Made by a program: the position numbers and the translations under genes. Below, in pieces: positions 1 through 64,000 of a stretch of DNA of 64,000 bases. The stretch is from Rubellimicrobium roseum (GTDB lineage Bacteria > Pseudomonadota > Alphaproteobacteria > Rhodobacterales > Rhodobacteraceae). The DNA lies in the NCBI RefSeq assembly GCF_006152145.1, contig NZ_VDFV01000001.1, positions 372,001 to 436,000 of the forward strand, in the 5' to 3' direction. Below the pieces are notes generated by a model that did not search any database, was not told the DNA's origin, and saw nothing but the letters and a program-made list of their open reading frames with translations. The stretch's first letter is position 1; each line of letters opens with the position of its first letter.

Positions 1-517
1 GCAGCATCAGCACGTTGAGCGCGAGCCCGTCGCGAATGAGCCAGACGGTGACTACCTCGAACAGCAGGATCAGCGCGGCCGAGATCCAGACGGGCAGCCG
101 CCGCGCGAGCCAGAAACCCAGGGCCATGCAGACGACGTCCGCGACCGAGTTCAGGACCGTGTCGCCCAGGTAGTCCTTGGACACGGTGGCCGTGCGGTAG
201 CGCTCGATCACCGCATCCGAGTTCTCGACCAGCTCCCAGGTGCATTCCACCAGCACGGCCAAGGCGAAGCGCCAACCGATGGCGAGCCTCCTCGCGACCA
301 GCCACAGCCCGGCGTAGAAGAGCAGCCCGTGGATGAGGTGGCTGGGCGAGTACCAGTCGAACAGGTGCTGCGACCCTTCCGCCCCCCAGGGATCGTCGTA
401 CCACAGGAGGATGCGACCGGATGGCGCAAGGGGGGCGCGGCCATCGGCCAGGAGCCACGCGGCCGCGACGGCCAAGATCAGGAAGGAAACGAGCCAGGGG
501 TGCAGGTTACGGGTCAT
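1..517 (-). CDS. UPF0314/DUF2585 membrane protein (3' end cut off)
   Basis: Reverse-strand reading from the ATG at 517 gives MTRNLHPWLVSF and stays open to the window edge (172 codons). Motifs DWYSPSHLIHGLLFY, ENSDAVIERYR and GDTVLNSVADV match my memory of the alphaproteobacterial UPF0314/DUF2585 family, inner-membrane proteins of unknown function. Four or five hydrophobic segments are visible: an N-terminal anchor near residues 8-25, then others around 60-80, 85-95, 125-140 and 143-158. The family is about 190-200 residues, so only the last 20-30 are missing. It is divergent from bfd, with about 165 bp between the two starts. The family call is fairly certain; the function is unknown. Confidence 0.8.
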   Translation of the reverse strand, partial: MTRNLHPWLVSFLILAVAAAWLLADGRAPLAPSGRILLWYDDPWGAEGSQHLFDWYSPSHLIHGLLFYAGLWLVARRLAIGWRFALAVLVECTWELVENSDAVIERYRTATVSKDYLGDTVLNSVADVVCMALGFWLARRLPVWISAALILLFEVVTVWLIRDGLALNVLML

Positions 518-682
518 GCGCGCAGCCAAGCACGACGCTCCGGCAAGGCCAAGGCGGGTTTTCCGACCCGCCCCAGCCCTCACATTGCTGCATCGGCCCC
601 AGGCAAGCATTTCGCTCAGGATTGACGACTACAAGCAAATTGGTCAGGTATATCGGGACGCGCCCCAGGAGAGCCCTGCGCC

Positions 683-928
683 ATGATGATCTGCCATTGC
701 AACGGCCTGTCCGATCGCGACATCCACGCGGCCATCGACTGGATGCGCGCCGCGGACCCTGAGACGATCATCACGCCGGGCAAGGTCTACCGGGCGCTCG
801 GCAAGCGCCCCGACTGCGGCAACTGCCTACCCCTTTTCCTTGCCACGATGCAGCGGAACGATAACCTTGAGGTGCCGAACCGGCCCCCGCTCCTGCGGGT
901 TCCGGTGCACAACAAGGAGACTGCGTAG
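683..928 (+). CDS. bfd: Bacterioferritin-associated ferredoxin
   Basis: An 81-residue [2Fe-2S] protein of the Bfd/BFD-like fold. Four cysteines are arranged as CHC near the N-terminus (C5, C7) and DCGNC near residues 46-49, the expected cluster ligands. Bfd donates electrons to bacterioferritin so that stored Fe3+ is released as Fe2+. There are two tandem ATG codons (683 and 686). A purine-rich AGGAGA lies about 11 nt upstream, so either could be used. The stop codon directly abuts the bfr ATG, with an AAGGAG for bfr inside the end of bfd, so the two form an operon. The extended tail after the second CxxC is longer than in E. coli Bfd (64 residues). Confidence 0.9.
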   Translation: MMICHCNGLSDRDIHAAIDWMRAADPETIITPGKVYRALGKRPDCGNCLPLFLATMQRNDNLEVPNRPPLLRVPVHNKETA

Positions 929-1444
929 ATGAAGGGCGATCCCCAGGTCATCGAGTACCTCAACCGGGCGCTGCGGAGCGAGCTGACGGCCGTGAACCAG
1001 TACTGGCTTCACTACCGGCTGCAGGAGGATTGGGGCCTCGGGCACTTGGCCAAGAAGAGCCGGGAGGAAAGCATCGAGGAGATGCACCACGCGGATCGCA
1101 TCATCACACGTATCATCTTCCTGGAAGGTCACCCGAACCTCCAGAAGCTCGACCCCCTGCGCATCGGTCAGAACGCCCGCGAATCGCTGGAGGCCGACCT
1201 TGCGGCCGAGCACGAGGCCGCCGCCCTCTACCGCGAGGCCTACGGCTACTGCGACAAGGTGGGCGACTACGTGTCCAAGAAGCTGTTCCAAGACCTCCTC
1301 GCAGACGAGGAAGGGCACATCGACTTCCTGGAGACGCAACTCGGCCTCTACGACCGCATCGGTACACAGCACTACGAGCACCTGAACGCGGAGCCCGCCG
1401 ATCAGGCCGACGCGGGCAGCGCCGGGGCCAGTCACGGCGACTGA
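929..1444 (+). CDS. bfr: Bacterioferritin
   Basis: 171 residues; forms the 24-subunit iron storage shell in the cytoplasm. The dinuclear ferroxidase ligands are all at canonical positions: E18, E51, H54, E94, E127 and H130, with Y25 nearby. M52, the axial haem ligand at the subunit interface, is conserved, so this is a haem-binding Bfr rather than a plain ferritin. The tail after residue 155 is Ala/Asp-rich and longer than in E. coli Bfr (158). It starts immediately after the bfd stop with a good AAGGAG site. A perfect hairpin follows the gene. Neighbouring bfd supports a joint storage and release role. Confidence 0.96.
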
Positions 1445-1461
1445 CCTGACCCAACGGAAAT

Positions 1462-1486
1462 CGGGGCCCCCGGAGGAGGGGCCCCG
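1462..1486. terminator. Hairpin between bfr and the convergent aceA operon
   Basis: CGGGGCCCC (1462-1470) and GGGGCCCCG (1478-1486) form a perfect 9-bp stem with a 7-nt loop, placed between two convergent transcription units (18 bp after the bfr stop and 21 bp before the end of the small minus-strand gene). There is no T-tract on the plus side, so it may act as a bidirectional or Rho-assisted terminator. Confidence 0.6.
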
Positions 1487-1507
1487 TCACTCGTCATCGA
1501 CTCAGGG

Positions 1508-1732
1508 TCAGACGCACTTCACGATGACGGGCTTCATCATGTCGCCCCAGCAGCCGCCGCCACAGTGGTAGCGCTCCGAGCGGTGCAGCTCGACCGCAAG
1601 GCCCGCGTCCACGGCTTCGCGGATGGCGGCGTTCAGGCGCCCGAGTTGCTCGGCCACGGCCTCCATGTGGGCGGTCTGGCGCTCGGACAGGGACGTGGTG
1701 CCTTCGTGGGCATCGGGAAGCATGTCGTACAT
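1508..1732 (-). CDS. Small protein of the aceA operon, function unknown
   Basis: 74 residues, starting MYDMLPDAHEG, preceded by a strong GAGGAGG ribosome site. It lies 34 bp downstream of aceA on the same strand, so it is probably cotranscribed. The middle (residues 15-50) is a predicted amphipathic helix rich in Glu/Ala. The C-terminus carries a compact Cys/His/Gly cluster HCGGGCWGDMM followed by a final Cys, which could bind a metal or form a disulphide. I do not recognise the family. Position and ribosome site make it a real gene; a regulatory or accessory role to isocitrate lyase is only an inference from the operon. Confidence 0.65.
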   Translation of the reverse strand: MYDMLPDAHEGTTSLSERQTAHMEAVAEQLGRLNAAIREAVDAGLAVELHRSERYHCGGGCWGDMMKPVIVKCV

Positions 1733-1766
1733 GGTCGGCCCTCCTCGGGGATCGGATGTCTGGCGA

Positions 1767-3053
1767 TCAGGCGTGGGTGAACTGGGCGGTCTCGGTCGAT
1801 TCGCCCATGGCGGTGGTCGAGGACTTGCCTTGGGTGATGGTCGTGGCGACCTGGTCGAAGTAGCCGGTCCCGACCTCGCGCTGGTGGCGGACGGCGGTGA
1901 AGCCCCGCTCGGTCGCGGCGAACTCGCGCTGCTGCATCTCGCTGTAGGCGGCCATGCCGCGGTCGCGGTAGCCGTCGGCCAGGTCGAACATCGACAGGTT
2001 CAGAGAGTGGAAGCCCGCCAGCGTCACGAACTGGAACTTGTAGCCCATGGCGCCCAGCTCGCGCTGGAACTTGGCGATGGTGGCCTCGTCGAGCTTGGCC
2101 TTCCAGTTGAAGGAGGGCGAGCAGTTGTAGGCCAGGAGCTTGCCCGGGTACTTCTTGTGGACGGCCTCGGCGAACTTGCGGGCGTCGTCGAGGTCCGGGT
2201 ACGAGGTCTCCCACCACAGAAGGTCGGCGATCTCCGCATAGGCCATGCCGCGGGCGATGCAGTGGTCGAGGCCCGTGCCCGCCTTGAGGCGGAAGAACCC
2301 CTCGGTGGTGCGGTTCTCGCGGTCGATGAAGGGGTGGTCGCGTTCGTCCACGTCGGAGGTGATGAGCTGGGCCGATTCGGCATCCGTCCGGGCGACGGTG
2401 ATCGTGGGCACGCCCATCACATCGGCGGCAAGGCGGGCGGCAACGAGGTTGCGCTCATGCGCCGCCGTGGGGATCAGGACCTTGCCGCCCAAGTGGCCGC
2501 ACTTCTTCTCGGACGCCAGTTGGTCCTCGAAGTGGACGCCCGCGGCGCCGGCTTCGATGAAGGCCTTCATGATCTCGAAGCTGTTCAGCGGCCCGCCGAA
2601 GCCCGCCTCGGCGTCGGCGACGATGGGGACGTACCAGTCGCGGGTGACGTTGCCCTCGGAGGCCTCGATCTCGTCGGCGCGGCGGAGCGTCCGGTTGATG
2701 CGGCGGCACAGTTCGGGCGCAGCATTCGCAGGGTAGAGCGACTGATCGGGGTACATCGCGCCGGCGGTGTTCGCGTCGGCCGCGACCTGCCAGCCGGACA
2801 GGTAGATGGCCTTGAGGCCCGCGCGGACCTGCTGCATCGCCTGGTTGCCGGTGACGGCGCCGAGGGCGTTGATGAAGGGCTCCTCGTGGAGCTGCTTCCA
2901 GAGACGGTTGGCGCCGCGCTCGGCCAGCGTGTGCTGGATAGTCAGCGAGCCGCGGAGCTTCTGGACGTCCTGGGGCGTGTAGGGCCGGTTGATCCCGTCG
3001 AAACGCCCCTCGGGCGCGTGGGGGACGAGATCCTGGAAGGTCAGTTCGGTCAT
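1767..3053 (-). CDS. aceA: Isocitrate lyase
   Basis: 428 residues starting [17 protein letters not shown]. Cleaves isocitrate to glyoxylate and succinate, the first step of the glyoxylate bypass used on acetate and fatty acids. The active-site signature KKCGH is present in the context [10 protein letters not shown], and the length fits the bacterial enzyme (E. coli 434). An in-frame ATG exists upstream at 3176 but lies inside the regulatory region and adds 41 residues with no family resemblance, so 3053 is preferred. The gene is divergent from an ScfR/RamB-like regulator across a 158-bp intergenic region that contains a perfect palindrome. No malate synthase is in the window. Confidence 0.96.
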
Positions 3054-3163
3054 GAGGGGAGGCTTTCCGTCTGTGTGTGCGTCTGTTCTGAGGACCATTT
3101 TGCGGCAGCGCGGCATGGGAACAAGTCGGACAGCTCCGCCCAAAGGATGACTTGTCAAAGTCG

Positions 3164-3181
3164 TACAAATTGTCATTTGTA
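3164..3181. promoter_or_regulatory. Palindromic operator candidate between aceA and the ScfR-type regulator
   Basis: TACAAAT-tgtc-ATTTGTA is a perfect 7-bp inverted repeat with a 4-bp spacer. The overlapping TTTGTAAA at 3176-3183 and the nearby CTTGTCAAAG at 3151-3160 resemble TTTGCAAA half-sites that I recall being reported for the ScfR-family regulator PccR of Rhodobacter sphaeroides. It sits 31 bp before the regulator start and about 110 bp before aceA, in an AT-rich island within GC-rich DNA. Confidence 0.6.
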
Positions 3182-3211
3182 AATCTGTACTGGTTTTGAC
3201 AGGAGTGCAGG

Positions 3212-4642
3212 ATGAGCCTCGACGAGCGGCGCAAGATCATGGCCGGCGCGCAGCTTCGACGTCTGCGCACCACGCTGGGCCTGTCGCAGAGCGCCATGGC
3301 CGGCGAGTTGGGCATCTCGGTGAGCTATCTCAACCTCGTGGAGCGCAACCAGCGTCCGTTGACGGCGCAGCTCCTGATCCGCCTGTCCGAGACCTATGCC
3401 ATCGACGCGCGTGACTTCGCCGGGGCCGAGGACGGTCAGGGCGCCTCCGAGATCGAGGAGGTGCTGGCCGACCCCCTGCTTGCGCCGCTCCAGGTGCCCA
3501 AGGCCGAGATCCGGGCGGCGCTGGAGCAGGCGCCGACGCTCGTTCAGGCGCTCAAGCGGCTCCATTCGGCTTATGCGGGCGTGGCGGAGCTGGGCTCGGG
3601 CCTCGCGGGCGAGCACGCCGAGGCCGAGCGCGGCGGCCCCCTGCCCCCCGCCGTCGACGCGGTGGAACGCGTGCGGGCCTATCTCCAGCAGGCCAACAAC
3701 CACTTCCCGGCGATCGAGGAAGCGGCCGAGACGCTGGCGGCCGAACTAGGCCAGGTCGAGGGCGATCTTTTCCACGCGCTCACGCTGCGGCTGCGCGCGC
3801 GCCATGGCATCCGCGTGCAGGTGATGTCGCACCAGGAGATGGGCGTCACACTGCGCCACTACGACCGCCACCGCCGCAAGCTCATGATCTCCGAACTGGT
3901 CGAGCCCGCCGGGCGCTGCTTCCAAGCGGCCTATCAGATCGGGCTGCTGGAAGCCGGGGACCTCGTCAACGCGGTTCTGGCGGCGGCGCCCGAAATGGCC
4001 GATTCCCAGTCGCGCAAGCTGGGGCGGATCACGCTGGCCAACTACTTCGCCGCGGCCCTGATGATGCCTTATGGCCGTTTCCTCGCGGCGGCGCAGGATC
4101 TGGGCTACGACGTGGATCTTCTGGGCGCGCGCTTCGGCGCGAGTTGGGAGCAGGTGGCCCACCGCCTCACCACGCTCTCGCGCCCGCAGGCGCGCGGCGT
4201 GCCCTTCTTCATGGTCCGCGTGGACAATGCGGGCAACGTGTCCAAGCGCTTCTCCTCGGGCGCCTTCCCCTTCTCGCGCTTCGGCGGCACCTGCCCGCGC
4301 TGGAGCCTGCACGACGCCTTCCGCCATCCGGGACGCACGCTCACGCAGCTGATCGAGATGCCGGACGACAAGCGCTGGTTCTCCATCGCCCGGATGGTGC
4401 GCCGCCTCGCCGCTCCCTGGGGCGAGCCCGAGGCCGCCTTCGCCGTGGCGCTGGGCTGCGAGGAGCGCTTCGCCTCCCAGCTCACCTACGCCCGCGGCCT
4501 GCGCGAGATGCGCCCCACGGGAATCGGCGTGACCTGCCGCCTGTGCGAGCGCGCGAACTGCCCCAGCCGTGCGGCGCCGTCGATCCTGGGGGGGCTCGAC
4601 CTGTCCGAAGCGACGCGGGGGCTTTCGCCCTTCGGGCGCTAG
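3212..4642 (+). CDS. ScfR/RamB-like short-chain acyl-CoA-responsive regulator
   Basis: 476 residues. Residues about 12-66 are an XRE/HTH_3 domain ([18 protein letters not shown], then a recognition helix near [12 protein letters not shown]). The middle, about 170-290, resembles the IrrE N-terminal/M78-like domain but has no HExxH, as usual for this regulator group. The C-terminal third has the Cys motif [13 protein letters not shown] typical of DUF2083. This architecture is that of ScfR-family regulators (RamB, PccR, MccR) controlling acetate, propionate or glyoxylate-cycle genes. AGGAG lies 7 bp before the ATG. The divergent pairing with aceA strongly suggests it controls isocitrate lyase and itself. 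Confidence 0.88.
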
Positions 4643-4809
4643 GCAGCGTCGGGACTGGCCCGGCGCTCGGCCACGACCTGCGCGAGGCGGATCACGTAGC
4701 CCGCCCAGTCGAAGCGCGCGGGCGGAACCGCACCGTCGCTCGAAGGCAGGCGCAGCCCCCGCAGGAGCGGAAGCTCCGGCAAGGCGGGATCATAGGTCAC
4801 GAGGTCCAT
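4639..4809 (-). CDS. Small hypothetical protein
   Basis: 56 residues (MDLVTYDPALPELPLLRG...), convergent with the ScfR-type gene and overlapping its stop codon by 3 bp. There is no recognisable domain; Trp/Tyr-containing DWAGYVIRLAQVVAERR looks like a single amphipathic helix. The reading frame remains open upstream to 4896, but that extension is Arg/Ala-rich and unlike a real N-terminus. The ribosome site is weak. Supported mainly by plausible composition and by filling the gap. Confidence 0.4.
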   Translation of the reverse strand: MDLVTYDPALPELPLLRGLRLPSSDGAVPPARFDWAGYVIRLAQVVAERRASPDAA

Positions 4810-4910
4810 GGCTCTCGCCCTTCGGTCTTCGGCTCCCGCGGGCCGCACGGCGCAGCCCGCGGGCGGCGTGTTAGCCCCATCGCGCGATTGCGCCAAGGGG
4901 GCTCGCGCCC

Positions 4911-5285
4911 TCAGTCCTCCATCGGGCCGCCGGCCGCCGTCCAGTCGCCGATGCCGCCGATGTTGTGGACCTTCTCGAAGCCCATCTCCCTGAGCGTCCG
5001 GCCCGCCAGCGCCGCCTGCCCGCCCGCGCCGCAGACGAGATAGATCTCGGCGTCCTTCTTCAGCACGGGGTTGTGGTATTGCGAGCTGTCGTCGGCGGCG
5101 AACTCTATGAAGCCGCGCGGCACCCGCGCCGCGCCGGCGATGGTGCCGGTCTTGGCGATGGCACCCGAATCGCGCACGTCGACGAACAGGGCGTTGCCCT
5201 CGGCGTGCTTCTTCAGCGCTTCGTCGACGGGGATGCGCGGCACTTGGGCGTTGGCCTCGTCGAGATAGTCCTTGGCCGTCTTCAT
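4911..5285 (-). CDS. Rhodanese-like sulfurtransferase
   Basis: 124 residues, single rhodanese domain. The start MKTAKDYLDEAN has AAGGAAGGA upstream. The N-terminal VDVRDSGAIAKTGTIAGA matches the first rhodanese motif. The catalytic cysteine is C85 in the loop YLVCGAGGQAALAG, a CGAGGQ loop typical of the small cytoplasmic group, followed by the usual GF-KVHNIGGIGDW strand-helix end. Likely carries sulfur as a cysteine persulfide; the physiological partner is unknown. Divergent from the HPP gene. An in-frame extension back to 5414 exists but lacks family similarity. Confidence 0.88.
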   Translation of the reverse strand: MKTAKDYLDEANAQVPRIPVDEALKKHAEGNALFVDVRDSGAIAKTGTIAGAARVPRGFIEFAADDSSQYHNPVLKKDAEIYLVCGAGGQAALAGRTLREMGFEKVHNIGGIGDWTAAGGPMED

Positions 5286-5493
5286 GTCGTGGGTCCTTCC
5301 TTGGGCGGCAGGTTTCTCCTGCTCCGCCCCGTTCATGACCGAAGCCGGGGGACGAAGTGAAGCGCCAAGCGCCTCAACCGCGACAAACAACATCGCACGC
5401 GATCCAATTCCCACGCTGGAACACGGAGCCGCTGCCCATTATCTAGGCAGCCCATGTGCCCCGCGCGGGCCAAGCCCTGACGCGAGGCCGTCC

Positions 5494-6252
5494 ATGTCCC
5501 CTGCCGCGAAACGCCGCGCGATCCGCCTGCGCCGCGCCCTCCGCTCCCTGGGCCCCGCCATGCCACGTCCCTCCGGGGGCGAGCCCTTCCGCGCCGCCCT
5601 TGGCGCGGGGCTCGCCCTGCTGGCCTGCGGGGCACTTGTGTCTCTAGGCGGAACGGGCGGGGCCGCGGCGGGGCTCTTTCTCATCGCCCCGCTCGGAGCC
5701 ACGGCCTTCCTCCTCTTCGCGGTGCCAAACTCGCCCCTTGCGCAGCCTTGGTCGGCGGTGGTGGGGAACACCGTTTCGGCGGTCGTGGCCGTGACGGTGG
5801 TGCTCCTGGGCCCGCCCCAGCCGATCGCAGCGGGACTTGCGGTGTTCTGGGCCATCGCCGGCATGGCCGCCTTCCGCGCCATGCACCCGCCGGGGGGCGC
5901 CGTGGCGCTGGCCACGGTGCTCTCGGCGCCCGTGGTGCAGGAGATGGGCTTCGGCTTCGTCCTTGCCCCCGTGCTTCTCGACACGGTGGCTCTCGTGGGC
6001 GTGGCGCTCGTGTTCAACCGGCTCACCGGGCGGCGCTACCCCTTCCGCCAGGTGCCGGCCGAACCCCGTTCGCACGCGGGCCTTTCGGCCGAGGACCTGT
6101 CGGCCCTTCTGCACCGGCTGAATCAGAGCGCCAACATCGGCACCGAGGACTTCGGCCGCCTTCTCGATGCCGCCGAGGCGGAATGCGCCCAGCGCCGCAC
6201 CGGGTCGCGGTCCGCACCCGTGATCCGCCTGCCCCGCCGCGCGGCTCGGTAG
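5494..6252 (+). CDS. HPP-family integral membrane protein
   Basis: 252 residues from the ATG at 5494 (MSPAAKRRAIRLRR). Four or five membrane segments lie between about residues 30 and 190, including the family signature MHPPGGAVAL at the start of the third or fourth helix. The cytoplasmic C-terminal tail (about 200-252) contains a regular helix with LSALLHRLNQSANI. HPP proteins have been implicated in nitrite or ion transport in some organisms, but the substrate here is not predictable. The positively charged N-terminus ahead of the first helix fits an inside orientation. A longer in-frame start at 5272 would overlap the rhodanese gene and is rejected. Confidence 0.85.
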   Translation: MSPAAKRRAIRLRRALRSLGPAMPRPSGGEPFRAALGAGLALLACGALVSLGGTGGAAAGLFLIAPLGATAFLLFAVPNSPLAQPWSAVVGNTVSAVVAVTVVLLGPPQPIAAGLAVFWAIAGMAAFRAMHPPGGAVALATVLSAPVVQEMGFGFVLAPVLLDTVALVGVALVFNRLTGRRYPFRQVPAEPRSHAGLSAEDLSALLHRLNQSANIGTEDFGRLLDAAEAECAQRRTGSRSAPVIRLPRRAAR

Positions 6253-6256
6253 GATC

Positions 6257-6628
6257 TCAGGACATGCCCAGGGCGTGGATGGCCACCACGCCGGTCGTCC
6301 CCTCCTCGACCGGCAGTTCGGCCGGATCAGCCGTGTAGCCGGGTGGCGGTGTCACGCGGACCATCTCGGGCTTCTGCCCGTCGCCGTCGACGATCGTCAC
6401 CATGACCGCGAATCCGTTGAGATCAAGCGTGAATTCCCGCGTCCAAGCCCCGCCCTGCAGATAGCGGTTCACATAGGCCACCTGAGCGAAGCAGCCTGCC
6501 TCGCAGCGGCTCAGGTGCAGCTCGGCCGCGCCCTGCTCCGAATCCAGCGCGATGCCATAGGTGAGGTCGGGACCCGCCAAGGCGCAGGCCGGCCAGAGCG
6601 CAAGAAGAACAAGCGGCAGTCGTCGCAT
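6257..6628 (-). CDS. Periplasmic protein of unknown function
   Basis: 123 residues. MRRLPLVLLALWPACALA-GP is a classic Sec signal peptide (Arg-Arg, hydrophobic core, ALA cleavage site). A GGAGG ribosome site lies close upstream, which fixes the start at 6628 rather than the longer frame to 6820. The mature protein has a Cys pair (RCEAGCFAQ), probably a disulphide, and a beta-rich pattern. I do not recognise the family. It ends 4 bp from the convergent HPP gene. Confidence 0.75.
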   Translation of the reverse strand: MRRLPLVLLALWPACALAGPDLTYGIALDSEQGAAELHLSRCEAGCFAQVAYVNRYLQGGAWTREFTLDLNGFAVMVTIVDGDGQKPEMVRVTPPPGYTADPAELPVEEGTTGVVAIHALGMS

Positions 6629-7036
6629 GGGACCTCCGGTCGGCGCGTCGGGGCACGCCCGACTCCCCGGCTGGGGAAATGAGGGCGCCCGCACAGGTTG
6701 TGACCTCCGGGAAGGGCAGCAGTTCGACGACATCGTGGCTTTCGGCTGGCCGATCCGCTGGCGCGCCACGGCCCAGCCAAGGCCACCCCAAGACGGACCG
6801 GCACTGCACAGATTTGGCATTCTTCGAGAAATAACATCAACTTGCTTCGCCGTGGCGGCCTTTGGGCAGAGGCACCCCTGCCCGCACCCGAGCGCCCGGC
6901 CAAGGGCGCCGCTCTAGGCCGAGGTCCGACCAACGGCCACCGGCACGCCCAAGCCTTCCCCGGCTTCTTCTTGCAATGGTCATGAAACAGACAAGCCGAC
7001 CGAGCAATGTCTTAACGTTGATGAGGAAAATCCGAG

Positions 7037-7276
7037 ATGCCGCTCGTCTTGCTTTTGCTGGTAATTCTGTTCGCCCTGTCCGCCGCCGCGGCAGGCTTGG
7101 CCCTGGGTCACTCGATCTGGATGGCCTTCGCCATCTATGCCGGTGTGGTCCAGCTGGCCGCCTTGGGCGCGCTCGCTGCGCCCCCCCTGGCCCGTGCTGC
7201 GGGAACGGTGCTGGCCCGCCTGACCAGGTCTCCATCTGCACTGGGCCGAGCGGCAGCGAGCCCGGCGGCCGGCTGA
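7037..7276 (+). CDS. Small two-helix membrane protein
   Basis: 79 residues: MPLVLLLLVILFALSAAAAGLAL is a first hydrophobic helix, IWMAFAIYAGVVQLAALGALAA a second, then a short basic tail. GAGG lies about 10 bp upstream. Similar tiny double-helix proteins are common in Rhodobacteraceae but unnamed. No neighbours give a functional clue; the gene stands alone between a periplasmic protein and a pseudogene. Confidence 0.5.
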   Translation: MPLVLLLLVILFALSAAAAGLALGHSIWMAFAIYAGVVQLAALGALAAPPLARAAGTVLARLTRSPSALGRAAASPAAG

Positions 7277-7425
7277 CCCGCCCCCATCGCGTCCTGGCCT
7301 ATTCCGGCAGGGTGGCACGGCGGCCCCGATGGGCGACCGAGCCTTCATGTCCCACTGTGGGCGGACCCAGGATTTGCGGCGCCGGGACACGGGGCCACCC
7401 CCGCTGCTGCAACGCTCCCTGAAAG

Positions 7426-8774
7426 GTGGTTGACCGAACGGCCGTTCGTCTGGGTCCGAAGATCGCCCGCGACAACGTCTTCGGCAACGGCACGCTCCTG
7501 CTCGCAGGCTTGGGAGGCCACCGTGCTCCTTCCATCAGGGGGCGCACCTTCTACTGGGCGGGCTACACGGACGACGGCATCAACATCTTCAGCCGAACGC
7601 GCACGGAGGTCTCACCCATGTCGGCAACGTCGCCGACACCGCCTCGCTGGCCCAGAGCGCCGCCAACGGCTTCGGATCGGCCGTCGTCAACGACCGGACC
7701 TGTCTCTTCAGCGACAGTGGCGTCGACCCCCGACGGCACCGTGGCCCGCGTCCAGACCGTCCTAGACACCGATGCGCCGAATATGGGACCGCTTGCCCCG
7801 CGAGCCGGAAGGGCGTGACCAGCGCCGGTGGCGAGCAATATCTCGTCGTCCCGCGCTACACCACCACGGCTCCGCCGTGTTCCGCATCGGATCGGACGGC
7901 CGGCTCACCGGCATGGCCGACGGGGCTTACAACTCGGGTACCGCCCATGCGCTCGATGGCGCCGACAACCAGGGCGACGGCCCCGCGCAGGCCGATGTGC
8001 GGCTGGGCTTCGGCGGCAGCGACACGCTGACGGGCAACGCCGACGACGTCTGCTTCTCCGCGGACGGGGCGCTGACCTGATCCGTGCTGGCGCGGGCGAG
8101 CATATGGATGGCGGCGACGGGACGGACCCGGCCAACCTCACGGACCCGCTGTCGGATCAGATCGTCACCGGCACGGCCGGCGACCTGACGCTCACGGGAC
8201 GCAAGGGCAAGATGGGCACGATCGAGGTCCTCAACGTCGAGCCCCTGGGCGTCGGCGGCCAGGAGGTCCGCACCTCCGACCTCGTCACCAACCACGCCAG
8301 CGGCACCATACAGGACATGGTCAGCACGGACATCATCTCGGCACCTCCACCGTTGCGGGCCGGCCCAGGATCACGGTCTTCACCGACCCCGTCTCCGGCG
8401 ACGCGGGCGACGACAGCCTTGCCGACGGCGGCACAGGCCTGCTCTACGGTACTGCGAGCAGGGACGACTTCGTCCTCGACCAAGCCCCGCTGCTGGCAAA
8501 CCGCTCGAACCGCGTCGCGGACGTCCGACTGGGCCAGAACAGGCTGGTCCTTGAGGCGGACGTGTTCTCCCTGCTCGGTGCCGATCCGCTGGACCAGCTT
8601 CTCGCGACCCAGCTCCATCGCGGCGCCCAGGCTGACGCTGCGGACGACCGGCTGGTCCATAGTCAGGCACTCGGCCGACTTTTCCACGACGGCAGCGGCG
8701 GCGCGGCCCAGGCGCTCCTGCTCCGGCTCGACGCGAGGCCAGCCCTGCAAGCCAGCGACATCCTCGTGCCGTAA
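7426..8774 (+). pseudogene. Frameshifted beta-propeller/RTX calcium-binding protein
   Basis: No single frame is open, yet family-like segments follow one another across all three plus frames. First come propeller-type repeats: TFYWAGYTDDGINIF; NVADTASLAQSAANGFGSAV; DGTVARVQTVLDTDAPNMG; SAGGEQYLVVPRY; VFRIGSDGRLTGMADGAYN. Then RTX-like GSDTLTGNADDV and DSLADGGTGLLYG. A C-terminal part ending ADDRLVHSQALGRLFHDGSG and ALQASDILV-P at 8774 closely resembles the secretion end of type I exported RTX proteins (DDRI.Y...TG.L.YD.DG). At least six frame switches are needed, so it is dead or a sequence of very poor quality. The true start is unclear. Confidence 0.7.
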
Positions 8775-8833
8775 ACCCCCTTTCCCCTCCAGTCCCGCAG
8801 GCGGGAGAGCCCGGCGCCGGCCCGTGATCCGGT

Positions 8834-9325
8834 TCAGGCAGCCGGACGCCCGCTTGGCCCAGCCGGAGCGTCTTCGGCTTCAGGATCGATGAGCCGGTGA
8901 CGAAGCGCCACGAGGTCGTCGCGAAGGCGTCCCAGCGTCGCCAGATCGAGCCCCACAGCATCCAGGATGCAGGGCGGCACCTCACGGGCCTTGCCCCGCA
9001 GCGCGCGGCCCTTGTCCGTCAGGCTCACGATCACCTGCCGTTCGTCATCGACGGCGCGACGACGCGAGACATGGCCCAGCGCCTCCAACCTCTTGAGGAG
9101 CGGCGTCAGAGTGTTGCTTTCCAGGAAGAGCCGGCGCCCGATCGCGCCCACCGTCTGCCCGTCCTGGGCCCAAAGGACCACCATCACCAGGTATTGCGGA
9201 TAGGTCAGGCCCAGTTCGTCGAGCAGCGGCTTGTAGACGCGGCCGAAGGCGTGGTTGGCCGAATAGACGGCAAAGCAGATGAAATCGGTCAGATCTGGCA
9301 GGTCGGGGGGCGCGGTCTCGGCCAT
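8834..9325 (-). CDS. ohrR: OhrR-type MarR-family peroxide-sensing repressor
   Basis: 163 residues starting MAETAPPDLPDL, with AAAGGAG 8-9 bp upstream. The N-terminal FICFAVYSANHAFGRVYKPL carries the OhrR sensing cysteine (C17), followed by GLTYPQYLVMVVLW and the winged helix about residues 55-105 (LESNTLTPLLKRLEALGHVSR as recognition region and wing). A second cysteine, C119, fits the two-Cys class that forms an intersubunit disulphide. OhrR normally represses ohr, but no ohr is adjacent, so the target may be elsewhere. It could also respond to another oxidant or a phenolic ligand. Confidence 0.82.
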   Translation of the reverse strand: MAETAPPDLPDLTDFICFAVYSANHAFGRVYKPLLDELGLTYPQYLVMVVLWAQDGQTVGAIGRRLFLESNTLTPLLKRLEALGHVSRRRAVDDERQVIVSLTDKGRALRGKAREVPPCILDAVGLDLATLGRLRDDLVALRHRLIDPEAEDAPAGPSGRPAA

Positions 9326-9422
9326 CGGGGGCTCCTTTAGGCCATTCCTACCCGCTTCCATCGAATAGCTCCACCGCGCCGCGCCGCGCCGCGCGCCGGT
9401 CGCCCCGCTTCACCGTCGCGCC

Positions 9423-9776
9423 TTACAGGCTCAGCGAGGCCTCGATCTGCCGGACACGCAGCCGAGCCATGCCGAGATTCGCACCCTTCTTGTCGAGGGC
9501 CACATAAAGGAACGTCTCCGGCGCCTGCTCGAGCGGGCGGATCAGGTGGAGCTGCTTGCCAAGCGTGATCAGGATGTCGTCGATGCTGTCGTCGAGCCCC
9601 AGCGCCTCCATGGCCTGGCGCTCGGCCTTGACCACCTGCGTGTTGACCGCCGCCGCCGCCTCGAGGTCCATCCGGCCGCCGCCTTCCGAGGCCAGCAGCA
9701 GCCCCGATTCGCCATCCACGAGAGCCGCGCCGATGAAGCCGGCGATGGTCGAGGTGCCCGAGATGTCCGTGCGCAT
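9423..9776 (-). CDS. Roadblock/LC7-domain protein
   Basis: 117 residues from MRTDISGTSTIAGFIGA, with GAAGGAACG upstream. The pattern ALVDGESGLLLASEGGG, then the helix around residues 40-60, then DDILITLGKQLHLIRPLEQ and TFLYVALDKKGANLGMARL, is the classic roadblock/LC7 fold (as in MglB or LAMTOR). Such proteins usually bind a small Ras-like GTPase, but no GTPase gene is in the window. A stand-alone role as an oligomeric scaffold is possible. Frame extends to 9893 but the extra N-terminus is Arg/Gly-rich and unconvincing. Confidence 0.75.
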   Translation of the reverse strand: MRTDISGTSTIAGFIGAALVDGESGLLLASEGGGRMDLEAAAAVNTQVVKAERQAMEALGLDDSIDDILITLGKQLHLIRPLEQAPETFLYVALDKKGANLGMARLRVRQIEASLSL

Positions 9777-9998
9777 GCGCGTCGTTCCTTCTATCCGCCC
9801 GGCAGCCCCGCCACCGGTCCCGCGCGGAACCGGCCGGCCCCGCCGCCTCCCCTTCCGGCCCAACCATGTCTGGACTACGGCAACACGACACAAAAACTAA
9901 GATCGAGCATCATTATCAACGAGACGTGTCGAATGTCCGTCGTGTTCTGGGACGCGTGTCGGCTTCGGGTCGGCGAGGACGGCCGGCTCTCAGGTCGA

Positions 9999-10874
9999 CT
10001 AGCCGCCGAACGGCGCCCAGCTCGCCCCGCCGTCCTCCGAAACCAGCAGGACGCCCGAGCCGGTCACGGCATAGGTCCGGCGTCCATCCGTCGCGAGGTG
10101 CAGGAGATAGTCGCCGCCCGGAGGCGGCGAGACCGTGGTCCACTGCCCAAGACCCTCGCCCGTCTCCCCCGCGCGCACGAGGCCCTTGCCCAGCACGAAG
10201 GCCTGGACCTCCGGACCGGGCCCGGTCTCCACGACCGAGACCGGCGCGGTCCAGGGGCCGGCCGGCTCCCAGGTCGCGCCGCCATCGCCGCTGACGAGAA
10301 GCCCGGCCTCCGTGGCCGCGAACAGCCGCTCCGGGTCGGCCGTGGAGGCGGCGAGGTCGATCAGCCCCTCGGGCGCGGGCGCGACCAGCGTCCAGGTCGC
10401 GCCGCCGTCCCGGCTCCGCTGGAGCCCGCCGGCATAGGCGCCGTAGACGGTGCCGGGGTCGGCCGCGCTCGAGGCCATCTGGTGGAAGTCCACCGGCCCG
10501 TCCACGCCCTCCGCGATCCGCGCCCAGCTTGCGCCCCCGTCGGTCGACAGGAGCACCCCGCTGTTGCCGCCCGCTTCGGGATGGCCGCTGGCGAGGAACC
10601 GGTCGTCGCCCGCGACCGAGAAGCCCATGAAGTCCTGGCGGCTCTCGCCCAAAGGGGCGACGGCGCCCGTCGCAAGGTCGAGCGCGTAAAGCCCGTGATG
10701 CGTGGCCAGCAGCAGCCGGCCTCCGTCGAGCGGATCGAGCGCCAAGCCATGGACATGGGTGCGCCCCAGGAGCTCGGCCACCGGCGCGGCCTCCTGGGCC
10801 GTGCCGGGCCCGCCCGACACCAGCAGCGCACCCGCCACGAGGACGCCAACCGGATGGAGCCTGCCGTTCGCCAT
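9999..10874 (-). CDS. Exported Asp-box (BNR-like) repeat protein
   Basis: 291 residues. The N-terminal MANGRLHPVGVLVAGALLVS...GTAQ is a Sec signal peptide. Four Asp-box motifs (S-x-DGG-x-x-W) occur: STDGGASW, SRDGGATW, SGDGGATW and SEDGGASW, as in sialidase or photosystem-assembly-type beta-propellers. No catalytic sialidase residues can be identified, so a binding or assembly role is as likely as hydrolysis. GGAGGGCAGGGAC gives a good ribosome site. It lies 64 bp downstream of arsJ on the same strand and could be part of the ars transcript. Confidence 0.75.
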   Translation of the reverse strand: MANGRLHPVGVLVAGALLVSGGPGTAQEAAPVAELLGRTHVHGLALDPLDGGRLLLATHHGLYALDLATGAVAPLGESRQDFMGFSVAGDDRFLASGHPEAGGNSGVLLSTDGGASWARIAEGVDGPVDFHQMASSAADPGTVYGAYAGGLQRSRDGGATWTLVAPAPEGLIDLAASTADPERLFAATEAGLLVSGDGGATWEPAGPWTAPVSVVETGPGPEVQAFVLGKGLVRAGETGEGLGQWTTVSPPPGGDYLLHLATDGRRTYAVTGSGVLLVSEDGGASWAPFGG

Positions 10875-10938
10875 GTCCCTGCCCTCCCCTGCGGTCCCGC
10901 CGCCCTGCCCTTTCCTAGCGCAGCCCGATCGGCCCCGG

Positions 10939-12216
10939 TCAAGGCCCGCGCGCGGGCATCCGGTCGTCGGCCAGCCTGAGCGCCGCGATCCAGCTCAGGC
11001 CGGCCATGGCACCTGCGGTGGCAAGGCACAGCGCCAGCCCGCCTGTCTGGTAGCTCAGGCCCGACAGGAGCGTGCCGAGCAATCGCCCGGCAGCGTTCGA
11101 CATATAGTAGAAGCCCACGTCGCGGGTGATCCGGCTCGCCTCGCCGAAGGCCAGGATCAGGTAGGAGTGGACGGACGAATTCACCGCGAAGACCACGCCG
11201 AAGAGCAGGAGCCCCCCGATCAGCGCGGCGGTGAGCCCCGCCGAGGGCTCGCCCGCCGCCCAGACGAGGGCGGAAAGGGCGAAGGGGATGGGCACGAGGA
11301 GCCCGGCCCAGCGGATCGCCTTGTCCACCACGTCCCGGCCCTGTGCGCCCTTGGTACGCAGGATGCGGGGTGCGGCGGCCTGCACGGCGCCGTATCCGAT
11401 GATCCAGAGTGCGAGGAAGCCGCCGATGACGAAAAAGGCCCAGCGCCGCCCCTCGGGCGTGCCATCCGACAGCACCGCCTGGAAGTAGACCGGCACGCCC
11501 ACGACGAACCACACGTCCCGCGCGCCGAAGAGGAACAGGCGCGCAAGCGACAGCCGGTTCACCCGCGGGTCGGGCGAACGCCAGCCCTTCAGCCGCGCAC
11601 CCTTGTCGCGGGTGGGCAAGCCTTCGGGCAGGAACAGGGCCACCGCGACCAGGATGGCCGCCAGCACCGCCGCCATGCCCCAGACCGCTGTCTCGAACCC
11701 TGCGAGCGCGAGGAGCGCCGCGCCCAGGAAGAACCCGAGCCCCTTGACCGCGTTCTTCGATCCGGTCAGCGCCGCCACCCATCGGAAGAGCGTGCCGTCC
11801 CCTTCGGGCGCGAGGAGCTTCACGGCCGACTTCGACGACATCTTGGCAAGGTCCTTGGCCACGCCCGAGACACCCTGCACCGCCATGACGAAGGCCACGG
11901 ACGCGGCGACGCCCCAGGCCGGGTCGAGCAGCGACAGCGCCCCGAGCGCCCCGATCTGAAGCCCGAGCCCGGCGTAGAGCGTCGCCGCGAGGCCGAAGCG
12001 CGCCGCGAGCCAGCCCGCGTAGAGGTTGGTGACGATCCCCGCGACCTCGTAGAGAAGGAACAGCCAGGCAAGCTGCACCGGCGTGAAGCCCAAGCCGTTG
12101 AAGTGCAGCAGCACCAGCATCCGCAGCGCGCCGTCGGTAAGCATGAAGGCCCAGTAGGCGGCCGTGACGGCGGCGTAGGCCCGGAGCGGGCTCGCAGGGG
12201 CCGGCGCGTCGGTCAC
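10939..12216 (-). CDS. arsJ: ArsJ organoarsenical efflux permease
   Basis: 425 residues, major facilitator with about 11-12 membrane helices. It begins with the GTG at 12216 ([17 protein letters not shown]), overlapping the GAPDH stop codon by 4 bp (GTGA), so the two are translationally coupled. Features such as [33 protein letters not shown] and [17 protein letters not shown] are typical of ArsJ. Known role of the family: export of 1-arseno-3-phosphoglycerate, made by the partner GAPDH from arsenate and glyceraldehyde-3-phosphate, which then breaks down outside the cell. The gene order fixes the assignment. Confidence 0.9.
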
Positions 12217-13223
12217 ATCGACCCCGCGACCATTCGGATGATGTCCGCGAGCCGGCAGGCGTAGCCCCACTCGTTGTCGTACCAGGCGTAGACCTTCACC
12301 TGCGTGCCGTTCACGACCATGGTGCTCGGCGCGTCCACGATGGCCGATCGGGGATCGTTGGTGAAGTCCGACGACACCAGCGCCCGCGTCTCGTAGCCGA
12401 GGATGCCCCGGAGCGGGCCTGCGGCGGCGGCTTGGAACAGGGCGTTGACCTCTTCGGCGGTCGTGGGCCGCTCCACTTCGAAGACGCAGTCGGTGAGCGA
12501 GCCGTTCAGCAGCGGCACCCGCACGGCGTGGCCGTTCAGCCGCCCCTTCAGCTCGGGATAGATCAGCGTGATCGCGGTAGCCGAGCCGGTCGTCGTGGGG
12601 ATCAGGTTGAGGAGCGCCGAGCGGGCGCGCCGCATGTCCTTGGCGGGCCGGTCCACGATGGTCTGGGTGTTGGTGACGTCATGGATCGTGGTGATCGAGC
12701 CGTGCCGGATGCCCAGGCCCTCGTGGATCACCTTCACCACCGGGGCGAGGCAGTTCGTCGTGCAGCTCGCCGCCGTGACCAGATCGTGCCGGGCGGGGTC
12801 GTAGAGGTGGTGGTTGATCCCGTAGACGAGGTTCAGCGCCCCGCCGTCCTTCACGGGCGCCGAGACCACGACCTTGCGCGCGCCCGCCCCGAAGTAGGGC
12901 TGCACCTTGGCCCCGGTCTTGAACACGCCCGTGCAGTCCACCACGAGATCCACGCCCAGCTCACCAAGCGGCAGCGCCTCGATGGCTCCTTCGTGCGTGA
13001 GGCGGATGCGGGTGCCGTTGATCGTCAGCGCACCCGGCTCGTGGCCGATCCCGGCCTTCCACCGGCCATGGACGCTGTCGAACTCCAGCAGCAGCGCGTG
13101 CTGCTCGGCGTCCCCGGCGGGGTCGTTGAGCAGGACGACCTCGCCCCTCGCCCCGCTGTCGATCAGGTCGCGCAGCACGAGCTTGCCGATGCGGCCGAGG
13201 CCATTGAGAGCGATGCGGGGCAA
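12213..13223 (-). CDS. ArsJ-associated glyceraldehyde-3-phosphate dehydrogenase
   Basis: 336 residues. The start is a TTG at 13223 giving (M)[16 protein letters not shown], the conserved Rossmann N-terminus. CAGGAG lies just upstream inside the end of arsR-arsC, and only 4 bp separate the genes. Catalytic cysteine in [12 protein letters not shown]-binding GLGRIG; substrate-binding TTTGSATA. It is a type I phosphorylating GAPDH that, in this operon type, uses arsenate in place of phosphate to make 1-arseno-3-phosphoglycerate for ArsJ. Its genomic partner rather than its sequence separates it from glycolytic Gap. The longer upstream reading in this frame overlaps arsR-arsC antiphase and is not coding. 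Confidence 0.92.
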
Positions 13224-13227
13224 GGGC

Positions 13228-14073
13228 CTACTCCTGCAGGGCGATGTCGTCGAGGGAACCGAGGCGATCGACCCGCGCCTGAACCGCCATCCGGTCCAGG
13301 GTCGAGAAGGGCAGCTCCACGAAGGCGGCGATGCGCCGCCGGAGCGCCCCATAGGTCTGCGCGAAGACGAGGGCCTTCTCCGCGTCGGTGCCCGGCGCCT
13401 TGACCGGGTCGGGCAGGCCCCAGTGACCCGTGATGGGCTGGCCCGGCCAGGGCGGGCATTCCTCGGCGGCGGCCGTGTCGCAGACGGTGAAGACGAAGTC
13501 CATCCGCGGGGCGCCCGGCTGCTGGAACTCCGAGACGTGCTTGGAGCGCAGGGTCGAGACGTCATGGCCGTTGCGCGTCAGGACATCAAGGGCGAAGGGG
13601 TTGAGCTGCGTGTTGGGACGTATCCCGGCGGAGAAGGCCTGGAACTTGCCCTTCCCGAGGTCGCGCAAGAGCGCTTCGGCAAAGATTGATCGGGCGGAGT
13701 TGCCCGAGCAGATGAACAGCACGTCGAAGTCGGTGTCGCGCATGGCAGTGTCCTCGGGCAAGGAGTGAAAGGGGGCGAGCAGGTCGGGACGAGCCCGTCC
13801 GACGTCGAGGGCGAGATAGCCGATCAGATCCTCGGCGGCGCCGAGGTCGACCGAGTAGAAAAGGGAGCGGCCCTGCCGCTCGACCTGGATCAGGCCGGCC
13901 GACATCAATTCGTTGAGGTGGTGGGACAGCGTGTTGGGCTTGAACCCGAGCGCCTCGACCATCTCCGTTGGCCGCACGCCCCGAGGGGCAAAGCGCATGA
14001 GCATACGGAACACCGCAAGGCGGCCCGGATGGCCGAGGCAGGAGAAAGCATGGACGGCGCGTGATGATTCCAT
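13228..14073 (-). CDS. ArsR-ArsC fusion: arsenic repressor and arsenate reductase
   Basis: 281 residues in one open frame. Residues 1-105 are an ArsR-type winged helix ([18 protein letters not shown]; recognition region [18 protein letters not shown]; wing [13 protein letters not shown]). Residues 113-281 are a low-molecular-weight phosphatase-like arsenate reductase. Its P-loop CSGNSAR(S) spans C122-R128, and [10 protein letters not shown] supplies two further redox cysteines, as in thioredoxin-coupled ArsC. The ATG at 14073 abuts a palindrome, leaving no room for a ribosome site, so the message may be leaderless or nearly so. First gene of the operon with the GAPDH and arsJ. The usual ArsR CVC metal motif is not seen, so the inducer-binding site is unclear. 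Confidence 0.9.
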
Positions 14074-14085
14074 TATTCTTGAATA
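14074..14085 (-). promoter_or_regulatory. Palindrome at the start of the ars operon
   Basis: On the minus strand TATTC-AA-GAATA runs directly into the ATG of the arsR-arsC fusion. The perfect 5-bp arms and AT-rich character in GC-rich surroundings suit an ArsR-type operator overlapping the -10 region or transcription start. No Shine-Dalgarno fits between it and the ATG. Confidence 0.5.
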
Positions 14086-14419
14086 CAGGATGTTTATGAC
14101 ATGTCCATGACGGCCGGCTCCGGGCCGTCCCGGTCCAAGCCCGGCGCGCAAGCCGCGCAGCGGAACCCCCTCTCTCCCACGACGACCCGGCCCCGCATCC
14201 ATTTCCCCGGCGACACCGCCCCGCGATTCCCGAACCGGGTGCGCCAGCCACCGCTTGCGGACGGGTCCTGGTCATGAGCGCGGGCAAGATGCTGCCCTTG
14301 TGCTCCTCGGGCCGATGCGGCTCCCATCTTGCGGGCCCAACCCGAGAAGGCCCGTGCCGTCCCTCGTCAGGCCGGCTATGGTCGGCAGCGGACCCTTCTG
14401 CCGCCCGAGGCTGCCGCGC
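14086..14419. other. Intergenic region between the ars operon and the P-type ATPase
   Basis: 334 bp between divergent genes. Apart from the ars palindrome at its left edge I see no gene, repeat or convincing promoter. The plus-strand frame of the ATPase is open through here from 14255, but the translation before 14378 does not resemble an ATPase N-terminus. Confidence 0.5.
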
Positions 14420-16942
<2,523 letters not shown>

Positions 16943-17883
16943 CGCACGTCGCCGGGCCCAGACCCACGCGCTCGGATCGAGCCCGGCCCGACCAGGATGG
17001 ACGCACTCGGACCACGGCTCAAAGATCTGCACCTCTGGCCCAAAGGCATCTGCGCGGCATCGCCACCTCTGGGCCATGGCCTGGGTCAGCTTCCAAGCCT
17101 GCGCGGGCATCCGTCGCTGTCAGGCCGCGCGGGTCTCCACCCACGGGCCCGGCCACCCCAATCCTTAACACTCTTTCGACAACCACCTCATTGTTGCCGC
17201 TTTGACGTCAATCGAGCGCCGTGATCGTTCGGCATCAAGGCATCAGTGCTCCTCCCGGACACTGTCCATCGCCTGCGAGCGGCAACTCCCTGTCCTCTCG
17301 CGCGATTCGTCACTCGGCCGGCCTTGCGGATGGTAGGGATACCGTCCAGCGTGGCCGGCCTTTTTTCCGTGAAGGCCTTGGCCGCCGGGTCCCGTCCCGC
17401 CCCACGGGACGGAAGCAACGGCCCGGAGACAGCCGGGCCGGGCATTCGGGATCTGGTCAGGCAGATGCTACCTGTCCCACGCGGCTCCAGGCCGACCCTG
17501 AGCCCTCGCCCAGAATGCGCACCCTGCCAGCAAGTCCGCAGGCCATGACCGGAAGATCAAAGGCCGAATTATGTCATGCAGACGCGCAACGTTGCCAATC
17601 TTGAGGCACCATACAGAGACAGTACTATCGCCAACTGACTGATTGGTCATGCCTCATTGGCAAACTGGTACCAAATTAGGAATTTTCTCGCCTTTCTTAT
17701 GGCCGCACGGCAGAACAGTCGACATGAACGGTCCTGATCTCCCTTCGCCTCCGACCTGTCGGACGGAGGGTTATCGAACCCCCATGGCCATGTGCCAGCG
17801 CGAGCCGAGACGGGCACCTGTCGGGCCAACGCCCGGAGCGAGCCCTTTGAGGACCTGCGCCGAACCGAAGGAGCACCACGAAC
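16943..17883. other. Long intergenic region upstream of the RTX gene
   Basis: About 940 bp with several short overlapping frames of poor composition and no recognisable protein. The base composition drops towards AT near 17160-17220 and 17560-17700, which suggests promoter DNA for the RTX gene. A strong hairpin with a T-run lies at 17316-17366. Confidence 0.5.
17316..17366 (+). terminator. Hairpin followed by T6
   Basis: GGCCGGCC (17316-17323) pairs with GGCCGGCC (17353-17360), and inside it GATGGTA pairs with TACCGTC (one G-U pair). TTTTTT follows at 17361-17366. The form is that of an intrinsic terminator. It is 370 bp beyond the ATPase stop, so it may end a long 3' region or act as an attenuator of an unseen transcript leading towards the RTX gene. 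Confidence 0.6.
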
Positions 17884-20097
17884 GTGAGACTGGACGGAAC
17901 ACCTGGCAACGACACCCTGAACGGCGGTCCGACCGCCGACAGCCTGAACGGCCAGGGAGGACGGGACACGCTGAATGGCAGGGGCGGCAACGACCGGCTT
18001 TTCGGCGGCGCGGGCAACGATCGGCTCGACGGCGGAACGGGTAGGGACCAGCTCTACGGCGGAGCGGGCAAGGACACACTCCAGGGCGGAGCGGGCAACG
18101 ACCTCTACTTCGTGGACCGGGCCAGCGACCTGGTGATCGAGCGGGCCGGAGCGGGCATCGATACCATCCGCTCGGCGGTGAGCCTGACATTGGGCGCCGA
18201 CGTCGAGAACCTGACGCTCGTGGGCAGCGCGGCCCAGCGGGGTTCGGGCAACGCCCTGGCGAACCGGATCAGCGGCACCGGCGAGGCGAACAGCCTGTAC
18301 GGCCGCGCCGGGAACGACGTGCTCCTCGGCGGGGCGGGCAACGACCGGCTCGATGGAGGCATGGGCAATGACCGGCTCCTCGGCGGGGCGGGCAATGACC
18401 GATACATCGTCGACTCGGTCACCGATCGCGTGATCGAGAGCGCCGGCAAGGGAGCCGACGCCATCCTCTCCTCGGTGAGCCTGACGCTCGGATCGAATGT
18501 CGAACGGCTCCAGCTGACCGGGTCGGCCGACCTCAATGGGATCGGCAACGGGCTCGGCAACACGCTGCGCGGCAACGGGGGGGCGAACAGCCTGCGCGGC
18601 GCCGAGGGCCAGGACCTGCTGTATGGCGGCGCCGGCAACGACTGGCTGCACGGCGGGACCGGCAACGATCGGCTGATCGGAGGCACGGGCGACGATATCT
18701 ATCATGTGCGCGTGCCGGGTGACGTCGTCATCGAGCGGGCCGGCGCGGGGCTCGACACGATCCGGTCGTCGATCGACCGGACGCTGGGGAACAACATCGA
18801 GAATCTGGTGCTCATAGGCGGCACGGCCGTGCGGGGCTCCGGCAATACCCTGGCGAACCGGATCAGCGGCAATGGCGTGGCGAACACCCTCTACGGCCGA
18901 GGCGGGGACGACACGCTCGTCGGCGGGGCGGGCCACGACTCGCTTTTTGGCGGGGACGGCGGGGACCAGCTCTTCGGCGGGCTGGGCAACGATTTCTATG
19001 ACGTCAATTCGCGGCGCGACGCGGTGACGGAGGCGACCGACGCGGGAACCGACTTCGTCCGCTCATCGGTGAACGTGACGCTCAGCGCGAATGTCGAGAA
19101 CCTCCAGCTCACCGGCACCAGGGCGCTCTCGGGGACCGGCAATGGCCTCGACAACAGCCTGACCGGCAACGCCGGCATCAACAACCTTCTCGGGCTCGAA
19201 GGCGACGACCAGCTCGACGGGCTGGCCGGAGCGGATGTCCTGTCCGGCGCGGCGGGTCGCGACCGGCTCGATGGGGGCGCGGGCGACGACTGGATGAACG
19301 GCGGCGCGGGCGACGACCTCTATGTCGTGGATCAGGCGGGCGACGTCGTGACCGAGTCCGCCGGCGGCGGCAGCGACCGGATCGAGTCCTCCGTCGGCTT
19401 GACGCTCTGGGACAACGTCGAGGACCTGATCCTCACCGGCCAGGGAAACCTGAACGCCAACGGCAACGGCCTCGACAACCGCATGACCGGCAACGAAGGC
19501 CGGAACGTCCTCATCGGCCGCGACGGGGCCGATCTCCTCGAAGGCCTGTCGGGCGCGGACCTGCTCTATGGCGGCGCGGGCAACGACCGGCTGGACGGCG
19601 ACAGCGGGCAGGATCGCCTCTATGGCCGCGACGGGGATGACGTCATGCATGGCGGCGCGGACAAGGACCGGTTCCAGGGCGACGCCGGGCAGGACGAGAT
19701 CCATGGCGGCGCCGGGGCGGACGGGATGGCGGGCGGTGCCGGGGTGGACACGCTCACGGGCGGGCTGGGGAACGACTTCTTCAGCTTCGCCCGGCTTTCC
19801 CACGCCGGCGACATCATCACCGACTTCCACAACGTGGCGGACGACAACGACCGGTTCAACATCAAAGCCGCCGGCTTCGGCGGGGGGCTGGTCGCGCAGC
19901 AGACGCTCGACAAGGACCGGTTCGTAATCCGGGCCAACGACAACGTCGCCCAGGAGTCCAACGACCGCTTCATCTTCCGCTCGTCCGACGAGACGCTCTG
20001 GTTCGATCGCGACGGCACCGGCGAGAACGAGGCCAGTCTCGTCGCGGACCTGCAGGACGGGGCGGTCCTGACCTCGGCGGACATCCTTCTGATCTGA
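17884..20097 (+). CDS. RTX calcium-binding secreted protein with five tandem modules
   Basis: 737 residues from a GTG at 17884, AAGGAG 10 bp upstream. It opens directly with RTX nonapeptides (GTPGNDTLNGG) and has no Sec signal, so export by a type I system is expected. A module of roughly 92-109 residues repeats five times. Each has a spacer beginning D-x-I-x-S-S-V-x-x-TLG-x-x-VENL-x-L-x-G (near residues 94, 196, 297, 389, 498), then GNxLxN(R)I-x-GNxxAN, then GGAGNDxLxGG calcium-roll repeats and a YxVD step. The last about 115 residues (LSHAGDIITDFHNVADDND..., ending TSADILLI) are the usual C-terminal secretion signal region. No enzymatic domain; probably surface or matrix material. No transporter genes nearby. 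Confidence 0.9.
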   Translation: MRLDGTPGNDTLNGGPTADSLNGQGGRDTLNGRGGNDRLFGGAGNDRLDGGTGRDQLYGGAGKDTLQGGAGNDLYFVDRASDLVIERAGAGIDTIRSAVSLTLGADVENLTLVGSAAQRGSGNALANRISGTGEANSLYGRAGNDVLLGGAGNDRLDGGMGNDRLLGGAGNDRYIVDSVTDRVIESAGKGADAILSSVSLTLGSNVERLQLTGSADLNGIGNGLGNTLRGNGGANSLRGAEGQDLLYGGAGNDWLHGGTGNDRLIGGTGDDIYHVRVPGDVVIERAGAGLDTIRSSIDRTLGNNIENLVLIGGTAVRGSGNTLANRISGNGVANTLYGRGGDDTLVGGAGHDSLFGGDGGDQLFGGLGNDFYDVNSRRDAVTEATDAGTDFVRSSVNVTLSANVENLQLTGTRALSGTGNGLDNSLTGNAGINNLLGLEGDDQLDGLAGADVLSGAAGRDRLDGGAGDDWMNGGAGDDLYVVDQAGDVVTESAGGGSDRIESSVGLTLWDNVEDLILTGQGNLNANGNGLDNRMTGNEGRNVLIGRDGADLLEGLSGADLLYGGAGNDRLDGDSGQDRLYGRDGDDVMHGGADKDRFQGDAGQDEIHGGAGADGMAGGAGVDTLTGGLGNDFFSFARLSHAGDIITDFHNVADDNDRFNIKAAGFGGGLVAQQTLDKDRFVIRANDNVAQESNDRFIFRSSDETLWFDRDGTGENEASLVADLQDGAVLTSADILLI

Positions 20098-20104
20098 GAC
20101 CTTC

Positions 20105-20129
20105 GAGGGGCCGTCCAAGACGACCCCTC
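20105..20129 (+). terminator. Hairpin after the RTX gene
   Basis: GAGGGGCCGTC (20105-20115) and GACGACCCCTC (20119-20129) form an 11-bp stem with one mismatch, starting 8 bp after the RTX stop codon. No T-run follows. Confidence 0.5.
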
Positions 20130-21169
20130 CTCCGCCCCCGGCTCGACCACGACAGCGGAGCAGCCCTCGTGGGGTCGAACCTCGACGGGAGCACTCCGAA
20201 ATGGAGACCCGCCCGCGCCCTTGACCCTCAGGGCGCGGGCGACCCCGCGTACATCCCCCTCCCGGCTGCGGCAGGATGGACGCCATGAACCGGCAGAGCG
20301 CGAACGGGTTCATGGCGGGCGGTCATCCACGATTCGCAGGGCGGCCCGAAGCTCGCCTCCCGGCCCACCGGGCCCATCCCTCACCGACTCGGGCGACGAC
20401 GAGATTCCGAACGGCGCAGGCGCATGCAGGCGCTGCGAACCGGCAGCAGCCGTTCGCCCCGACATCCGTGACGAAACGACGAGGCCGGCGACGACCTGTT
20501 TTTCGAATCGCAGCCGCACGGGCCCCAGTTCCGACTGGACCCCAGGCAGAGCCACACCTCCGAGGCACTGTTCATGGGCTGATTCGGGCCCATGGCTGTG
20601 GCCGCCGTCGACCAGGCCCCGATGATGGAGCACCGCACGGGAGAGCCGGTCGTCTGCCACGCGGCGAGCCTCGTGCATGCCGCACGGGCTCCGGACCCAG
20701 CAAGGCGCAGGCGGACAGGATCACCTTGACGCAGCGATCATGACGAGGGGCCAGCCCTTGAGCCGCGCGAACGACCCTCGATCCCGTGAAGTTCGCGGTC
20801 AAAGCCAGATCATGCGGGATGAAGGCCCTGCGCCCTCGGCGAAAGGGGATGCAGGGCTCCACGACACGCCTGCCCAAGGTCCAACGGAACCGGCCGGCAT
20901 CATGGCCCGGCCACCGATCAGGACCTCGGCCTGGGGCAGAGAGCACCGGGGGCGCCATCGCACCAAGCTGGTCGCCTCGGTGTCCCGCGCCCGGAAACGG
21001 GCCCATCGGCGGCCCTTCGTTAGCCCGCAAGCAGGGTATCGCTCACCTGGGCGAAGCTCACAAATTGGCCCCGCTCGTGCTTCGGTCACGCCGCGAAGAG
21101 GCCGCGATTCACGGCAAGAAGGAGATCAGACTGGAGGAAAAAGCCAGCGCAACGAAAACGAGGGACGCA
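20130..21169. other. Intergenic region between the RTX and beta-helix genes
   Basis: About 1.04 kb without a convincing gene. Frames of 60-190 codons exist but their composition is erratic. Near 20380-20560 two neighbouring frames contain weakly RTX-like pieces (SGDDEIPNGAGA and AGDDLFFES), so part may be a degraded RTX end. The last 150 bp, with purine-rich segments, is the leader of the beta-helix gene. Confidence 0.4.
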
Positions 21170-23209
21170 ATGCCGACGATCAATGTTTCGACACTGTCAC
21201 AGCTCTACAATGCTATGGCATCCTGCAAGGGCGGTGAAACCATTCTGTTGGCGGGGGGCAACTACGGTGACTTCCGGCTGGACCTGCAGACGAAATTCAA
21301 CTTCGCCTTCCCGTCGAACGTGACGATCAAGTCGGCGGATCCGGCCAAGCCGGCGGTGTTCGAATCCGCGCTCGTGCGCGGCGCCGACAACCTGACCTTC
21401 GACTCGGTCAAGTTCGATTACACGTTCCAGTCGGGCGACAGCACCAACATCAGCCCGTTCACCTTCACCGGCTGCGAGAATCTGACGATCCGCAATTCCG
21501 TCTTCGACGGCGACGTGGCCAAAGGTGTCTCGTCGGCGGTAGATGGCTTTGGCTACGGCATCGGTCTGGTGGTCAAAAGCTCGACGGGCGTCACGATCGA
21601 GAACAACGAATCCTTCGGCTTCTGGAAGGGCATGGTGTTCAACCAAAACTCGTCCATGGATATCGTCGGCAACGATCTCCATTCGATGCGGATGGACGGA
21701 TTCAATTTCTGCGCCGTGCAGGACGTCCTGATCGAGGACAACTACATCCACGATTTCCGCGCGACCGTGCGGGCGATCACCGGCGACCATTGCGATTTCC
21801 TCCAATTCTGGACCACCGGCACGACCCAGCCGTCCAAGAACGTCATCATTCGCGACAATATCCTGGACATCGGAAACGGATCGCCGACCCAGTCGATCTT
21901 CATGCGCAATGAAGAAGTCGACAGCGGGCGCATGACCTTTGCCTCCATGGCCTACCAGAACATCGTGATCGAGAACAATACGGTCACCAACGGGCACGCG
22001 CATGGCATCACCGTGGGCGAGACGAATGGCCTCACGATCCGCAACAACTCGGTCCTGCATGCCGACGGGTTCGCTGACGACGGAGCCGACACGGGGGTCG
22101 AGATCCCTCGGATCAGCGTGTCGTCCGGTTCCAAGGGCGTCGTGATCACCAAGAACATCTCGGCGGTCGTGCCCTCGACGCAGTCCGGGTGGACGGTCAG
22201 CGACAACGTCATCGTTCAGGACCAGGACGCGTCCAAATCCAACCACTACAGCAAGATGTTCACCTCGGCTTCCCTTGTCGACGATGACGGCCAGCACGAG
22301 TTCCTGGCCATCGTGGGTGGCACGATCGACAAGCTCAACGCCGGGTCGCTGCTCACGCAAGGGACCGACGGAGCGGTCGCGAAGCCCATCAGCCCGGCTC
22401 CTGCCCCGGCCCCGGCCCCGGCCCCTGCGCCTGCGCCTGCTCCCGCTCCCACCCCTGAAACGACCGCGCCCACGACGTCCACTCCCGTCGCGGACACGTC
22501 GGAGCCGGACGGCATCCTGAGCATCTCGAACGGCCGGTTCGTGGCCCAGGAGGATGGAAGATCCATCGACCTCGGCGCGGTGCCCAAGTGGACGGCTGGC
22601 GGACTGCAGCTCGGGGCCAAGGGCGTCTCGGCGCGGGTCGACCGCGACCACGTGGTCGACGTGGTCGGCGCGGACTCCATGACGATCGCGTTCAGGCTGG
22701 ATGCCGACGCCAAGGGCGCATCGGGCGAGCTTTTCCGGATGCATGGCAGCTTCATCACCAGCGTGACCAGCTCGGGCGAGCTGCAGGTCCGGATGTTCAA
22801 GGAAGGCGGCTCGATCACCACCCTGACGACCAAGGGGTCGGCCCTGAACGCGGCGGTCGACAGGGACCGCGACATCGTCATCGATCTGGACGGCGGCAAG
22901 CTGCAGGTCTGGGTCGATGGCAAGATGACCGGCCAGGCCGCGTTCGCCGGAGTGGTTGGCGGCGAGACCTTCGGCTCGCACGACCTCGTCTTCGGCAATC
23001 CCTGGAACTCGGCCAACTTCAAGGGCGACATCTCGGTATTCGATCTGTCCGTGGGTGACAGCGATACGGCCCAATCCGCGACCACCACCCTGGCCACGGC
23101 GAGCACGGCGCAGGAGCATGACTTCGACTACGCCGTGGACGCCAGGGCCGACGAGGATGCACGCTTCGACTTCGTGACGCAGTACCAGGGACTCGACGTC
23201 GCGGCCTGA
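21170..23209 (+). CDS. Extracellular right-handed beta-helix protein with LamG-like domain
   Basis: 679 residues from MPTINVSTLSQLYNAMASC (GAGGGA just upstream). Residues about 1-380 show the pectate-lyase/epimerase-type beta-helix pattern with many short repeats (NLTIRNSVFDG, GVTIENNESFG, DVLIEDNYIHD, NVIIRDNILD, NIVIENNTV, GLTIRNNSV). Residues about 405-440 are a Pro-Ala linker of about ten PA units followed by a Thr-rich stretch. Residues about 450-640 form a concanavalin/LamG-like jelly roll (SMTIAFRLDADAKG, GKLQVWVDGKMTG). There is no Sec signal, so type I secretion is likely. Lyase, C5-epimerase and binding roles are all possible. The frame continues upstream to 20786 without family similarity. 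Confidence 0.82.
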   Translation: MPTINVSTLSQLYNAMASCKGGETILLAGGNYGDFRLDLQTKFNFAFPSNVTIKSADPAKPAVFESALVRGADNLTFDSVKFDYTFQSGDSTNISPFTFTGCENLTIRNSVFDGDVAKGVSSAVDGFGYGIGLVVKSSTGVTIENNESFGFWKGMVFNQNSSMDIVGNDLHSMRMDGFNFCAVQDVLIEDNYIHDFRATVRAITGDHCDFLQFWTTGTTQPSKNVIIRDNILDIGNGSPTQSIFMRNEEVDSGRMTFASMAYQNIVIENNTVTNGHAHGITVGETNGLTIRNNSVLHADGFADDGADTGVEIPRISVSSGSKGVVITKNISAVVPSTQSGWTVSDNVIVQDQDASKSNHYSKMFTSASLVDDDGQHEFLAIVGGTIDKLNAGSLLTQGTDGAVAKPISPAPAPAPAPAPAPAPAPAPTPETTAPTTSTPVADTSEPDGILSISNGRFVAQEDGRSIDLGAVPKWTAGGLQLGAKGVSARVDRDHVVDVVGADSMTIAFRLDADAKGASGELFRMHGSFITSVTSSGELQVRMFKEGGSITTLTTKGSALNAAVDRDRDIVIDLDGGKLQVWVDGKMTGQAAFAGVVGGETFGSHDLVFGNPWNSANFKGDISVFDLSVGDSDTAQSATTTLATASTAQEHDFDYAVDARADEDARFDFVTQYQGLDVAA

Positions 23210-23244
23210 TCGCGGATGTCCTGACGGATCGTTCGAATCCGCTC

Positions 23245-23273
23245 GGCTCATGGCGGCATCACCGCCATGAGCC
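23245..23273 (+). terminator. Perfect 12-bp hairpin after the beta-helix gene
   Basis: GGCTCATGGCGG (23245-23256), loop CATCA, CCGCCATGAGCC (23262-23273). It lies 36 bp past the stop codon. No T-tract beyond TCTTG, but the stem is long and perfect, so a terminator or mRNA 3'-end stabiliser is likely. Confidence 0.6.
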
Positions 23274-23439
23274 TCTTGCCCTGCCGATCCGCGTCCGCGA
23301 CCAGCCAGTCGTGGACGCGGCAAAACAGGCCGCAGCCATGCCGTGCTGCGGTCAGGCGGTAGGTGCGGGCCATCATGGCGAAGGCATCTGCACCTCGACT
23401 TCGAGGGGGACCACGATCCTGCCGGACGGGGTTCCCCAT
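23248..23439 (-). CDS. Doubtful small ORF
   Basis: 63 residues with ATG at 23439, or 42 from an internal Met (MMARTYRLTAARHGCGLFCR). Ends VADADRQGKRLMAVMPP inside the hairpin of the neighbouring terminator. The composition is protein-like, with a tryptophan and a balanced charge pattern, but there is no clear ribosome site and no family is recognised. Could be a fragment of a larger lost gene. Confidence 0.25.
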   Translation of the reverse strand: MGNPVRQDRGPPRSRGADAFAMMARTYRLTAARHGCGLFCRVHDWLVADADRQGKRLMAVMPP

Positions 23440-23557
23440 TTTCCTGCCGTGATCCGGAGTCCCGACGACATGCCCTCAGGCGGCTCGGCGTGGCGGAGCA
23501 GCAACCGGGCTGCCACTGACAGCGTGCGGCAGAAGCGGAACCTCGGCGTTAAGGGCC

Positions 23558-23971
23558 ATGAGCAAGCCCCGTATGTCCGACGACCTCCGGGCCGCCGTGA
23601 CGCCGCTCCCGCCGCCCGAACTACCCGGGCCCAAAGGTGGCCGACCTCGGTGCGGTGATCGCTTGACGCGTCCGGACGGGCGCATGGCGACCTGCACGCT
23701 CCTCAACCAGCTCGAAGCCCACACCACGGCCGACACCAAGCTCGCCCGCCGCTGCCACGCTCGCTCCAAGCGCACGGGCGAGCCCTGCCAGGCACCCGCC
23801 GTCACCGGCTGGCAGGTCTGCCGCATGCATGGCGCAGGAGGCGGGCACCCGGCCGGACCCACGCACCCGCGCTGGGTTCACGGCCTGCGCTCGCAGGACT
23901 GGAGCGAGACGCGGAGGACGATCAACGATCTGGCCCACGAGACGCGCGGGATCGAGGCGCTGATCGGATGA
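23558..23971 (+). CDS. Phage-type Cys/His protein
   Basis: 137 residues. The central part CHARSKRTGEPCQAPAVTG, then CRMHGAGGGHPAGPTHPR, is a Cys/His cluster of a kind I associate with prophage and gene-transfer regions, often near packaging genes; the cysteines and histidine could bind zinc. The C-terminus has a helix ETRRTINDLAHETRGIEALIG. Its stop codon overlaps the start of the following Lar-like gene (ATGA), so the two are coupled. Function unknown. It marks the beginning of an accessory patch. Confidence 0.65.
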   Translation: MSKPRMSDDLRAAVTPLPPPELPGPKGGRPRCGDRLTRPDGRMATCTLLNQLEAHTTADTKLARRCHARSKRTGEPCQAPAVTGWQVCRMHGAGGGHPAGPTHPRWVHGLRSQDWSETRRTINDLAHETRGIEALIG

Positions 23972-24240
23972 GCCATCAGCTCCCGCCCATCCCGGATCAT
24001 GCACCGCTCAAGCCCTGTCCCTTCTGCGGCCGTCCTGCTTCGGCCGTGCCGCATCGGGCGGCACCTGACATGCCGGTGACCTACAGCGTGGGATGCTGGC
24101 GCGATCCAAGCCGCTTTGCAAAGGAGCCCTTCTGGGAGAACTGCCTGGGACCGCAGACCGTCTGGACACCAGACCTCAACCGGGCGGTCGACCTGTGGAA
24201 CCGGCGTGCATCTAGAAGCCCGGAGAGCATTCGGCCCTGA
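23968..24240 (+). CDS. Lar-like restriction alleviation protein
   Basis: 90 residues. N-terminal LKPCPFCGRPAS and C-terminal region ending AVDLWNRRAS match the Lar family pattern (KPCPFCG ... W-N-R-R). The middle CxxC of typical Lar zinc ribbons is replaced by isolated cysteines (SVGCWRDPS and WENCLGP). Lar proteins of phages and prophages reduce type I restriction of incoming DNA. It overlaps the preceding Cys/His gene by 4 bp. The family call rests on the short motifs at both ends. Confidence 0.65.
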   Translation: MSHQLPPIPDHAPLKPCPFCGRPASAVPHRAAPDMPVTYSVGCWRDPSRFAKEPFWENCLGPQTVWTPDLNRAVDLWNRRASRSPESIRP

Positions 24241-24412
24241 CCCGATATCGGCAGAGGGCGAGGCTGAGCGGAAAACAGCCATGTCCGGCTCGCTGTCTCG
24301 GCAACCCTGATCCTGTGGTCGACGCCGGGCACCCGTTCCTGCCAGTATCGGATCAAGCCCTTCAATCCGCCTCCGCAGAAGGCGTGAGAGGGCCAAGGGA
24401 GGGGCGCTGCTC

Positions 24413-24592
24413 ATGGTTCTTGCTCACCTGCTCGTGGGCCTCCTGGCTGGTGGCCTTGTCGGCATGGTGCGACTTATGACGGCCCCGCAAGTCTGGAGCG
24501 CGCTCGGCTCCTACGCCCTCGCTGGCGGCCTGGCGTTGCTGGCCAGCGCACTGCTCTCGCTGGCCGCCCAGCGCGACCCCGATGACACATGA
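24413..24592 (+). CDS. 59-residue two-helix membrane protein
   Basis: Begins MVLAHLLVGLLAGGLVGMVRL and ends LAAQRDPDDT. Two hydrophobic helices (about residues 2-18 and 30-52) with a short loop containing MTAPQVWSALG. GGGAGG lies about 10 bp upstream. The size and topology suit a holin-like or other small phage membrane protein, but no family is recognised. It is followed 62 bp later by copy 1 of the hairpin repeat. Directly read from the sequence; too short for many gene finders. Confidence 0.6.
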   Translation: MVLAHLLVGLLAGGLVGMVRLMTAPQVWSALGSYALAGGLALLASALLSLAAQRDPDDT

Positions 24593-24654
24593 GGAGCCGA
24601 TGCTGACGAGCCGCCAACGGCTGGCCCTTCCCTCTGGGGCTCTGCCGGACCGCA

Positions 24655-24770
24655 CGGATACCGAGGGGGCGTCCGTGGCGGCGTCCGTGCCCCCGAGTGG
24701 CTGCTTGTGGAGGGGCTCCACCCTCCGCCGGCGATCGCCGTCCGGGGGCGCGGCAGCCGCGAAGCCCCCA
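24655..24770 (+). repeat. Hairpin repeat, copy 1
   Basis: Starts CGGATACCGAGGGGGCGTC, has GTGCCCCCGAGTGG in the left half, a variable middle, then CCGTCCGGGGGCGCGG and GCCCCC at the end. Three nested stems can be drawn: GGGGGC with GCCCCC; GGCGGC with GCCGC; CGTGCCCCCG with CGGGGGCGCG. Two more copies lie at 24994-25110 and 26869-26979 in the opposite orientation. An upstream stretch of about a dozen bases is also partly shared. Confidence 0.8.
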
Positions 24771-24776
24771 CGAACA

Positions 24777-24800
24777 GAAGCCCTGCCGTAGCAGGGCTTC
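24777..24800. terminator. Perfect hairpin right after repeat copy 1
   Basis: GAAGCCCTGC (24777-24786), loop CGTA, GCAGGGCTTC (24791-24800): a perfect 10-bp stem with tetraloop, 6 bp downstream of the repeat. No T-run. Not present after the other two copies. Confidence 0.5.
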
Positions 24801-24993
24801 CGCACCACTTACCTGCGATCGCCGGGACTCGTTCCGACTGCCATGATAGGACAGATCGATCGCGCGAGAGCATGACCTTTGGTCAGGCGCGGCGGGCGAA
24901 CCGGCGGGCCGGGCGTGCGGACCCACCCTTCATCCAGCCGACGATCTGTCCCCTCACAGGTCGGTTGGCGAGATCAAGGCAATGGGTCTGGTA

Positions 24994-25110
24994 TGGGGGC
25001 AGCGCGGCCACCGCGCCCCCGGACGGCACGAGAGACAGGACACGTGGCAACGCCTCCTGTCTGACCACTCGGAGGCACGACAGTCGCCGCGGACGCCCCC
25101 TCGGTATCCG
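24994..25110 (-). repeat. Hairpin repeat, copy 2 (inverted)
   Basis: Read on the minus strand it begins CGGATACCGAGGGGGCGTC and ends in GCCCCCA. The same three stems form: GGGGGC/GCCCCC, CGCGGC/GCCGCG (perfect), and CGTGCCTCCG/CGGGGGCGCG. The C-to-T change in the last left arm keeps pairing as G-U. It lies about 105 bp downstream of the 97-residue membrane protein gene on the same strand. Confidence 0.8.
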
Positions 25111-25215
25111 CGCGGTATGGCCGCGGCTGCAGGACGCAGGCGCATGACCACTGGCGACGACGTAGGATGGCAGGGAACGGCTCGTGGATGGGTCACCGGC
25201 CTGACGGAAGACGGC

Positions 25216-25509
25216 TCACAGGGAGCCCCCGCTTCCCAGCCAGAGGTAAAGCGGTAGGGTCGTGGCGGCCCCGAAGCCCGGAACGATCGCCGACAGGACC
25301 ACGCCCCAAATGGAGCCCTGGACCGACCAGTAGACGATCCCGGCATAGGCGCCCAAGGCCCAGGTCATCAGAAGGAGGCTCACCAGCATCAGGCCGAGGG
25401 CCTCGGTGAGGCTGCTGACCCCTCGGATCTCGAGCAGCTGGCGTTGTGGCCGCTCCGCCGCGACCGCCGGTTGCGGGTCCTGCCGTTCCAGGGATTCGTA
25501 AAGCGTCAC
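25216..25509 (-). CDS. 97-residue membrane protein
   Basis: Starts at a GTG (25509) giving (M)TLYESLERQDPQPAV, with GAGGAGAT about 7 bp upstream. The N-terminal half is polar. The second half contains two helices, LGLMLVSLLLMTWALGAYAG and SIWGVVLSAIVPGFGAATTL, then LPLYLWLGSGG. No family recognised. Members of this accessory patch are mostly tiny membrane proteins, so a phage or plasmid origin is likely. The frame stays open far upstream, but the ribosome site decides the start. Confidence 0.65.
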   Translation of the reverse strand: MTLYESLERQDPQPAVAAERPQRQLLEIRGVSSLTEALGLMLVSLLLMTWALGAYAGIVYWSVQGSIWGVVLSAIVPGFGAATTLPLYLWLGSGGSL

Positions 25510-25698
25510 GGCCGATCTCCTCTCGCTGCAGATGCACGGTCCCTCAGCGCGAAAGGTGGGCTCCGGGTTCGCAATATCCGCTAACCACACATCTGCCTGA
25601 GGGTTATCGGGGCGGTTTTCAGCCCTGAAGCCGATTGCATCGGCCAGAAAGAGCCGCTGCTGTGGTCGCCACACCAAGCCAAGCAGAACGAGGTTCAG

Positions 25699-25899
25699 AT
25701 GGTCATGGCTCAACTTCTGCGTGCCGTCGTCGCGGGTGTGACGCTGGCCACCACGGGCGCGCTGCTGGGCTGCCCCGACTGGACGGCGTCGCTGACCTAC
25801 GTGACCGGGATGGCCGCAACGCTGATGGCAGGCACCACGACCGTTCGCCGGTCCGCGCCGGCGTTCCGCCCGGGGTCTGGCGCCCCTTCCGTCGGGTGA
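25699..25899 (+). CDS. Small hydrophobic protein, possible
   Basis: 66 residues (or 64 from the second ATG at 25705): MVMAQLLRAVVAGVTLATTG-ALLGC. The N-terminus could be a membrane anchor or a lipoprotein signal (ALLGC resembles a weak lipobox). A second hydrophobic stretch (TYVTGMAATLMAG) follows. Ribosome site weak (GAGG). Neighbours suggest an accessory small-membrane-protein group; no family recognised. Confidence 0.4.
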   Translation: MVMAQLLRAVVAGVTLATTGALLGCPDWTASLTYVTGMAATLMAGTTTVRRSAPAFRPGSGAPSVG

Positions 25900-26052
25900 C
25901 CTCCAGCGCATCCGGCAAACATCGGCCTGGCAGGGAACCGGCCCCATCGGCCCCGAGTTGGCGGGGCGTGCATCCCACCCTTCGGCAGGCATTCCCTCCC
26001 GCCGAAGCCACGAGCCGCCGGAGAGCACGTTCTCTCCGCAGCAGCGACAAAG

Positions 26053-26092
26053 CGCCCTGCGCCGCCTTGTCCCCGAGGCAGCGCAGGGGGCG
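26053..26092. terminator. Hairpin upstream of the 81-residue gene
   Basis: CCCTGCGC (26056-26063) pairs with GCGCAGGG (26082-26089), extended by GCC/GGC inside. About 150 bp after the preceding small gene and 45 bp before the next. It could terminate the former. Confidence 0.35.
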
Positions 26093-26136
26093 GCCGTGTG
26101 AACGGTCGCCAGCCGCTTCCCTGACCCGGAGATCCG

Positions 26137-26382
26137 ATGACCTCGCGCCCCCGCACTGGACGGACCATCCTGCCCTACAAGGTCCAGACCGCGTCGGGGC
26201 TCCCGTCGGCCGACCTCTACAAGGCCGACCTGGAGCACTTCCGGCATCAGGCGGAAGCCAGCGATCCCCGACCGGGGCGGGAGAACGCCCGCCCATCCGC
26301 GCGGATGCTCGGCCTGGCGATTCTGGGCGGCCTCGTCTCAGGTGCCATGATCGGCATGTCCGTCATGTTTGCCGCGACCTGA
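26137..26382 (+). CDS. Small protein with C-terminal membrane helix
   Basis: 81 residues: a polar, basic N-terminus (MTSRPRTGRTILPYKVQTAS), a charged middle with DLYKADLEHFRHQAEAS, and a single C-terminal helix MLGLAILGGLVSGAMIGMSVM. The tail-anchored layout is unusual among its neighbours. GGAG lies about 7-8 bp upstream. Not recognised. Confidence 0.5.
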   Translation: MTSRPRTGRTILPYKVQTASGLPSADLYKADLEHFRHQAEASDPRPGRENARPSARMLGLAILGGLVSGAMIGMSVMFAAT

Positions 26383-26518
26383 TCGGGGCCGCACCACGGC
26401 CAGGACGCGGGACCGACCGCCCGAGATCCCGAACCCTTGCAGAACGGCGCCGTGCGTCCATGAATAGGCTCGTTGGACGAAACAACTCTCAGGCGAGACG
26501 AGCCATTGGTCTCCAGGC

Positions 26519-26866
26519 ATGTCCTTTGAACAAGTCGGGCGTCTCCTGACCGCCGCTGACCGGCTCGAGGAGATGGTGAAAGCCCTGCCGCGCTGGAACC
26601 CCCAGGCTGGTGAGCGTTGGGACGAGTTCTTGGAGCGCTCCTACGAGGCCGAGATGAACCTCGCGAACGAGTTGCGCCGCGTGGCGAACTGCCGTCTGAC
26701 CATGTGTTCACGCAGGTCCCGAGTGGACCTCACTCTGGCCGGCATCAGCGTCACGACGAACCGGGGTCTGGCCCGCGCGTGCCTGGACTGGGTGGAGGAG
26801 GTGCGGGCCACCTACAACGGCCTTGGCACGATGCTGGGCCACAGGAGCAAGCCTCCCGAAGGGTAG
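26519..26866 (+). CDS. Hypothetical helical protein of the accessory patch
   Basis: 115 residues, MSFEQVGRLLTAADRLEEMV. Mostly amphipathic helix with well-spaced Trp and Cys (RWNPQAGERWDEFLERSYEAE; RVANCRLTMCS). No membrane segments and no known motif. The hairpin repeat copy 3 begins 3 bp after its stop codon and may serve as its terminator. Confidence 0.5.
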   Translation: MSFEQVGRLLTAADRLEEMVKALPRWNPQAGERWDEFLERSYEAEMNLANELRRVANCRLTMCSRRSRVDLTLAGISVTTNRGLARACLDWVEEVRATYNGLGTMLGHRSKPPEG

Positions 26867-26868
26867 GA

Positions 26869-26979
26869 CGGGGGCGTCGCGGCCGCCGCGCCCCCGACGG
26901 CGTATGCGCCCGGGCCTAACCACCGGACGCAGACCACTCGGGGGCACATGGGCCGCAACAGACGCCCCCTCGGTATCCG
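26869..26979 (-). repeat. Hairpin repeat, copy 3 (inverted)
   Basis: On the minus strand it begins CGGATACCGAGGGGGCGTC. The outer stem is longest here: GGGGGCGTC pairs perfectly with GACGCCCCC. GCGGCC pairs with GGCCGC, and GTGCCCCCGA with TCGGGGGCGC. The central loop differs completely from the other copies. It starts 3 bp after the stop of the convergent plus-strand gene. Confidence 0.8.
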
Positions 26980-27265
26980 TGAGGTGTGGCGATGGCCCCC
27001 GTGAAGGTCCACCACCAGATGCGGTCACGTGAAAGCATAACTCGCTCTGGCGTGCCCCGGTTGCTTGACGATCCGGCAACGGACCGTTTCCCAGCGAGCG
27101 CCTGACCGTAGCCGATCAGTCCGGCATCGCCTTGGCCGGCCTGCTCTGCCCCCTGACCGTCATCCAGGTGAGACCGGAGGCCTTGGCTGAGACCGGCGCG
27201 CGGGCGGCGCAGCGGGCCGGGGGTGCGGAGCCGGTCACCCGCTCCTCCCGCCTGCGGCCCGAGCG

Positions 27266-28903
27266 TCAGCCGGCCGTCACCTGCGCGTCCGGGTTCAGCG
27301 GAAAACGGATCTCGATCGTGAGGACGCCGGGACGAGACTGGCGCGTGAGACTCCCGCCAAGCTCGCCTCCGATCATGGCCTCGAGGAGGCGTGTCCCGAA
27401 GCCGGAAACCTGACCGGGCGCGGCATCGCCGGCCAACGAAGGCAGCCCGGGGGTCCGCTCCTCCCAGGTGAGCCGAAGATGGATCCCCGAGGGGCCGGGC
27501 TCCATCGTCCAATGGACGCGAACCTCGCCACCCGCCCCTGCTCCCGCACCATACTTCAGGGCGTTCGTGGCAAGCTCATGAAAAACGACGGCCAGGGCAT
27601 GGGTCTGGCGCTCGTCGAGGCGCACCGGCGGCCCCGACAGGTGGCCAGGGTTCGCGGCAGATGCCGAGATCTGGTCGATCTCGAACCGCAGGAGCTCGGC
27701 AAGATCGGCGCTGTCGGTGCCCGACATCACCAGAAGGTCCTGCGCGGCCGACATGGCCTGCAGCCGGGCGTTGAGGCTTTCGGCCATCGCCGCCTTGTCC
27801 ACGGATTCGCGTGCGGTCTGCCGGGCGATGGCGCTGACCCGGGTGAGCGAGTTCTTCATCCGGTGCGCCATCTCGCGCAGAAGAAGGTCCTTCTGCTCGA
27901 CGTTGTGCTGGACCAGCTCGTTCAGGGCGCGGGTCCGTCGGATCGAGATGCCCTGCCAATGGACCGCGACTCCCGCCAACACGACGAGCAGGGGAAAGAC
28001 GATGGCGCTGAACAGGGTCAGGCGCAGCTGGATGGCCGCGCCGAACTCCGGCGAGGGGGCAGCAGACAGGACCCATTCGCGCCCGGCCACGGAAAGGGAG
28101 GTGCGCATCTCCAAGTCCCCCTCCGCCCCGCCCAAGGCAAAGCCCGCCGACTCGAAGAGTGGCACGTCAGGTGCGGCCGCATCGGCAAGGCGCAGCTCCA
28201 GCGGCAGATCGTACCTCTCGAGCACGGCGGTCAGGAGATCGCCCACCCGAACCGGCGCAAAGGCATAGCCCTCGATTTCCGGAGCCCCTGACGGTCGCAC
28301 GGGCAGGTAGACGAGGATGCCGGGCTGCCCGTCCCGGATGGCCACCTCCCGGTCAAGCGTCAGGGGCGGGGTGGCCGTGGCCGCTCCCGTCTCGGAAGCC
28401 TTTAGCATGGCGGCGCGGCGTTGCTCCTCGGTGGCCATGTCGAAGCCGAGGCTCGCGCGGCCGCGGGTGTGATCGGGCTCCAGCAGCACGATCGCGGTCC
28501 GCAGGCCCGGGACAGGCTCAGGCCAGACCCGCCGGTCGCCTCCATAGGCCCGCGACAGGATGCCCTCGATCCCGGCCTCTTGCTCGGGACGCAGGATGCG
28601 GGCGAACCCGAGTTCCTGCAGGCCGGAGTAGAACGCCTCCAGTTCCAGCCCGTCCACGAAGGCCGCGAAGTCCTCCCGGCGGGTCGGCTCGTCATGGACG
28701 GCCAGAAAGCTCCGAGTGGCGTTCAGCAGGGCGATGTGCTGCTCAACCCGGGTCTCGACATAACCGGCGGCCTCCACGAGAAGCCTGGCGAAAGCCTCCT
28801 CGCGGCGCGACGTCTCGATCCCATAGATGCTCCAGGTCAGCCCTGCGCCCACCAGGGACAGGGCGGCGATGGCGGAGGCTGAGAGGCGCGACGGCGAGAA
28901 CAT
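27266..28903 (-). CDS. CHASE-domain HWE/HisKA_2 sensor histidine kinase
   Basis: 545 residues. Helix 1 at about 8-28, extracytoplasmic CHASE-type sensor about 60-285 (ILRPEQEAG, GFDMATEEQRR, VYLPVRP, GYAFAPVRVGDLL), helix 2 about 296-316, then a HisKA_2/HWE kinase core. The H-box LLLREMAHRMKNSLTRVSAI has phospho-acceptor H347; the N-box HELATNALKYG is at 442-452; a GFGTRLLEAM glycine box follows. Kinases of this class often serve general stress, light or cell-cycle-type signalling in alphaproteobacteria, with unlinked response regulators; none lies beside it. The ligand is unknown. Confidence 0.9.
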   Translation of the reverse strand: MFSPSRLSASAIAALSLVGAGLTWSIYGIETSRREEAFARLLVEAAGYVETRVEQHIALLNATRSFLAVHDEPTRREDFAAFVDGLELEAFYSGLQELGFARILRPEQEAGIEGILSRAYGGDRRVWPEPVPGLRTAIVLLEPDHTRGRASLGFDMATEEQRRAAMLKASETGAATATPPLTLDREVAIRDGQPGILVYLPVRPSGAPEIEGYAFAPVRVGDLLTAVLERYDLPLELRLADAAAPDVPLFESAGFALGGAEGDLEMRTSLSVAGREWVLSAAPSPEFGAAIQLRLTLFSAIVFPLLVVLAGVAVHWQGISIRRTRALNELVQHNVEQKDLLLREMAHRMKNSLTRVSAIARQTARESVDKAAMAESLNARLQAMSAAQDLLVMSGTDSADLAELLRFEIDQISASAANPGHLSGPPVRLDERQTHALAVVFHELATNALKYGAGAGAGGEVRVHWTMEPGPSGIHLRLTWEERTPGLPSLAGDAAPGQVSGFGTRLLEAMIGGELGGSLTRQSRPGVLTIEIRFPLNPDAQVTAG

Positions 28904-29257
28904 GGCGTTCAGTAGGCGAAGCCTTCAGGAAGGTCCAATTCGTCGGACCCCCACCCATGACTTCATGGCTGCAGGGGCACGCGGTCCTTCGTCGCAGCGG
29001 GCCGGGCCGCTCCCTGCCTTCCGGACCTGTCGTCACGAATGCCGAACGATCTGCCCTCGGGGCCGCAGTTCCGCGCGGGCAGTCAACCCCGGGCATCCTT
29101 CTTGCCCGACGTCTAGCGCCACGGCTGGGAGTGTCCGTTCAACGACATCCCTTGCGTACACGCTCAGCCTGCCGGCTCTGGCTGACCGTTCATGTACGTT
29201 GGAGCAGGGCTAAGCTTGTGGACCGTCGGCAAGGTCCGACGGTGCAACGGAGGCGAC
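28904..29257. other. Intergenic region between the kinase and DUF488 genes
   Basis: 354 bp between divergent genes. No repeat, RNA or convincing small gene is visible; open frames here are short and of unusual composition. It presumably carries both promoters. Confidence 0.4.
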
Positions 29258-29689
29258 ATGAGCATGATCCTGTCCACCATCGGCTACGAGTCCGCGACGC
29301 TGCCCGAGATGATCGGGAAGCTGCGGAGCGCGGGCGTGGAGGTCGTCGTCGACATCCGCGCGGTGGCGGCCTCGCGGCGGGCCGGGTTCTCCAAGACGAT
29401 GCTGCGGGCCTCGCTCGCGGCCGAAGGCATCGGCTACGAGCACCTGCGGGGGCTCGGCACGCCCAAGCCGGGACGGGAGGCGGCGCGCAAGGGGCGCATC
29501 GCGGAATTGGAGGCAATCTTCGCCACGCACATGACCTCGCCCGAGGCCCAGGACGCGCTGGCCCACGCCATCGCCCGCGAACGGCCCACGGCGCTCCTGT
29601 GCTTCGAGGCCTGCGCCACGGGCTGCCATCGCCGGATCGTGGCGGAGCTGATCAGGTATGCGACCCGGTGCGAAGTGCGGCATCTGTGA
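29258..29689 (+). CDS. DUF488 family protein
   Basis: 143 residues from MSMILSTIGYESATLPEMI, with CGGAGG 5-6 bp upstream. Family hallmarks: an N-terminal strand TIGYES, VVVDIRAVAASRRAGFSK near residues 27-44, and the C-terminal LLCFEACATGCHRRIVAEL with the conserved Cys-His pair. DUF488 proteins are of unknown function, suspected nucleic-acid or redox enzymes. An ATG 66 bp upstream is less well placed. Confidence 0.85.
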   Translation: MSMILSTIGYESATLPEMIGKLRSAGVEVVVDIRAVAASRRAGFSKTMLRASLAAEGIGYEHLRGLGTPKPGREAARKGRIAELEAIFATHMTSPEAQDALAHAIARERPTALLCFEACATGCHRRIVAELIRYATRCEVRHL

Positions 29690-29915
29690 GGGTCCGGTTC
29701 GACCCGCACCGGCGGCTCCATCCGTCCGGCGGGTCGGACGGGCCAGGATCGGGACCCGGGCACCCGGCCTCTCAGGCGTTTCGCTCGGACCCGCCGATCA
29801 GGGCCTGCATGGGCCCATATGACAGGTCCGACCCGGCACGCCGGTCCGAAAACCACGCGCGTCGTTCAGGATCCACGCCCGAGGCGACCCATCGGATCTG
29901 CGGCTCGGCTGCCCG

Positions 29916-31772
29916 TCAGAGCACGAGGTCGTTGACGGCCAGCGAGGTCACCCCGACCACCCGGATCTCGACGTCCGCTGTCCTGTCTCCGCTCACGTCA
30001 GCCCGCACGATCACCTCGGACCTGCCGGCCGCGTACCAGACCGAATAGGCGCTGGCCTTGGTCCCACCGAAACCGAACGCCTGGTCACCGGCCAGGGTGG
30101 TCCGGCCATCGATCCCGCTCAGGTCGAGATCGTCGAGACCGGACCTGAAGTCGTGGACGACATCGCGGTTGTTCCCGACGACGCTGTCGGTGATGGCGGT
30201 GAAGACGAACGCATCCCGCACGTCGTCCACCCCGCCATGAATCGTGTCCTTGCCGGTGCCTGCGATCAGGGTGTCGGCGCCGGCGCGCCCGTGAAGCAGG
30301 TCGCCGCCGCCGTTGCCCTTGAGGATGTTGTCTGCGGCATCGCCGTAGAGCCTGTCCGCCCCGGCGCCGCCGGAGACGTTCTCAAGATCCAGCAGCGTGT
30401 CGGTTCCGTAGCCGGTGGCCTGGCCTCCGGTCCTCGCCAGGTCGATGACGGCGGCGGTGGAGCCGGTGACAGCCATCCAGTCCATGCCAGCGCCGCCGTC
30501 GAGGGTGTCGTCGCCCGCGTCCAAGCGAAGCGTGTCATCCCCGTCGTCCCCCAGGACCTGGTCGTTGCCGGCGCCCCCGTCCATGTCGTCCGCGCCAGCG
30601 CCCCCGGACAGGTTGTCGTCTCCGCCGCCTCCGAGGAGCGTGTCGGACCCGCCGTCCCCCAGAAGGATGTTGGCTGATTCGCTGCCCGACAGCATGTCAG
30701 CCCCAGAGCCGCCCAAAGCGTTCTCGATGCTCAGGAGCGTGTCCATTCCGGAGCCGGTGTTCTGGACCGTCGTGAGGGAGAGGTCGATGGATGCCGCCTC
30801 CGAGCCCCCGACCAGGATCCAGTCGCGTCCCGATCCCCCATCCAGGAGATCGTTGCCGGCGTCCAGCTTCAAGGTGTCATCGCCCTCCCCGCCAAGGAGG
30901 GCATCATTGCCGAGGTCGCCCGCGAGCATGTCGTTGCCGGCCTGACCATCGAGGGTGTCGTCCCCGTCGGTGCCGATCAGGACGTCGTCGCCCGCGTCGC
31001 CGTTGATCGTGGGGTCGATCACGACGGGGCCGAAGCCGCCCAGGTCCCCCGGACGCACGTCGATGGCAGCCATCGTGGCCGTGAGGGGCGTGCCCGCATA
31101 GGCCCAGTCGCCCGCCCAGCCTTCGAGCGACGGATCCACGCACCACAGATTGGCAAAGCCGTTCATGTCGCCGGTGGTCCAAGTGCCATGGGGCATGTCG
31201 GCGGCCCCGAAGCGGCCGACCACCTGGCCATCGACGAGGAAGATGGCCTCGGTCTCGGTGACGGTGATCTCATAGGTGTGGAAGCCCAGGGCGGCATCGA
31301 AGCCCAAGTCCACGATCACGGGTTGCCAGTTGTTGCCCTGCTCCAGCGTGACGTGTTCGCCGGTCGCGGTCTCCATGTGGATGTTGAGACGGACCTGGGT
31401 CGTGTCGCTGCCCACGAACTCGAAGTCGAACTCGATCCAGGGATCGTTGAAGTGATCGGCCCGGTAGGTGAACATGCCAAAGACGGCGCCGTCCTGCATG
31501 ACCGGAGCTTGCGCCGTCCATGTCCATGTGCCGGTCGAGGCCGCTTCGCAGGACTGCACCTCGCCCCCGCAGTAGGCGTGGGAGGATCCGGCCGGGGCGG
31601 CGGAGAGAGCGAACTGCACGCTCCCGTCCGCCTGCGCCACCACGTTGTCGGGCGACCATTCCATGATCGCGCTTTGCCCCGCCGCCCAATCCGACACGAG
31701 CCAGCTTTCCGTGGTCGCGGGCTCGCCGATCTGGACGAGGTCGATGGACCAGGTGCCTTCGGTCGTGGACAT
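29916..31772 (-). CDS. GH16 beta-glucanase with RTX repeats
   Basis: 618 residues from MSTTEGTWSIDLVQIG (GAGAGGAAG upstream). Residues about 20-235 are a GH16 jelly roll with the catalytic signature EFDFE at 114-118 (two acids as nucleophile and acid/base). Further family features are FGMFTYRADHFND before it and DGQVVGRF later. Probable activity: cleavage of beta-1,3/1,4-glucan or a related polysaccharide such as a bacterial EPS. Residues about 250-540 contain two clusters of GGxGxD calcium repeats; the last about 80 residues resemble the type I secretion end. No Sec signal. It may remodel the same extracellular matrix as the two proteins at 17.9-23.2 kb. Confidence 0.85.
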   Translation of the reverse strand: MSTTEGTWSIDLVQIGEPATTESWLVSDWAAGQSAIMEWSPDNVVAQADGSVQFALSAAPAGSSHAYCGGEVQSCEAASTGTWTWTAQAPVMQDGAVFGMFTYRADHFNDPWIEFDFEFVGSDTTQVRLNIHMETATGEHVTLEQGNNWQPVIVDLGFDAALGFHTYEITVTETEAIFLVDGQVVGRFGAADMPHGTWTTGDMNGFANLWCVDPSLEGWAGDWAYAGTPLTATMAAIDVRPGDLGGFGPVVIDPTINGDAGDDVLIGTDGDDTLDGQAGNDMLAGDLGNDALLGGEGDDTLKLDAGNDLLDGGSGRDWILVGGSEAASIDLSLTTVQNTGSGMDTLLSIENALGGSGADMLSGSESANILLGDGGSDTLLGGGGDDNLSGGAGADDMDGGAGNDQVLGDDGDDTLRLDAGDDTLDGGAGMDWMAVTGSTAAVIDLARTGGQATGYGTDTLLDLENVSGGAGADRLYGDAADNILKGNGGGDLLHGRAGADTLIAGTGKDTIHGGVDDVRDAFVFTAITDSVVGNNRDVVHDFRSGLDDLDLSGIDGRTTLAGDQAFGFGGTKASAYSVWYAAGRSEVIVRADVSGDRTADVEIRVVGVTSLAVNDLVL

Positions 31773-32365
31773 GTGCTTCCTCTCGGGGCCAGTGAGCCGA
31801 AAGCACAACCATGACGTGATACATGGCCAGGCGATGACCGGCGCAGGTCATTTCTACGGCGACGACAGGTCAGGTCCGCAACAGGCCCTGTTGAGCAATT
31901 CACCCGAAAACGACTTCGTTCCGACCCCGGCCCGCCCTGGGCGACGCGTTTCGTCTCGGGCGCGCCGAGGGCTGCGAATCAGGTGAGGAGAACGGCACGA
32001 AGCCGAGGCTCAGCGGTCGGGCGGAGTGGGTCATGAGCCGCTCGACCCGGACCTTCATACTTCGCATCCCGGCCTCCATGGGGCTTCGTCGGCGCCAGCC
32101 GCTCCGGGTGCGCCGGATCGTCCGGCCATAGCGGCAGCGTGCCCGGAGAGGCCCGCTGTCGGCGTAAACTCCTGGGCTAGCGCCTTCCAGAGTTGACCGT
32201 TGGAGCGGGTCGGGATCACGGCCGTCGCCTCGCGGGCGGCGACTGCGGTCTACCGGCTTGGGCGGCCGAAGCAAAACTTCATGGCGGACCGAAGGGACAG
32301 ATATTGGCTTGGGCCTTACGGCTCAGCGCCTTCGCCGTCCAAGCCAAGCATGTGTTCTGGTGATA
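31773..32365. other. Intergenic region upstream of the GH16 gene, up to tRNA-Ala
   Basis: About 590 bp. Frames of 60-125 codons exist on both strands but I recognise no protein. The position beside a tRNA would suit an integration scar, but I could not find a repeat of the tRNA 3' end nearby or any transposase motif. Confidence 0.4.
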
Positions 32366-32441
<76 letters not shown>

Positions 32442-32550
32442 ATCGTTTCGCCGGCTTGGGTGTCGTCGTGTCCGGCGAGACGTTCTCTAGTGGGCTGTGG
32501 GGGGGAGCGCAAGGGTTCTTTTTCCGAGCCCCCGCGTTCCCCCGCGGCAA

Positions 32551-32871
32551 TCACTCGTCGTCGCCGGCGACGTCGCCCAGGTCCTCGAAGGACACTTCCT
32601 CGTCCTCGTCGTCCTCCAGCACCTCGTCGCCCAGGTCGGCGTCGTCGTCCGCCACGTCGTCGTCGTCGAGCAGCAGATCGTCCTCGTCCGCCATCTTCAG
32701 GCGCTTCGTCGCGGCATCCTCGGCATCCGCCACCATGGTGCGCGACCGGCCGACGTCGATGTTGACGACTTGGCCGGTGTAGGGGCTCACCACGGGGGAA
32801 CGGTTGAGGTCATAGAAGCGCTTGCCCGTGGTCGGGCAGACTCGCTTCTTGCCCCATTCTTCCTTGGGCAT
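32551..32871 (-). CDS. FYDLN-type acidic protein (TIGR02300 family)
   Basis: 106 residues, MPKEEWGKKRVCPTTGKRFY-DLN. The N-terminal zinc-ribbon-like start CPTTGKRFYDLN and SPYTG are the alphaproteobacterial FYDLN_acid signature. The second half (about residues 58-106) is almost pure Asp/Glu, including DLLLDDDDVADDDADLGDE. Function unknown. The acidic tail suggests interaction with a basic partner or mimicry of nucleic acid. Usually found beside tRNA-Ala in this order of bacteria, as here. AAAGGA is about 9 bp upstream. Confidence 0.9.
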   Translation of the reverse strand: MPKEEWGKKRVCPTTGKRFYDLNRSPVVSPYTGQVVNIDVGRSRTMVADAEDAATKRLKMADEDDLLLDDDDVADDDADLGDEVLEDDEDEEVSFEDLGDVAGDDE

Positions 32872-33015
32872 CGGGGGGGTCCTTTCGGGTTCAGCGGATC
32901 GCGCGGGGGCAGGGCCAACGAACCTCGCCCTTGCGGCGCATCGGGGTCCCCTGCCATAAGCGGCAACGCGTGGCAAGGGCCAAAGGTTCGGGGCCAGGGG
33001 TTCGGGGGACGGCGC

Positions 33016-33705
33016 GTGCAGGACCACATCCTTCCCGGCGACCCGCCGGTCGCCGTGTCGCTCCGTCGCTCCGCCCGCGCGCGGCGGCTTTCCCTGCGCA
33101 TCTCGGGCACGGACGGGCGGGTGACGCTGACGCTGCCCCTGCGCGCCCGCCTGGGCGACGGCCTGGCCTTCCTGCAGGAGCGCGAGGGCTGGCTGCGCGA
33201 CCATCTGGCCCAGGCGCCCTCGCTGATCCACCCGGCCTTCGGCGGCACCATTCCCTTTGAAGGCCGCGACCTCCTCCTCTGCCCCGCCCCGATCCGGGCC
33301 GTGCGGCTCGACGGCGACCGCCTCCTCCTGCCGCCCGAGCCCGACCGTCTTCCCGCCCGGCTCGGCGCCTTCCTGCGGGGGGCCGCCCGCGACCGGCTGG
33401 CCACGGCCTGCGACCGCCACGCGGCCCGGATCGGACGTCGCGTCACCCGTCTCACCCTGCGCGACACCCGCTCGCGCTGGGGCTCCTGCACCACCGAGGG
33501 GCACCTCATGTTCTCCTGGCGACTCGTGCTCGCGCCGCCGCCCGTGCTCGACTACGTCGCCGCCCACGAGGTCGCGCACCTGGAGCGGATGGACCATTCC
33601 CCCGCCTTCTGGGCGGTGGTGGGCCGGATCTGCCCCGGCTACGAGGGTCCCCGCAACTGGCTCCGGGCCCATGGCGCGGCCCTTCACCGGCTGCGGCTCG
33701 GCTGA
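33016..33705 (+). CDS. YgjP-like (DUF45/WLM) metallopeptidase
   Basis: 229 residues from a GTG at 33016 (VQDHILPGD), GGGGGAC upstream. The N-terminal strand-rich half (SLRRSARARRLSLRIS, typical YgjP start) leads to TLRDTRSRWGSCTTEG and the zinc site HEVAHL at H184-H188 with the third ligand H194 (MDHSPAFW). A predicted zinc-dependent protease with unknown substrate. The preceding sequence in this frame is antisense to the FYDLN gene, so the GTG is preferred to any earlier start. Confidence 0.88.
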   Translation: MQDHILPGDPPVAVSLRRSARARRLSLRISGTDGRVTLTLPLRARLGDGLAFLQEREGWLRDHLAQAPSLIHPAFGGTIPFEGRDLLLCPAPIRAVRLDGDRLLLPPEPDRLPARLGAFLRGAARDRLATACDRHAARIGRRVTRLTLRDTRSRWGSCTTEGHLMFSWRLVLAPPPVLDYVAAHEVAHLERMDHSPAFWAVVGRICPGYEGPRNWLRAHGAALHRLRLG

Positions 33706-33721
33706 GCCTCGGACCCCAGCC

Positions 33722-34390
33722 ATGACCTCCGAACCCCGCCCCCTTCTCACCGACCGCCCCAGCGACCCGGGCGCCCGCATCCACGACCGCGTCTACCGCT
33801 CCCTGCGCGCCCGCATCATGCACGGCGAGATCGCCCCCGGGCAGGCCCTGACCCTGCGCGGCATCGGCAAGGAGTTCGGCGTCTCCATGACCCCCGCGCG
33901 CGAGGCCGTGCAGCGCCTCGCCGCCGAAGGGGCGCTCACGCTCTCCCTCTCGGGCCGCATCTCCACGCCCGCGCTTTCCAACGACCGCATCGAGGAGCTG
34001 GCCACCCTCCGGGCCCTGCTGGAGCCCGAGCTGGCTTCCCGCGCCCTGCCCCGCGCCCACTTCGCGCTGATCGACCGGCTGGAGGTCATCAACCAGGGCG
34101 TGGCGCAGATGGTCGCCCGCCACGACGCGCCGGGCTACATCCGCCTCAACCTCGAATTCCACCGGACGCTCTACCTGCGCGCCCAGTCCCCGGCGATCCT
34201 GGCCACCACGGAAACCGTCTGGCTCCAGCTCGGCCCCACGATGCGCGCCCTCTACGGCCGCCTCCAGCGCACCGAGCCGCCCCGCAACCACCGCCTGATC
34301 CTCGCCGCGCTCAAGGCCGGCGACGAGCCGGGGCTGCGCCTCGCCGTCCGCACGGACGTGACGCAGGGCCTCCGGATGCTGAAGGGATAG
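33722..34390 (+). CDS. GntR-family regulator (FCD domain)
   Basis: 222 residues. Winged helix about residues 17-85 (RIHDRVYRSLRARIMHGEI; LTLRGIGKEFGVSMTPAREAVQRLAAEGAL), then an all-helical FCD ligand domain with the metal-site residues expected around H/D (EFHRTLYLRA; NHRLILAAL). FadR-subgroup regulators sense small organic acids. Neighbouring catabolic genes begin only at 35.5 kb, so the target is uncertain. The start ATG is 17 bp after the YgjP stop. Confidence 0.88.
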   Translation: MTSEPRPLLTDRPSDPGARIHDRVYRSLRARIMHGEIAPGQALTLRGIGKEFGVSMTPAREAVQRLAAEGALTLSLSGRISTPALSNDRIEELATLRALLEPELASRALPRAHFALIDRLEVINQGVAQMVARHDAPGYIRLNLEFHRTLYLRAQSPAILATTETVWLQLGPTMRALYGRLQRTEPPRNHRLILAALKAGDEPGLRLAVRTDVTQGLRMLKG

Positions 34391-34395
34391 ACTCC

Positions 34396-34683
34396 ATGCG
34401 CTACTACCTCGCCACCTGGGCCGAACCCGCCCCCGACGAGCCCGTCTGGATGGCCCTCGAGATCGAGGAGGACGGCTCCTGCCCCCGGCTGATCGAGCAT
34501 TTCGAGCTGGGCTGGACCGGCACGCGCGAGGCCTGGCGCGAGGAATCCGACAGCCTGCTCGACGACCCCTTCGATCCCGAGGCCGCGGCCGAGGACCCAG
34601 GCCTGACCCTGCGCGAAATCCCCGCCGAGTCCTTCGCCGCCCTCTGGGAGGCTCAGGAGACGGACCCGCCGGAGGAGGAGTGA
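34396..34683 (+). CDS. Small acidic hypothetical protein
   Basis: 95 residues, MRYYLATWAEPAPDEPVWM. Very acidic with Trp at regular positions (HFELGWTGTREAW; FAALWEAQE). Only 5 bp after the GntR gene, so probably in the same operon. No family recognised. Confidence 0.65.
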   Translation: MRYYLATWAEPAPDEPVWMALEIEEDGSCPRLIEHFELGWTGTREAWREESDSLLDDPFDPEAAAEDPGLTLREIPAESFAALWEAQETDPPEEE

Positions 34684-34717
34684 GGAAACCCCCTCCGGCG
34701 CAGGCCTGTCGTCCCGC

Positions 34718-34746
34718 TTGACATCCTGAGTATTTCACTCAACTAT
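34718..34746 (+). promoter_or_regulatory. hemP promoter with iron-Rhodo-box-like operator
   Basis: TTGACA (34718-34723), 17 bp, then AACTAT (34741-34746). Between them TGAGTATTTCACTCA (34727-34741) is a perfect TGAGT/ACTCA inverted repeat of the form TGA-N9-TCA, the pattern reported as the iron-Rhodo-box in Rhodobacterales. The site fills the -35/-10 spacer, the expected place for repression when iron is sufficient. Confidence 0.7.
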
Positions 34747-34813
34747 CCTCTCCAGCCATCCCGCCTCCCCTGGGACAGCCAGCCCCATGCTCCCCGTCCC
34801 AGGAGGTTCTCCC

Positions 34814-34981
34814 GTGGCCACGTTGTCCCTTGCGTCCATGACCGCCCCACGTCCGACGGCCGCCCCCATCCACGACGCCCGCGACCTCGTGGGGCCGTCG
34901 GGCCTGGGCCGGATCACGCTCGACGATCAGGTCTACACCCTGCGCATCACCCGCGCGGGCAAGCTGATCCTCACGAAATGA
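34814..34981 (+). CDS. hemP: Hemin uptake protein HemP
   Basis: 55 residues from the GTG at 34814 (AGGAGG 7 bp upstream). The C-terminal part IHDARDLVGPSG then ITLDDQVYTLRITRAGKLIL is the HemP domain; the last TLRITRAGKLILTK is nearly invariant in the family. HemP is associated with haem and iron uptake and, in some bacteria, acts as an activator of the haem receptor gene. It overlaps the next gene by 4 bp (ATGA). Directly under an iron-type promoter. Confidence 0.9.
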   Translation: MATLSLASMTAPRPTAAPIHDARDLVGPSGLGRITLDDQVYTLRITRAGKLILTK

Positions 34982-35418
34982 GCGCGATGTCTCCGGGCGG
35001 CGCCCCCGTCGGGCGCCTCGACACCCTGCCCCCGCTCGAAGGCCTGTCCGTCCGGGCGCTGCGCCGCTGGTGCGACGGCGGGGCCGAGGCCCTGACCGAG
35101 GACCTCACCGGCTCCCTGGGCGACCGGGGAGAGGGCGCGGCGCGCGCCTTCGACGCGCTCTGCCGCCACTGTCTTGCGGGCTGCCGCCGGCCGCTCCTGC
35201 GCCACGGCGGAACCTGCCCCTGCCTGGGCGCCGACGAGGCCGCCTTCGCCCGCCTCGTGCAGACCGCCACCGAGGGCGAGCGCGAGGACGCGCTCATGCT
35301 CGCCTGCTGTATGGTCCGCCACGACCTCGCGCCCGCGCTGGTGCATCTGGCGCAGATGGCGGGGCTGGCGCTGGCCTGCGCGCTGGCCACGCGCGGGCGG
35401 CCTTCCGCCCTGCACTGA
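34978..35418 (+). CDS. Cysteine-rich protein coupled to hemP
   Basis: 146 residues starting MSAMSPGGAPVGRLDTL. Overlaps hemP by 4 bp. Seven cysteines lie between residues 32 and 110, with clusters CRHCLAGC and TCPCLG separated by about a dozen residues, and a CC pair (MLACCMVRHD), suggesting a metal, haem or Fe-S binding site. Otherwise helical, with no membrane segment and no known family. The coupling to hemP and the iron-type promoter imply an iron- or haem-related role. Confidence 0.7.
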   Translation: MSAMSPGGAPVGRLDTLPPLEGLSVRALRRWCDGGAEALTEDLTGSLGDRGEGAARAFDALCRHCLAGCRRPLLRHGGTCPCLGADEAAFARLVQTATEGEREDALMLACCMVRHDLAPALVHLAQMAGLALACALATRGRPSALH

Positions 35419-35497
35419 CGGGGCGGCCTCGTTGCCGCTAGCGGGACCGGCCGATCCGCGCTAATCCCGCTGCGGTGCGGAAAGCGAGGCGGACAGA

Positions 35498-37123
35498 ATG
35501 CGCGAATGGTGGCGGGACGCGGTGATCTACCAGGTCTATCCCCGGTCGTTCCAGGACTCGGACGGGGACGGGGTGGGCGACCTGCCCGGCATCACGCGGC
35601 GGCTGCCGCACGTGGCCGCCCTGGGCGCGGACGCCATCTGGCTGTCGCCCTTCTTCGCCTCGCCCGACAAGGACATGGGCTATGACGTCAGCGACTACAC
35701 GGCGGTCAATCCGCTCTTCGGCACGCTCGACGACTTCGACGCCCTGATCGCCGAGGCGCACCGCCTGGGCCTCAAGGTCATCATCGACCAGGTCCTGTCC
35801 CACACCTCGGACCAGCATCCCTGGTTCCAGGAATCGCGGCGCGACCGCTCCAACCCCAAGGCCGACTGGTACGTCTGGGCCGACCCCAAGGCGGACGGCA
35901 GCCCCCCGAACAACTGGCTGTCGGTCTTCGGCGGCTCCGCCTGGCACTTCGAGGCGCGGCGGCGGCAGTACTACCTCCACAACTTCCTGACCGAGCAGCC
36001 CGACCTCAACTTCCACAACCCGGACGTCGTGGACGCGCTCCTCGACTCCATGCGCTTCTGGCTGGAACGCGGCGTAGACGGCTTCCGGCTCGACACCGTG
36101 AACTTCTACGTCCATGACCAGTCGCTGCGCGACAACGGCCCCTCGGACTGGACCGACTTCCCCGCGAACCCCTACGAGGCGCAGGACCACCGCTTCTCCA
36201 AGACGCGGCCCCAGAACCTCGCGGTGCTCCGGCGGATGCGCCAGCTCACCGACGAATACCCCGACCGCATGATGGTCGGCGAGGTGGGCGAGAACTGGCG
36301 CCCCATCGAGGTCATGGCCGAATACACCTCGGGCAACGACAAGCTGCACATGGCCTACAGCTTCGAGTTCCTGGGCCCCGACCACACCGCCCGGCACTTC
36401 CGCTCGCGCATCGAGGCCTTCCTGACCAAGGCTCCGGACGGCTGGCCCTGCTGGAGCTTCTCGAACCACGACGTGACGCGCCACGTCACGCGCTGGACCA
36501 AGCCCGGCGGCGACGCCGACGCGGTCGCGCGCCAGTCCATCGCGCTCCTGTCGTCCTTTCCCGGCACGCTCGGGATCTACCAGGGCGAGGAGCTGGGCCA
36601 GACCGAGACGGACATCCTCTACGAGGAGCTGCAGGACCTGGGCTACATCGCCTTCTGGCCCGAGATCAAAGGCCGCGACGGCTGCCGCACCCCGATGGTG
36701 TGGGAGCACGAGCAGACCAATGCGGGCTTCTCGACGGGCATGCCCTGGCTGCCCGTGAAGCCGCCTCAGGCTGCCCGCGCCGTGGACCTGCAGGAGGCGC
36801 GGAACGACTCCGTCCTCCACGCCTACCGCGCCTCCTTGGCCTTCCGCCGGTCGCACCCGGCGCTGACGCTCGGGGCGACCGACTTCCTCGACCTGCCCGA
36901 GCCCGTGCTGGGCCTCGTCCGCTCGCACGAAGGCCGAGTCCTGACCTGCCTCTTCAACTTCAGCGAGCGCCCGCAGACCCTGGCTCTCTCGGCCGGGGCG
37001 ACGCCCGTGGGACCGCAGCGCGCCGAGGTCCAGGGGACGGCGGTCACGCTGCCCGCCCACGGCTACGTCTATCTCGAATCCGCCGCCGCCCTGGGCGTGA
37101 CGCCCTCCGCCGCCGCGTCCTGA
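35498..37123 (+). CDS. GH13 alpha-glucosidase
   Basis: 541 residues, MREWWRDAVIYQVYPRSFQD. A TIM-barrel with the family regions intact: GADAIWLSPFFASP; IDQVLSHTSDQHPWF; DGFRLDTVNFY with nucleophile D199; VGEVGE with acid/base E262; SNHDVTR with D325. The C-terminal beta domain starts about 450. This is the oligo-1,6-glucosidase/alpha-glucosidase (AglA-like) group that hydrolyses terminal alpha-glucosides such as maltose or sucrose-like sugars. No sugar transporter is adjacent, and no signal peptide, so it is cytoplasmic. Confidence 0.92.
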   Translation: MREWWRDAVIYQVYPRSFQDSDGDGVGDLPGITRRLPHVAALGADAIWLSPFFASPDKDMGYDVSDYTAVNPLFGTLDDFDALIAEAHRLGLKVIIDQVLSHTSDQHPWFQESRRDRSNPKADWYVWADPKADGSPPNNWLSVFGGSAWHFEARRRQYYLHNFLTEQPDLNFHNPDVVDALLDSMRFWLERGVDGFRLDTVNFYVHDQSLRDNGPSDWTDFPANPYEAQDHRFSKTRPQNLAVLRRMRQLTDEYPDRMMVGEVGENWRPIEVMAEYTSGNDKLHMAYSFEFLGPDHTARHFRSRIEAFLTKAPDGWPCWSFSNHDVTRHVTRWTKPGGDADAVARQSIALLSSFPGTLGIYQGEELGQTETDILYEELQDLGYIAFWPEIKGRDGCRTPMVWEHEQTNAGFSTGMPWLPVKPPQAARAVDLQEARNDSVLHAYRASLAFRRSHPALTLGATDFLDLPEPVLGLVRSHEGRVLTCLFNFSERPQTLALSAGATPVGPQRAEVQGTAVTLPAHGYVYLESAAALGVTPSAAAS

Positions 37124-37155
37124 CGGCGGTCCCCGCACGGGGGTTCCCTTCGCAC

Positions 37156-37181
37156 GGTGGCGCGGCTAGCGTCGCGCCACC
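37156..37181 (+). promoter_or_regulatory. Hairpin abutting the hyuA start codon
   Basis: GGTGGCGCG (37156-37164), loop GCTAGCGT, CGCGCCACC (37173-37181): perfect 9-bp stem ending at the base before the hyuA ATG. No Shine-Dalgarno is seen, and the right arm occupies its normal place, so the hairpin would block initiation unless opened. Confidence 0.55.
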
Positions 37182-39248
37182 ATGACGGACAGCGCAAACC
37201 TCGGCGTCGATATCGGCGGCACCTTCACGGACGTTGTGCTCGAAACGGGCGGGCGTCTCTTCTCCACCAAGGTCCTGACGACCTACGCCGCCCCCGAAGA
37301 CGCGATCCTGACGGGCCTGCGGCAGGTCTGCGCCAAGGCCGGACTCGCCCCATCCGCGCTCACCCGGATCATCCACGGCACCACGCTCGCCACCAACGCG
37401 CTCATCGAGCGGCGCGGCGCCCGCACCGCCCTCGTCACGACCGAGGGCTTCCGCGACGTGATCGAGATGCGGACCGAGAGCCGCTTCGAGCAGTACGACC
37501 TCAACCTCGTCCTGCCCGACCCCCTGATCCCCCGCGACGCCCGCTTCACCCTGCGCGAGCGCGTGGACGCCGGGGGCCATGTCCTCCACCCCCTGAACCG
37601 CGCCGACATCGAGGCGCTGACCGAGAATCTCCACGGCTTCGACTCCGTCGCCGTGGGCTTCCTGCACAGCTACCTGCGCCCGGATCACGAGCGCCTCGTC
37701 CGCGACGTGCTGGCCGAACGGCTCCCCCACCTTTCCGTGTCGCTCTCCAGCGACGTCTCCCCCCAGATGCGGGAATACGAGCGCTTCAACACCACCTGCG
37801 CCAACGCCTACGTCAAGCCGATGATGGAATCCTATCTCGGCCGCCTCCGCGAGCGTCTGGCGCAGGAGGGCGCGACCTGCCCCATCTTCCTGATGCATTC
37901 CGGCGGCGGCATCGTCTCCATCGAGACGGCGGCCCAGTTCCCCGTCCGCCTCGTCGAATCCGGCCCCGCAGGCGGCGCGATCTTCGCCGCCGACGTGGCC
38001 CGTCGCCACGGCCTCGACCGGGTCCTCAGCTTCGACATGGGCGGCACCACCGCCAAGATCTGCTTGATCCGCGACTTCACCCCCAAGACCGCCCGCGTCT
38101 TCGAGGTCGCGCGGTCCTACCGCTTCAAGAAGGGCTCCGGGATGCCGATCAGCATCCCCGTCATCGACATGGTGGAGATCGGCGCCGGCGGCGGCTCCCT
38201 CGCCCACGTTGACTCCATGCGCCAGATCCGCGTGGGCCCCGAAAGTGCCGGAAGCGAGCCCGGCCCCGCCGCCTACGGCCGCGGCGGCACGCGCCCCGCC
38301 GTCTCCGACGCCGACCTGATCCTCGGCCGCCTCGACCCCGACAACTTCGCCGGGGGCAGCATCCCCCTCCACCCCGACCGCTCCGAGGCCGCCTTGCGCG
38401 CCGAGGTCGGGGACCGCCTCGGCATGGACCCCGTCCAGTCCGCCTTCGGCGTCTCCGAGGTCGTGGACGAGAACATGGCCAACGCCGCCCGGGTCCACGC
38501 GGTGGAGAACGGCGAGGATCTGGCCGACTTCACCATGATCGCTTTCGGCGGCGCGGCTCCCCTCCACGCCGGGCGGCTCTGCGAGAAGCTCGGCATCACC
38601 CGCCTCCTCGTGCCGCCGGGTGCGGGCGTGGGCTCCGCCATCGGTTTCCTGCGTGCCCCTTATGCCTTCGAGGCCACGCGCTCCGTCTACATGCGCCTCG
38701 ACGCCTTCGACCCCGCCATCGCCCGCACGATCCTGCAGGACCTCGCCGGGGAAGCGAGCGCCTTCGTCCGCTCCTGCGACGCCTCCGCCCCGATCCTGAC
38801 TGACGCCAAGCTCTTCATGCGCTACAAGGGCCAGGGCTGGGAGATCCCCATCCCCCTCGACGCCACCCTCGCCGCGAACCCGACCGCCGAGGCGCTGGGC
38901 CACCGCTTCGCCGCCGACTACGCCGCCCTCTTCGGCCGCGCGGTCGAGGGCCTGCCCATCGAGATCACCGTCTGGGCCGTCAACGCCGCGACCCCCCTCG
39001 CGCCCACGCAGCCCACCCCCGACGCAACAGCATCCGGCATGGTCACCGGCACCCCCCGCCGCCTCTTCGACCCCGTCGCGGGCCAATGGGCCGAGGGCGC
39101 GACCATCCCGCGCGACCGCCTCACCGACGGCATCACCGCCCAGGGCCCCCTCGCGATCACCGAATCCGAGACCACCGTCATCGTCCCGCGCGGCTTCTCA
39201 GTGACGGGCCGCGCCGACGGCGTGCTCGACATCCGGAGGACCGCATGA
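37182..39248 (+). CDS. hyuA: Hydantoinase/oxoprolinase A subunit
   Basis: 688 residues starting MTDSANLGVDIGGTFTDVVL. The actin-like ATP-binding start DIGGTFTD, HGTTLATNALIER and the second phosphate loop SFDMGGTTAKICL are family hallmarks, followed by the C-terminal acetone-carboxylase-like region. Together with HyuB it forms an ATP-dependent amidohydrolase of the hydantoinase/5-oxoprolinase type; the exact substrate (a hydantoin, oxoproline or another cyclic amide) is not deducible. Ends with an ATGA overlap into a tiny ORF and then hyuB. Confidence 0.93.
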   Translation: MTDSANLGVDIGGTFTDVVLETGGRLFSTKVLTTYAAPEDAILTGLRQVCAKAGLAPSALTRIIHGTTLATNALIERRGARTALVTTEGFRDVIEMRTESRFEQYDLNLVLPDPLIPRDARFTLRERVDAGGHVLHPLNRADIEALTENLHGFDSVAVGFLHSYLRPDHERLVRDVLAERLPHLSVSLSSDVSPQMREYERFNTTCANAYVKPMMESYLGRLRERLAQEGATCPIFLMHSGGGIVSIETAAQFPVRLVESGPAGGAIFAADVARRHGLDRVLSFDMGGTTAKICLIRDFTPKTARVFEVARSYRFKKGSGMPISIPVIDMVEIGAGGGSLAHVDSMRQIRVGPESAGSEPGPAAYGRGGTRPAVSDADLILGRLDPDNFAGGSIPLHPDRSEAALRAEVGDRLGMDPVQSAFGVSEVVDENMANAARVHAVENGEDLADFTMIAFGGAAPLHAGRLCEKLGITRLLVPPGAGVGSAIGFLRAPYAFEATRSVYMRLDAFDPAIARTILQDLAGEASAFVRSCDASAPILTDAKLFMRYKGQGWEIPIPLDATLAANPTAEALGHRFAADYAALFGRAVEGLPIEITVWAVNAATPLAPTQPTPDATASGMVTGTPRRLFDPVAGQWAEGATIPRDRLTDGITAQGPLAITESETTVIVPRGFSVTGRADGVLDIRRTA

Positions 39249-39337
39249 GCCCGTTAACCTTTCCGAAAGGGGACCGCGCGGTGGTCGAAGGACTCGTTAA
39301 CTTCTCCGCGCGATCCTTCCTCCAGACCCAGGAGTGA
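39245..39337 (+). CDS. 30-codon ORF between hyuA and hyuB
   Basis: ATG overlaps the hyuA stop (ATGA); reads MSPLTFPKGDRAVVEGLVNF and ten further residues to a stop at 39335-39337. The last codons contain CAGGAG, which serves as the ribosome site of hyuB 4 bp later. May simply be a translational-coupling ORF, or chance. Confidence 0.35.
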   Translation: MSPLTFPKGDRAVVEGLVNFSARSFLQTQE

Positions 39338-39341
39338 CGGC

Positions 39342-40967
39342 ATGAGCGTCCAAAGCCAGATCATGTGGAACCGCCTGATCTCCATCGTGGAGGAGCAGGC
39401 CCAGGCCCTCATCCGCACGGCGTTCAGCACGTCCGTCCGCGAGGCCGGGGACCTGTCGGCGGGCATCTACGACCGGCGCGGCCGGATGCTCGCCCAGGCC
39501 GTCACCGGCACGCCCGGCCACGTCAACGCCATGGCCGCCGCCGTCGCCCATTTCATGCGCGAGATCGGCACGGAGACGATGCAGGACGGCGACGTCTACA
39601 TCACCAACGACCCCTGGATGGGCACCGGCCACCTCCACGACATCACCGTGGTCACGCCCGTGTTCCACAAGGGCGCTCTGGTGGGCTACTTCGGATGCAC
39701 CGCCCACGTCGTCGACATCGGCGGACGGGGCTTCGGCGCCGACGGCGAGTCGGTCTACGAGGAAGGGCTCCAGATCCCGATCCTGCGCTTCGCCGACAAG
39801 GGCGAGGTCAACCGCACCCTCCTCCAGATGCTCCGCGTCAACACCCGCGAGCCCGATCAGGTCATCGGCGACATTTACGCCCTCGCAGCCTGCAACGAGG
39901 TCGGCCTGCGCCGCCTCTCCGCGATGCTGAACGAATACGGCCTGTCCGACATCGAAGCGCTCGCCGACTTCATCGTGGACGCCTCGCACGAAGCCACCGT
40001 CGCGGCCATCGCCAGGCTCCCCAAGGCCCGCGCCTCCAATACAATGACCACCGACGGCTACGCCACGCCGATCACCCTCGCGGCCAGCGTGGAAACCTTC
40101 CCCGACCACGTGCTGGTGGACTTCACGGGCACCTCCGCGCCCGATCCCAAGGGCATCAACGTCCCCTTCATCTACACCTGCGCCTACGCCGCCTACGCGC
40201 TCAAGATCGCGCTCGCCCCCGAGGTGCCGAACAACGCCGGATCGCTCGCCCCCTTCCGCGTCACCGCGCCCGAGAACACCATCGTCAACGCCCGCCGGCC
40301 CCACCCCGTCGCGCTCCGTCACGTCATCGGCCACCTGATCCCCGATACCGTCTTCGGCGCGCTCGACCAGATCCTGCCGAACACCGTCCCGTCCGAGGGC
40401 GCGGGCGCTCTCTGCAACTTCCAGGTCTCCCTGCGTGGCCGGAACGGCGAACGGTCCGAGGTCCTGTGCTTCAACTCCGGCGGCACCGGCGCGCGCCCCG
40501 GCCTCGACGGCCTCAACGCCACGGCCTTCCCCTCCGGCGTGATGACCATGCCTGTCGAAGCCACCGAGCACGCCGGCCCCATCGTCATCCACCGCAAGGA
40601 GCTGCGCCCCGACTCGGGCGGCGCGGGCCGGACGCGCGGCGGCCTCGGCCAGTTCATGGAGGTCGGCCCGCGCGAGGGCTTCGCCATGGAGTTCCGCGCC
40701 CAGTTCGACCGCAAGAAGCACCCGGCACGTGGCCGTCTGGGCGGCGCGGAGGGTGGCCCGACCGTGGTCCAGCTCTCCGACGGCACCGACTTCCCCGCCA
40801 AGGCCCGCTTCCCCGTCCCCGAGGGCCAGACGGTCCGCCTCGCCTTCCCCGGCGGCGGCGGCATGGGCCCGGCCTCCGAGCGCGACCTTCAGGCCGTCGC
40901 CCGCGACGTGCGCCTGGGCTACGTGTCCGAAGCGGCCGCGAAACGCGACTACGGATGGGAGCCATGA
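39342..40967 (+). CDS. hyuB: Hydantoinase/oxoprolinase B subunit
   Basis: 541 residues, MSVQSQIMWNRLISIVEEQA. Signature segments: STSVREAGDLSAGIYD, GTPGHVNAM, NDPWMGTGHLHDITVV, and the glycine-rich end GGGGMGPASERD. Catalytic partner of HyuA. Ribosome site CAGGAG sits in the preceding small ORF. Its stop overlaps the next gene (ATGA at 40964), so hyuA-hyuB-FAD oxidoreductase are one coupled unit. Confidence 0.93.
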   Translation: MSVQSQIMWNRLISIVEEQAQALIRTAFSTSVREAGDLSAGIYDRRGRMLAQAVTGTPGHVNAMAAAVAHFMREIGTETMQDGDVYITNDPWMGTGHLHDITVVTPVFHKGALVGYFGCTAHVVDIGGRGFGADGESVYEEGLQIPILRFADKGEVNRTLLQMLRVNTREPDQVIGDIYALAACNEVGLRRLSAMLNEYGLSDIEALADFIVDASHEATVAAIARLPKARASNTMTTDGYATPITLAASVETFPDHVLVDFTGTSAPDPKGINVPFIYTCAYAAYALKIALAPEVPNNAGSLAPFRVTAPENTIVNARRPHPVALRHVIGHLIPDTVFGALDQILPNTVPSEGAGALCNFQVSLRGRNGERSEVLCFNSGGTGARPGLDGLNATAFPSGVMTMPVEATEHAGPIVIHRKELRPDSGGAGRTRGGLGQFMEVGPREGFAMEFRAQFDRKKHPARGRLGGAEGGPTVVQLSDGTDFPAKARFPVPEGQTVRLAFPGGGGMGPASERDLQAVARDVRLGYVSEAAAKRDYGWEP

Positions 40968-42160
40968 GCGCCACGCCGCAGCACGCCTCCTACGATGTCG
41001 TCATCATCGGCGGAGCCATGATCGGCTCCTCGGTCGCGTGGTGGCTCTCGCGCGACCCCGAGTTCAAGGGCCGCATCCTCGTGGTGGAGCGCGACCCGAC
41101 CTACGCCCAGGCCGCCTCGACGCTGTCGCACTCCTCGATCCGCCAGCAGTTCGGCTCCGAGGTGAACGTCCTCGTCTCCCGCTTCGCCGCCGAGTTCATC
41201 CACGATTTCCGCGACTGGATGGAGGACGCCGAGGCTCCCACGATCCGGCTGCAAAGCTTCGGCTATCTCTACCTCGCCACCGACGAGGGCTTCGCCGCCG
41301 TCCTGCGCGACAACGCCGCGATGCAGAACCGCCTGGGCGCCGCGACGCGCATCCTGACGCCCGAGGAGATAAAGGCCGAATGGCCCTGGATCGAGGTCGA
41401 CGACCTCGTCTGCGGCTCCCACAACCCGGTGGACGAAGGCTACTTCGACGGCGCGAGCGTCTTCGACTGGTTCCGCCGCAAGGCCCGCCAGCGGGGCGTC
41501 GAGTACGTCCAGAACGAGGTGGCGGACCTGCGCATCGTCAACGGTCGTGTCATCGGCGTCCGGCTCGCCTCCGGCGAAGAGATCGCCTGCGACTGGGTCG
41601 TGAACGCCGCCGGCACCCGCGCCTCGCGCATCGCCGCGATGGCGGGCCTGCCCCTGCCCGTGGAGCCGCGCAAGCGCTACTCCGTCCTCTTCAGCACGCC
41701 CGAGCCGCCGACCAGGGACATTCCGCTGACCATCGACCCCGCCGGGGTCCATGTCCTGCCCTCGGGCTCCAACTACCTCGCGGGCTGCGTTCCCGACCCC
41801 GACGTGGCCGCCGACCCCGACGACTTCGTCATGGACCACGCGCTGTGGGAAGACTTCATGTGGCCCGCCCTGGCCACCCGCATCCCGACCTTCGAGCGGG
41901 CGCGCGTCGTCTCCACTTGGGTCGGCCAGTACGACTACAACATGCTCGACCAGAACGCGATCCTGGGCCCCGCGCCCGAGCTGCCGAACTTCCTCTTCGC
42001 CAACGGCTTCTCCGGCCACGGCTTCCAGCAGGCCCCCGCCGTGGGGCGCGGCCTCGCGGAGTGGATCCTCCACGGCGGCTGGCGGTCGCTGGACCTGTCC
42101 CCCCTGGGCACCGACCGCGTCCTGCGCGGCGAACCCCTGCGCGAGCGCGCCATCATCTGA
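40964..42160 (+). CDS. FAD-dependent amine/amino-acid oxidoreductase (DAO family)
   Basis: 398 residues. N-terminal FAD motif YDVVIIGGAMIGSSVAWWL and an acidic strand end VVERDPTYAQAAS; C-terminal ILGPAPELPNFLFANGFSGHG with the second glycine-rich FAD contact, as in sarcosine oxidase/glycine oxidase relatives. Likely oxidises an amine or amino acid freed by the HyuAB step, though the substrate is unknown. Translationally coupled to hyuB. Confidence 0.9.
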   Translation: MSATPQHASYDVVIIGGAMIGSSVAWWLSRDPEFKGRILVVERDPTYAQAASTLSHSSIRQQFGSEVNVLVSRFAAEFIHDFRDWMEDAEAPTIRLQSFGYLYLATDEGFAAVLRDNAAMQNRLGAATRILTPEEIKAEWPWIEVDDLVCGSHNPVDEGYFDGASVFDWFRRKARQRGVEYVQNEVADLRIVNGRVIGVRLASGEEIACDWVVNAAGTRASRIAAMAGLPLPVEPRKRYSVLFSTPEPPTRDIPLTIDPAGVHVLPSGSNYLAGCVPDPDVAADPDDFVMDHALWEDFMWPALATRIPTFERARVVSTWVGQYDYNMLDQNAILGPAPELPNFLFANGFSGHGFQQAPAVGRGLAEWILHGGWRSLDLSPLGTDRVLRGEPLRERAII

Positions 42161-42172
42161 GGTGACGAAGGA

Positions 42173-43009
42173 ATGCTGAAGAAGATCGTCCTCACCGGCG
42201 CCGCGGGCGCTCTCGGCTCGGCCCTTCGGGAGCCCCTGTCGCGCATGTGCGAACGCCTCGTCTCCGTGGACCTCAAGGGAGCACCCGCCGCGCTTGCAGC
42301 CAACGAGACCTGGACCGTGGCCGACTGCGCGGAGATGGAGCAGGTCGCCCCCGTTCTCGAAGACGCCGACATCGTCGTCCATTTCGTCGGCATCCCCGAC
42401 GAGCGGCCGTTCGAAGAGCTGCTGCGTCCCAATTTCCTGTCCTCCTACGTGATCTGGGAGGCCGCCCACCGCGCCGGCTGCCGCCGCATCGTCTACGCCT
42501 CCTCCGTCCACGCGGTCGGCATGCACGAAACGAACGCCGGCATTGACACCGACGCGCCTCACCGCCCGGACACCTTCTACGGCCTGTCCAAGTGCTTCGC
42601 CGAGGACCTCGCCCGCCTCTACTGGGAGAAGCGGGGCCTGGAAGCCGTCTGCCTGCGCATCTTCTCGGCGACCGAACAACCGCAGACCCCCCGCGCCTTG
42701 GGCACCTGGCTCTCGCGCGGCGACCTCGTCCACATGGTCGAGCGGGCGGTGGACACGCCGACCACCGGCTTCTGCGTCGTGTACGGGGTCTCGAACAACG
42801 ACCGCGCCCCGGTCTCGAACGCCAAGGTCGCCTTCCTGGGCTACCGTCCCAAGGACAACGCCGAAGTCTTCGCCCAGGACATCCTGGCCAAGGCGCATAC
42901 CCCCGACCCGCAGAACCTCGCGCAGATGCGGCTTGGCGGGCCCTTCGCGACGGTGCCGTTGGGCGAAAGCGGCGTCGCCGGCATGGCCAAGCTGGTGAAG
43001 GGAAGCTGA
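42173..43009 (+). CDS. Uronate-dehydrogenase-like NAD(P)-dependent SDR
   Basis: 278 residues, MLKKIVLTGAAGALGSALRE. The extended short-chain dehydrogenase fold with GAAGALG, a catalytic YGLSK at about residues 137-141 and an upstream serine (VYASSVHAV). Segments HFVGIPDERPFEELL, DTDAPHRPDTFYGLSKCFAEDLARLYW and VVYGVSNN closely follow uronate dehydrogenase (oxidation of galacturonate/glucuronate to the aldarolactone). GAAGGA ribosome site; follows the FAD oxidoreductase by 12 bp. A different sugar substrate is possible. Confidence 0.8.
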   Translation: MLKKIVLTGAAGALGSALREPLSRMCERLVSVDLKGAPAALAANETWTVADCAEMEQVAPVLEDADIVVHFVGIPDERPFEELLRPNFLSSYVIWEAAHRAGCRRIVYASSVHAVGMHETNAGIDTDAPHRPDTFYGLSKCFAEDLARLYWEKRGLEAVCLRIFSATEQPQTPRALGTWLSRGDLVHMVERAVDTPTTGFCVVYGVSNNDRAPVSNAKVAFLGYRPKDNAEVFAQDILAKAHTPDPQNLAQMRLGGPFATVPLGESGVAGMAKLVKGS

Positions 43010-43030
43010 CGCGGCCGGAGGAGACGAAGC

Positions 43031-43900
43031 ATGGCGACCGTCCTGCGCACCCTCCGACACGCCGAGATCCTGGGTCCGGACGCCGTCGCGCTGACCCGCG
43101 CGACCCTCCTGCCCTCCCGCCCCCCGGGCCTCCACGACCACGACTTCTTCGAGCTGCTCTGGGTCCAGAACGGCACGCTAAGGCACCATTCCCCAGACGG
43201 ACGCCGCGACCTTCCCGAAGGCACGCTCCTCTTCCTTCGCCCCGAGCACGCGCACGCCCTCCAGGGCCGGGGCGCGGACACGCTGGTCGTCTCGGTCACC
43301 CTGCACCCCGACCTGATCGACGGTCTCTCCGCCCGCCATCCTACGCTGGCCGGGCAGTTCTTCTGGGGACCGGCCCCCGCGATCCGGCCCCGCGACATCC
43401 GCCAGCGCACCGAGTTGAATCAGGCCGCCCTGCGCCTCGAACGTGGTCCCCGCGATGCGCTCGCCGCCGAAGCCTTCCTCCTGCCCCTTCTGGCCTCGCT
43501 GACCGCCGACGAGGTGCCCCTGCCCGCCGACGCCCCTGACTGGCTCCGCGCCACCTGCGCCGCCGCCGCCACGCCCCGCGTCTTTCAGGAGGGTGCCGCC
43601 GGCTTCGTCCGCGCCGCAGGCCGCGCCCACCCGCATGTGAGCCGCACCGTCCAGCGCTTCCTCGGCCAGACGCCCACCGATTACGTGAATGCCCGCCGCA
43701 TGGCCCACGCCGCGCGCCGCCTCGCCGGCACCGGAGACTCCCTTCAAGAGATCGCGCAGGACTGCGGCATCGAGAACCTGAGCCACTTCCACCGCCTCTT
43801 CCGCGAGGCGCATGGTCTCACCCCCGCCGCTTGGCGCCGCCTTCACCAGCGCGAGGTGACCCAGCCCGGCCATCCCAAGGACGCAACGGAAGATATTTGA
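43031..43900 (+). CDS. AraC-family regulator with cupin sensor domain
   Basis: 289 residues. N-terminal cupin-like sensor (DHDFFELLWVQNGTLRHH; EGTLLFLRPEHAHAL), C-terminal HTH_18 from about 190 (HPHVSRTVQRFLGQTPTDYV; ARRLAGTGDSLQEIAQDCGI; SHFHRLFREAHGLTPAAWRR). GGAGGAG upstream. Lies between the hyu/udh genes and the deoC genes and probably controls one or both. Its stop codon is inside a palindrome at 43896-43913. Confidence 0.9.
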   Translation: MATVLRTLRHAEILGPDAVALTRATLLPSRPPGLHDHDFFELLWVQNGTLRHHSPDGRRDLPEGTLLFLRPEHAHALQGRGADTLVVSVTLHPDLIDGLSARHPTLAGQFFWGPAPAIRPRDIRQRTELNQAALRLERGPRDALAAEAFLLPLLASLTADEVPLPADAPDWLRATCAAAATPRVFQEGAAGFVRAAGRAHPHVSRTVQRFLGQTPTDYVNARRMAHAARRLAGTGDSLQEIAQDCGIENLSHFHRLFREAHGLTPAAWRRLHQREVTQPGHPKDATEDI

Positions 43901-43913
43901 CCACCTGGTCAAA
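43896..43913. promoter_or_regulatory. Operator-like palindrome upstream of deoC
   Basis: TTTGACCA-CC-TGGTCAAA, a perfect 8-bp inverted repeat with a 2-bp centre, overlapping the araC stop codon (43898-43900) and 54 bp before the deoC GTG. The TGACCA/TGGTCA form is of the kind bound by GntR (FCD) regulators; one such gene lies at 33.7 kb. TTGACC could also be a -35 element. Confidence 0.6.
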
Positions 43914-43967
43914 CTTGCCACAGGCCCGATCCCATGCGACATCTCCCCAAACCAAGGGAGGTCGCCC

Positions 43968-44960
43968 GTGCAGATCGACAGACCCCAGGGCCAGGCCATG
44001 GCCGTTCCCGCGCTCCACGAGCCCCGCAACCCCGGCCTGCCCTTCGACGAAGGCTGGGTCCGCCGCGTGCAGGCCAACACCTCGGCCATCGAGCGCCGAG
44101 CGGCGACGCTCCCCGGCCGCCGCTCGGTCAAGAAGGACTGGCAGGCTGCCTGGCTCCTCAAGGCGATCTCGCTGATCGACCTCACGACGCTCGCGGGCGA
44201 TGACACCGAAGGTCGCGTCCGCCGTCTCTGCGCCAAGGCGAAGCAGCCCGTCTCGCCCGAGATGCTCGACAAGCTCGGCATGACGGGCCTGACCGTCGGC
44301 GCGGTCTGCGTCTACCACGACATGGTGCCCGCCGCCGTGGCCGCGCTCCGGGGCACCAGCATCCCGGTCGCCGCCGTGTCCACCGGCTTCCCGGCGGGAC
44401 TGTCGCCCTTCCACCTCCGCATCCAGGAGATCCGCGAAAGCGTCGCGGCCGGCGCGCAGGAGATCGACATCGTCATCTCCCGCCGCCACGTGCTGACGGG
44501 CAACTGGCAGGGGCTCTACGACGAGATGCGCGAGATGCGCGCCGCCTGCGGGGACGCCCATGTGAAGGCGATCCTCGCCACCGGCGAGTTGGGCACGCTG
44601 CGCAATGTCGCCCGCGCCTCGCTGGTCTGCATGATGGGCGGCGCGGACTTCATCAAGACCTCGACCGGCAAGGAAAGCGTCAACGCCACGCTCCCCGTCA
44701 CGCTGACCATGCTGCGCGCCATCCGCGACTACCACGACGCCGCCGGCATCCGCGTGGGCTACAAGCCCGCGGGCGGGATCAGCAAGGCCAAGGACGCGCT
44801 GAATTATCTCGCCCTCATCAAGGACGAGCTGGGCGACCGCTGGCTCCAGCCGGACCTCTTCCGCTTCGGGGCTTCCTCGCTCCTGGGCGACATCGAGCGG
44901 CAGCTCGAACATCACGTGACCGGGGCCTATTCCGCCTCCTGGCGGCACGCGCTGGCCTGA
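43968..44960 (+). CDS. deoC: Deoxyribose-phosphate aldolase
   Basis: 330 residues from the GTG at 43968 (GGGAGG 6 bp upstream). Splits 2-deoxy-D-ribose 5-phosphate into acetaldehyde and glyceraldehyde-3-phosphate. Class I aldolase features: Schiff-base lysine region VKAILATGEL (K200), second lysine FIKTSTGK (K230), and EIDIV acid. About 75 residues longer at the N-terminus than E. coli DeoC (259 residues), as in eukaryote-like DeoC enzymes. Followed by an acetaldehyde-type ALDH, which would take the acetaldehyde onward. Confidence 0.94.
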   Translation: MQIDRPQGQAMAVPALHEPRNPGLPFDEGWVRRVQANTSAIERRAATLPGRRSVKKDWQAAWLLKAISLIDLTTLAGDDTEGRVRRLCAKAKQPVSPEMLDKLGMTGLTVGAVCVYHDMVPAAVAALRGTSIPVAAVSTGFPAGLSPFHLRIQEIRESVAAGAQEIDIVISRRHVLTGNWQGLYDEMREMRAACGDAHVKAILATGELGTLRNVARASLVCMMGGADFIKTSTGKESVNATLPVTLTMLRAIRDYHDAAGIRVGYKPAGGISKAKDALNYLALIKDELGDRWLQPDLFRFGASSLLGDIERQLEHHVTGAYSASWRHALA

Positions 44961-44983
44961 TTCGCCGAATGCGTTCGGACGAA
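44961..44983 (+). promoter_or_regulatory. Small hairpin just after deoC
   Basis: TTCG-CCGAA-TGCG-TTCGG-a-CGAA: nine base pairs with a single-base bulge, starting right after the deoC stop. No T-run; it could be an mRNA processing or partial termination site before the ALDH gene. Confidence 0.35.
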
Positions 44984-45099
44984 AGATGAAGGTCCGGTTC
45001 ATGCACCGCGCGGTGGCCTAGGAAACCGTTTACCGGCCTTCGCTACAACGGAGGCAGGACCACGACAGCAGACCGAATCGCCCAGACGGGGACCGTGAT

Positions 45100-47436
45100 A
45101 TGAGCATCAAGGAAATCTTCCAAAGCATGGACTACGGCCCCGCCCCCGAAAGCGCCGCCGAGGCCCTGGCCTGGATTGCCGCGCACGGGGGCCGCTTCGG
45201 CGGCTTCATCGACGGTGCCTTCTCCGAGCCGGGCGAGACCTTCGTTACCCGCAATCCCGCGACCGAGGAGGCGCTGGCCGAGGTCACGCGGGCCACCCAA
45301 GCCGACGTCGACCGCGCCGTCGCCGCCGCCCGTGCCGCGCAGCCCGGCTGGGCCGCCTTGGGAGGTCATGGCCGGGCGCGCGTCCTCTACGCCATCGCCC
45401 GCCTCCTGCAGAAGCAGTCGCGGCTCTTCGCGGTGCTGGAGACGCTCGACAACGGCAAGCCCATTCGCGAAAGCCGCGACATCGACGTCCCCCTCGCCAT
45501 CCGCCACTTCTATCACCACGCGGGCTACGCCGAGCTGATGGAGACGGAGCTGGCCGACCGCGCCCCCTTGGGCGTCTGCGGGCAGGTCATCCCCTGGAAC
45601 TTCCCGCTCCTGATGCTCGCGTGGAAGGTCGCGCCCGCGCTCGCCATGGGCAACACGGTGGTCCTCAAGCCCGCCGAATACACCTCGCTCACCGCCCTCC
45701 TCTTCGCCGACCTCTGCCGTCAGGCCGGTGTGCCCAAGGGCGTCGTCAACATCGTCACCGGCGACGGCGCCGTGGGTGAGATGGTGGTGAAGGCGGACGT
45801 GGAGAAGGTCGCCTTCACCGGCAGCACCGCCGTGGGCCGCATCATCCGCGAGGCGACCGCCGGGACGGGCAAGGCGCTGACGCTCGAACTGGGCGGCAAG
45901 TCCCCGTATGTCGTCTTCGAGGACGCCGACCTCGACTCGGCCGTCGAGGGGCTGGTGGACGCCATCTGGTTCAACCAGGGCCAGGTCTGCTGCGCGGGCT
46001 CCCGCCTCCTCGTCCAGGAGGGGGTCGCGGACGCCTTTCACCGCAAGCTCAAGGCGCGGATGGACAAGCTGCGGATCGGCGACCCGCTCGACAAGGCCAT
46101 CGACATCGGCGCGGTGGTGGACCCGGTGCAGCTTGCCACCATCACCCGCCTCGTGGACGCAAACACCGAAGGCGAGCGCTACGTCGCTCCCTGCCCCCTC
46201 CCGGCCCGGGGCGCCTTCTACCCGCCCACGTTCATCACCGGCCTCTCCCCCGCCGCGCCCCTGATGCAGGAGGAGATCTTCGGCCCCGTGCTGGTCTCTA
46301 CCACCTTCCGCACCCCCGCCGAAGCGGTCGAGCTCGCCAACAACACCCGCTACGGCCTCGCCGCGACGGTCTGGACCGAGAACGTGAACCTCGCGCTCGA
46401 CATCGCGCCCAGGCTCATGGCTGGGGTGGTCTGGGTGAACGGCACCAACATGTTCGACGCGGCCGCCCCCTTCGGCGGGGTGCGCGAGAGCGGGTTCGGG
46501 CGCGAGGGCGGATGGGAGGGCCTGACGGCCTACACCCGACCCGCCCGCGAGGTCGGTGAACCTCTGAAGCCGGTCGAGCCCTTCGCGGGCGAGGGCGCGC
46601 CCGTCGATCCGCTCGACCGCACCCACAAGCTCTACATCGGCGGCAAGCAGGCCCGGCCCGACGGCGGATACTCCCGCCCGGTCTGGAGTCCCGAAGGCGA
46701 TCTCCTGGGCCACGCCAGCCTCGCCAACCGCAAGGACCTGAGGAACGCCGTCGAAGCCGCCAACGCCGCCCGGGCCTGGGGCCGCACCACCGGCCACGCC
46801 CGCGCCCAGATCCTCTACTTCCTGGCCGAGAACCTATCCGCCCGCGCCGCCGAGTTCGCCCGCCGCATCGACGGCCTGACCAGCCGAGGCGGCGCCGAGG
46901 AGGTCGAGGCCTCGATCCGCACCCTCTTCCGCTGGGCCGCCTGGGCCGACAAGGTCGATGGCCGCGCGGCCGGAGCGCCGTTCCGGGGCGTCGCCCTGGC
47001 CATGCGCGAGCCCGTGGGCACCATCGGCGTCCTCTGCGACGACCGTTCGCCGCTCCTCGGCCTCGTGGCCACGCTGGCCCCCGCCATCGCCTTGGGAAAC
47101 CGGGCGATCCTTGTGGCCTCCGAGCCCTTCCCGCTCGCCGCGACGGACTTCTATCAGGTTCTGGAGACCTCGGACGTGCCAAGCGGCGTAGTGAACATCC
47201 TGACAGGCTCGCACGGGGAGCTGGCACCGGTGCTGGCCTCGCATCTCGATATCGACGCAGTCTGGAGCTTCAGCTCGCAGCCGCTAGCTCGGACGATCGA
47301 AGCGAAATCCGCCGGCAATCTGAAGCGCACCTGGGTCGAAACCCGCGCCCGCGACTGGACCCGCCCTGACGACCGCAGCTTTATCGAGGCCGCGACCGAG
47401 GTGAAGACGGTCTGGATTCCCTACGGAGAGGGCTAG
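45100..47436 (+). CDS. Two-domain aldehyde dehydrogenase (ALDH16-like)
   Basis: 778 residues. Residues about 30-490 form a complete ALDH: oxyanion Asn in IPWNFPLLM, cofactor Lys in VLKPAEYT, glycine motif FTGSTAVG, catalytic Glu in LELGGKSP, catalytic C297 in NQGQVCCAG, EEIFGPVL. Residues about 510-778 repeat the ALDH fold in shortened form (KLYIGGKQARPDGGYSRPV; NRKDLRNAVEAANAARAWG; PVGTIGVLCDD; SGVVNILTGS) but lack the catalytic Cys/Glu half. This matches the ALDH16 pattern of one active and one degenerate domain. Coupled with deoC, its likely job is oxidising acetaldehyde. Confidence 0.9.
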   Translation: MSIKEIFQSMDYGPAPESAAEALAWIAAHGGRFGGFIDGAFSEPGETFVTRNPATEEALAEVTRATQADVDRAVAAARAAQPGWAALGGHGRARVLYAIARLLQKQSRLFAVLETLDNGKPIRESRDIDVPLAIRHFYHHAGYAELMETELADRAPLGVCGQVIPWNFPLLMLAWKVAPALAMGNTVVLKPAEYTSLTALLFADLCRQAGVPKGVVNIVTGDGAVGEMVVKADVEKVAFTGSTAVGRIIREATAGTGKALTLELGGKSPYVVFEDADLDSAVEGLVDAIWFNQGQVCCAGSRLLVQEGVADAFHRKLKARMDKLRIGDPLDKAIDIGAVVDPVQLATITRLVDANTEGERYVAPCPLPARGAFYPPTFITGLSPAAPLMQEEIFGPVLVSTTFRTPAEAVELANNTRYGLAATVWTENVNLALDIAPRLMAGVVWVNGTNMFDAAAPFGGVRESGFGREGGWEGLTAYTRPAREVGEPLKPVEPFAGEGAPVDPLDRTHKLYIGGKQARPDGGYSRPVWSPEGDLLGHASLANRKDLRNAVEAANAARAWGRTTGHARAQILYFLAENLSARAAEFARRIDGLTSRGGAEEVEASIRTLFRWAAWADKVDGRAAGAPFRGVALAMREPVGTIGVLCDDRSPLLGLVATLAPAIALGNRAILVASEPFPLAATDFYQVLETSDVPSGVVNILTGSHGELAPVLASHLDIDAVWSFSSQPLARTIEAKSAGNLKRTWVETRARDWTRPDDRSFIEAATEVKTVWIPYGEG

Positions 47437-47463
47437 CCCCCCTCTCCTGCGGTTCCGTCCCGG

Positions 47464-48036
47464 TCAGGGCTGCTTCCAGGAGGCCGCGATCGGGTCGGCC
47501 CGGCGGCGCTGCCAGCGGCGGATGCGGGCCCAGATCGCCCAGACCACGGCGATGAGCAGCGTCAGGAGGATAATGTTGAACCACGGCACGACGCGGACGT
47601 CCGAACTGGCCGCCGTCTCCATCGAGACCGCATTGGGGAACATCGACAGGAACGGGATGCGCCAGCCGTAGTAGCGCATCACCACCCAGCGCGGCGTGTC
47701 CCGGGTCGAGACCGCGTCCTGCGCCTCGGCCTGGAGGTTGGCGCTGTCGAATTTGAAGTAAGGCGGGAAGCCGAAGCCCGTATCCTCGTTTCGGAACACC
47801 AGCGGGCCGCCGTCGGTCTCGGTGGTGTTGATGAAGAACACGTCGGTGACGACCTGCCCCTGGGCGTTGGTCGTCGCCTCTCCGAATGAGCGGAAGCCCC
47901 GCACCTCGTCCGGCGACACGATCCGGTTCTCGGTGGAGGTGACATAGACCACTGCATGCTTGGGCAGGACATAGTGGAGGAAGGCCCCCACGATGGCCAG
48001 CACGAGAAGCCCGAACACCCATTTCACGACGCGCAT
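47464..48036 (-). CDS. DUF1523 membrane-anchored protein
   Basis: 190 residues, MRVVKWVFGLLVLAIVGAFL. N-terminal helix about 5-22; a periplasmic region about 25-155 with RIVSPDEVRGFRSFGEA and EDTGFGFPPYFKFDS; second helix about 153-172 (WFNIILLTLLIAVVWAIWA), then a basic tail. DUF1523 is a proteobacterial family of unknown function. Last gene of the eight-gene minus-strand operon, 13 bp after the preceding gene. Confidence 0.75.
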   Translation of the reverse strand: MRVVKWVFGLLVLAIVGAFLHYVLPKHAVVYVTSTENRIVSPDEVRGFRSFGEATTNAQGQVVTDVFFINTTETDGGPLVFRNEDTGFGFPPYFKFDSANLQAEAQDAVSTRDTPRWVVMRYYGWRIPFLSMFPNAVSMETAASSDVRVVPWFNIILLTLLIAVVWAIWARIRRWQRRRADPIAASWKQP

Positions 48037-48049
48037 CGACTCTTCCTTC

Positions 48050-48313
48050 TCACGAGACGTTGAGGAGATAGAGCAGGAGAAGGAAACCCGCCATGGGCCC
48101 CACGATCAAGAGCCACAGGAGTCGCCGACGCAGCGACCTGTCGTAGTCGGCCAATCCGGTCTCCATGTGGATATCGCGGTCGATCAGCCGGTCTCCGGCT
48201 TCCCACTCCTCGGCCAGCCGCCGCCGCTCACGCAGTCGCAGAGCGACCGACAGAATCAGATAGAGCACCACAAGACCGAGGAAGCCAAAGAGGAGGACGC
48301 GAAAGAACCCCAT
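48050..48313 (-). CDS. Small two-helix membrane protein of the AAA+ operon
   Basis: 87 residues from MGFFRVLLFGFLGLVVLYLI (ATG at 48313, sharing one base with the preceding gene's TGA). Helix 1 about 4-22, a charged middle (RLRERRRLAEEWEAGDRLIDRD), helix 2 about 66-84 (LLWLLIVGPMAGFLLLLYLL). Hairpin topology with the charged part on one side. Unknown family. Confidence 0.7.
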   Translation of the reverse strand: MGFFRVLLFGFLGLVVLYLILSVALRLRERRRLAEEWEAGDRLIDRDIHMETGLADYDRSLRRRLLWLLIVGPMAGFLLLLYLLNVS

Positions 48314-49698
48314 CAGCGGCGCCTCAGAACTCCCCAAGGACCCACGAGGTCCATGATGTCACGCTCATCCGCCCCGGAGGGAGTCACTTGCCCCCATGGA
48401 CCTTCGGCCAGCGAAGCTGGCTCCTGCATCGCATCCTCGGGGCCGAAGATCGTCTCGCGTGTTCCCGCCTCGTCCATCCGGTATTCGCTCGAGAGGATCT
48501 CGGCGACGAAGGCCTGCTTGGCCTCGGGCCAAGTGCGATAAAGGCGGTAGAAGAGTTCCTTGTGGCAAAGGAAGACCTGCCGGACATCGCGCGGTGCGAG
48601 CTCCGCCAAGAGCATGTTCACGAGTTCGGCCGCCGGGGTGCGCCGAGCCTTCAGCGTGTAGAAGTATGCCGGGTGATCCGATGTGATGCGTGGCCAGCGG
48701 GCTCCTTCTTCGGCCCAAGCCAGCAGCGCGGCCAGTCCGTCCCATTCCGGCGGCAACTGACCCGCATGACGGCGGGCCAGCACGCGCAAGTCCCGTCGCG
48801 TCACCTCTTGGGGAAGGGTACCCTCGGTGCCCACCACATCGGCGGCGATGAAATCCATTTTCTGCCGAAGGAGCGCAACAGTTTCGGAGCTGCGGCCAGT
48901 TACGACCGGCTCGGCCAGTTCATTGACCGCCAGGAACCGGGCAATGCCGGTCCGATCCTGAAGGTCGAGCACCTCGGGGACAGGCAGCGGACCCAGGTCG
49001 TGCTTGTCGCCGGCGACAATGGCCGCGGGTTGCGGGACCGAGCGAAAGAGGTAGACCCCGCCGAAGTGCGAGGTCCAGAAATCGTCCTGCTCGAAGCTCA
49101 TGGCCCGCAGGCGCACGGGGTTGCGGGTGAGGTCCCCCGTCACCCCGGCCATCTCGATCATCTCAGCAATGAGCTTGTCGTCCCACCAGGCATCGGGCTC
49201 GGTCTTGAAGCGCTCGATCAGGCCGGCGAGCCGGTCTGCGGCGGCCACCGTCCCCTGGGTGGTGTCGGCCTCCACCGTGACCTTGCGGATGTCGAAGAGA
49301 CGGGCTGGCGCGTCGGCCGCGAAGGCCGAGTTGACCAGTTCGCCGGCCACGGCATCGCGCGCGGTGAGCGCAAATAGCTCGGTCTCGTTCGCCTCGATGA
49401 AGCGGCGCAGGACGCTGCGCGAGGTGGAGAAGGCGGAGTGGAGCAAGGGCGCGTTCTTCTGATCGGTGGTCAGAAGGATGAATTGCCGGTTGAAGCCGGG
49501 ATGGTTGAGGTAGTGCATGTCGCCCAATTCGTCCCCGATCTCAGGCGAGAAGCCGGAAATGTCGACGTGGAAATCCTCCAGCTTCGACTCCTTGCCGGTC
49601 AGGTGCTTGAGCGCCCTGCGATAGCGCTCGACCAGCACGGGGCTGTCGACCAAGATCAGGCCACCGAACACCAGCCCCTTCTCGACGAGATGCCTCAC
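48313..49698 (-). CDS. Large soluble protein of the AAA+ operon, unknown
   Basis: 461 residues from the GTG at 49698, which overlaps the previous gene's stop (GTGA). No membrane segment. N-terminal LVEKGLVFGGLILVDSPVLVERY and DFHVDISGFSPEIGDELGD suggest an alpha/beta domain; the C-terminal half is helical with WDGLAALLAWAEEGARWPR and VFLCHKELFYRLYRTWPEA. No catalytic motif or named family that I can state with confidence. Position between two membrane-protein genes and the AAA+ ATPase suggests an adaptor or substrate-binding role. Confidence 0.75.
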   Translation of the reverse strand: MRHLVEKGLVFGGLILVDSPVLVERYRRALKHLTGKESKLEDFHVDISGFSPEIGDELGDMHYLNHPGFNRQFILLTTDQKNAPLLHSAFSTSRSVLRRFIEANETELFALTARDAVAGELVNSAFAADAPARLFDIRKVTVEADTTQGTVAAADRLAGLIERFKTEPDAWWDDKLIAEMIEMAGVTGDLTRNPVRLRAMSFEQDDFWTSHFGGVYLFRSVPQPAAIVAGDKHDLGPLPVPEVLDLQDRTGIARFLAVNELAEPVVTGRSSETVALLRQKMDFIAADVVGTEGTLPQEVTRRDLRVLARRHAGQLPPEWDGLAALLAWAEEGARWPRITSDHPAYFYTLKARRTPAAELVNMLLAELAPRDVRQVFLCHKELFYRLYRTWPEAKQAFVAEILSSEYRMDEAGTRETIFGPEDAMQEPASLAEGPWGQVTPSGADERDIMDLVGPWGVLRRR

Positions 49699-50039
49699 CA
49701 GGTCTCCTCCTTCCAATGACGAGGCAGGCCCGCCAACGACAGCACCATGATGGGGCCCCAGAGTAGCGCCGACAGGAGTCCCAGGCGCATGAAGTGCCCG
49801 AGAGTTGCAGCCGTACCGTGCTCGAAGAGCAACATCAGAGGAGCACCCTGCCAAAGGTAGAGAGTCACGAAGACGCCGGCTGCCAGCGCCAGCAGGAGCA
49901 GCGTCGAAACGAATGCGAGGAGCAGGAGCGGTCCCACCCCCTCGCGCCAGATGCGGGCCAGCAGGCGCGGAACCAGCCAGCCCAAGATGGCCAGGACGAG
50001 CGCCGGAACGACGAGGCCGGATGAGAGGTCTTGGATCAC
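49695..50039 (-). CDS. Three-helix membrane protein of the AAA+ operon
   Basis: 114 residues from the GTG at 50039 (AAGGAG upstream; overlaps the AAA+ gene stop as GTGA). Begins MIQDLSSGLVVPALVLAILGW when the GTG is read as Met. Helices about 8-24, 36-60 (LLLLAFVSTLLLLALAAGVF) and 80-105. Unknown family. The same GTGA overlap is used on its other side. Confidence 0.75.
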   Translation of the reverse strand: MIQDLSSGLVVPALVLAILGWLVPRLLARIWREGVGPLLLLAFVSTLLLLALAAGVFVTLYLWQGAPLMLLFEHGTAATLGHFMRLGLLSALLWGPIMVLSLAGLPRHWKEETW

Positions 50040-51976
50040 CTTGGCTCCTTCCCGGCCAGAAACCGGTGTCTGGCCTCCTCCGTCCGGCGCATGTCGCGGA
50101 CGGCGGCGGATACGGCTGCCTCGTCGGAGGTCTCGCCGTAGCGGAACTCGGAGTCCGCGTAGCGATTGATCTCCTGCAGGACGATTTCCGGTGTGATGGG
50201 GCGCCGCAACTCGCGGATCATCCCCGCCTTGGTGTCGTAATCCTTGCGCAAGAACAGGTCGGGGTCGGACATCCACTCGTCGGGAAGCTCCACGTCCAGC
50301 GCGCGGACCTTTACGGCGTCGGTGATGTTCTTGACCGCGCGCCCCGTGAAGCGCGGCTCCACCTCCTGGATGGCCTTGAGGTAGGTGCCGATCTTGGCCA
50401 GCGTGTCAAGCGGACCGACTTCCGCCTGCACACGGGTCCAGACCTCGATCAGCCTTCCCTCCTGCGGGCGGGAATGCGCAGCATAGCTTTGGGCCACCGC
50501 CCGCTGGATCGCCTGCGCCTCGTTCAGCCGATGCTCGCCCACAGGAATCTGGTGATGTCGACCCAAGAGCAGCGCGAGAATGTCGATGTAGTCCTCGCGC
50601 GTTTGGGGCCCGTTCACGAGGAACCGCGCGCCCGCGCGCTGCCGCAACGCGTCATCCACGTTCTCGGGGTGGTTCGAGAACATGCCGAAGGTGCAGTTGC
50701 CCCGTACGACCGTGTTCGCGCCCGCGAAGCTTTCCATCAGGACGGCCGTGATCTCCAGCTGCCCGGCCGAGGCCTGCCGGTCGCCCCGCTTTCCGGCAAG
50801 GGTATCGATGTCGTCGATGGTGCCAAATCCGATCACCGTGGGATCGGTGATTTCCGTGACGAAGGCCTTGGCGTTCTGGCCGGATTTGCCCTGGTAGGAG
50901 TCGATGTTGTCCGTGCTGAGGTTCCGGTAACGGAACGGATAGCCTGCGACCTCGCAGTAGCCGTGGACCAATCCGGCCATCATCTGGATCAGCGTCGTCT
51001 TGCCCGTGCCCGGGGCACCGTCGCCCAGGAAGGTGAAGATGAAGCCCCCCTCCTCGACGAACGGGTTCAGCCGACGCTGGAAGTCGTAGGCCATCAGCAT
51101 CTTCGCCAGCTTCATCGCCTGGTGCTTGGCGATGTGATTCCCGACGACCTCCTCGGGGCGCTTGAACGCCATCTGCAGAGCGCCCCCCCGCCGCCGGCCG
51201 GGCGGCACGAAGCCCTGGATCGTCAACTCGTCCGCTGCCACCCGCCAACCGGCCGAAGTGAAGGCCTGCAGACCAGGCGCATGAGCGGCCCGCGCGGCAA
51301 CTCGGGCCATCAGCGCCTCGGCAAAGGCCAGGACCGTGGCGGCCAGCTTCCGGTCCGAGGTGGCCAGCGTGGCGATGTCCTGATCCAGCTCCCATAGGGC
51401 GCCGTGGAGCGCGAGAGGGGCGTTGTCGGTCAGCACCTCATCGAGATGGCCGATCTCCACGGGCTCCGTGCCGGCATGGGGGGCCAGCAGGACCGAAAGC
51501 GCGGCCCCCAAGACATGAAGCGTCACGAGCGCCTCGGTGGTCGACAGTTCCGTGAAGTCGGGGCGGCGCTCGGGCGTCAGGCCACCGGCCGCGTTCAAAC
51601 GCTTGAGATCGGCCAGGCCCGAGCGCAGGGCGACCTGCTCGGCCAAGGCCAGAGCAATGGCGACGGCCCGGCGGATGGCCTGCGCGACCGTGGCCTGCAG
51701 CGGCGATGGCAGACCATCCGAGCCCGGAACCTCCTCGATCCGGGCCAGCAGATGCACCGCGCCCAGCGGCGACGTCCGCTGCGCCACGAGTCCGGGCGTC
51801 GTAGGTCGAAAGGCGCGGCGCGTCCCGATTCCCGGCGAGCGCTCCGTCGGCGGTACGGCGCTGGCCTGTGCGATCCGCGGCGCATGGTCGAATCCCTGCA
51901 GGAGGCTCAGCGCCGCCGGATAGTGGCGCCGGATATCCTCCTCGCGCAGTTCCATGAGATCAGCGGTCTGGCTCAT
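50036..51976 (-). CDS. AAA+ ATPase with long N-terminal domain
   Basis: 646 residues. An unfamiliar helical region of about 300 residues precedes the ATPase core: Walker A GDGAPGTGKTT (318-328), Walker B-like VIGFGTIDDIDTL (381-393), sensor-1 Asn in FGMFSNHPENVD (about 431-441), and arginine-finger region DDALRQRAGARF. The ATPase insert QASAGQLEITAVLMESFAGA follows Walker B. This looks like a remodelling ATPase. It is not one of the common types (MoxR, ClpX, FtsH) as far as I can tell. Central gene of the operon; starts 4 bp after the upstream gene's stop. Confidence 0.85.
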   Translation of the reverse strand: MSQTADLMELREEDIRRHYPAALSLLQGFDHAPRIAQASAVPPTERSPGIGTRRAFRPTTPGLVAQRTSPLGAVHLLARIEEVPGSDGLPSPLQATVAQAIRRAVAIALALAEQVALRSGLADLKRLNAAGGLTPERRPDFTELSTTEALVTLHVLGAALSVLLAPHAGTEPVEIGHLDEVLTDNAPLALHGALWELDQDIATLATSDRKLAATVLAFAEALMARVAARAAHAPGLQAFTSAGWRVAADELTIQGFVPPGRRRGGALQMAFKRPEEVVGNHIAKHQAMKLAKMLMAYDFQRRLNPFVEEGGFIFTFLGDGAPGTGKTTLIQMMAGLVHGYCEVAGYPFRYRNLSTDNIDSYQGKSGQNAKAFVTEITDPTVIGFGTIDDIDTLAGKRGDRQASAGQLEITAVLMESFAGANTVVRGNCTFGMFSNHPENVDDALRQRAGARFLVNGPQTREDYIDILALLLGRHHQIPVGEHRLNEAQAIQRAVAQSYAAHSRPQEGRLIEVWTRVQAEVGPLDTLAKIGTYLKAIQEVEPRFTGRAVKNITDAVKVRALDVELPDEWMSDPDLFLRKDYDTKAGMIRELRRPITPEIVLQEINRYADSEFRYGETSDEAAVSAAVRDMRRTEEARHRFLAGKEPR

Positions 51977-51980
51977 CTGG

Positions 51981-53102
51981 TCACCGCAGGCTGAGGAGGC
52001 GCCCGCCCTCGCCCACTACCACCTTCCTGATGCTGCGGAAGGCGGGGGGGTCGAGCTCGGCCAATGCCTGATAAGGCCGGGTGGGCAGGATAAGGGACCG
52101 TTCAAGGCTCGAAATACCCCGGTCCTTGGGCTCGGCCAGCGCAAAGATCTGACGTTCGAGGGTCCCGAACCACCCGGAGGGAACCTCCTCCGTGCGCTCG
52201 GACAGAAGATCCTCCTCGGCCCAGGCCAGCGCCCAATCCTCGCCCTCGGGCGCGCGGGCAGCGGCCAGAACTTCGCGGATCGGGCCGGTCTGGGTCGTGA
52301 ACGCGGACGAATACATGGGGCCGATGCGGATACGGCGCAGGCGCTTGGGATGCAGGTCCGCGAAATCGTCATCGAAGCCCTTGGCTATGGTCAGGAGCGT
52401 GAGCCCCCCCACCGCTTGCGCCATGAGGTGCCGCTGCACGAGCGGCCAGCGCGTTCCGTCCTTGGGCAATCCCTCGTGGCCCGTGTCCTCCACCGTCATG
52501 AGGTAGATCACCGGCAGGTTGTCCGTCACGTCGTAGACACCCCAGCGAAGCAGGTATTGACGCCGCTCCGCCCGCCCGCCGCCGGTGTTGCCGAGCCAGA
52601 CCGCCTCCGGGTCGTTGCGGGCCCAGAAGAGCCCACCCTTCACCAGTTCCTCATAGTAGAGGCGCTGGCTCAGGGCGTATTGCAGCCGGGTGGGTGTCAC
52701 CCGCTCCGACAGGATCACCCGGACCATCTCGTCCTTGAGCTTCTCGGCCGTGGGCATCCCCTGAAGGTGCTGCTGGGCCTGCGTGGCGTCGGCCGCCATC
52801 TCCATGAGTTCGGCGGCGACGGGAAAGCCCGACTCCACCCGATCGAAGGTCAGCGTTCCCGCCTCACGCGCTACGCCGGCGAAATGGTACTTCAGTGCCA
52901 AGGCCCGGAAGCTCAGCGTCAGAGACACGAGGCTTCGCGCCAGAGCCTCGACCTCGGCCATGGTCATGCGACCGGCGGCCTCCTCCTCGGCAGCGACCTT
53001 GGCAAGGTGCTGGGTGATCCGCTCCCACTTGCGAAAGTAGCGCCGGGTTTCGACGCTGCCTGACAGGTCTTGATGATCGAGGATCAGGTCAGGGGCGGGC
53101 AT
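51981..53102 (-). CDS. Unknown protein of the AAA+ operon
   Basis: 373 residues, MPAPDLILDHQDLSGSVETR. Soluble; helical N-terminal 160 residues (ITQHLAKVAAEEEAAGRMTM; MVRVILSERVTPTRLQYALSQ), then a mixed part with RWGVYDVTDNLPVIYLMTVED. No known motif. It overlaps the upstream membrane-protein gene by 14 bp and is followed 4 bp later by the AAA+ gene, so the two are likely made in fixed ratio. Confidence 0.75.
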   Translation of the reverse strand: MPAPDLILDHQDLSGSVETRRYFRKWERITQHLAKVAAEEEAAGRMTMAEVEALARSLVSLTLSFRALALKYHFAGVAREAGTLTFDRVESGFPVAAELMEMAADATQAQQHLQGMPTAEKLKDEMVRVILSERVTPTRLQYALSQRLYYEELVKGGLFWARNDPEAVWLGNTGGGRAERRQYLLRWGVYDVTDNLPVIYLMTVEDTGHEGLPKDGTRWPLVQRHLMAQAVGGLTLLTIAKGFDDDFADLHPKRLRRIRIGPMYSSAFTTQTGPIREVLAAARAPEGEDWALAWAEEDLLSERTEEVPSGWFGTLERQIFALAEPKDRGISSLERSLILPTRPYQALAELDPPAFRSIRKVVVGEGGRLLSLR

Positions 53103-53436
53103 TGCAGTCCTTCCCATCCCCATCGAAGCGCTGACCCCAATGGAACACCGACCCGGTGAGCAGGCGGCACACCAGCCGGAGGGGTGCACCGAGACGATCT
53201 GACCAAGGTCGCGTCAACCGGAAGCGCGCCCAGCAGAGCCGCTGCCAAGACGGAACCCCGAAGAGCAGCAAGGCCCCAGTCAGGATCGCGAGCCCGCATA
53301 AGGCGGCGCTCCAGCCTGGTGCGGCCGCAGCGACGGCCTCTACCCAGACCAGAGCACCAAGGCCTGTCAAGGCGACAAGGACGCCCGGCATCATTCCTCC
53401 ACCAGCCGATCGTCGGGCCTGGGCTCGGACGGTCAC
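53089..53436 (-). CDS. Two-helix membrane protein of the AAA+ operon
   Basis: 115 residues from the GTG at 53436, overlapping the stop of the coiled-coil gene (GTGA). Helices about 14-33 (MMPGVLVALTGLGALVWVEA) and about 41-61, then a basic cytoplasmic-type tail (RFRLTRPWSDRLGAPLRL). Unknown family. An internal start at the MM pair is possible. Confidence 0.7.
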   Translation of the reverse strand: MTVRAQARRSAGGGMMPGVLVALTGLGALVWVEAVAAAAPGWSAALCGLAILTGALLLFGVPSWQRLCWARFRLTRPWSDRLGAPLRLVCRLLTGSVFHWGQRFDGDGKDCNARP

Positions 53437-54527
53437 GATGCTCCGCCGCCCTGCGATCCATAAAGGTTCTTGTCGTGCTTTTCCACGATGGCTTGGAAGC
53501 GGCGCATGAACCGCTCGTCTGCCCGCGCCTTGGCCTCCATCACCTCGCGCGAGAAGATCATCTGACCCTCGTGCGCTTCCAGCATGTCGGCCATGCGGGC
53601 GTTGGTGGCCGCGCCGATGCCGGCCATGGCCGTCTGCGCCTCCTGGTCGGTCTTGACACCGATTTCGTTGATGCGGTGCGCCACGTCCTGCTGCTGCGCG
53701 GTCTTGAGCGACTTCGACAACGCATCATAGAGCACCACCCGCTGCCGGGTGTCCGTCCGCAGCTTGTTGATGAGCACCATCTGCGTCGCCGCCTGGTTCT
53801 GGAGCGAGTCCATCCAGGTCTTGCCCGACTCGATGTAGCGCTCCAGCGTCTGCGACAGCGCGAGTTTCACCTGCTCCTGCCGCACCAGCTCGTTGTGGCG
53901 CGCGTTCATCTGGGCGAGATCGGTCTCGAGCCGGGTGCGCGCCGCAGGGTCCGTCTCGGCACCGATCCGGTTCTCGAGATCGATGATCTTCGGGTCCATG
54001 TCCGCGATCTGGCGGCGCACGTCCTCCAGCTCGGCCACGACCTGCTCGCGTTCGGTCAGGGTGGAGGCGAGATTGCCCCCGACGCGGGTCTTCTGTTCTT
54101 CCAGAAGCGCGAGTTGGCCTTCCAGCAGCTTCACGATCGTGTCGGATTTGGCGATCAGGTCCTGCAGCTTGTCGTCCACGGTGGCGAGCCGCATCCGCTC
54201 CTGCCGCATGGCCTCCGAGCGCGCGGGAGCGAACCAGCCCACGAGCGTTTCCCAGCCAGTCTTGTTCCGCATCCCGGCGAAGTCGCGCGAGAAGGCCGCC
54301 GTCACGTCGTCGAGGCCCATGATGAGCTCGGCGATGTTGGCGTTCATGGCCTCGGTGTGCTTGTGCACGTCCTGCAGCGTGGCGTTCTCGATATCGAGCC
54401 GGACCTCGGTGCCTTGGGCCATCGTGTGGCGTGCCCCCTCGATCCGTGCGGTCAATTCGGAGATCCGGGCCTGCGCCTCGCGCACTTGGGCCTGGCTTTC
54501 GCGGATCTGAGTCTCGAAGTCGGCCAT
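53433..54527 (-). CDS. Coiled-coil protein, first gene of the AAA+ operon
   Basis: 364 residues, MADFETQIRESQAQVREAQA, AGGAGA 8 bp upstream. Nearly all heptad-like helix, no membrane segment: coiled coils about 1-60, 130-220 (VDDKLQDLIAKSDTIVKLLE; EQVVAELEDVRRQIADMDPK) and 225-350, with a short break near 100-120 (GWETLVGWFAPARS). Overall layout recalls TelA/KlaA toxic-anion-resistance proteins, but I cannot show homology by eye. Divergent from a cupin gene over 98 bp, which holds the operon's promoter. Confidence 0.75.
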   Translation of the reverse strand: MADFETQIRESQAQVREAQARISELTARIEGARHTMAQGTEVRLDIENATLQDVHKHTEAMNANIAELIMGLDDVTAAFSRDFAGMRNKTGWETLVGWFAPARSEAMRQERMRLATVDDKLQDLIAKSDTIVKLLEGQLALLEEQKTRVGGNLASTLTEREQVVAELEDVRRQIADMDPKIIDLENRIGAETDPAARTRLETDLAQMNARHNELVRQEQVKLALSQTLERYIESGKTWMDSLQNQAATQMVLINKLRTDTRQRVVLYDALSKSLKTAQQQDVAHRINEIGVKTDQEAQTAMAGIGAATNARMADMLEAHEGQMIFSREVMEAKARADERFMRRFQAIVEKHDKNLYGSQGGGAS

Positions 54528-54625
54528 GCGTCTTCTCCTGCACTCGCGTTTCCGTGTTATCTGGGTAGGAGAACGCCGGTTGGAAAGGTGCGAGGGCACC
54601 GAATCGTCCGGCCTCGGAGGGGTTC

Positions 54626-54973
54626 ATGAACGACGAGACGTTCCGCTTCCTATCGCGCAACGCCACGGCGCCGGTGGTGTCACGCCCGCCGGCCGACCGC
54701 GTCGTCGCGGGCGATCCGGTCTTCACCACATGGAACGCCGAGGAGCGCGGCAGCCTATACTGCGGCATCTGGCAGAGCACGCCCGGCAAGTGGCGCATCC
54801 ACTACGACGAGTGGGAGTACTGCCGCATCCTCGAAGGGCTGTCGGTCATCACGGAGGATGGGGGCGCCGCCCGGATCGTGCGCGCGGGCGACAGCTTCGT
54901 CATTCGCCCCGGCTTCCGCGGCACCTGGGAGGTGCTGGAGACGACCCTCAAGGATTACGTCGTCTCTTTCTGA
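54626..54973 (+). CDS. Cupin-domain protein
   Basis: 115 residues, MNDETFRFLSRNATAPVVSR, with GGAGG upstream. Cupin_3/EutQ-like pattern: WQSTPGKWRIHYDEWEYCRI (metal-site region), LSVITEDGGAARIV and AGDSFVIRPGFRGTWEVL. Proteins of this type bind small sugars or organic acids; the role is unknown. Divergent from the AAA+ operon and convergent with the L,D-transpeptidase gene (stops 4 bp apart). Confidence 0.85.
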   Translation: MNDETFRFLSRNATAPVVSRPPADRVVAGDPVFTTWNAEERGSLYCGIWQSTPGKWRIHYDEWEYCRILEGLSVITEDGGAARIVRAGDSFVIRPGFRGTWEVLETTLKDYVVSF

Positions 54974-54977
54974 ACCC

Positions 54978-55979
54978 TCAGATGGGCGAGGGAGCGAACC
55001 CGGCGCCCACCATCTCGACCCCGCCCTGGGGCGCCAGGATCTCGGCGTCCGACAGGATCGGCGTGACCGCACCAATCGCCGGGACCGAAGCGGGCGCGAC
55101 CCCGGTGACGAAGCCATCCTCGCCGTAGATGTCGGTGGCGTCAGGGATGTAGGACACTCCCGATTGTGCCTCCGGGCTGCCGTAATAGGCCTCGGGAACC
55201 ATGGCCTGCGGAACCGGAGGGCGCTGGCCCTCGCCGGTGTAGAAGGGCGGAAGCTGGACGCCGCGCTCGACCATGAGCGGACCTTCGATGCGCAGCGAGT
55301 CCTCGCGGGACCGGATCACCACGCGCGTTCCTTCGGGCACGCGCTCGAACAGGTCGACGGCATCGTGGTTAAAGAGACGGATGCAGCCCGCGCTGCCCGA
55401 GTTCCCGATCGAGCTCAGGTCGTTGGTGCCATGGATCCGATAGTAGGAGTCCGCGCCGCCCCGGTAGAGATAGAGCGCCCGGGCGCCGAGGGGGCTTTCC
55501 GGGCCACCGGGGACGCCTTCCCTGTAGGGGCCGTAGATCTCGGGCTCGCGGCGGAGCATGTTGGCGGTGGGAGTCCAGCCCGGCCATTCGGCCTTGCGAC
55601 GGATGGTGAAGGAGCCGCCGATGCCCCGCCCCTCGCGCCCTACGGCGATGGGATAGCGGATCGCGGTGCCTCCGGGCTCGACCCAGTAAAGAAACTTGGC
55701 GTAGGGATCGACCTCGATGGTGCCGGGTTCGGCGTCGCCCCGGTAGACCACGGTGGCCCGGCGGTTCACACCCTCCAGGTAGCCCGGCGGCACGGCGGGG
55801 AGGACGTAATCGCCATCCTCGATCCGCCCATAGCCCGGAACGATCTGCGATGCGCGGACGCCGTCGATGACCGGCTCCGGCGGAGGTGGCGGAGCCGAGG
55901 CACAGGCGGCGAGCGCCAAGGATGCGCCAAGTCCGAAGGCGCGCATGGCGAGCCGGGTGCCGTAAAGGAAACGGGACAT
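54978..55979 (-). CDS. L,D-transpeptidase (YkuD) lipoprotein
   Basis: 333 residues from MSRFLYGTRLAMRAFGLGAS. A lipoprotein signal with lipobox LAAC, then a Pro-rich linker, then the YkuD catalytic domain about 100-250: HGTND and SGSAGCIRL carry the catalytic His and Cys. A C-terminal extension of about 70 residues is Pro/Ala-rich. It would form 3-3 crosslinks in peptidoglycan or attach proteins to it. An upstream in-frame start at 56162 lacks a signal and is rejected. Confidence 0.9.
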   Translation of the reverse strand: MSRFLYGTRLAMRAFGLGASLALAACASAPPPPPEPVIDGVRASQIVPGYGRIEDGDYVLPAVPPGYLEGVNRRATVVYRGDAEPGTIEVDPYAKFLYWVEPGGTAIRYPIAVGREGRGIGGSFTIRRKAEWPGWTPTANMLRREPEIYGPYREGVPGGPESPLGARALYLYRGGADSYYRIHGTNDLSSIGNSGSAGCIRLFNHDAVDLFERVPEGTRVVIRSREDSLRIEGPLMVERGVQLPPFYTGEGQRPPVPQAMVPEAYYGSPEAQSGVSYIPDATDIYGEDGFVTGVAPASVPAIGAVTPILSDAEILAPQGGVEMVGAGFAPSPI

Positions 55980-56485
55980 GCGAAGGATCACCTCTGGCAG
56001 ACGCGCCCGGGCGGCAGCGTAACATGTCGAAAAGATGCCGCAATCCATGAACGACCATTCCCTGTGGACAAGTGCGCCGTTTCCGGCGCTGAGATCATCG
56101 TGGCGCAAGGTAGGGGAAACCTGACTGTCGCTCAGGATCGACGGACGGTAATCAGCGGGCATCGTTTTCGCACCGAACTTTTACGAACGTTCGTTTTCAC
56201 CGACGACTATAGACCGAGTCATTACTGCCTTCGTGGCCATCCCGCCCCCTGCCCAGGCTTCAGGCCCGGGCCGGGGGCGCGGCGTTCCGGAACCCTGCAA
56301 GTCGACATACGGGGTCCCAAGGGGAAGCCGCTCCAAGTCCTGGAGCCGCGAACGAGGCCGGCCGCCATTCACCGAAGGCTGGCATGGGAACCACAACCGC
56401 AAGGTGCACCGGAAGACCCGAGTGGCCGGCCGGCTTGCCGTTGTTCAACGCGCGCGGCAAGAGGCCCGGCGCCAGAAGGGGACCC
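55980..56485. other. Intergenic region between the transpeptidase and SDR genes
   Basis: About 505 bp between divergent genes. Contains a perfect 12-bp palindrome ACGAACGTTCGT at 56184-56195 with TATAGA 13 bp beyond (56209-56214), a likely promoter-operator. The stretch 56230-56480 is GC-rich and has no recognisable gene; the open frames there are Arg/Gly/Pro-rich. Confidence 0.45.
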
Positions 56486-57139
56486 ATGATGCGACTAGCA
56501 GGCAGGACGGCCATCGTGATGGGGGTCGAAAGCCCTGCGGGAACGGCGATCGCGCGGGCCCTGGCGAAGGCGGGAGCCACGCTCCACCTCGTCTCGGCGG
56601 ACCGGCCCCGGGTGGAAGCCCTGGCGGCCGGGCTCGACGCCAGCCTTCTGGCGACGGATGACGAGGGGCCCGCCGCGCCTGACCTCGTGGTGGACGCCAG
56701 CGCCCTGCCGGCCATGCCCGACCGCATGACCTCCGAGGAGGACTGGGAGGAGACCTTCATCCGGGCGAACCGTCCGGTGGCACGGCTCGCGGCGCGGGCG
56801 GATCGGATGCCGGACAAGGGCGCGATCCTTCTTGTCACGGCGGTTCCGGCCGCGGTCGAGACCGGAGGCTGGCTCATGCCGATGCTCGCCTGGCGGGAGG
56901 CGGCGGTCGCGGCCCTCGCGCGCGAGACGGCGGCGCGCGGACTGCGGGTGAACGGGCTCGCGCCCGTCATGGATGCTGGGGGTGGGCTGCCGGGCTTTCT
57001 CCAGCCCGCGGCCGCGCGGCCGCGGGCGGGAACGGCCGCGCCCGTCGAGGTAGCCGAGGCGGCGCTCTGGCTCTTGGGCGCCGGGATGGCCACGGGCCTG
57101 ACGCTGGCGCTCGATGGCGGGCGGCGGCTGCAGGCATAG
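56486..57139 (+). CDS. Degenerate short-chain dehydrogenase-like protein
   Basis: 217 residues from MMRLAGRTAIVMGVESPAGT. SDR shape (Rossmann start, VDASALPAMPD, ILLVTAVPAAV, LRVNGLAPVMDAGG, C-terminal ATGLTLALDGGRRLQA). The nucleotide loop GVESPAGTA lacks the GxxxGxG glycines in part, and the catalytic YxxxK is replaced in MLAWREAAVAALARETA. It may have lost oxidoreductase activity. Overlaps nothing; ends 2 bp before the convergent hydrolase gene. Confidence 0.75.
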   Translation: MMRLAGRTAIVMGVESPAGTAIARALAKAGATLHLVSADRPRVEALAAGLDASLLATDDEGPAAPDLVVDASALPAMPDRMTSEEDWEETFIRANRPVARLAARADRMPDKGAILLVTAVPAAVETGGWLMPMLAWREAAVAALARETAARGLRVNGLAPVMDAGGGLPGFLQPAAARPRAGTAAPVEVAEAALWLLGAGMATGLTLALDGGRRLQA

Positions 57140-57140
57140 C

Positions 57141-57914
57141 TCATGACCCGACCACCGCTTGCGTGAGCGGATGGGCCGGGTCCTCGAAGCCGGCGATCAC
57201 GTCGAAGTGGCGGCGGCCGGGCTCGACGACGAGAGGGACGTCCCAGGCGCGGGACAGCCAGAGCGCCTGGTCGCGGAAGGCGGGGCGCTCGCTTTCGCCG
57301 ACCCAGACGGTCACCGGGATGGCAGGCCGGGGGCGCAGGAGAGGACTTTCGGCAACCGCTTCGTGGAGGTCGAGGCCCAGCGTCGCGTTCATCCCGGTCC
57401 GCAGGAGCGGGACGAGGTCGGAGAGCGGCGAGACCGGGACGACGCGGGCGAGGCGGTCGCGCGGGGCCAGCGCCACGTCCGCCCCGGCCAGCCGGGCCAC
57501 GACCTGTGCCCCGGCGGAGTGGCCGGCGAGGGCGATGGGACCGGGCACCTCGGCGGCGGCCTGCTCGACGGCGCGGGCGACGGACCGGACGATGCCGCCG
57601 ACGGTCGCCTCGGGGCAGAGCGGGTAGCAGGGCATCGCCACCGCCCAGCCCCGCGCCAGCGCGCCCGCCGCGAGGTGCGAGAAGTCCGTGGGCGAAAAGG
57701 CCATCCAGTAGCCGCCATGCACGATCACGGCGAGGCCGCGCGGCTCCCCCTCGGGGTGGAAGAGGTGGAGCCAGTCGCGCGCACCCTCTCCGGTGCGGAT
57801 CTCCTGAGGCGGGTGGGCGGCGCGGAAGGCGGCGGCAGCCTCGGCCCAGCGGGCGGGGAAGCCGGGGCCGCCGGGGATGTGGGCGGCGTTGGCATAGGCG
57901 TCCGAGAGGTCCAT
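57141..57914 (-). CDS. Alpha/beta hydrolase, kynurenine-formamidase-like
   Basis: 257 residues, MDLSDAYANAAHIPGGPGFP. The oxyanion motif HGGYWMAFSP, nucleophile elbow GHSAGAQ, an acid in VWVGESERPAF and histidine in RRHFDVIAGF make a complete triad. The HGGYW form is typical of arylformamidases that convert N-formylkynurenine to kynurenine, but no other tryptophan-catabolism gene is adjacent. Divergent from the SSADH gene (81 bp). Confidence 0.82.
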   Translation of the reverse strand: MDLSDAYANAAHIPGGPGFPARWAEAAAAFRAAHPPQEIRTGEGARDWLHLFHPEGEPRGLAVIVHGGYWMAFSPTDFSHLAAGALARGWAVAMPCYPLCPEATVGGIVRSVARAVEQAAAEVPGPIALAGHSAGAQVVARLAGADVALAPRDRLARVVPVSPLSDLVPLLRTGMNATLGLDLHEAVAESPLLRPRPAIPVTVWVGESERPAFRDQALWLSRAWDVPLVVEPGRRHFDVIAGFEDPAHPLTQAVVGS

Positions 57915-57995
57915 TCGCGCTCCCCTTGCGTCGCTTGGAGGCTGGACGTCCCGCGCCCGCCGTGATGTGTCAGGGCGACCGTAACGGAGGCCATC

Positions 57996-59474
57996 ATGCT
58001 CGACCACACCACGGACCTCACCTCGATGCTCAGCCGCCCGGACCTGCTGTGCCAGCGGGCCTTCGTGGGCGGGCAATGGGTCGAGGCGGGGGATGGCAAG
58101 ACCTTCGAGGTCAGGAACCCGGCCCGCGGCGACGTGATCGCCCGCATCCCCGACCTGTCGCGGGCCGAGATCGCGGCGGCCATCGACGCGGCCCATGACA
58201 GCCAGAAGGCCTGGGCGGCCCGGACCGGCAAGGAGCGGGCGAAGATCCTGCACCGCTGGTACGAGCTGATGATGGAGCACCAGGAGGACCTCGCCGTCCT
58301 TATGACCGCCGAGCAGGGCAAGCCGCTGAGCGAGAGCCGGGGCGAGGTCGCCTACGGCGCCGCCTATGTCGAGTGGTTCGCGGAGGAGGCCAAGCGCGTC
58401 TATGGCGAGACCATTCCGGGCCACATGCCCGACAAGCGCATCACCGTCATCAAGCAGCCCATCGGGGTCGCGGCGGGGATCACGCCTTGGAACTTTCCCA
58501 ATGCCATGATCGCGCGGAAGGTGGCGCCCGCGCTCGCCGCCGGGTGCAGCTTCGTCTCGCGCCCCGCGACGCTCACGCCGCTGTCCGCCCTTGCCATGGC
58601 GAAGCTGGCCGAGGAGGCGGGGGTGCCGGCGGGCGTGTTCAGCGTCGTCACCACCACGTCCTCCAGCGAGGCGGGGAAGGAGTTCTGCGAGAACCCCAAG
58701 GTCCGCAAGCTCACCTTCACCGGCAGCACCGAGGTCGGGCGCATCCTCCTGAAGCAGGCTGCCGACCAGGTGATGAAATGCTCGATGGAGCTGGGGGGCA
58801 ACGCGCCCTTCATCGTCTTCGACGACGCCGACCTTGACGCCGCGGTGCAGGGCGCCATCGTATCCAAGTTCCGCAACAACGGGCAGACCTGCGTCTGCGC
58901 CAACCGCATCTACGTGCAGGCCGGGGTCTATGACGCCTTTGCTGGCAAGCTGGCCGCCGCCGTGGGGCGGATGAAGGTGGGCGACGGGCTGGAGGACGGG
59001 ACCGACCTCGGGCCGCTGATCGAGCCCAAGGCCGCCGACAAGGTCAGGGAGCACATCGAGGACGCCGTCGCCAAGGGGGCGAAGGTCCTGACCGGAGGCC
59101 ACGGGCACCCCTTGGGCGGGCAGTTCTTCGAGCCCACCATCGTCACGGGGGCCACGCCCGAGATGCTGGTCGCCAAGGAGGAGACCTTCGGGCCCTTCGC
59201 GCCGCTGTTCCGCTTCGAGGACGAGGCCGATGTGATCGCGCAGGCCAACGACACGATCTTCGGGCTCGCCTGCTACTTCTACGCCCGCGACCTGAGCCGG
59301 GTGATCCGGGTGCAGGAGGCGCTGGAATACGGGATGGTCGGCGTGAACACCGGGATCATCAGCACGGAGGTCGCGCCCTTCGGCGGGGTCAAGCAGTCGG
59401 GCCTGGGGCGCGAGGGATCGCGCCACGGGATCGAGGACTACCTGGAGATGAAGTACATCTGCACCCAGGTCTGA
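57996..59474 (+). CDS. gabD: Succinate-semialdehyde dehydrogenase
   Basis: 492 residues, MLDHTTDLTSMLSRPDLLCQ. Full ALDH: oxyanion ITPWNFPNAM, FTGSTEVG, catalytic Glu in MELGGNAPF, catalytic C299 in NNGQTCVCANR, and C-terminal VAPFGGVKQSGLGREG. Overall sequence follows NAD(P)+-dependent GabD, which oxidises succinate semialdehyde to succinate. The usual KPA cofactor lysine is SRPA here, a change I recall in other alphaproteobacterial members. No GABA transaminase nearby. Confidence 0.9.
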   Translation: MLDHTTDLTSMLSRPDLLCQRAFVGGQWVEAGDGKTFEVRNPARGDVIARIPDLSRAEIAAAIDAAHDSQKAWAARTGKERAKILHRWYELMMEHQEDLAVLMTAEQGKPLSESRGEVAYGAAYVEWFAEEAKRVYGETIPGHMPDKRITVIKQPIGVAAGITPWNFPNAMIARKVAPALAAGCSFVSRPATLTPLSALAMAKLAEEAGVPAGVFSVVTTTSSSEAGKEFCENPKVRKLTFTGSTEVGRILLKQAADQVMKCSMELGGNAPFIVFDDADLDAAVQGAIVSKFRNNGQTCVCANRIYVQAGVYDAFAGKLAAAVGRMKVGDGLEDGTDLGPLIEPKAADKVREHIEDAVAKGAKVLTGGHGHPLGGQFFEPTIVTGATPEMLVAKEETFGPFAPLFRFEDEADVIAQANDTIFGLACYFYARDLSRVIRVQEALEYGMVGVNTGIISTEVAPFGGVKQSGLGREGSRHGIEDYLEMKYICTQV

Positions 59475-59876
59475 CGGGCAACGGGGGCCCTGCCCCTGCG
59501 CCGGCTGGTCCGCCCTTGGCCGGGGCAGCGGGCGGTCGCGGCGGTGCTCGGGCGGGAGGGCGGCGTCGAGCGCGGCGCGGCGGGCCCAGCCGGGCAGGAA
59601 CGGGGCCTCGGGCTCCATGCGGTAGCTGTTCCAGTCGAGCGACAGCAGGTCGTGCGTGAAGCGCGACAGCTCGTGGCGGGCCCCGTTCGCGAGCGCCTCG
59701 TCGGTGGCGGGCGAGGCGGCGAGCGCCAGCGCGGCGAGGAAGGCGCGGGCCGCGAGCGCGCGCGCCTCGGGGCGGCCCTGGGCCAGGAGGGCGAGGCGCG
59801 CGTGCAGCGCCAGGAGCGGCTGGCGGCGGGCAAAGGACAGGCGCGAGGGGTCGCGCAGGAGGGCGTCGGGGTCCAT
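59475..59876 (-). CDS. Hypothetical protein with no clear stop (possible frameshift)
   Basis: Starts ATG at 59876: MDPDALLRDPSRLSFARRQP. About 120 residues of protein-like helix (LLALHARLALLAQ; FTHDLLSLDWNSYRMEPEA). The frame then runs on without a stop, antisense through the whole of gabD. Coding character is lost near 59520, so a frameshift or gene truncation is likely; the end given is nominal. Unknown family. Confidence 0.4.
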
Positions 59877-60194
59877 GGGGGCATCCGGGCAGCGGTGACT
59901 TGCCCCCAGGATGCGCGCCAGAGGTTAACGAGGTCTGACAGCACCGAACGGTCCTCCCCCGCTTCGCGCAACACCCCCCGCACCGGGAATCGAGGCCCCG
60001 GGGCCACAGTCGCGCCGGGTCGACGTGGCGCCGGGAACCGGCTCGCTTCGCAGGGGGTTGGCCCAGGGAGTAGACCTGTCGAGACAGGAGCGCGGACGGA
60101 GGCCGAGCCCGTCCCGGGTCGGCGGCATCGCGCCGCAGGGATAACGTTTGGCCTCGAAATAGCCACACTTTCGCCATAGAGGGCGGCGGGCGAC
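59877..60194. other. Intergenic region upstream of the GAF gene
   Basis: 318 bp between divergent starts. Slightly AT-richer near 60135-60180 (GGATAACGTTTGG, GAAATAGCC), the probable promoter area of the GAF gene. No repeat or RNA seen. Confidence 0.4.
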
Positions 60195-60737
60195 ATGGTG
60201 CTGTCGACGAGGGAGCGGGTGGTGCTGGACGTGACGGATCAAGGCGAAGCGCACAGGCTTCATATCCTTCGGGAGTCGGGCCTTCTGGATGACGGCCCCC
60301 TGCCCGAGCTTGACGAGCTGTGCGAGCGGGCGCGGAGCTACTTCGACGTGGAGGTCGCGCTGGTGACGCTGGTCGACGCCGACCGGCAGGTCTTCAAGGC
60401 CGCCGCCGGGACCGACCTGCGCGAGACGTCCCGCACGGTGGCCTTCTGCGACCACACGATCCGGGGCGACGCGGTGCTCGTGGTGCCCGACGCGACGCGG
60501 GACCCCCGCTTCGCGGCCAATCCGCTGGTGGCGGGCGCGCCCTACATCCGCTTCTATGCGGGGGCGCCGCTCATCTATCTGGACGGCGTGCGGCTGGGCT
60601 CGTTCTGCCTGATCGATTCCCGGCCGCGGCAGCTGTCCTCGGTCGAGGAGGCGGACATGGCGCTGACCGCCGAGCGCGTGGTGGGGGCGATCCTGGAGCA
60701 GCAGTACGAGCGGCGCTTCGGGGCCACGACCGTCTGA
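60195..60737 (+). CDS. GAF-domain protein
   Basis: 180 residues, MVLSTRERVVLDVTDQGEAH. A single GAF domain fills about residues 25-170: FDVEVALVTLVDADRQVFKA, SRTVAFCDHTIRGDAVLVV, DATRDPRFAANPLVAGAPYI, FYAGAPLIYLDGVRLGSFCL. No output domain, so it is a stand-alone sensor or an fRMsr-like methionine-(R)-sulfoxide reductase relative. The catalytic CxxC pattern of fRMsr is not evident. Weak ribosome site GGGCGG. Confidence 0.82.
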   Translation: MVLSTRERVVLDVTDQGEAHRLHILRESGLLDDGPLPELDELCERARSYFDVEVALVTLVDADRQVFKAAAGTDLRETSRTVAFCDHTIRGDAVLVVPDATRDPRFAANPLVAGAPYIRFYAGAPLIYLDGVRLGSFCLIDSRPRQLSSVEEADMALTAERVVGAILEQQYERRFGATTV

Positions 60738-60808
60738 GGCGATCCCCCGTGGAGTCCGGGCCCGCGCCCCTGTAGGTCTGGGGTCGCGAGCCGAATCGGA
60801 CGATTCCC

Positions 60809-61972
60809 ATGACCGCGATCTCCCGGCCCCGCGACCTCTCGCCCGAGGCGCGGACGGCGTTCTATTACTCGACCCTGTTCATGGGCGGCGCGCTGAGCGC
60901 CGTCTATTCCGGCGTCTGGATGGCCCGGCAGGGCCTGAGCCCGGACGAGATCGGCGCGGTCAACGCCGTGCCGCTGGGGTTCATGCTGCTGCTCAACTGG
61001 CTGGTGGGGCGGCTGGCGGACCGGGCGGCGGACTGGCGGGGCGTGATCGTGGCGGCGTCCTGGCTGGCGGCGCTGGCGCCGCTGGGCTTCTTCGCCGCCG
61101 AGGGCTTCTGGGGCATCCTGCTGGTCTGGACGCTGGCGGGGCTGCCGCACATGGCCACCATCCCCGTGCTGGACGCGGCGACGATGCGGCTGACGGCGCG
61201 GCGCGGGACGGCCTTCGGGCCCCTGCGCGCCTGGGGCACCATCGGCTACCTCGTGGTGCTGATGGGGGCGGGCTGGGTGATGGAAGCGCTGGGCCAGGGA
61301 GCCTACGTGCCGCTGCTGGTGGGGCTCGCGGGGCTGAAGGCGCTGGCCGCACTGGGGCTGCCGCGCTTTCGCGCCCCCGAGGGGACGCCGCCCGCGCCGG
61401 GCGCGCGGCGGATGCGCGAGGTGATGAAGCCCTGGTTCCTGCTGCCGCTGGTGGGCTGGGCGGCGGTCTATGCGACGCACCTGCTCATCAACACCTTCCA
61501 GGGGCTCTTGTGGCAGGCGCAGGGGATCGGCCTGGGGACCGTGGGCCTGCTGATCGCGCTGGGGGCGGCATCGGAGACGCTGGTCTTCTTCCTCTACGGG
61601 CGGCTGTTCCGGGGGTGGCGGGCGCGCGACCTGATGCTGGCCTCGGCGGTGCTGAGCGTGCTGCGCTGGGTCGCGATGGCGCAGGCGCCGGGGCTGCCCT
61701 GGCTGTGGCTGCTGCAGGCGACCCACGGGCTGACCTATGCGATGGGGTTCCTGGCCTGCGTGCAGTTCATCGCCAACTGGACGCACGAGGACATCGCCGC
61801 CGAGGCGCAGGGGCTGTTCGTCGTGCTCCAGCAGGGGATGTCGGTGGCGGCCATGGCGGGATTCGGCTGGCTGATGGCGGGCTGGGGGGCGGGGGCGCAC
61901 TGGGGCTCGGCCGCCTTCGCCGCGGCGGGGGCGCTGGGCATCTGGGCGTCCTGGCGCCTGCAGGAGCCGTGA
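60809..61972 (+). CDS. MFS transporter (MFS_1-like/HcaT-like)
   Basis: 387 residues with 11-12 membrane helices. Starts MTAISRPRDLSPEARTAFYY; FYYSTLFMGGALSAVYSGVW, LNWLVGRLADRAADWRGVIV and FGPLRAWGTIGYLVVLMGAG match the 3-phenylpropionate/nucleoside-like MFS_1 subgroup. The substrate is unknown. It follows the GAF gene by 71 bp. Confidence 0.85.
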   Translation: MTAISRPRDLSPEARTAFYYSTLFMGGALSAVYSGVWMARQGLSPDEIGAVNAVPLGFMLLLNWLVGRLADRAADWRGVIVAASWLAALAPLGFFAAEGFWGILLVWTLAGLPHMATIPVLDAATMRLTARRGTAFGPLRAWGTIGYLVVLMGAGWVMEALGQGAYVPLLVGLAGLKALAALGLPRFRAPEGTPPAPGARRMREVMKPWFLLPLVGWAAVYATHLLINTFQGLLWQAQGIGLGTVGLLIALGAASETLVFFLYGRLFRGWRARDLMLASAVLSVLRWVAMAQAPGLPWLWLLQATHGLTYAMGFLACVQFIANWTHEDIAAEAQGLFVVLQQGMSVAAMAGFGWLMAGWGAGAHWGSAAFAAAGALGIWASWRLQEP

Positions 61973-62087
61973 CGCTTGCCCCCCGGGCGGGAGGGCCATA
62001 ATTGTCGGGTGGCCCGGCATCGCTGGCCGGGCGCCACCATCCGAGGCCCAAGCTGCCACGCCCCCCCTGCCCGCCGGACACCGCGCC

Positions 62088-63368
62088 GTGCTGACGGAAG
62101 TTCTCATCGTCGTCGTGCTCATCCTGCTCAACGGGGCGCTGGCCCTGTCGGAGCTCGCCATCGTCTCGGCCCGGCCCGCGCGGCTGCGGCCCCTGGCCGA
62201 GGGAGGGGACCGCGCCGCGCAGACGGTGCTGGACCTTGCCGCCGATCCGGGGCGGTTCCTGTCCACCGTGCAGATCGGCATCACGCTGGTCGGCGTGCTG
62301 TCGGGGGCCTTCTCGGGGGCGACGCTGGGCGTGCGCTTCGCGGCCTTCCTGACGGCGCGGGGCCTGGACCCGGAGATGGCCAACACGCTGGGGGTCGGCG
62401 GGGTCGTGGTCCTGCTGACCTACCTGTCGCTCATCATGGGGGAGCTGGTCCCCAAGCAGATCGCCCTGAAGAACCCCGAAGGCGTGGCGCGACGGGTGGC
62501 GCCCATCATGGCGGTGGTGAGCCGCGTGGCCTCGCCCGTGGTCTGGGTCCTCGACACCTCGGGTCAAGGGGTGCTGCACCTCCTGGGACAGGGCGGCGAC
62601 GAGCGGTCGGGCGTCACCGAGGAGGAGGTGCGCGGCATCCTGACCGAGGCGCACCAGGACGGCGTGATCGAGCGCGCCGAGAGCGAGATGCTGTCGGGGG
62701 TCATGCGGCTCGCCGACCGCTCGGCCCGGGGCCTCATGACGCCGCGCCGCGACGTGGAGATGCTGCGCGTGGACGCGAGCCCCGAGGCGGTGCTGGAGGC
62801 GATCCGCGTCTCGGGGCGCCCGCGCCTGCCGGTGCAGGACCCCGAGACCGACGAGGTGCTGGGCGTCCTGTACGTCGTGGACGCCTTCGCGGCGCTGTCA
62901 CGCGGGGAGCTGCTGGACCTGCGCCGCCTGATGCGCGAGGTGCCCGTCATCTTCGAGAGCGCGGACGCGCTGTCGGTGATCCAGATCCTGCGGAACGCCC
63001 GGAACCACATGGGGCTGGTCTACGACGAATACGGCAGCTTCCAGGGGATCGTCACCACCGGCGACATCCTGGAGGCGATCACCGGGGCCTTCCGCGAGGC
63101 CGCCGTGGACGAGCCCGCCTTCCACGAGCGCGAGGACGGCAGCTTCCTCGTGTCGGGCTGGATGGCGGCGGACGAGTTCTGCGAGCGCCTGTCGCTGCCG
63201 CGCGACCTCGCGGGGGACTACGAGACGGTGGCGGGGCTGGTGCTGAACCAGCTCCACCGCCTGCCGCAGCTGGGCGACACCGTGGAGGCCGAGGGCTGGC
63301 GATTCGAGGTCATGGACCTCGACGGGCGGCGGATCGACAAGCTGCTGGTGAGCCGGGCGGAGGGGTGA
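62088..63368 (+). CDS. CNNM/CorC-type membrane protein with CBS pair (HlyC/CorC family)
   Basis: 426 residues from a GTG at 62088 (LTEVLIVVVLILLNGALALS). Domain order: DUF21/CNNM transmembrane region about 1-180 (ELAIVSARPARLRPL, LSLIMGELVPKQIALKNPE), two CBS domains about 205-330 (RGLMTPRRDVEMLRVDAS; VLGVLYVVDAFAAL), and a C-terminal CorC_HlyC transporter-associated domain about 340-420. Likely Mg2+/Co2+ or other cation homeostasis. Ribosome site poor. Confidence 0.87.
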   Translation: MLTEVLIVVVLILLNGALALSELAIVSARPARLRPLAEGGDRAAQTVLDLAADPGRFLSTVQIGITLVGVLSGAFSGATLGVRFAAFLTARGLDPEMANTLGVGGVVVLLTYLSLIMGELVPKQIALKNPEGVARRVAPIMAVVSRVASPVVWVLDTSGQGVLHLLGQGGDERSGVTEEEVRGILTEAHQDGVIERAESEMLSGVMRLADRSARGLMTPRRDVEMLRVDASPEAVLEAIRVSGRPRLPVQDPETDEVLGVLYVVDAFAALSRGELLDLRRLMREVPVIFESADALSVIQILRNARNHMGLVYDEYGSFQGIVTTGDILEAITGAFREAAVDEPAFHEREDGSFLVSGWMAADEFCERLSLPRDLAGDYETVAGLVLNQLHRLPQLGDTVEAEGWRFEVMDLDGRRIDKLLVSRAEG

Positions 63369-63449
63369 GGGGGCGTTCCGAGCGCACCTGATCCCGGCAC
63401 GGCAGGCGTCCGGCGGGACGGGCTGCGTCCGCCGGACCCGCGCGGGTCC

Positions 63450-64000
63450 TCACTCGGGTCTGCCCTTCCTTCGCACCAAACCCGTGATGAGGCCTAGCGC
63501 GCGGCCGGGCAGGGACGCAGCCTCCCGCACCGTCTGGCCCAGCCCCCCTGCCTCGGCCAGCACGGCATCGACCTTTTCGATCGCCATCTCCTCGCGTTCG
63601 TCCAGGGTGCCGTCGGCCTCGGCCACCTCGCGCAGGAAGCCGACCAGTTCCGCATGCATGGCGGCGTAATTGCAGTCCGGGTTGGAACGCTTGAACCGGG
63701 CCAGAGCAGCCGTGGCCTCCCTGAGGCTCTGTTTCCCCGAATTCGCGGCCAGAAGGTCGAGGGCGCTCGCCACATAGGCCGGGTCGTAGCCCCAGTCCTT
63801 GACGAAGTAGTCCCTGATGGCCGCGCGCTCCTCCGCGTCGAAGCGCCCGTCGATCTCGGCAAGCTTCACCGCCAACGTGCCCATGAGATCGAGCAGGCTC
63901 ATGCCCAGTTCGTCGATGGGCGTGTTGATGAAGGTGGGGATGACCTGCACCCGGGATCCCGAATAGGAACTCAGGAGCCGGGTCACGCCGTAATAGGCCC
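63450..64000 (-). CDS. TerB-like domain protein (5' end cut off)
   Basis: The frame is open to the window edge. From about residue 35 of the visible part (SLLDLMGTLAVKLAEIDGRF, DAEERAAIRDYFVKDWGYD; then EVAEADGTLDEREEMAIEKV) it has the TerB/DUF533-like helical repeat with acidic loops. The N-terminal visible part (YYGVTRLLSSYSGSRVQVIP) suggests a preceding membrane-associated or GTPase-type domain beyond the window, so the GTG at 63986 is probably internal. TerB-like domains occur in tellurite and envelope-stress systems. Confidence 0.65.
   Translation of the reverse strand, partial: AYYGVTRLLSSYSGSRVQVIPTFINTPIDELGMSLLDLMGTLAVKLAEIDGRFDAEERAAIRDYFVKDWGYDPAYVASALDLLAANSGKQSLREATAALARFKRSNPDCNYAAMHAELVGFLREVAEADGTLDEREEMAIEKVDAVLAEAGGLGQTVREAASLPGRALGLITGLVRRKGRPE

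Follow-up and report, generated by a model that had tools for sequence, protein, structure and literature searches.

Three hairpin-forming repeats, one direct and two inverted, lie within a stretch of 64,000 nucleotides from the genome of the soil bacterium Rubellimicrobium roseum (the window), and they raise the question of what kind of element they are and whether they function as RNA or as DNA. A sequence-only reading of the window had proposed a structured RNA, a mobile hairpin of the REP/MITE type or a terminator module of accessory genes, and had kept a coding function open. The structured repeats of alphaproteobacterial mobile DNA are poorly understood and are often hard to place as having an RNA or a DNA function, and the repeat described here adds a compact, testable family to them.

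Copies in the window and in the genus

The three copies were found at the places originally given for them, and a covariance model (CM) trained on six copies from R. roseum itself delimits full cores at 24652-24770 (+), 24994-25113 (-) and 26869-26982 (-). All sequence blocks that had been quoted for the three copies are present, the C-to-T change described in copy 2 is borne out (GTGCCTCCGAGTGG), and the outer stem is indeed longer in copy 3 (GGGGGCGTC/GACGCCCCC). By blastn, which uses no model, the similarity is far above chance, with E-values of 1.5e-15 for copies 3 and 1, 7.8e-13 for copies 2 and 1, and 6e-8 over 59 nt for copies 3 and 2; the CM E-values of the same copies, about 9e-14 to 2e-17, are not independent, the copies having been used in model building. 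The hairpin repeat of the window is a real family. The copies and their parts are as follows.

24652..24770, + strand: core of copy 1, a 119 nt rod hairpin with a variable tip (CM R1 103.2 bits, training-set member; fold z -3.9)
24701..24737, + strand: variable tip hairpin of copy 1 (tip fold z -3.7)
24600..24651, + strand: upstream flank of copy 1, with weak likeness to other own-genome copies in alignments
24777..24800, + strand: 10-bp hairpin GAAGCCCTGC-CGTA-GCAGGGCTTC directly 3' of copy 1, terminator-like without a T-run (fold z -3.8, downstream 54 nt)
24994..25113, - strand: core of copy 2 (CM 104.3 bits, training-set member; fold z -3.5)
25027..25064, - strand: variable tip hairpin of copy 2 (tip fold z -3.8; 44% identity to the C107 paralogue)
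25114..25169, - strand: conserved block upstream of copy 2 (TCCTACGT...), sharing 95% identity with its C107 paralogue, while the adjoining spacer reaches 79%
26869..26982, - strand: core of copy 3 (CM 90.9 bits, training-set member; fold z -4.9)
26901..26933, - strand: variable tip hairpin of copy 3 (tip fold z -2.5)

A lack of additional copies in related genomes had been named as a refutation, and the search returned such copies in Rubellimicrobium arenae and R. rubrum. With the CM, seven copies were detected in the R. roseum genome, three in R. arenae and four in R. rubrum, giving a total of 14 with core lengths of 114-123 nt, and those of the latter two species are independent of the model's training set. 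An exact-pattern scan of genome contigs matched in R. arenae and R. rubrum only. The CM found no repeat in five of the eight genus genomes, save one chance-level match (G004, E 0.40), and a match at G000:C65:363028 (E 0.97) was likewise taken as chance; a partial match at G002:C11:214780 (E 0.07), excluded from the 14, looks like a decayed copy. Distant blastn gave no match to copy 1 or to the copy on C133 among plasmids, nor to the C133 copy in the phage collection, and two sequence patterns found no match in viral contigs. No Rfam family exceeded its gathering cut-off on the window repeats or on loci L009, L010, L011, L026, L029 and L030, a scan that left out two R. rubrum copies (L027 and L028), and the sub-threshold Rfam hits around the copies in the window, with E from 0.14 to 7.1, were taken as chance. 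The open-licence literature searched contained nothing on this repeat. The family is small and genus-restricted.

A rod on one strand and its variable tip

As computation shows, the repeat is made up of a linker (GATACCGAG) and two pairs of arms, all of them conserved, and of a tip; the arms close a rod of about 30 pairs. As an RNA it would be read from the strand of the copy alignment, which is + for copy 1 and - for copies 2 and 3. The nested stems that had been proposed for all three window copies were confirmed as one shared nested rod, each copy being more stable than 200/200 shuffles (z -3.9, -3.5 and -4.9); among the six copies folded in this way, C107 was weaker (6/200 shuffles as good) and C118a no better than its shuffles (33/200). 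Over the alignment, standard pairs occupy 91.4% of the pair cells, and sliding by 1-3 columns lowers this share to 40-55%. The covariation check gave a score of 0.202 versus 0.147 in shuffles, with none of 500 shuffles reaching it, and pairs changed on both sides number 8 versus 5.7 in shuffles (20/500 as high); the alignment behind these figures was fitted to the model and is hence biased towards structure. The rod region can fold on both strands, and predicted RNA stability is higher on the named strand in 13/14 rows, the exception being G3d, which folds slightly better on the opposite strand. On the named strand the rod holds 54 G-U against 15 A-C cells; leaving out two near-invariant U.G pairs changes the count to 31 against 15. 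The fold is not uniform, as the minimum-energy fold of G3a differs by eye from the common rod and the model's first small hairpin is broken in 4/13 rows. The strand preference of the pairing points to RNA or to one DNA strand; it fits RNA and single-stranded DNA alike, since this strand, as single-stranded DNA, would give the same signal.

More weakly shown is an alternative local pairing, in which the first arm (GGGGGC) can pair with the second (GCCCCC) to form an A:B helix. It is paired in 77/78 cells with two double compensations, a level reached by 17/500 shuffles, whereas the rod helices A:A' and B:B' show none. Both copies with an altered first arm carry a matching change in the second, and these two sequences account for the A:B covariation. 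Beyond the core, a strong hairpin follows in two R. rubrum copies and in copy 1; a second hairpin upstream of the core found weak support and is not claimed (Stouffer -2.5 versus -0.3 on the opposite strand, with a downstream control at -1.7).

The arms have mean identities of 0.79 and 0.87, whereas identity in the tip, 31-39 nt long, does not exceed the chance level (0.52 versus 0.49 shuffled). All 13 distinct tips nevertheless form a hairpin, with negative z in 13/13 and values singly under 5% in 7/13, and the hand-summed Stouffer value is about -7.9 on the named strand versus -4.5 on the opposite one. In the paralogous pair formed by copy 2 and C107, identity is 85% in the gene, 79% in the spacer, 95% upstream of the core, 92% in the left core, 44% in the tip (segment 25063-25026 of copy 2), 94% in the right core and 65% downstream, and constraint reaches about 55 nt upstream of the core. 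It is shown by computation that the tip varies freely in sequence yet re-forms a hairpin in every copy. Fixed arms beside a replaced, always-paired tip pose the question of specificity or mere spacing.

The coding function that had been kept open is refuted. Past the shared DTEGAS peptide, 6/12 copies continue as PPSG and 6/12 as a RAPEW-type sequence, i.e. in different frames, and stops occur in 6/12; the count covers 12 copies, the G2b row not being included.

Neighbouring genes and mode of spread

Neighbouring genes were called here by codon score rather than taken from annotation. The 3'-side gene is convergent with the repeat in 13/14 copies (9/10 after hand-merging duplicated loci), the lone exception being G3b with a tandem 3' neighbour, and lies within about 150 nt in eight. 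Of the 14 copies, eight have a 5'-side gene on their own strand, five have a divergent one, and for one no 5'-side gene was seen. All 14 loci have one or more called genes whose end faces the repeat, at a distance of 2 to about 1250 nt, and no repeat lies between two divergent gene starts (0/14), a location after genes as in REP elements. The genes concerned in the window are the following.

24413..24592, + strand: open frame of 59 aa, small and hydrophobic, upstream of copy 1, with a near-identical copy upstream of C118b
25216..25512, - strand: open frame of 98 aa, membrane-like, upstream of copy 2, with a paralogue upstream of C107 and similar DNA upstream of C118a
26519..26866, + strand: accessory gene of 115 aa, the nearest small gene to copy 3 and convergent with it; 2 nt separate its stop codon from the repeat

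The proposal that each copy follows a small gene holds for copies 1 and 2 and fails for copy 3, where the upstream same-strand frame has 545 aa and is ~284 nt off. Neither the 59-aa nor the 98-aa frame belongs to a Pfam or PHROGs family; a third member of the 98-aa family lies on C76, a contig without a repeat copy, and the 115-aa family is found in 4/8 genus genomes. The description of the neighbours as accessory genes was well founded: Lar-like, RMF-like and resolvase genes are among them, and replication and partition genes were recognised by eye. A serine resolvase as the partner of the repeat is not claimed, such frames having been seen at 1.0, 7.4 and 7.4 kb for three copies and not near the rest.

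The regions around the repeats are phage- and plasmid-like, and both orientations of the repeat occur in them. The closely related pairs, copy 1 with C118b and copy 2 with C107, have long flanks in common, which indicates that these copies spread as larger segments, and the homology of copy 1 and C118b ends exactly at the 3' end of the repeat. No empty sites could be shown, paralogues of the neighbouring genes being too diverged or too few. Between 24300 and 27300, no sigma-70-like promoter was found and a scan covering the window copies detected no T-run (Rho-independent) terminator, the hairpin at 24777..24800 included.

Candidate functions

The best explanation, held here at about even probability, is that the repeat is a putative non-coding structured RNA element of mobile Rubellimicrobium gene modules that acts at transcript ends. 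Of the options first proposed, structured RNA is the best supported, by strand-specific pairing and covariation, and for tagged REP super-families the REP-like option fails; a terminator module is possible, albeit without a T-run in the region scanned. The rod would be located at a transcript's 3' end, or would itself terminate a short independent transcript, and may there block reading into the neighbouring unit or protect the RNA end, and an early local A:B hairpin may form before the rod closes. An insulating role fits because a convergent gene lies on the 3' side of the repeat. Reading the repeat simply as the 3' UTR of the gene before it does not suit every copy, as only 8/14 have a same-strand 5'-side gene. 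It is conceivable, at low probability, that the element is a switching RNA carried by mobile modules, in which the local arm hairpin would form first and the rod later, the arms would serve as scaffold, and the tip would be swapped or diversified as the recognition part that sets the RNA or DNA partner, giving each module its own address.

A non-autonomous REP/MITE-like palindrome, folded as single-stranded DNA, formerly moved by a transposase acting in trans and left at gene 3' ends, is unlikely, but would account for the phage- and plasmid-like settings, the two orientations, the homology break of copy 1 and C118b, and the gene end facing the repeat at 14/14 loci, as REPs too are mostly found after genes according to Di Nocera et al. 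2013 (PMC3733652). MITEs are characterised by terminal inverted repeats with a target-site duplication; inverted arms are present here, and the ends of the element are uncertain. The reading is opposed by the lack of a Y1 (RAYT) transposase, PF01797 being found in 0/8 genus genomes and 5/14 control genomes, by the long flanks shared between close copies, by the mere 3-7 copies per carrier, and, as far as the uncertain element ends allow, by the want of a consistent target-site duplication, the longest flank-shared word being 7 nt in C118a and <=5 in the other 13. As that article describes them, the CGTC-tagged REPs of Alphaproteobacteria are extragenic palindromes of 20-40 bp, with 8-9 bp stems, 4-5 nt loops and an unpaired CGTC tag, present in high copy mainly downstream of coding regions, between convergent or co-oriented genes; they have no dedicated transposase and may act as RNA. 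On this description, the Rubellimicrobium repeat resembles them as an extragenic alphaproteobacterial palindrome that is placed after genes, lacks a dedicated transposase and may act as RNA, and differs in its length, about 119 nt with an upstream block in addition, its 31-39 nt variable tip, its 3-7 copies and its CGTC, which lies inside a paired arm in the predicted fold. Against the tagged REP super-families the repeat is too long, too low in copy and without a detected Y1 transposase in 8/8 genus genomes, though its location at 3' ends resembles that of REPs. With GTAG REP/RAYT systems, as the article presents them, it shares a hairpin one end of which carries a conserved, unpaired motif, unlike them in a genus without a detected Y1 transposase.

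Quite improbable is an independent family of trans-acting small RNAs whose hypervariable, module-specific tip would be the recognition part. Plasmid antisense RNAs have such variable recognition loops, and the repeat is like them a structured RNA, here predicted, on mobile DNA with a variable loop; unlike them, it has no tip target in the DNA searched and no replication gene was seen directly opposite the copies. The replacement of the tip in copy 2 and C107 with arms and upstream DNA kept, the constraint about 55 nt upstream in this pair and the strong hairpin after copy 1 and two R. rubrum copies would suit a small RNA, as would the 5/14 divergent 5'-side genes, which would require a promoter of its own; none was found in 24300-27300. 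Six own-genome tips matched only themselves or each other above the shuffled level in about 108 kb of 4.85 Mb (the window and three contigs), so that the tip as a guide to other own-genome DNA is rejected for this sample, and lost constraint with pairing kept would look alike.

There is a slim chance that the repeat is a plain bidirectional stop element, a hairpin ending or protecting the mRNA of the convergent 3' gene with no other role. The convergent genes (13/14, eight of them within about 150 nt), the start of copy 3 at 2 nt past a stop codon and the folding of the rod region on both strands are in its favour, but the mRNA of the convergent gene would carry the less stable strand in 13/14 rows, G-U becoming A-C, the conserved linker and upstream block exceed a terminator's needs, and there is no T-run in 24300-27300. 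Even if the repeat were an insulating hairpin only, it would still be a clear case of a 3'-end element travelling with mobile genes.

A folded cassette-type recombination site like integron attC, with the tip as variable terminal structure, is very improbable. Integron attC core sites are R'' (RYYYAAC) and R' (GTTRRRY), mutual reverse complements; the repeat shares with attC conserved outer arms, a variable terminal structure and a position after small genes, with gene-plus-repeat modules at copies 1 and 2, C107, C118a and C118b and the homology break of copy 1 and C118b, but no core-site pair (neither word in 12/14 and a single GTTAGGC in the tip of 2/14, one strand scanned), no array, mixed orientation, similarity of copy 2 and C107 continuing past the repeat, a 98-aa family member on C76 with no repeat on its contig, and no integron integrase, TIGR02249 passing its cut-off in 0/8 genus genomes, the weaker matches in 8/8 and in 14/14 controls being taken for general tyrosine recombinases. 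RAYT/REP, integron and retron identities were rejected, their partner proteins not being found (Y1 and integrase in eight genus genomes, reverse transcriptase in three carriers). The lack of a reverse transcriptase, PF00078 being found in 0/3 carriers and 1/8 genus genomes overall, separates the repeat from retron ncRNAs, which it resembles in its terminal inverted repeats and variable stem.

Extent of the repeat family

The three copies of a hairpin repeat announced by the sequence-only reading are all present in the window, and their full cores were delimited by a covariance model.

Full cores of the three window copies (covariance model)
24652-24770, + strand, full core of copy 1 (c1)
24994-25113, - strand, full core of copy 2 (c2)
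26869-26982, - strand, full core of copy 3 (c3)

Their mutual similarity is far beyond chance (blastn E 1.5e-15, 7.8e-13 and 6e-8), and each forms one long nested hairpin whose fold beats 200/200 shuffles, in agreement with the shared nested fold proposed earlier. Among three further own-genome copies folded, that on contig C133 also beats 200/200 shuffles, and those on contigs C107 and C118 (C118a) are matched by 6/200 and 33/200, respectively.

A covariance model built from six own-genome copies recovered seven copies in R. roseum (three in the window, one on C107, two on C118 and one on C133). The check for more copies in relatives that had been proposed with the repeat proved positive, with three in R. 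arenae SYSU D00782 and four in R. rubrum YIM 131921, all absent from model training (E 2.9e-14 to 8.1e-6), and none in the remaining 118 of the 121 relatives. As c1 and the second C118 copy, C118b, are identical, the 14 copies comprise 13 distinct ones. A second model, built from all 14 rows, matched one of 394 genomes drawn from the family, namely R. roseum itself, R. arenae and R. rubrum presumably not having been drawn; over the whole genus it gave full copies (7, 3 and 4) in three of eight genomes and weak matches at E 0.07, 0.40 and 0.97, the larger model searches using stricter filters by which weak matches are lost. Scanning genome_contigs by pattern (84,980 species, each represented by a single genome, the R. 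roseum record possibly excluded) yielded seven matches in six stretches, solely from the same R. rubrum and R. arenae strains, and viral contigs, phage records and plasmid records gave no match to the repeat. The repeat family is real, restricted to the genus, long and structured, and matched no Rfam family where scanned. An apparently decayed partial copy with the same tip type and degraded outer arms lies ~0.7 kb from a full copy in R. arenae (stretch L026:4781-4873, +).

Anatomy, fold and strand

Read 5' to 3' on the strand on which the copies align (the named strand), an upstream block of ~55 nt comes before a linker carrying GATACCGAG, with GACACC in one copy and AATACC in another. Next come arm A (GGGGGCGTC) and arm B (GTGCCCCCGAGTGG), then the tip, 31-39 nt long, and after it arm B' (CCGTCCGGGGGCGCGG) and lastly arm A' (GACGCCCCCA). 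The upstream block is recognisable in most own-genome copies, c1 excepted, and takes other forms in R. arenae and R. rubrum, recognisable within each species. A small CGG-ATA-CCG hairpin in the linker is lost in R. rubrum, 4 of the 13 distinct rows being broken, so that this stretch is kept as sequence. Compared pairwise, the distinct copies average 0.79 identity in the left core (shuffled 0.51), 0.87 in the right core (0.56) and 0.52 in the tip (0.49).

In the model alignment, which is fitted to the model and biased towards structure, standard pairs fill 91.4% of pair cells versus 40-55% in slid versions, the suggested covariation check gave a score above all 500/500 shuffles, and the count of pairs changed on both sides was reached by 20/500. 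The rod is the minimum-energy fold in 12/13 distinct copies (by eye), the left core pairing with the tip region in the R. rubrum copy G3a. RNA folding favours the named strand in 13/14 rows (the exception being G3d, also from R. rubrum), and rod cells on this strand hold 54 G-U versus 15 A-C, or 31 versus 15 without two near-invariant U.G pairs, these cells not being independent events. The strand bias points to RNA or one single DNA strand, and against a function in double-stranded DNA only; because the pairing is strand-specific, a candidate RNA function is favoured.

Arms A and B are also mutually complementary. The GGGGGC of arm A is changed in just two copies, both from R. rubrum, and B is changed to match; the A:B helix has 77/78 cells paired with two double changes, as reached by 17/500 shuffles, and no double changes occur in the competing A:A' and B:B' helices. 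With A:B forced, the best fold is less stable than the minimum-energy fold by 2-23 kcal/mol (7-23 except in G3d). Judging from the two changed sequences, A:B pairing may be an early fold.

The hypervariable tip

All 13 distinct tips form a hairpin in a test independent of the model alignment, with fold z on the named strand from -0.4 to -3.8 (below 5% in 7/13; 300 shuffles) and hand-summed Stouffer values of about -7.9 on that strand and about -4.5 on the other. In the duplicated pair c2/C107, identity is 85% in the gene, 79% in the spacer, 95% in the upstream block, 92% and 94% in the arms, 65% in the downstream 52 nt and 44%, the chance level, in the tip, and the C107 tip is closer to those of C133 and c3 than to that of c2 (by eye). 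The tip appears to be swapped out and not to drift along with the remainder of the element. It is the least ordinary feature of the repeat and may have a recognition role.

Gene surroundings, mobility and class

By our own codon-score gene calls, the 3'-side gene is convergent in 13/14 copies (tail 0.0009 in a one-sided binomial test against one half), or in 9/10 after hand-merging of duplicated loci (tail 0.011); the 5'-side gene lies on the same strand in eight of the 14, is divergent in five and is not seen in one. From this position, the fold would act as a 3'-end or insulating element. The accessory-gene context described earlier is borne out by neighbours of mobile type in the window, in R. 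arenae and on C107, C133 and C118. These include, in the window, a Lar-like gene (PHROG 599 at E 6.9e-8, with the Pfam model for Lar below cut-off) and a gene matching phrog_3678, a phage family of no assigned function; an RMF-like gene in R. arenae (PF04957, over cut-off); and a serine resolvase gene on C107. Frames on C133 and C118 look by eye like genes of partition and replication type. A 98-aa gene precedes both c2 and the C107 copy, similar DNA precedes C118a, and a third member of this gene family is on C76, a contig without a repeat copy. A stretch of ~520 bp is common to c1 and C118b at 98.7%, and the match ends at the 3' end of the repeat, a break that would fit recombination there. 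Against this, shared flanks show that copies are carried within larger segments. A consistent target duplication was not observed, and no word common to both flanks exceeds 7 nt, the length reached in C118a.

The REP class is the nearest published kind. CGTC-tagged REPs of Alphaproteobacteria, according to a 2013 survey (PMC3733652), lie after genes without a transposase and, unlike the Rubellimicrobium repeat, are 20-40 bp long and abundant. The carrier genomes yielded no Y1 transposase, no reverse transcriptase and no integron integrase over cut-off; because these partner proteins were not found, the repeat is not assigned to the tagged REP/RAYT elements (one form of the earlier REP option), integron attC sites or retrons. 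Coding, which had been entertained for a DTEGAS peptide, is rejected, the frame leading to PPSG in 6/12 copies examined and to a RAPEW-type reading in 6/12, with stops in 6/12.

Several further features were observed around the copies. An undescribed 115-aa accessory gene family has 12 matches in 4/8 Rubellimicrobium genomes (5, 1, 4 and 2), its window member (26519-26866) having no Pfam or PHROG match. Large open frames at 17884-20097, 20786-23209 and 29916-31808 flank the repeat region on both sides, two of the three with RTX-like glycine-rich repeats (by eye). In R. arenae, each of two duplicated repeat-holding modules has one minus-strand match to the Rfam Proteo-phage-1 RNA (L026:6494-6550 and L026:11260-11328), at 41.1 and 28.7 bits, just below and well below the gathering score of 42. 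An IS110-type transposase-like frame is found on C107 (L009:806-1903, -; by eye), and a CRISPR-Cas-like locus, with Cas-like frames and a repeat array (from translations, by eye), lies ~5 kb from a repeat copy in R. rubrum (L028:109-3996 and 4229-4630). On the small contig C133, alongside the partition-/replication-type genes (by eye), a ROSE thermometer (L011:7140-7249, +; 60.1 versus an Rfam gathering score of 45 bits) precedes an open frame resembling that of a small heat-shock protein.
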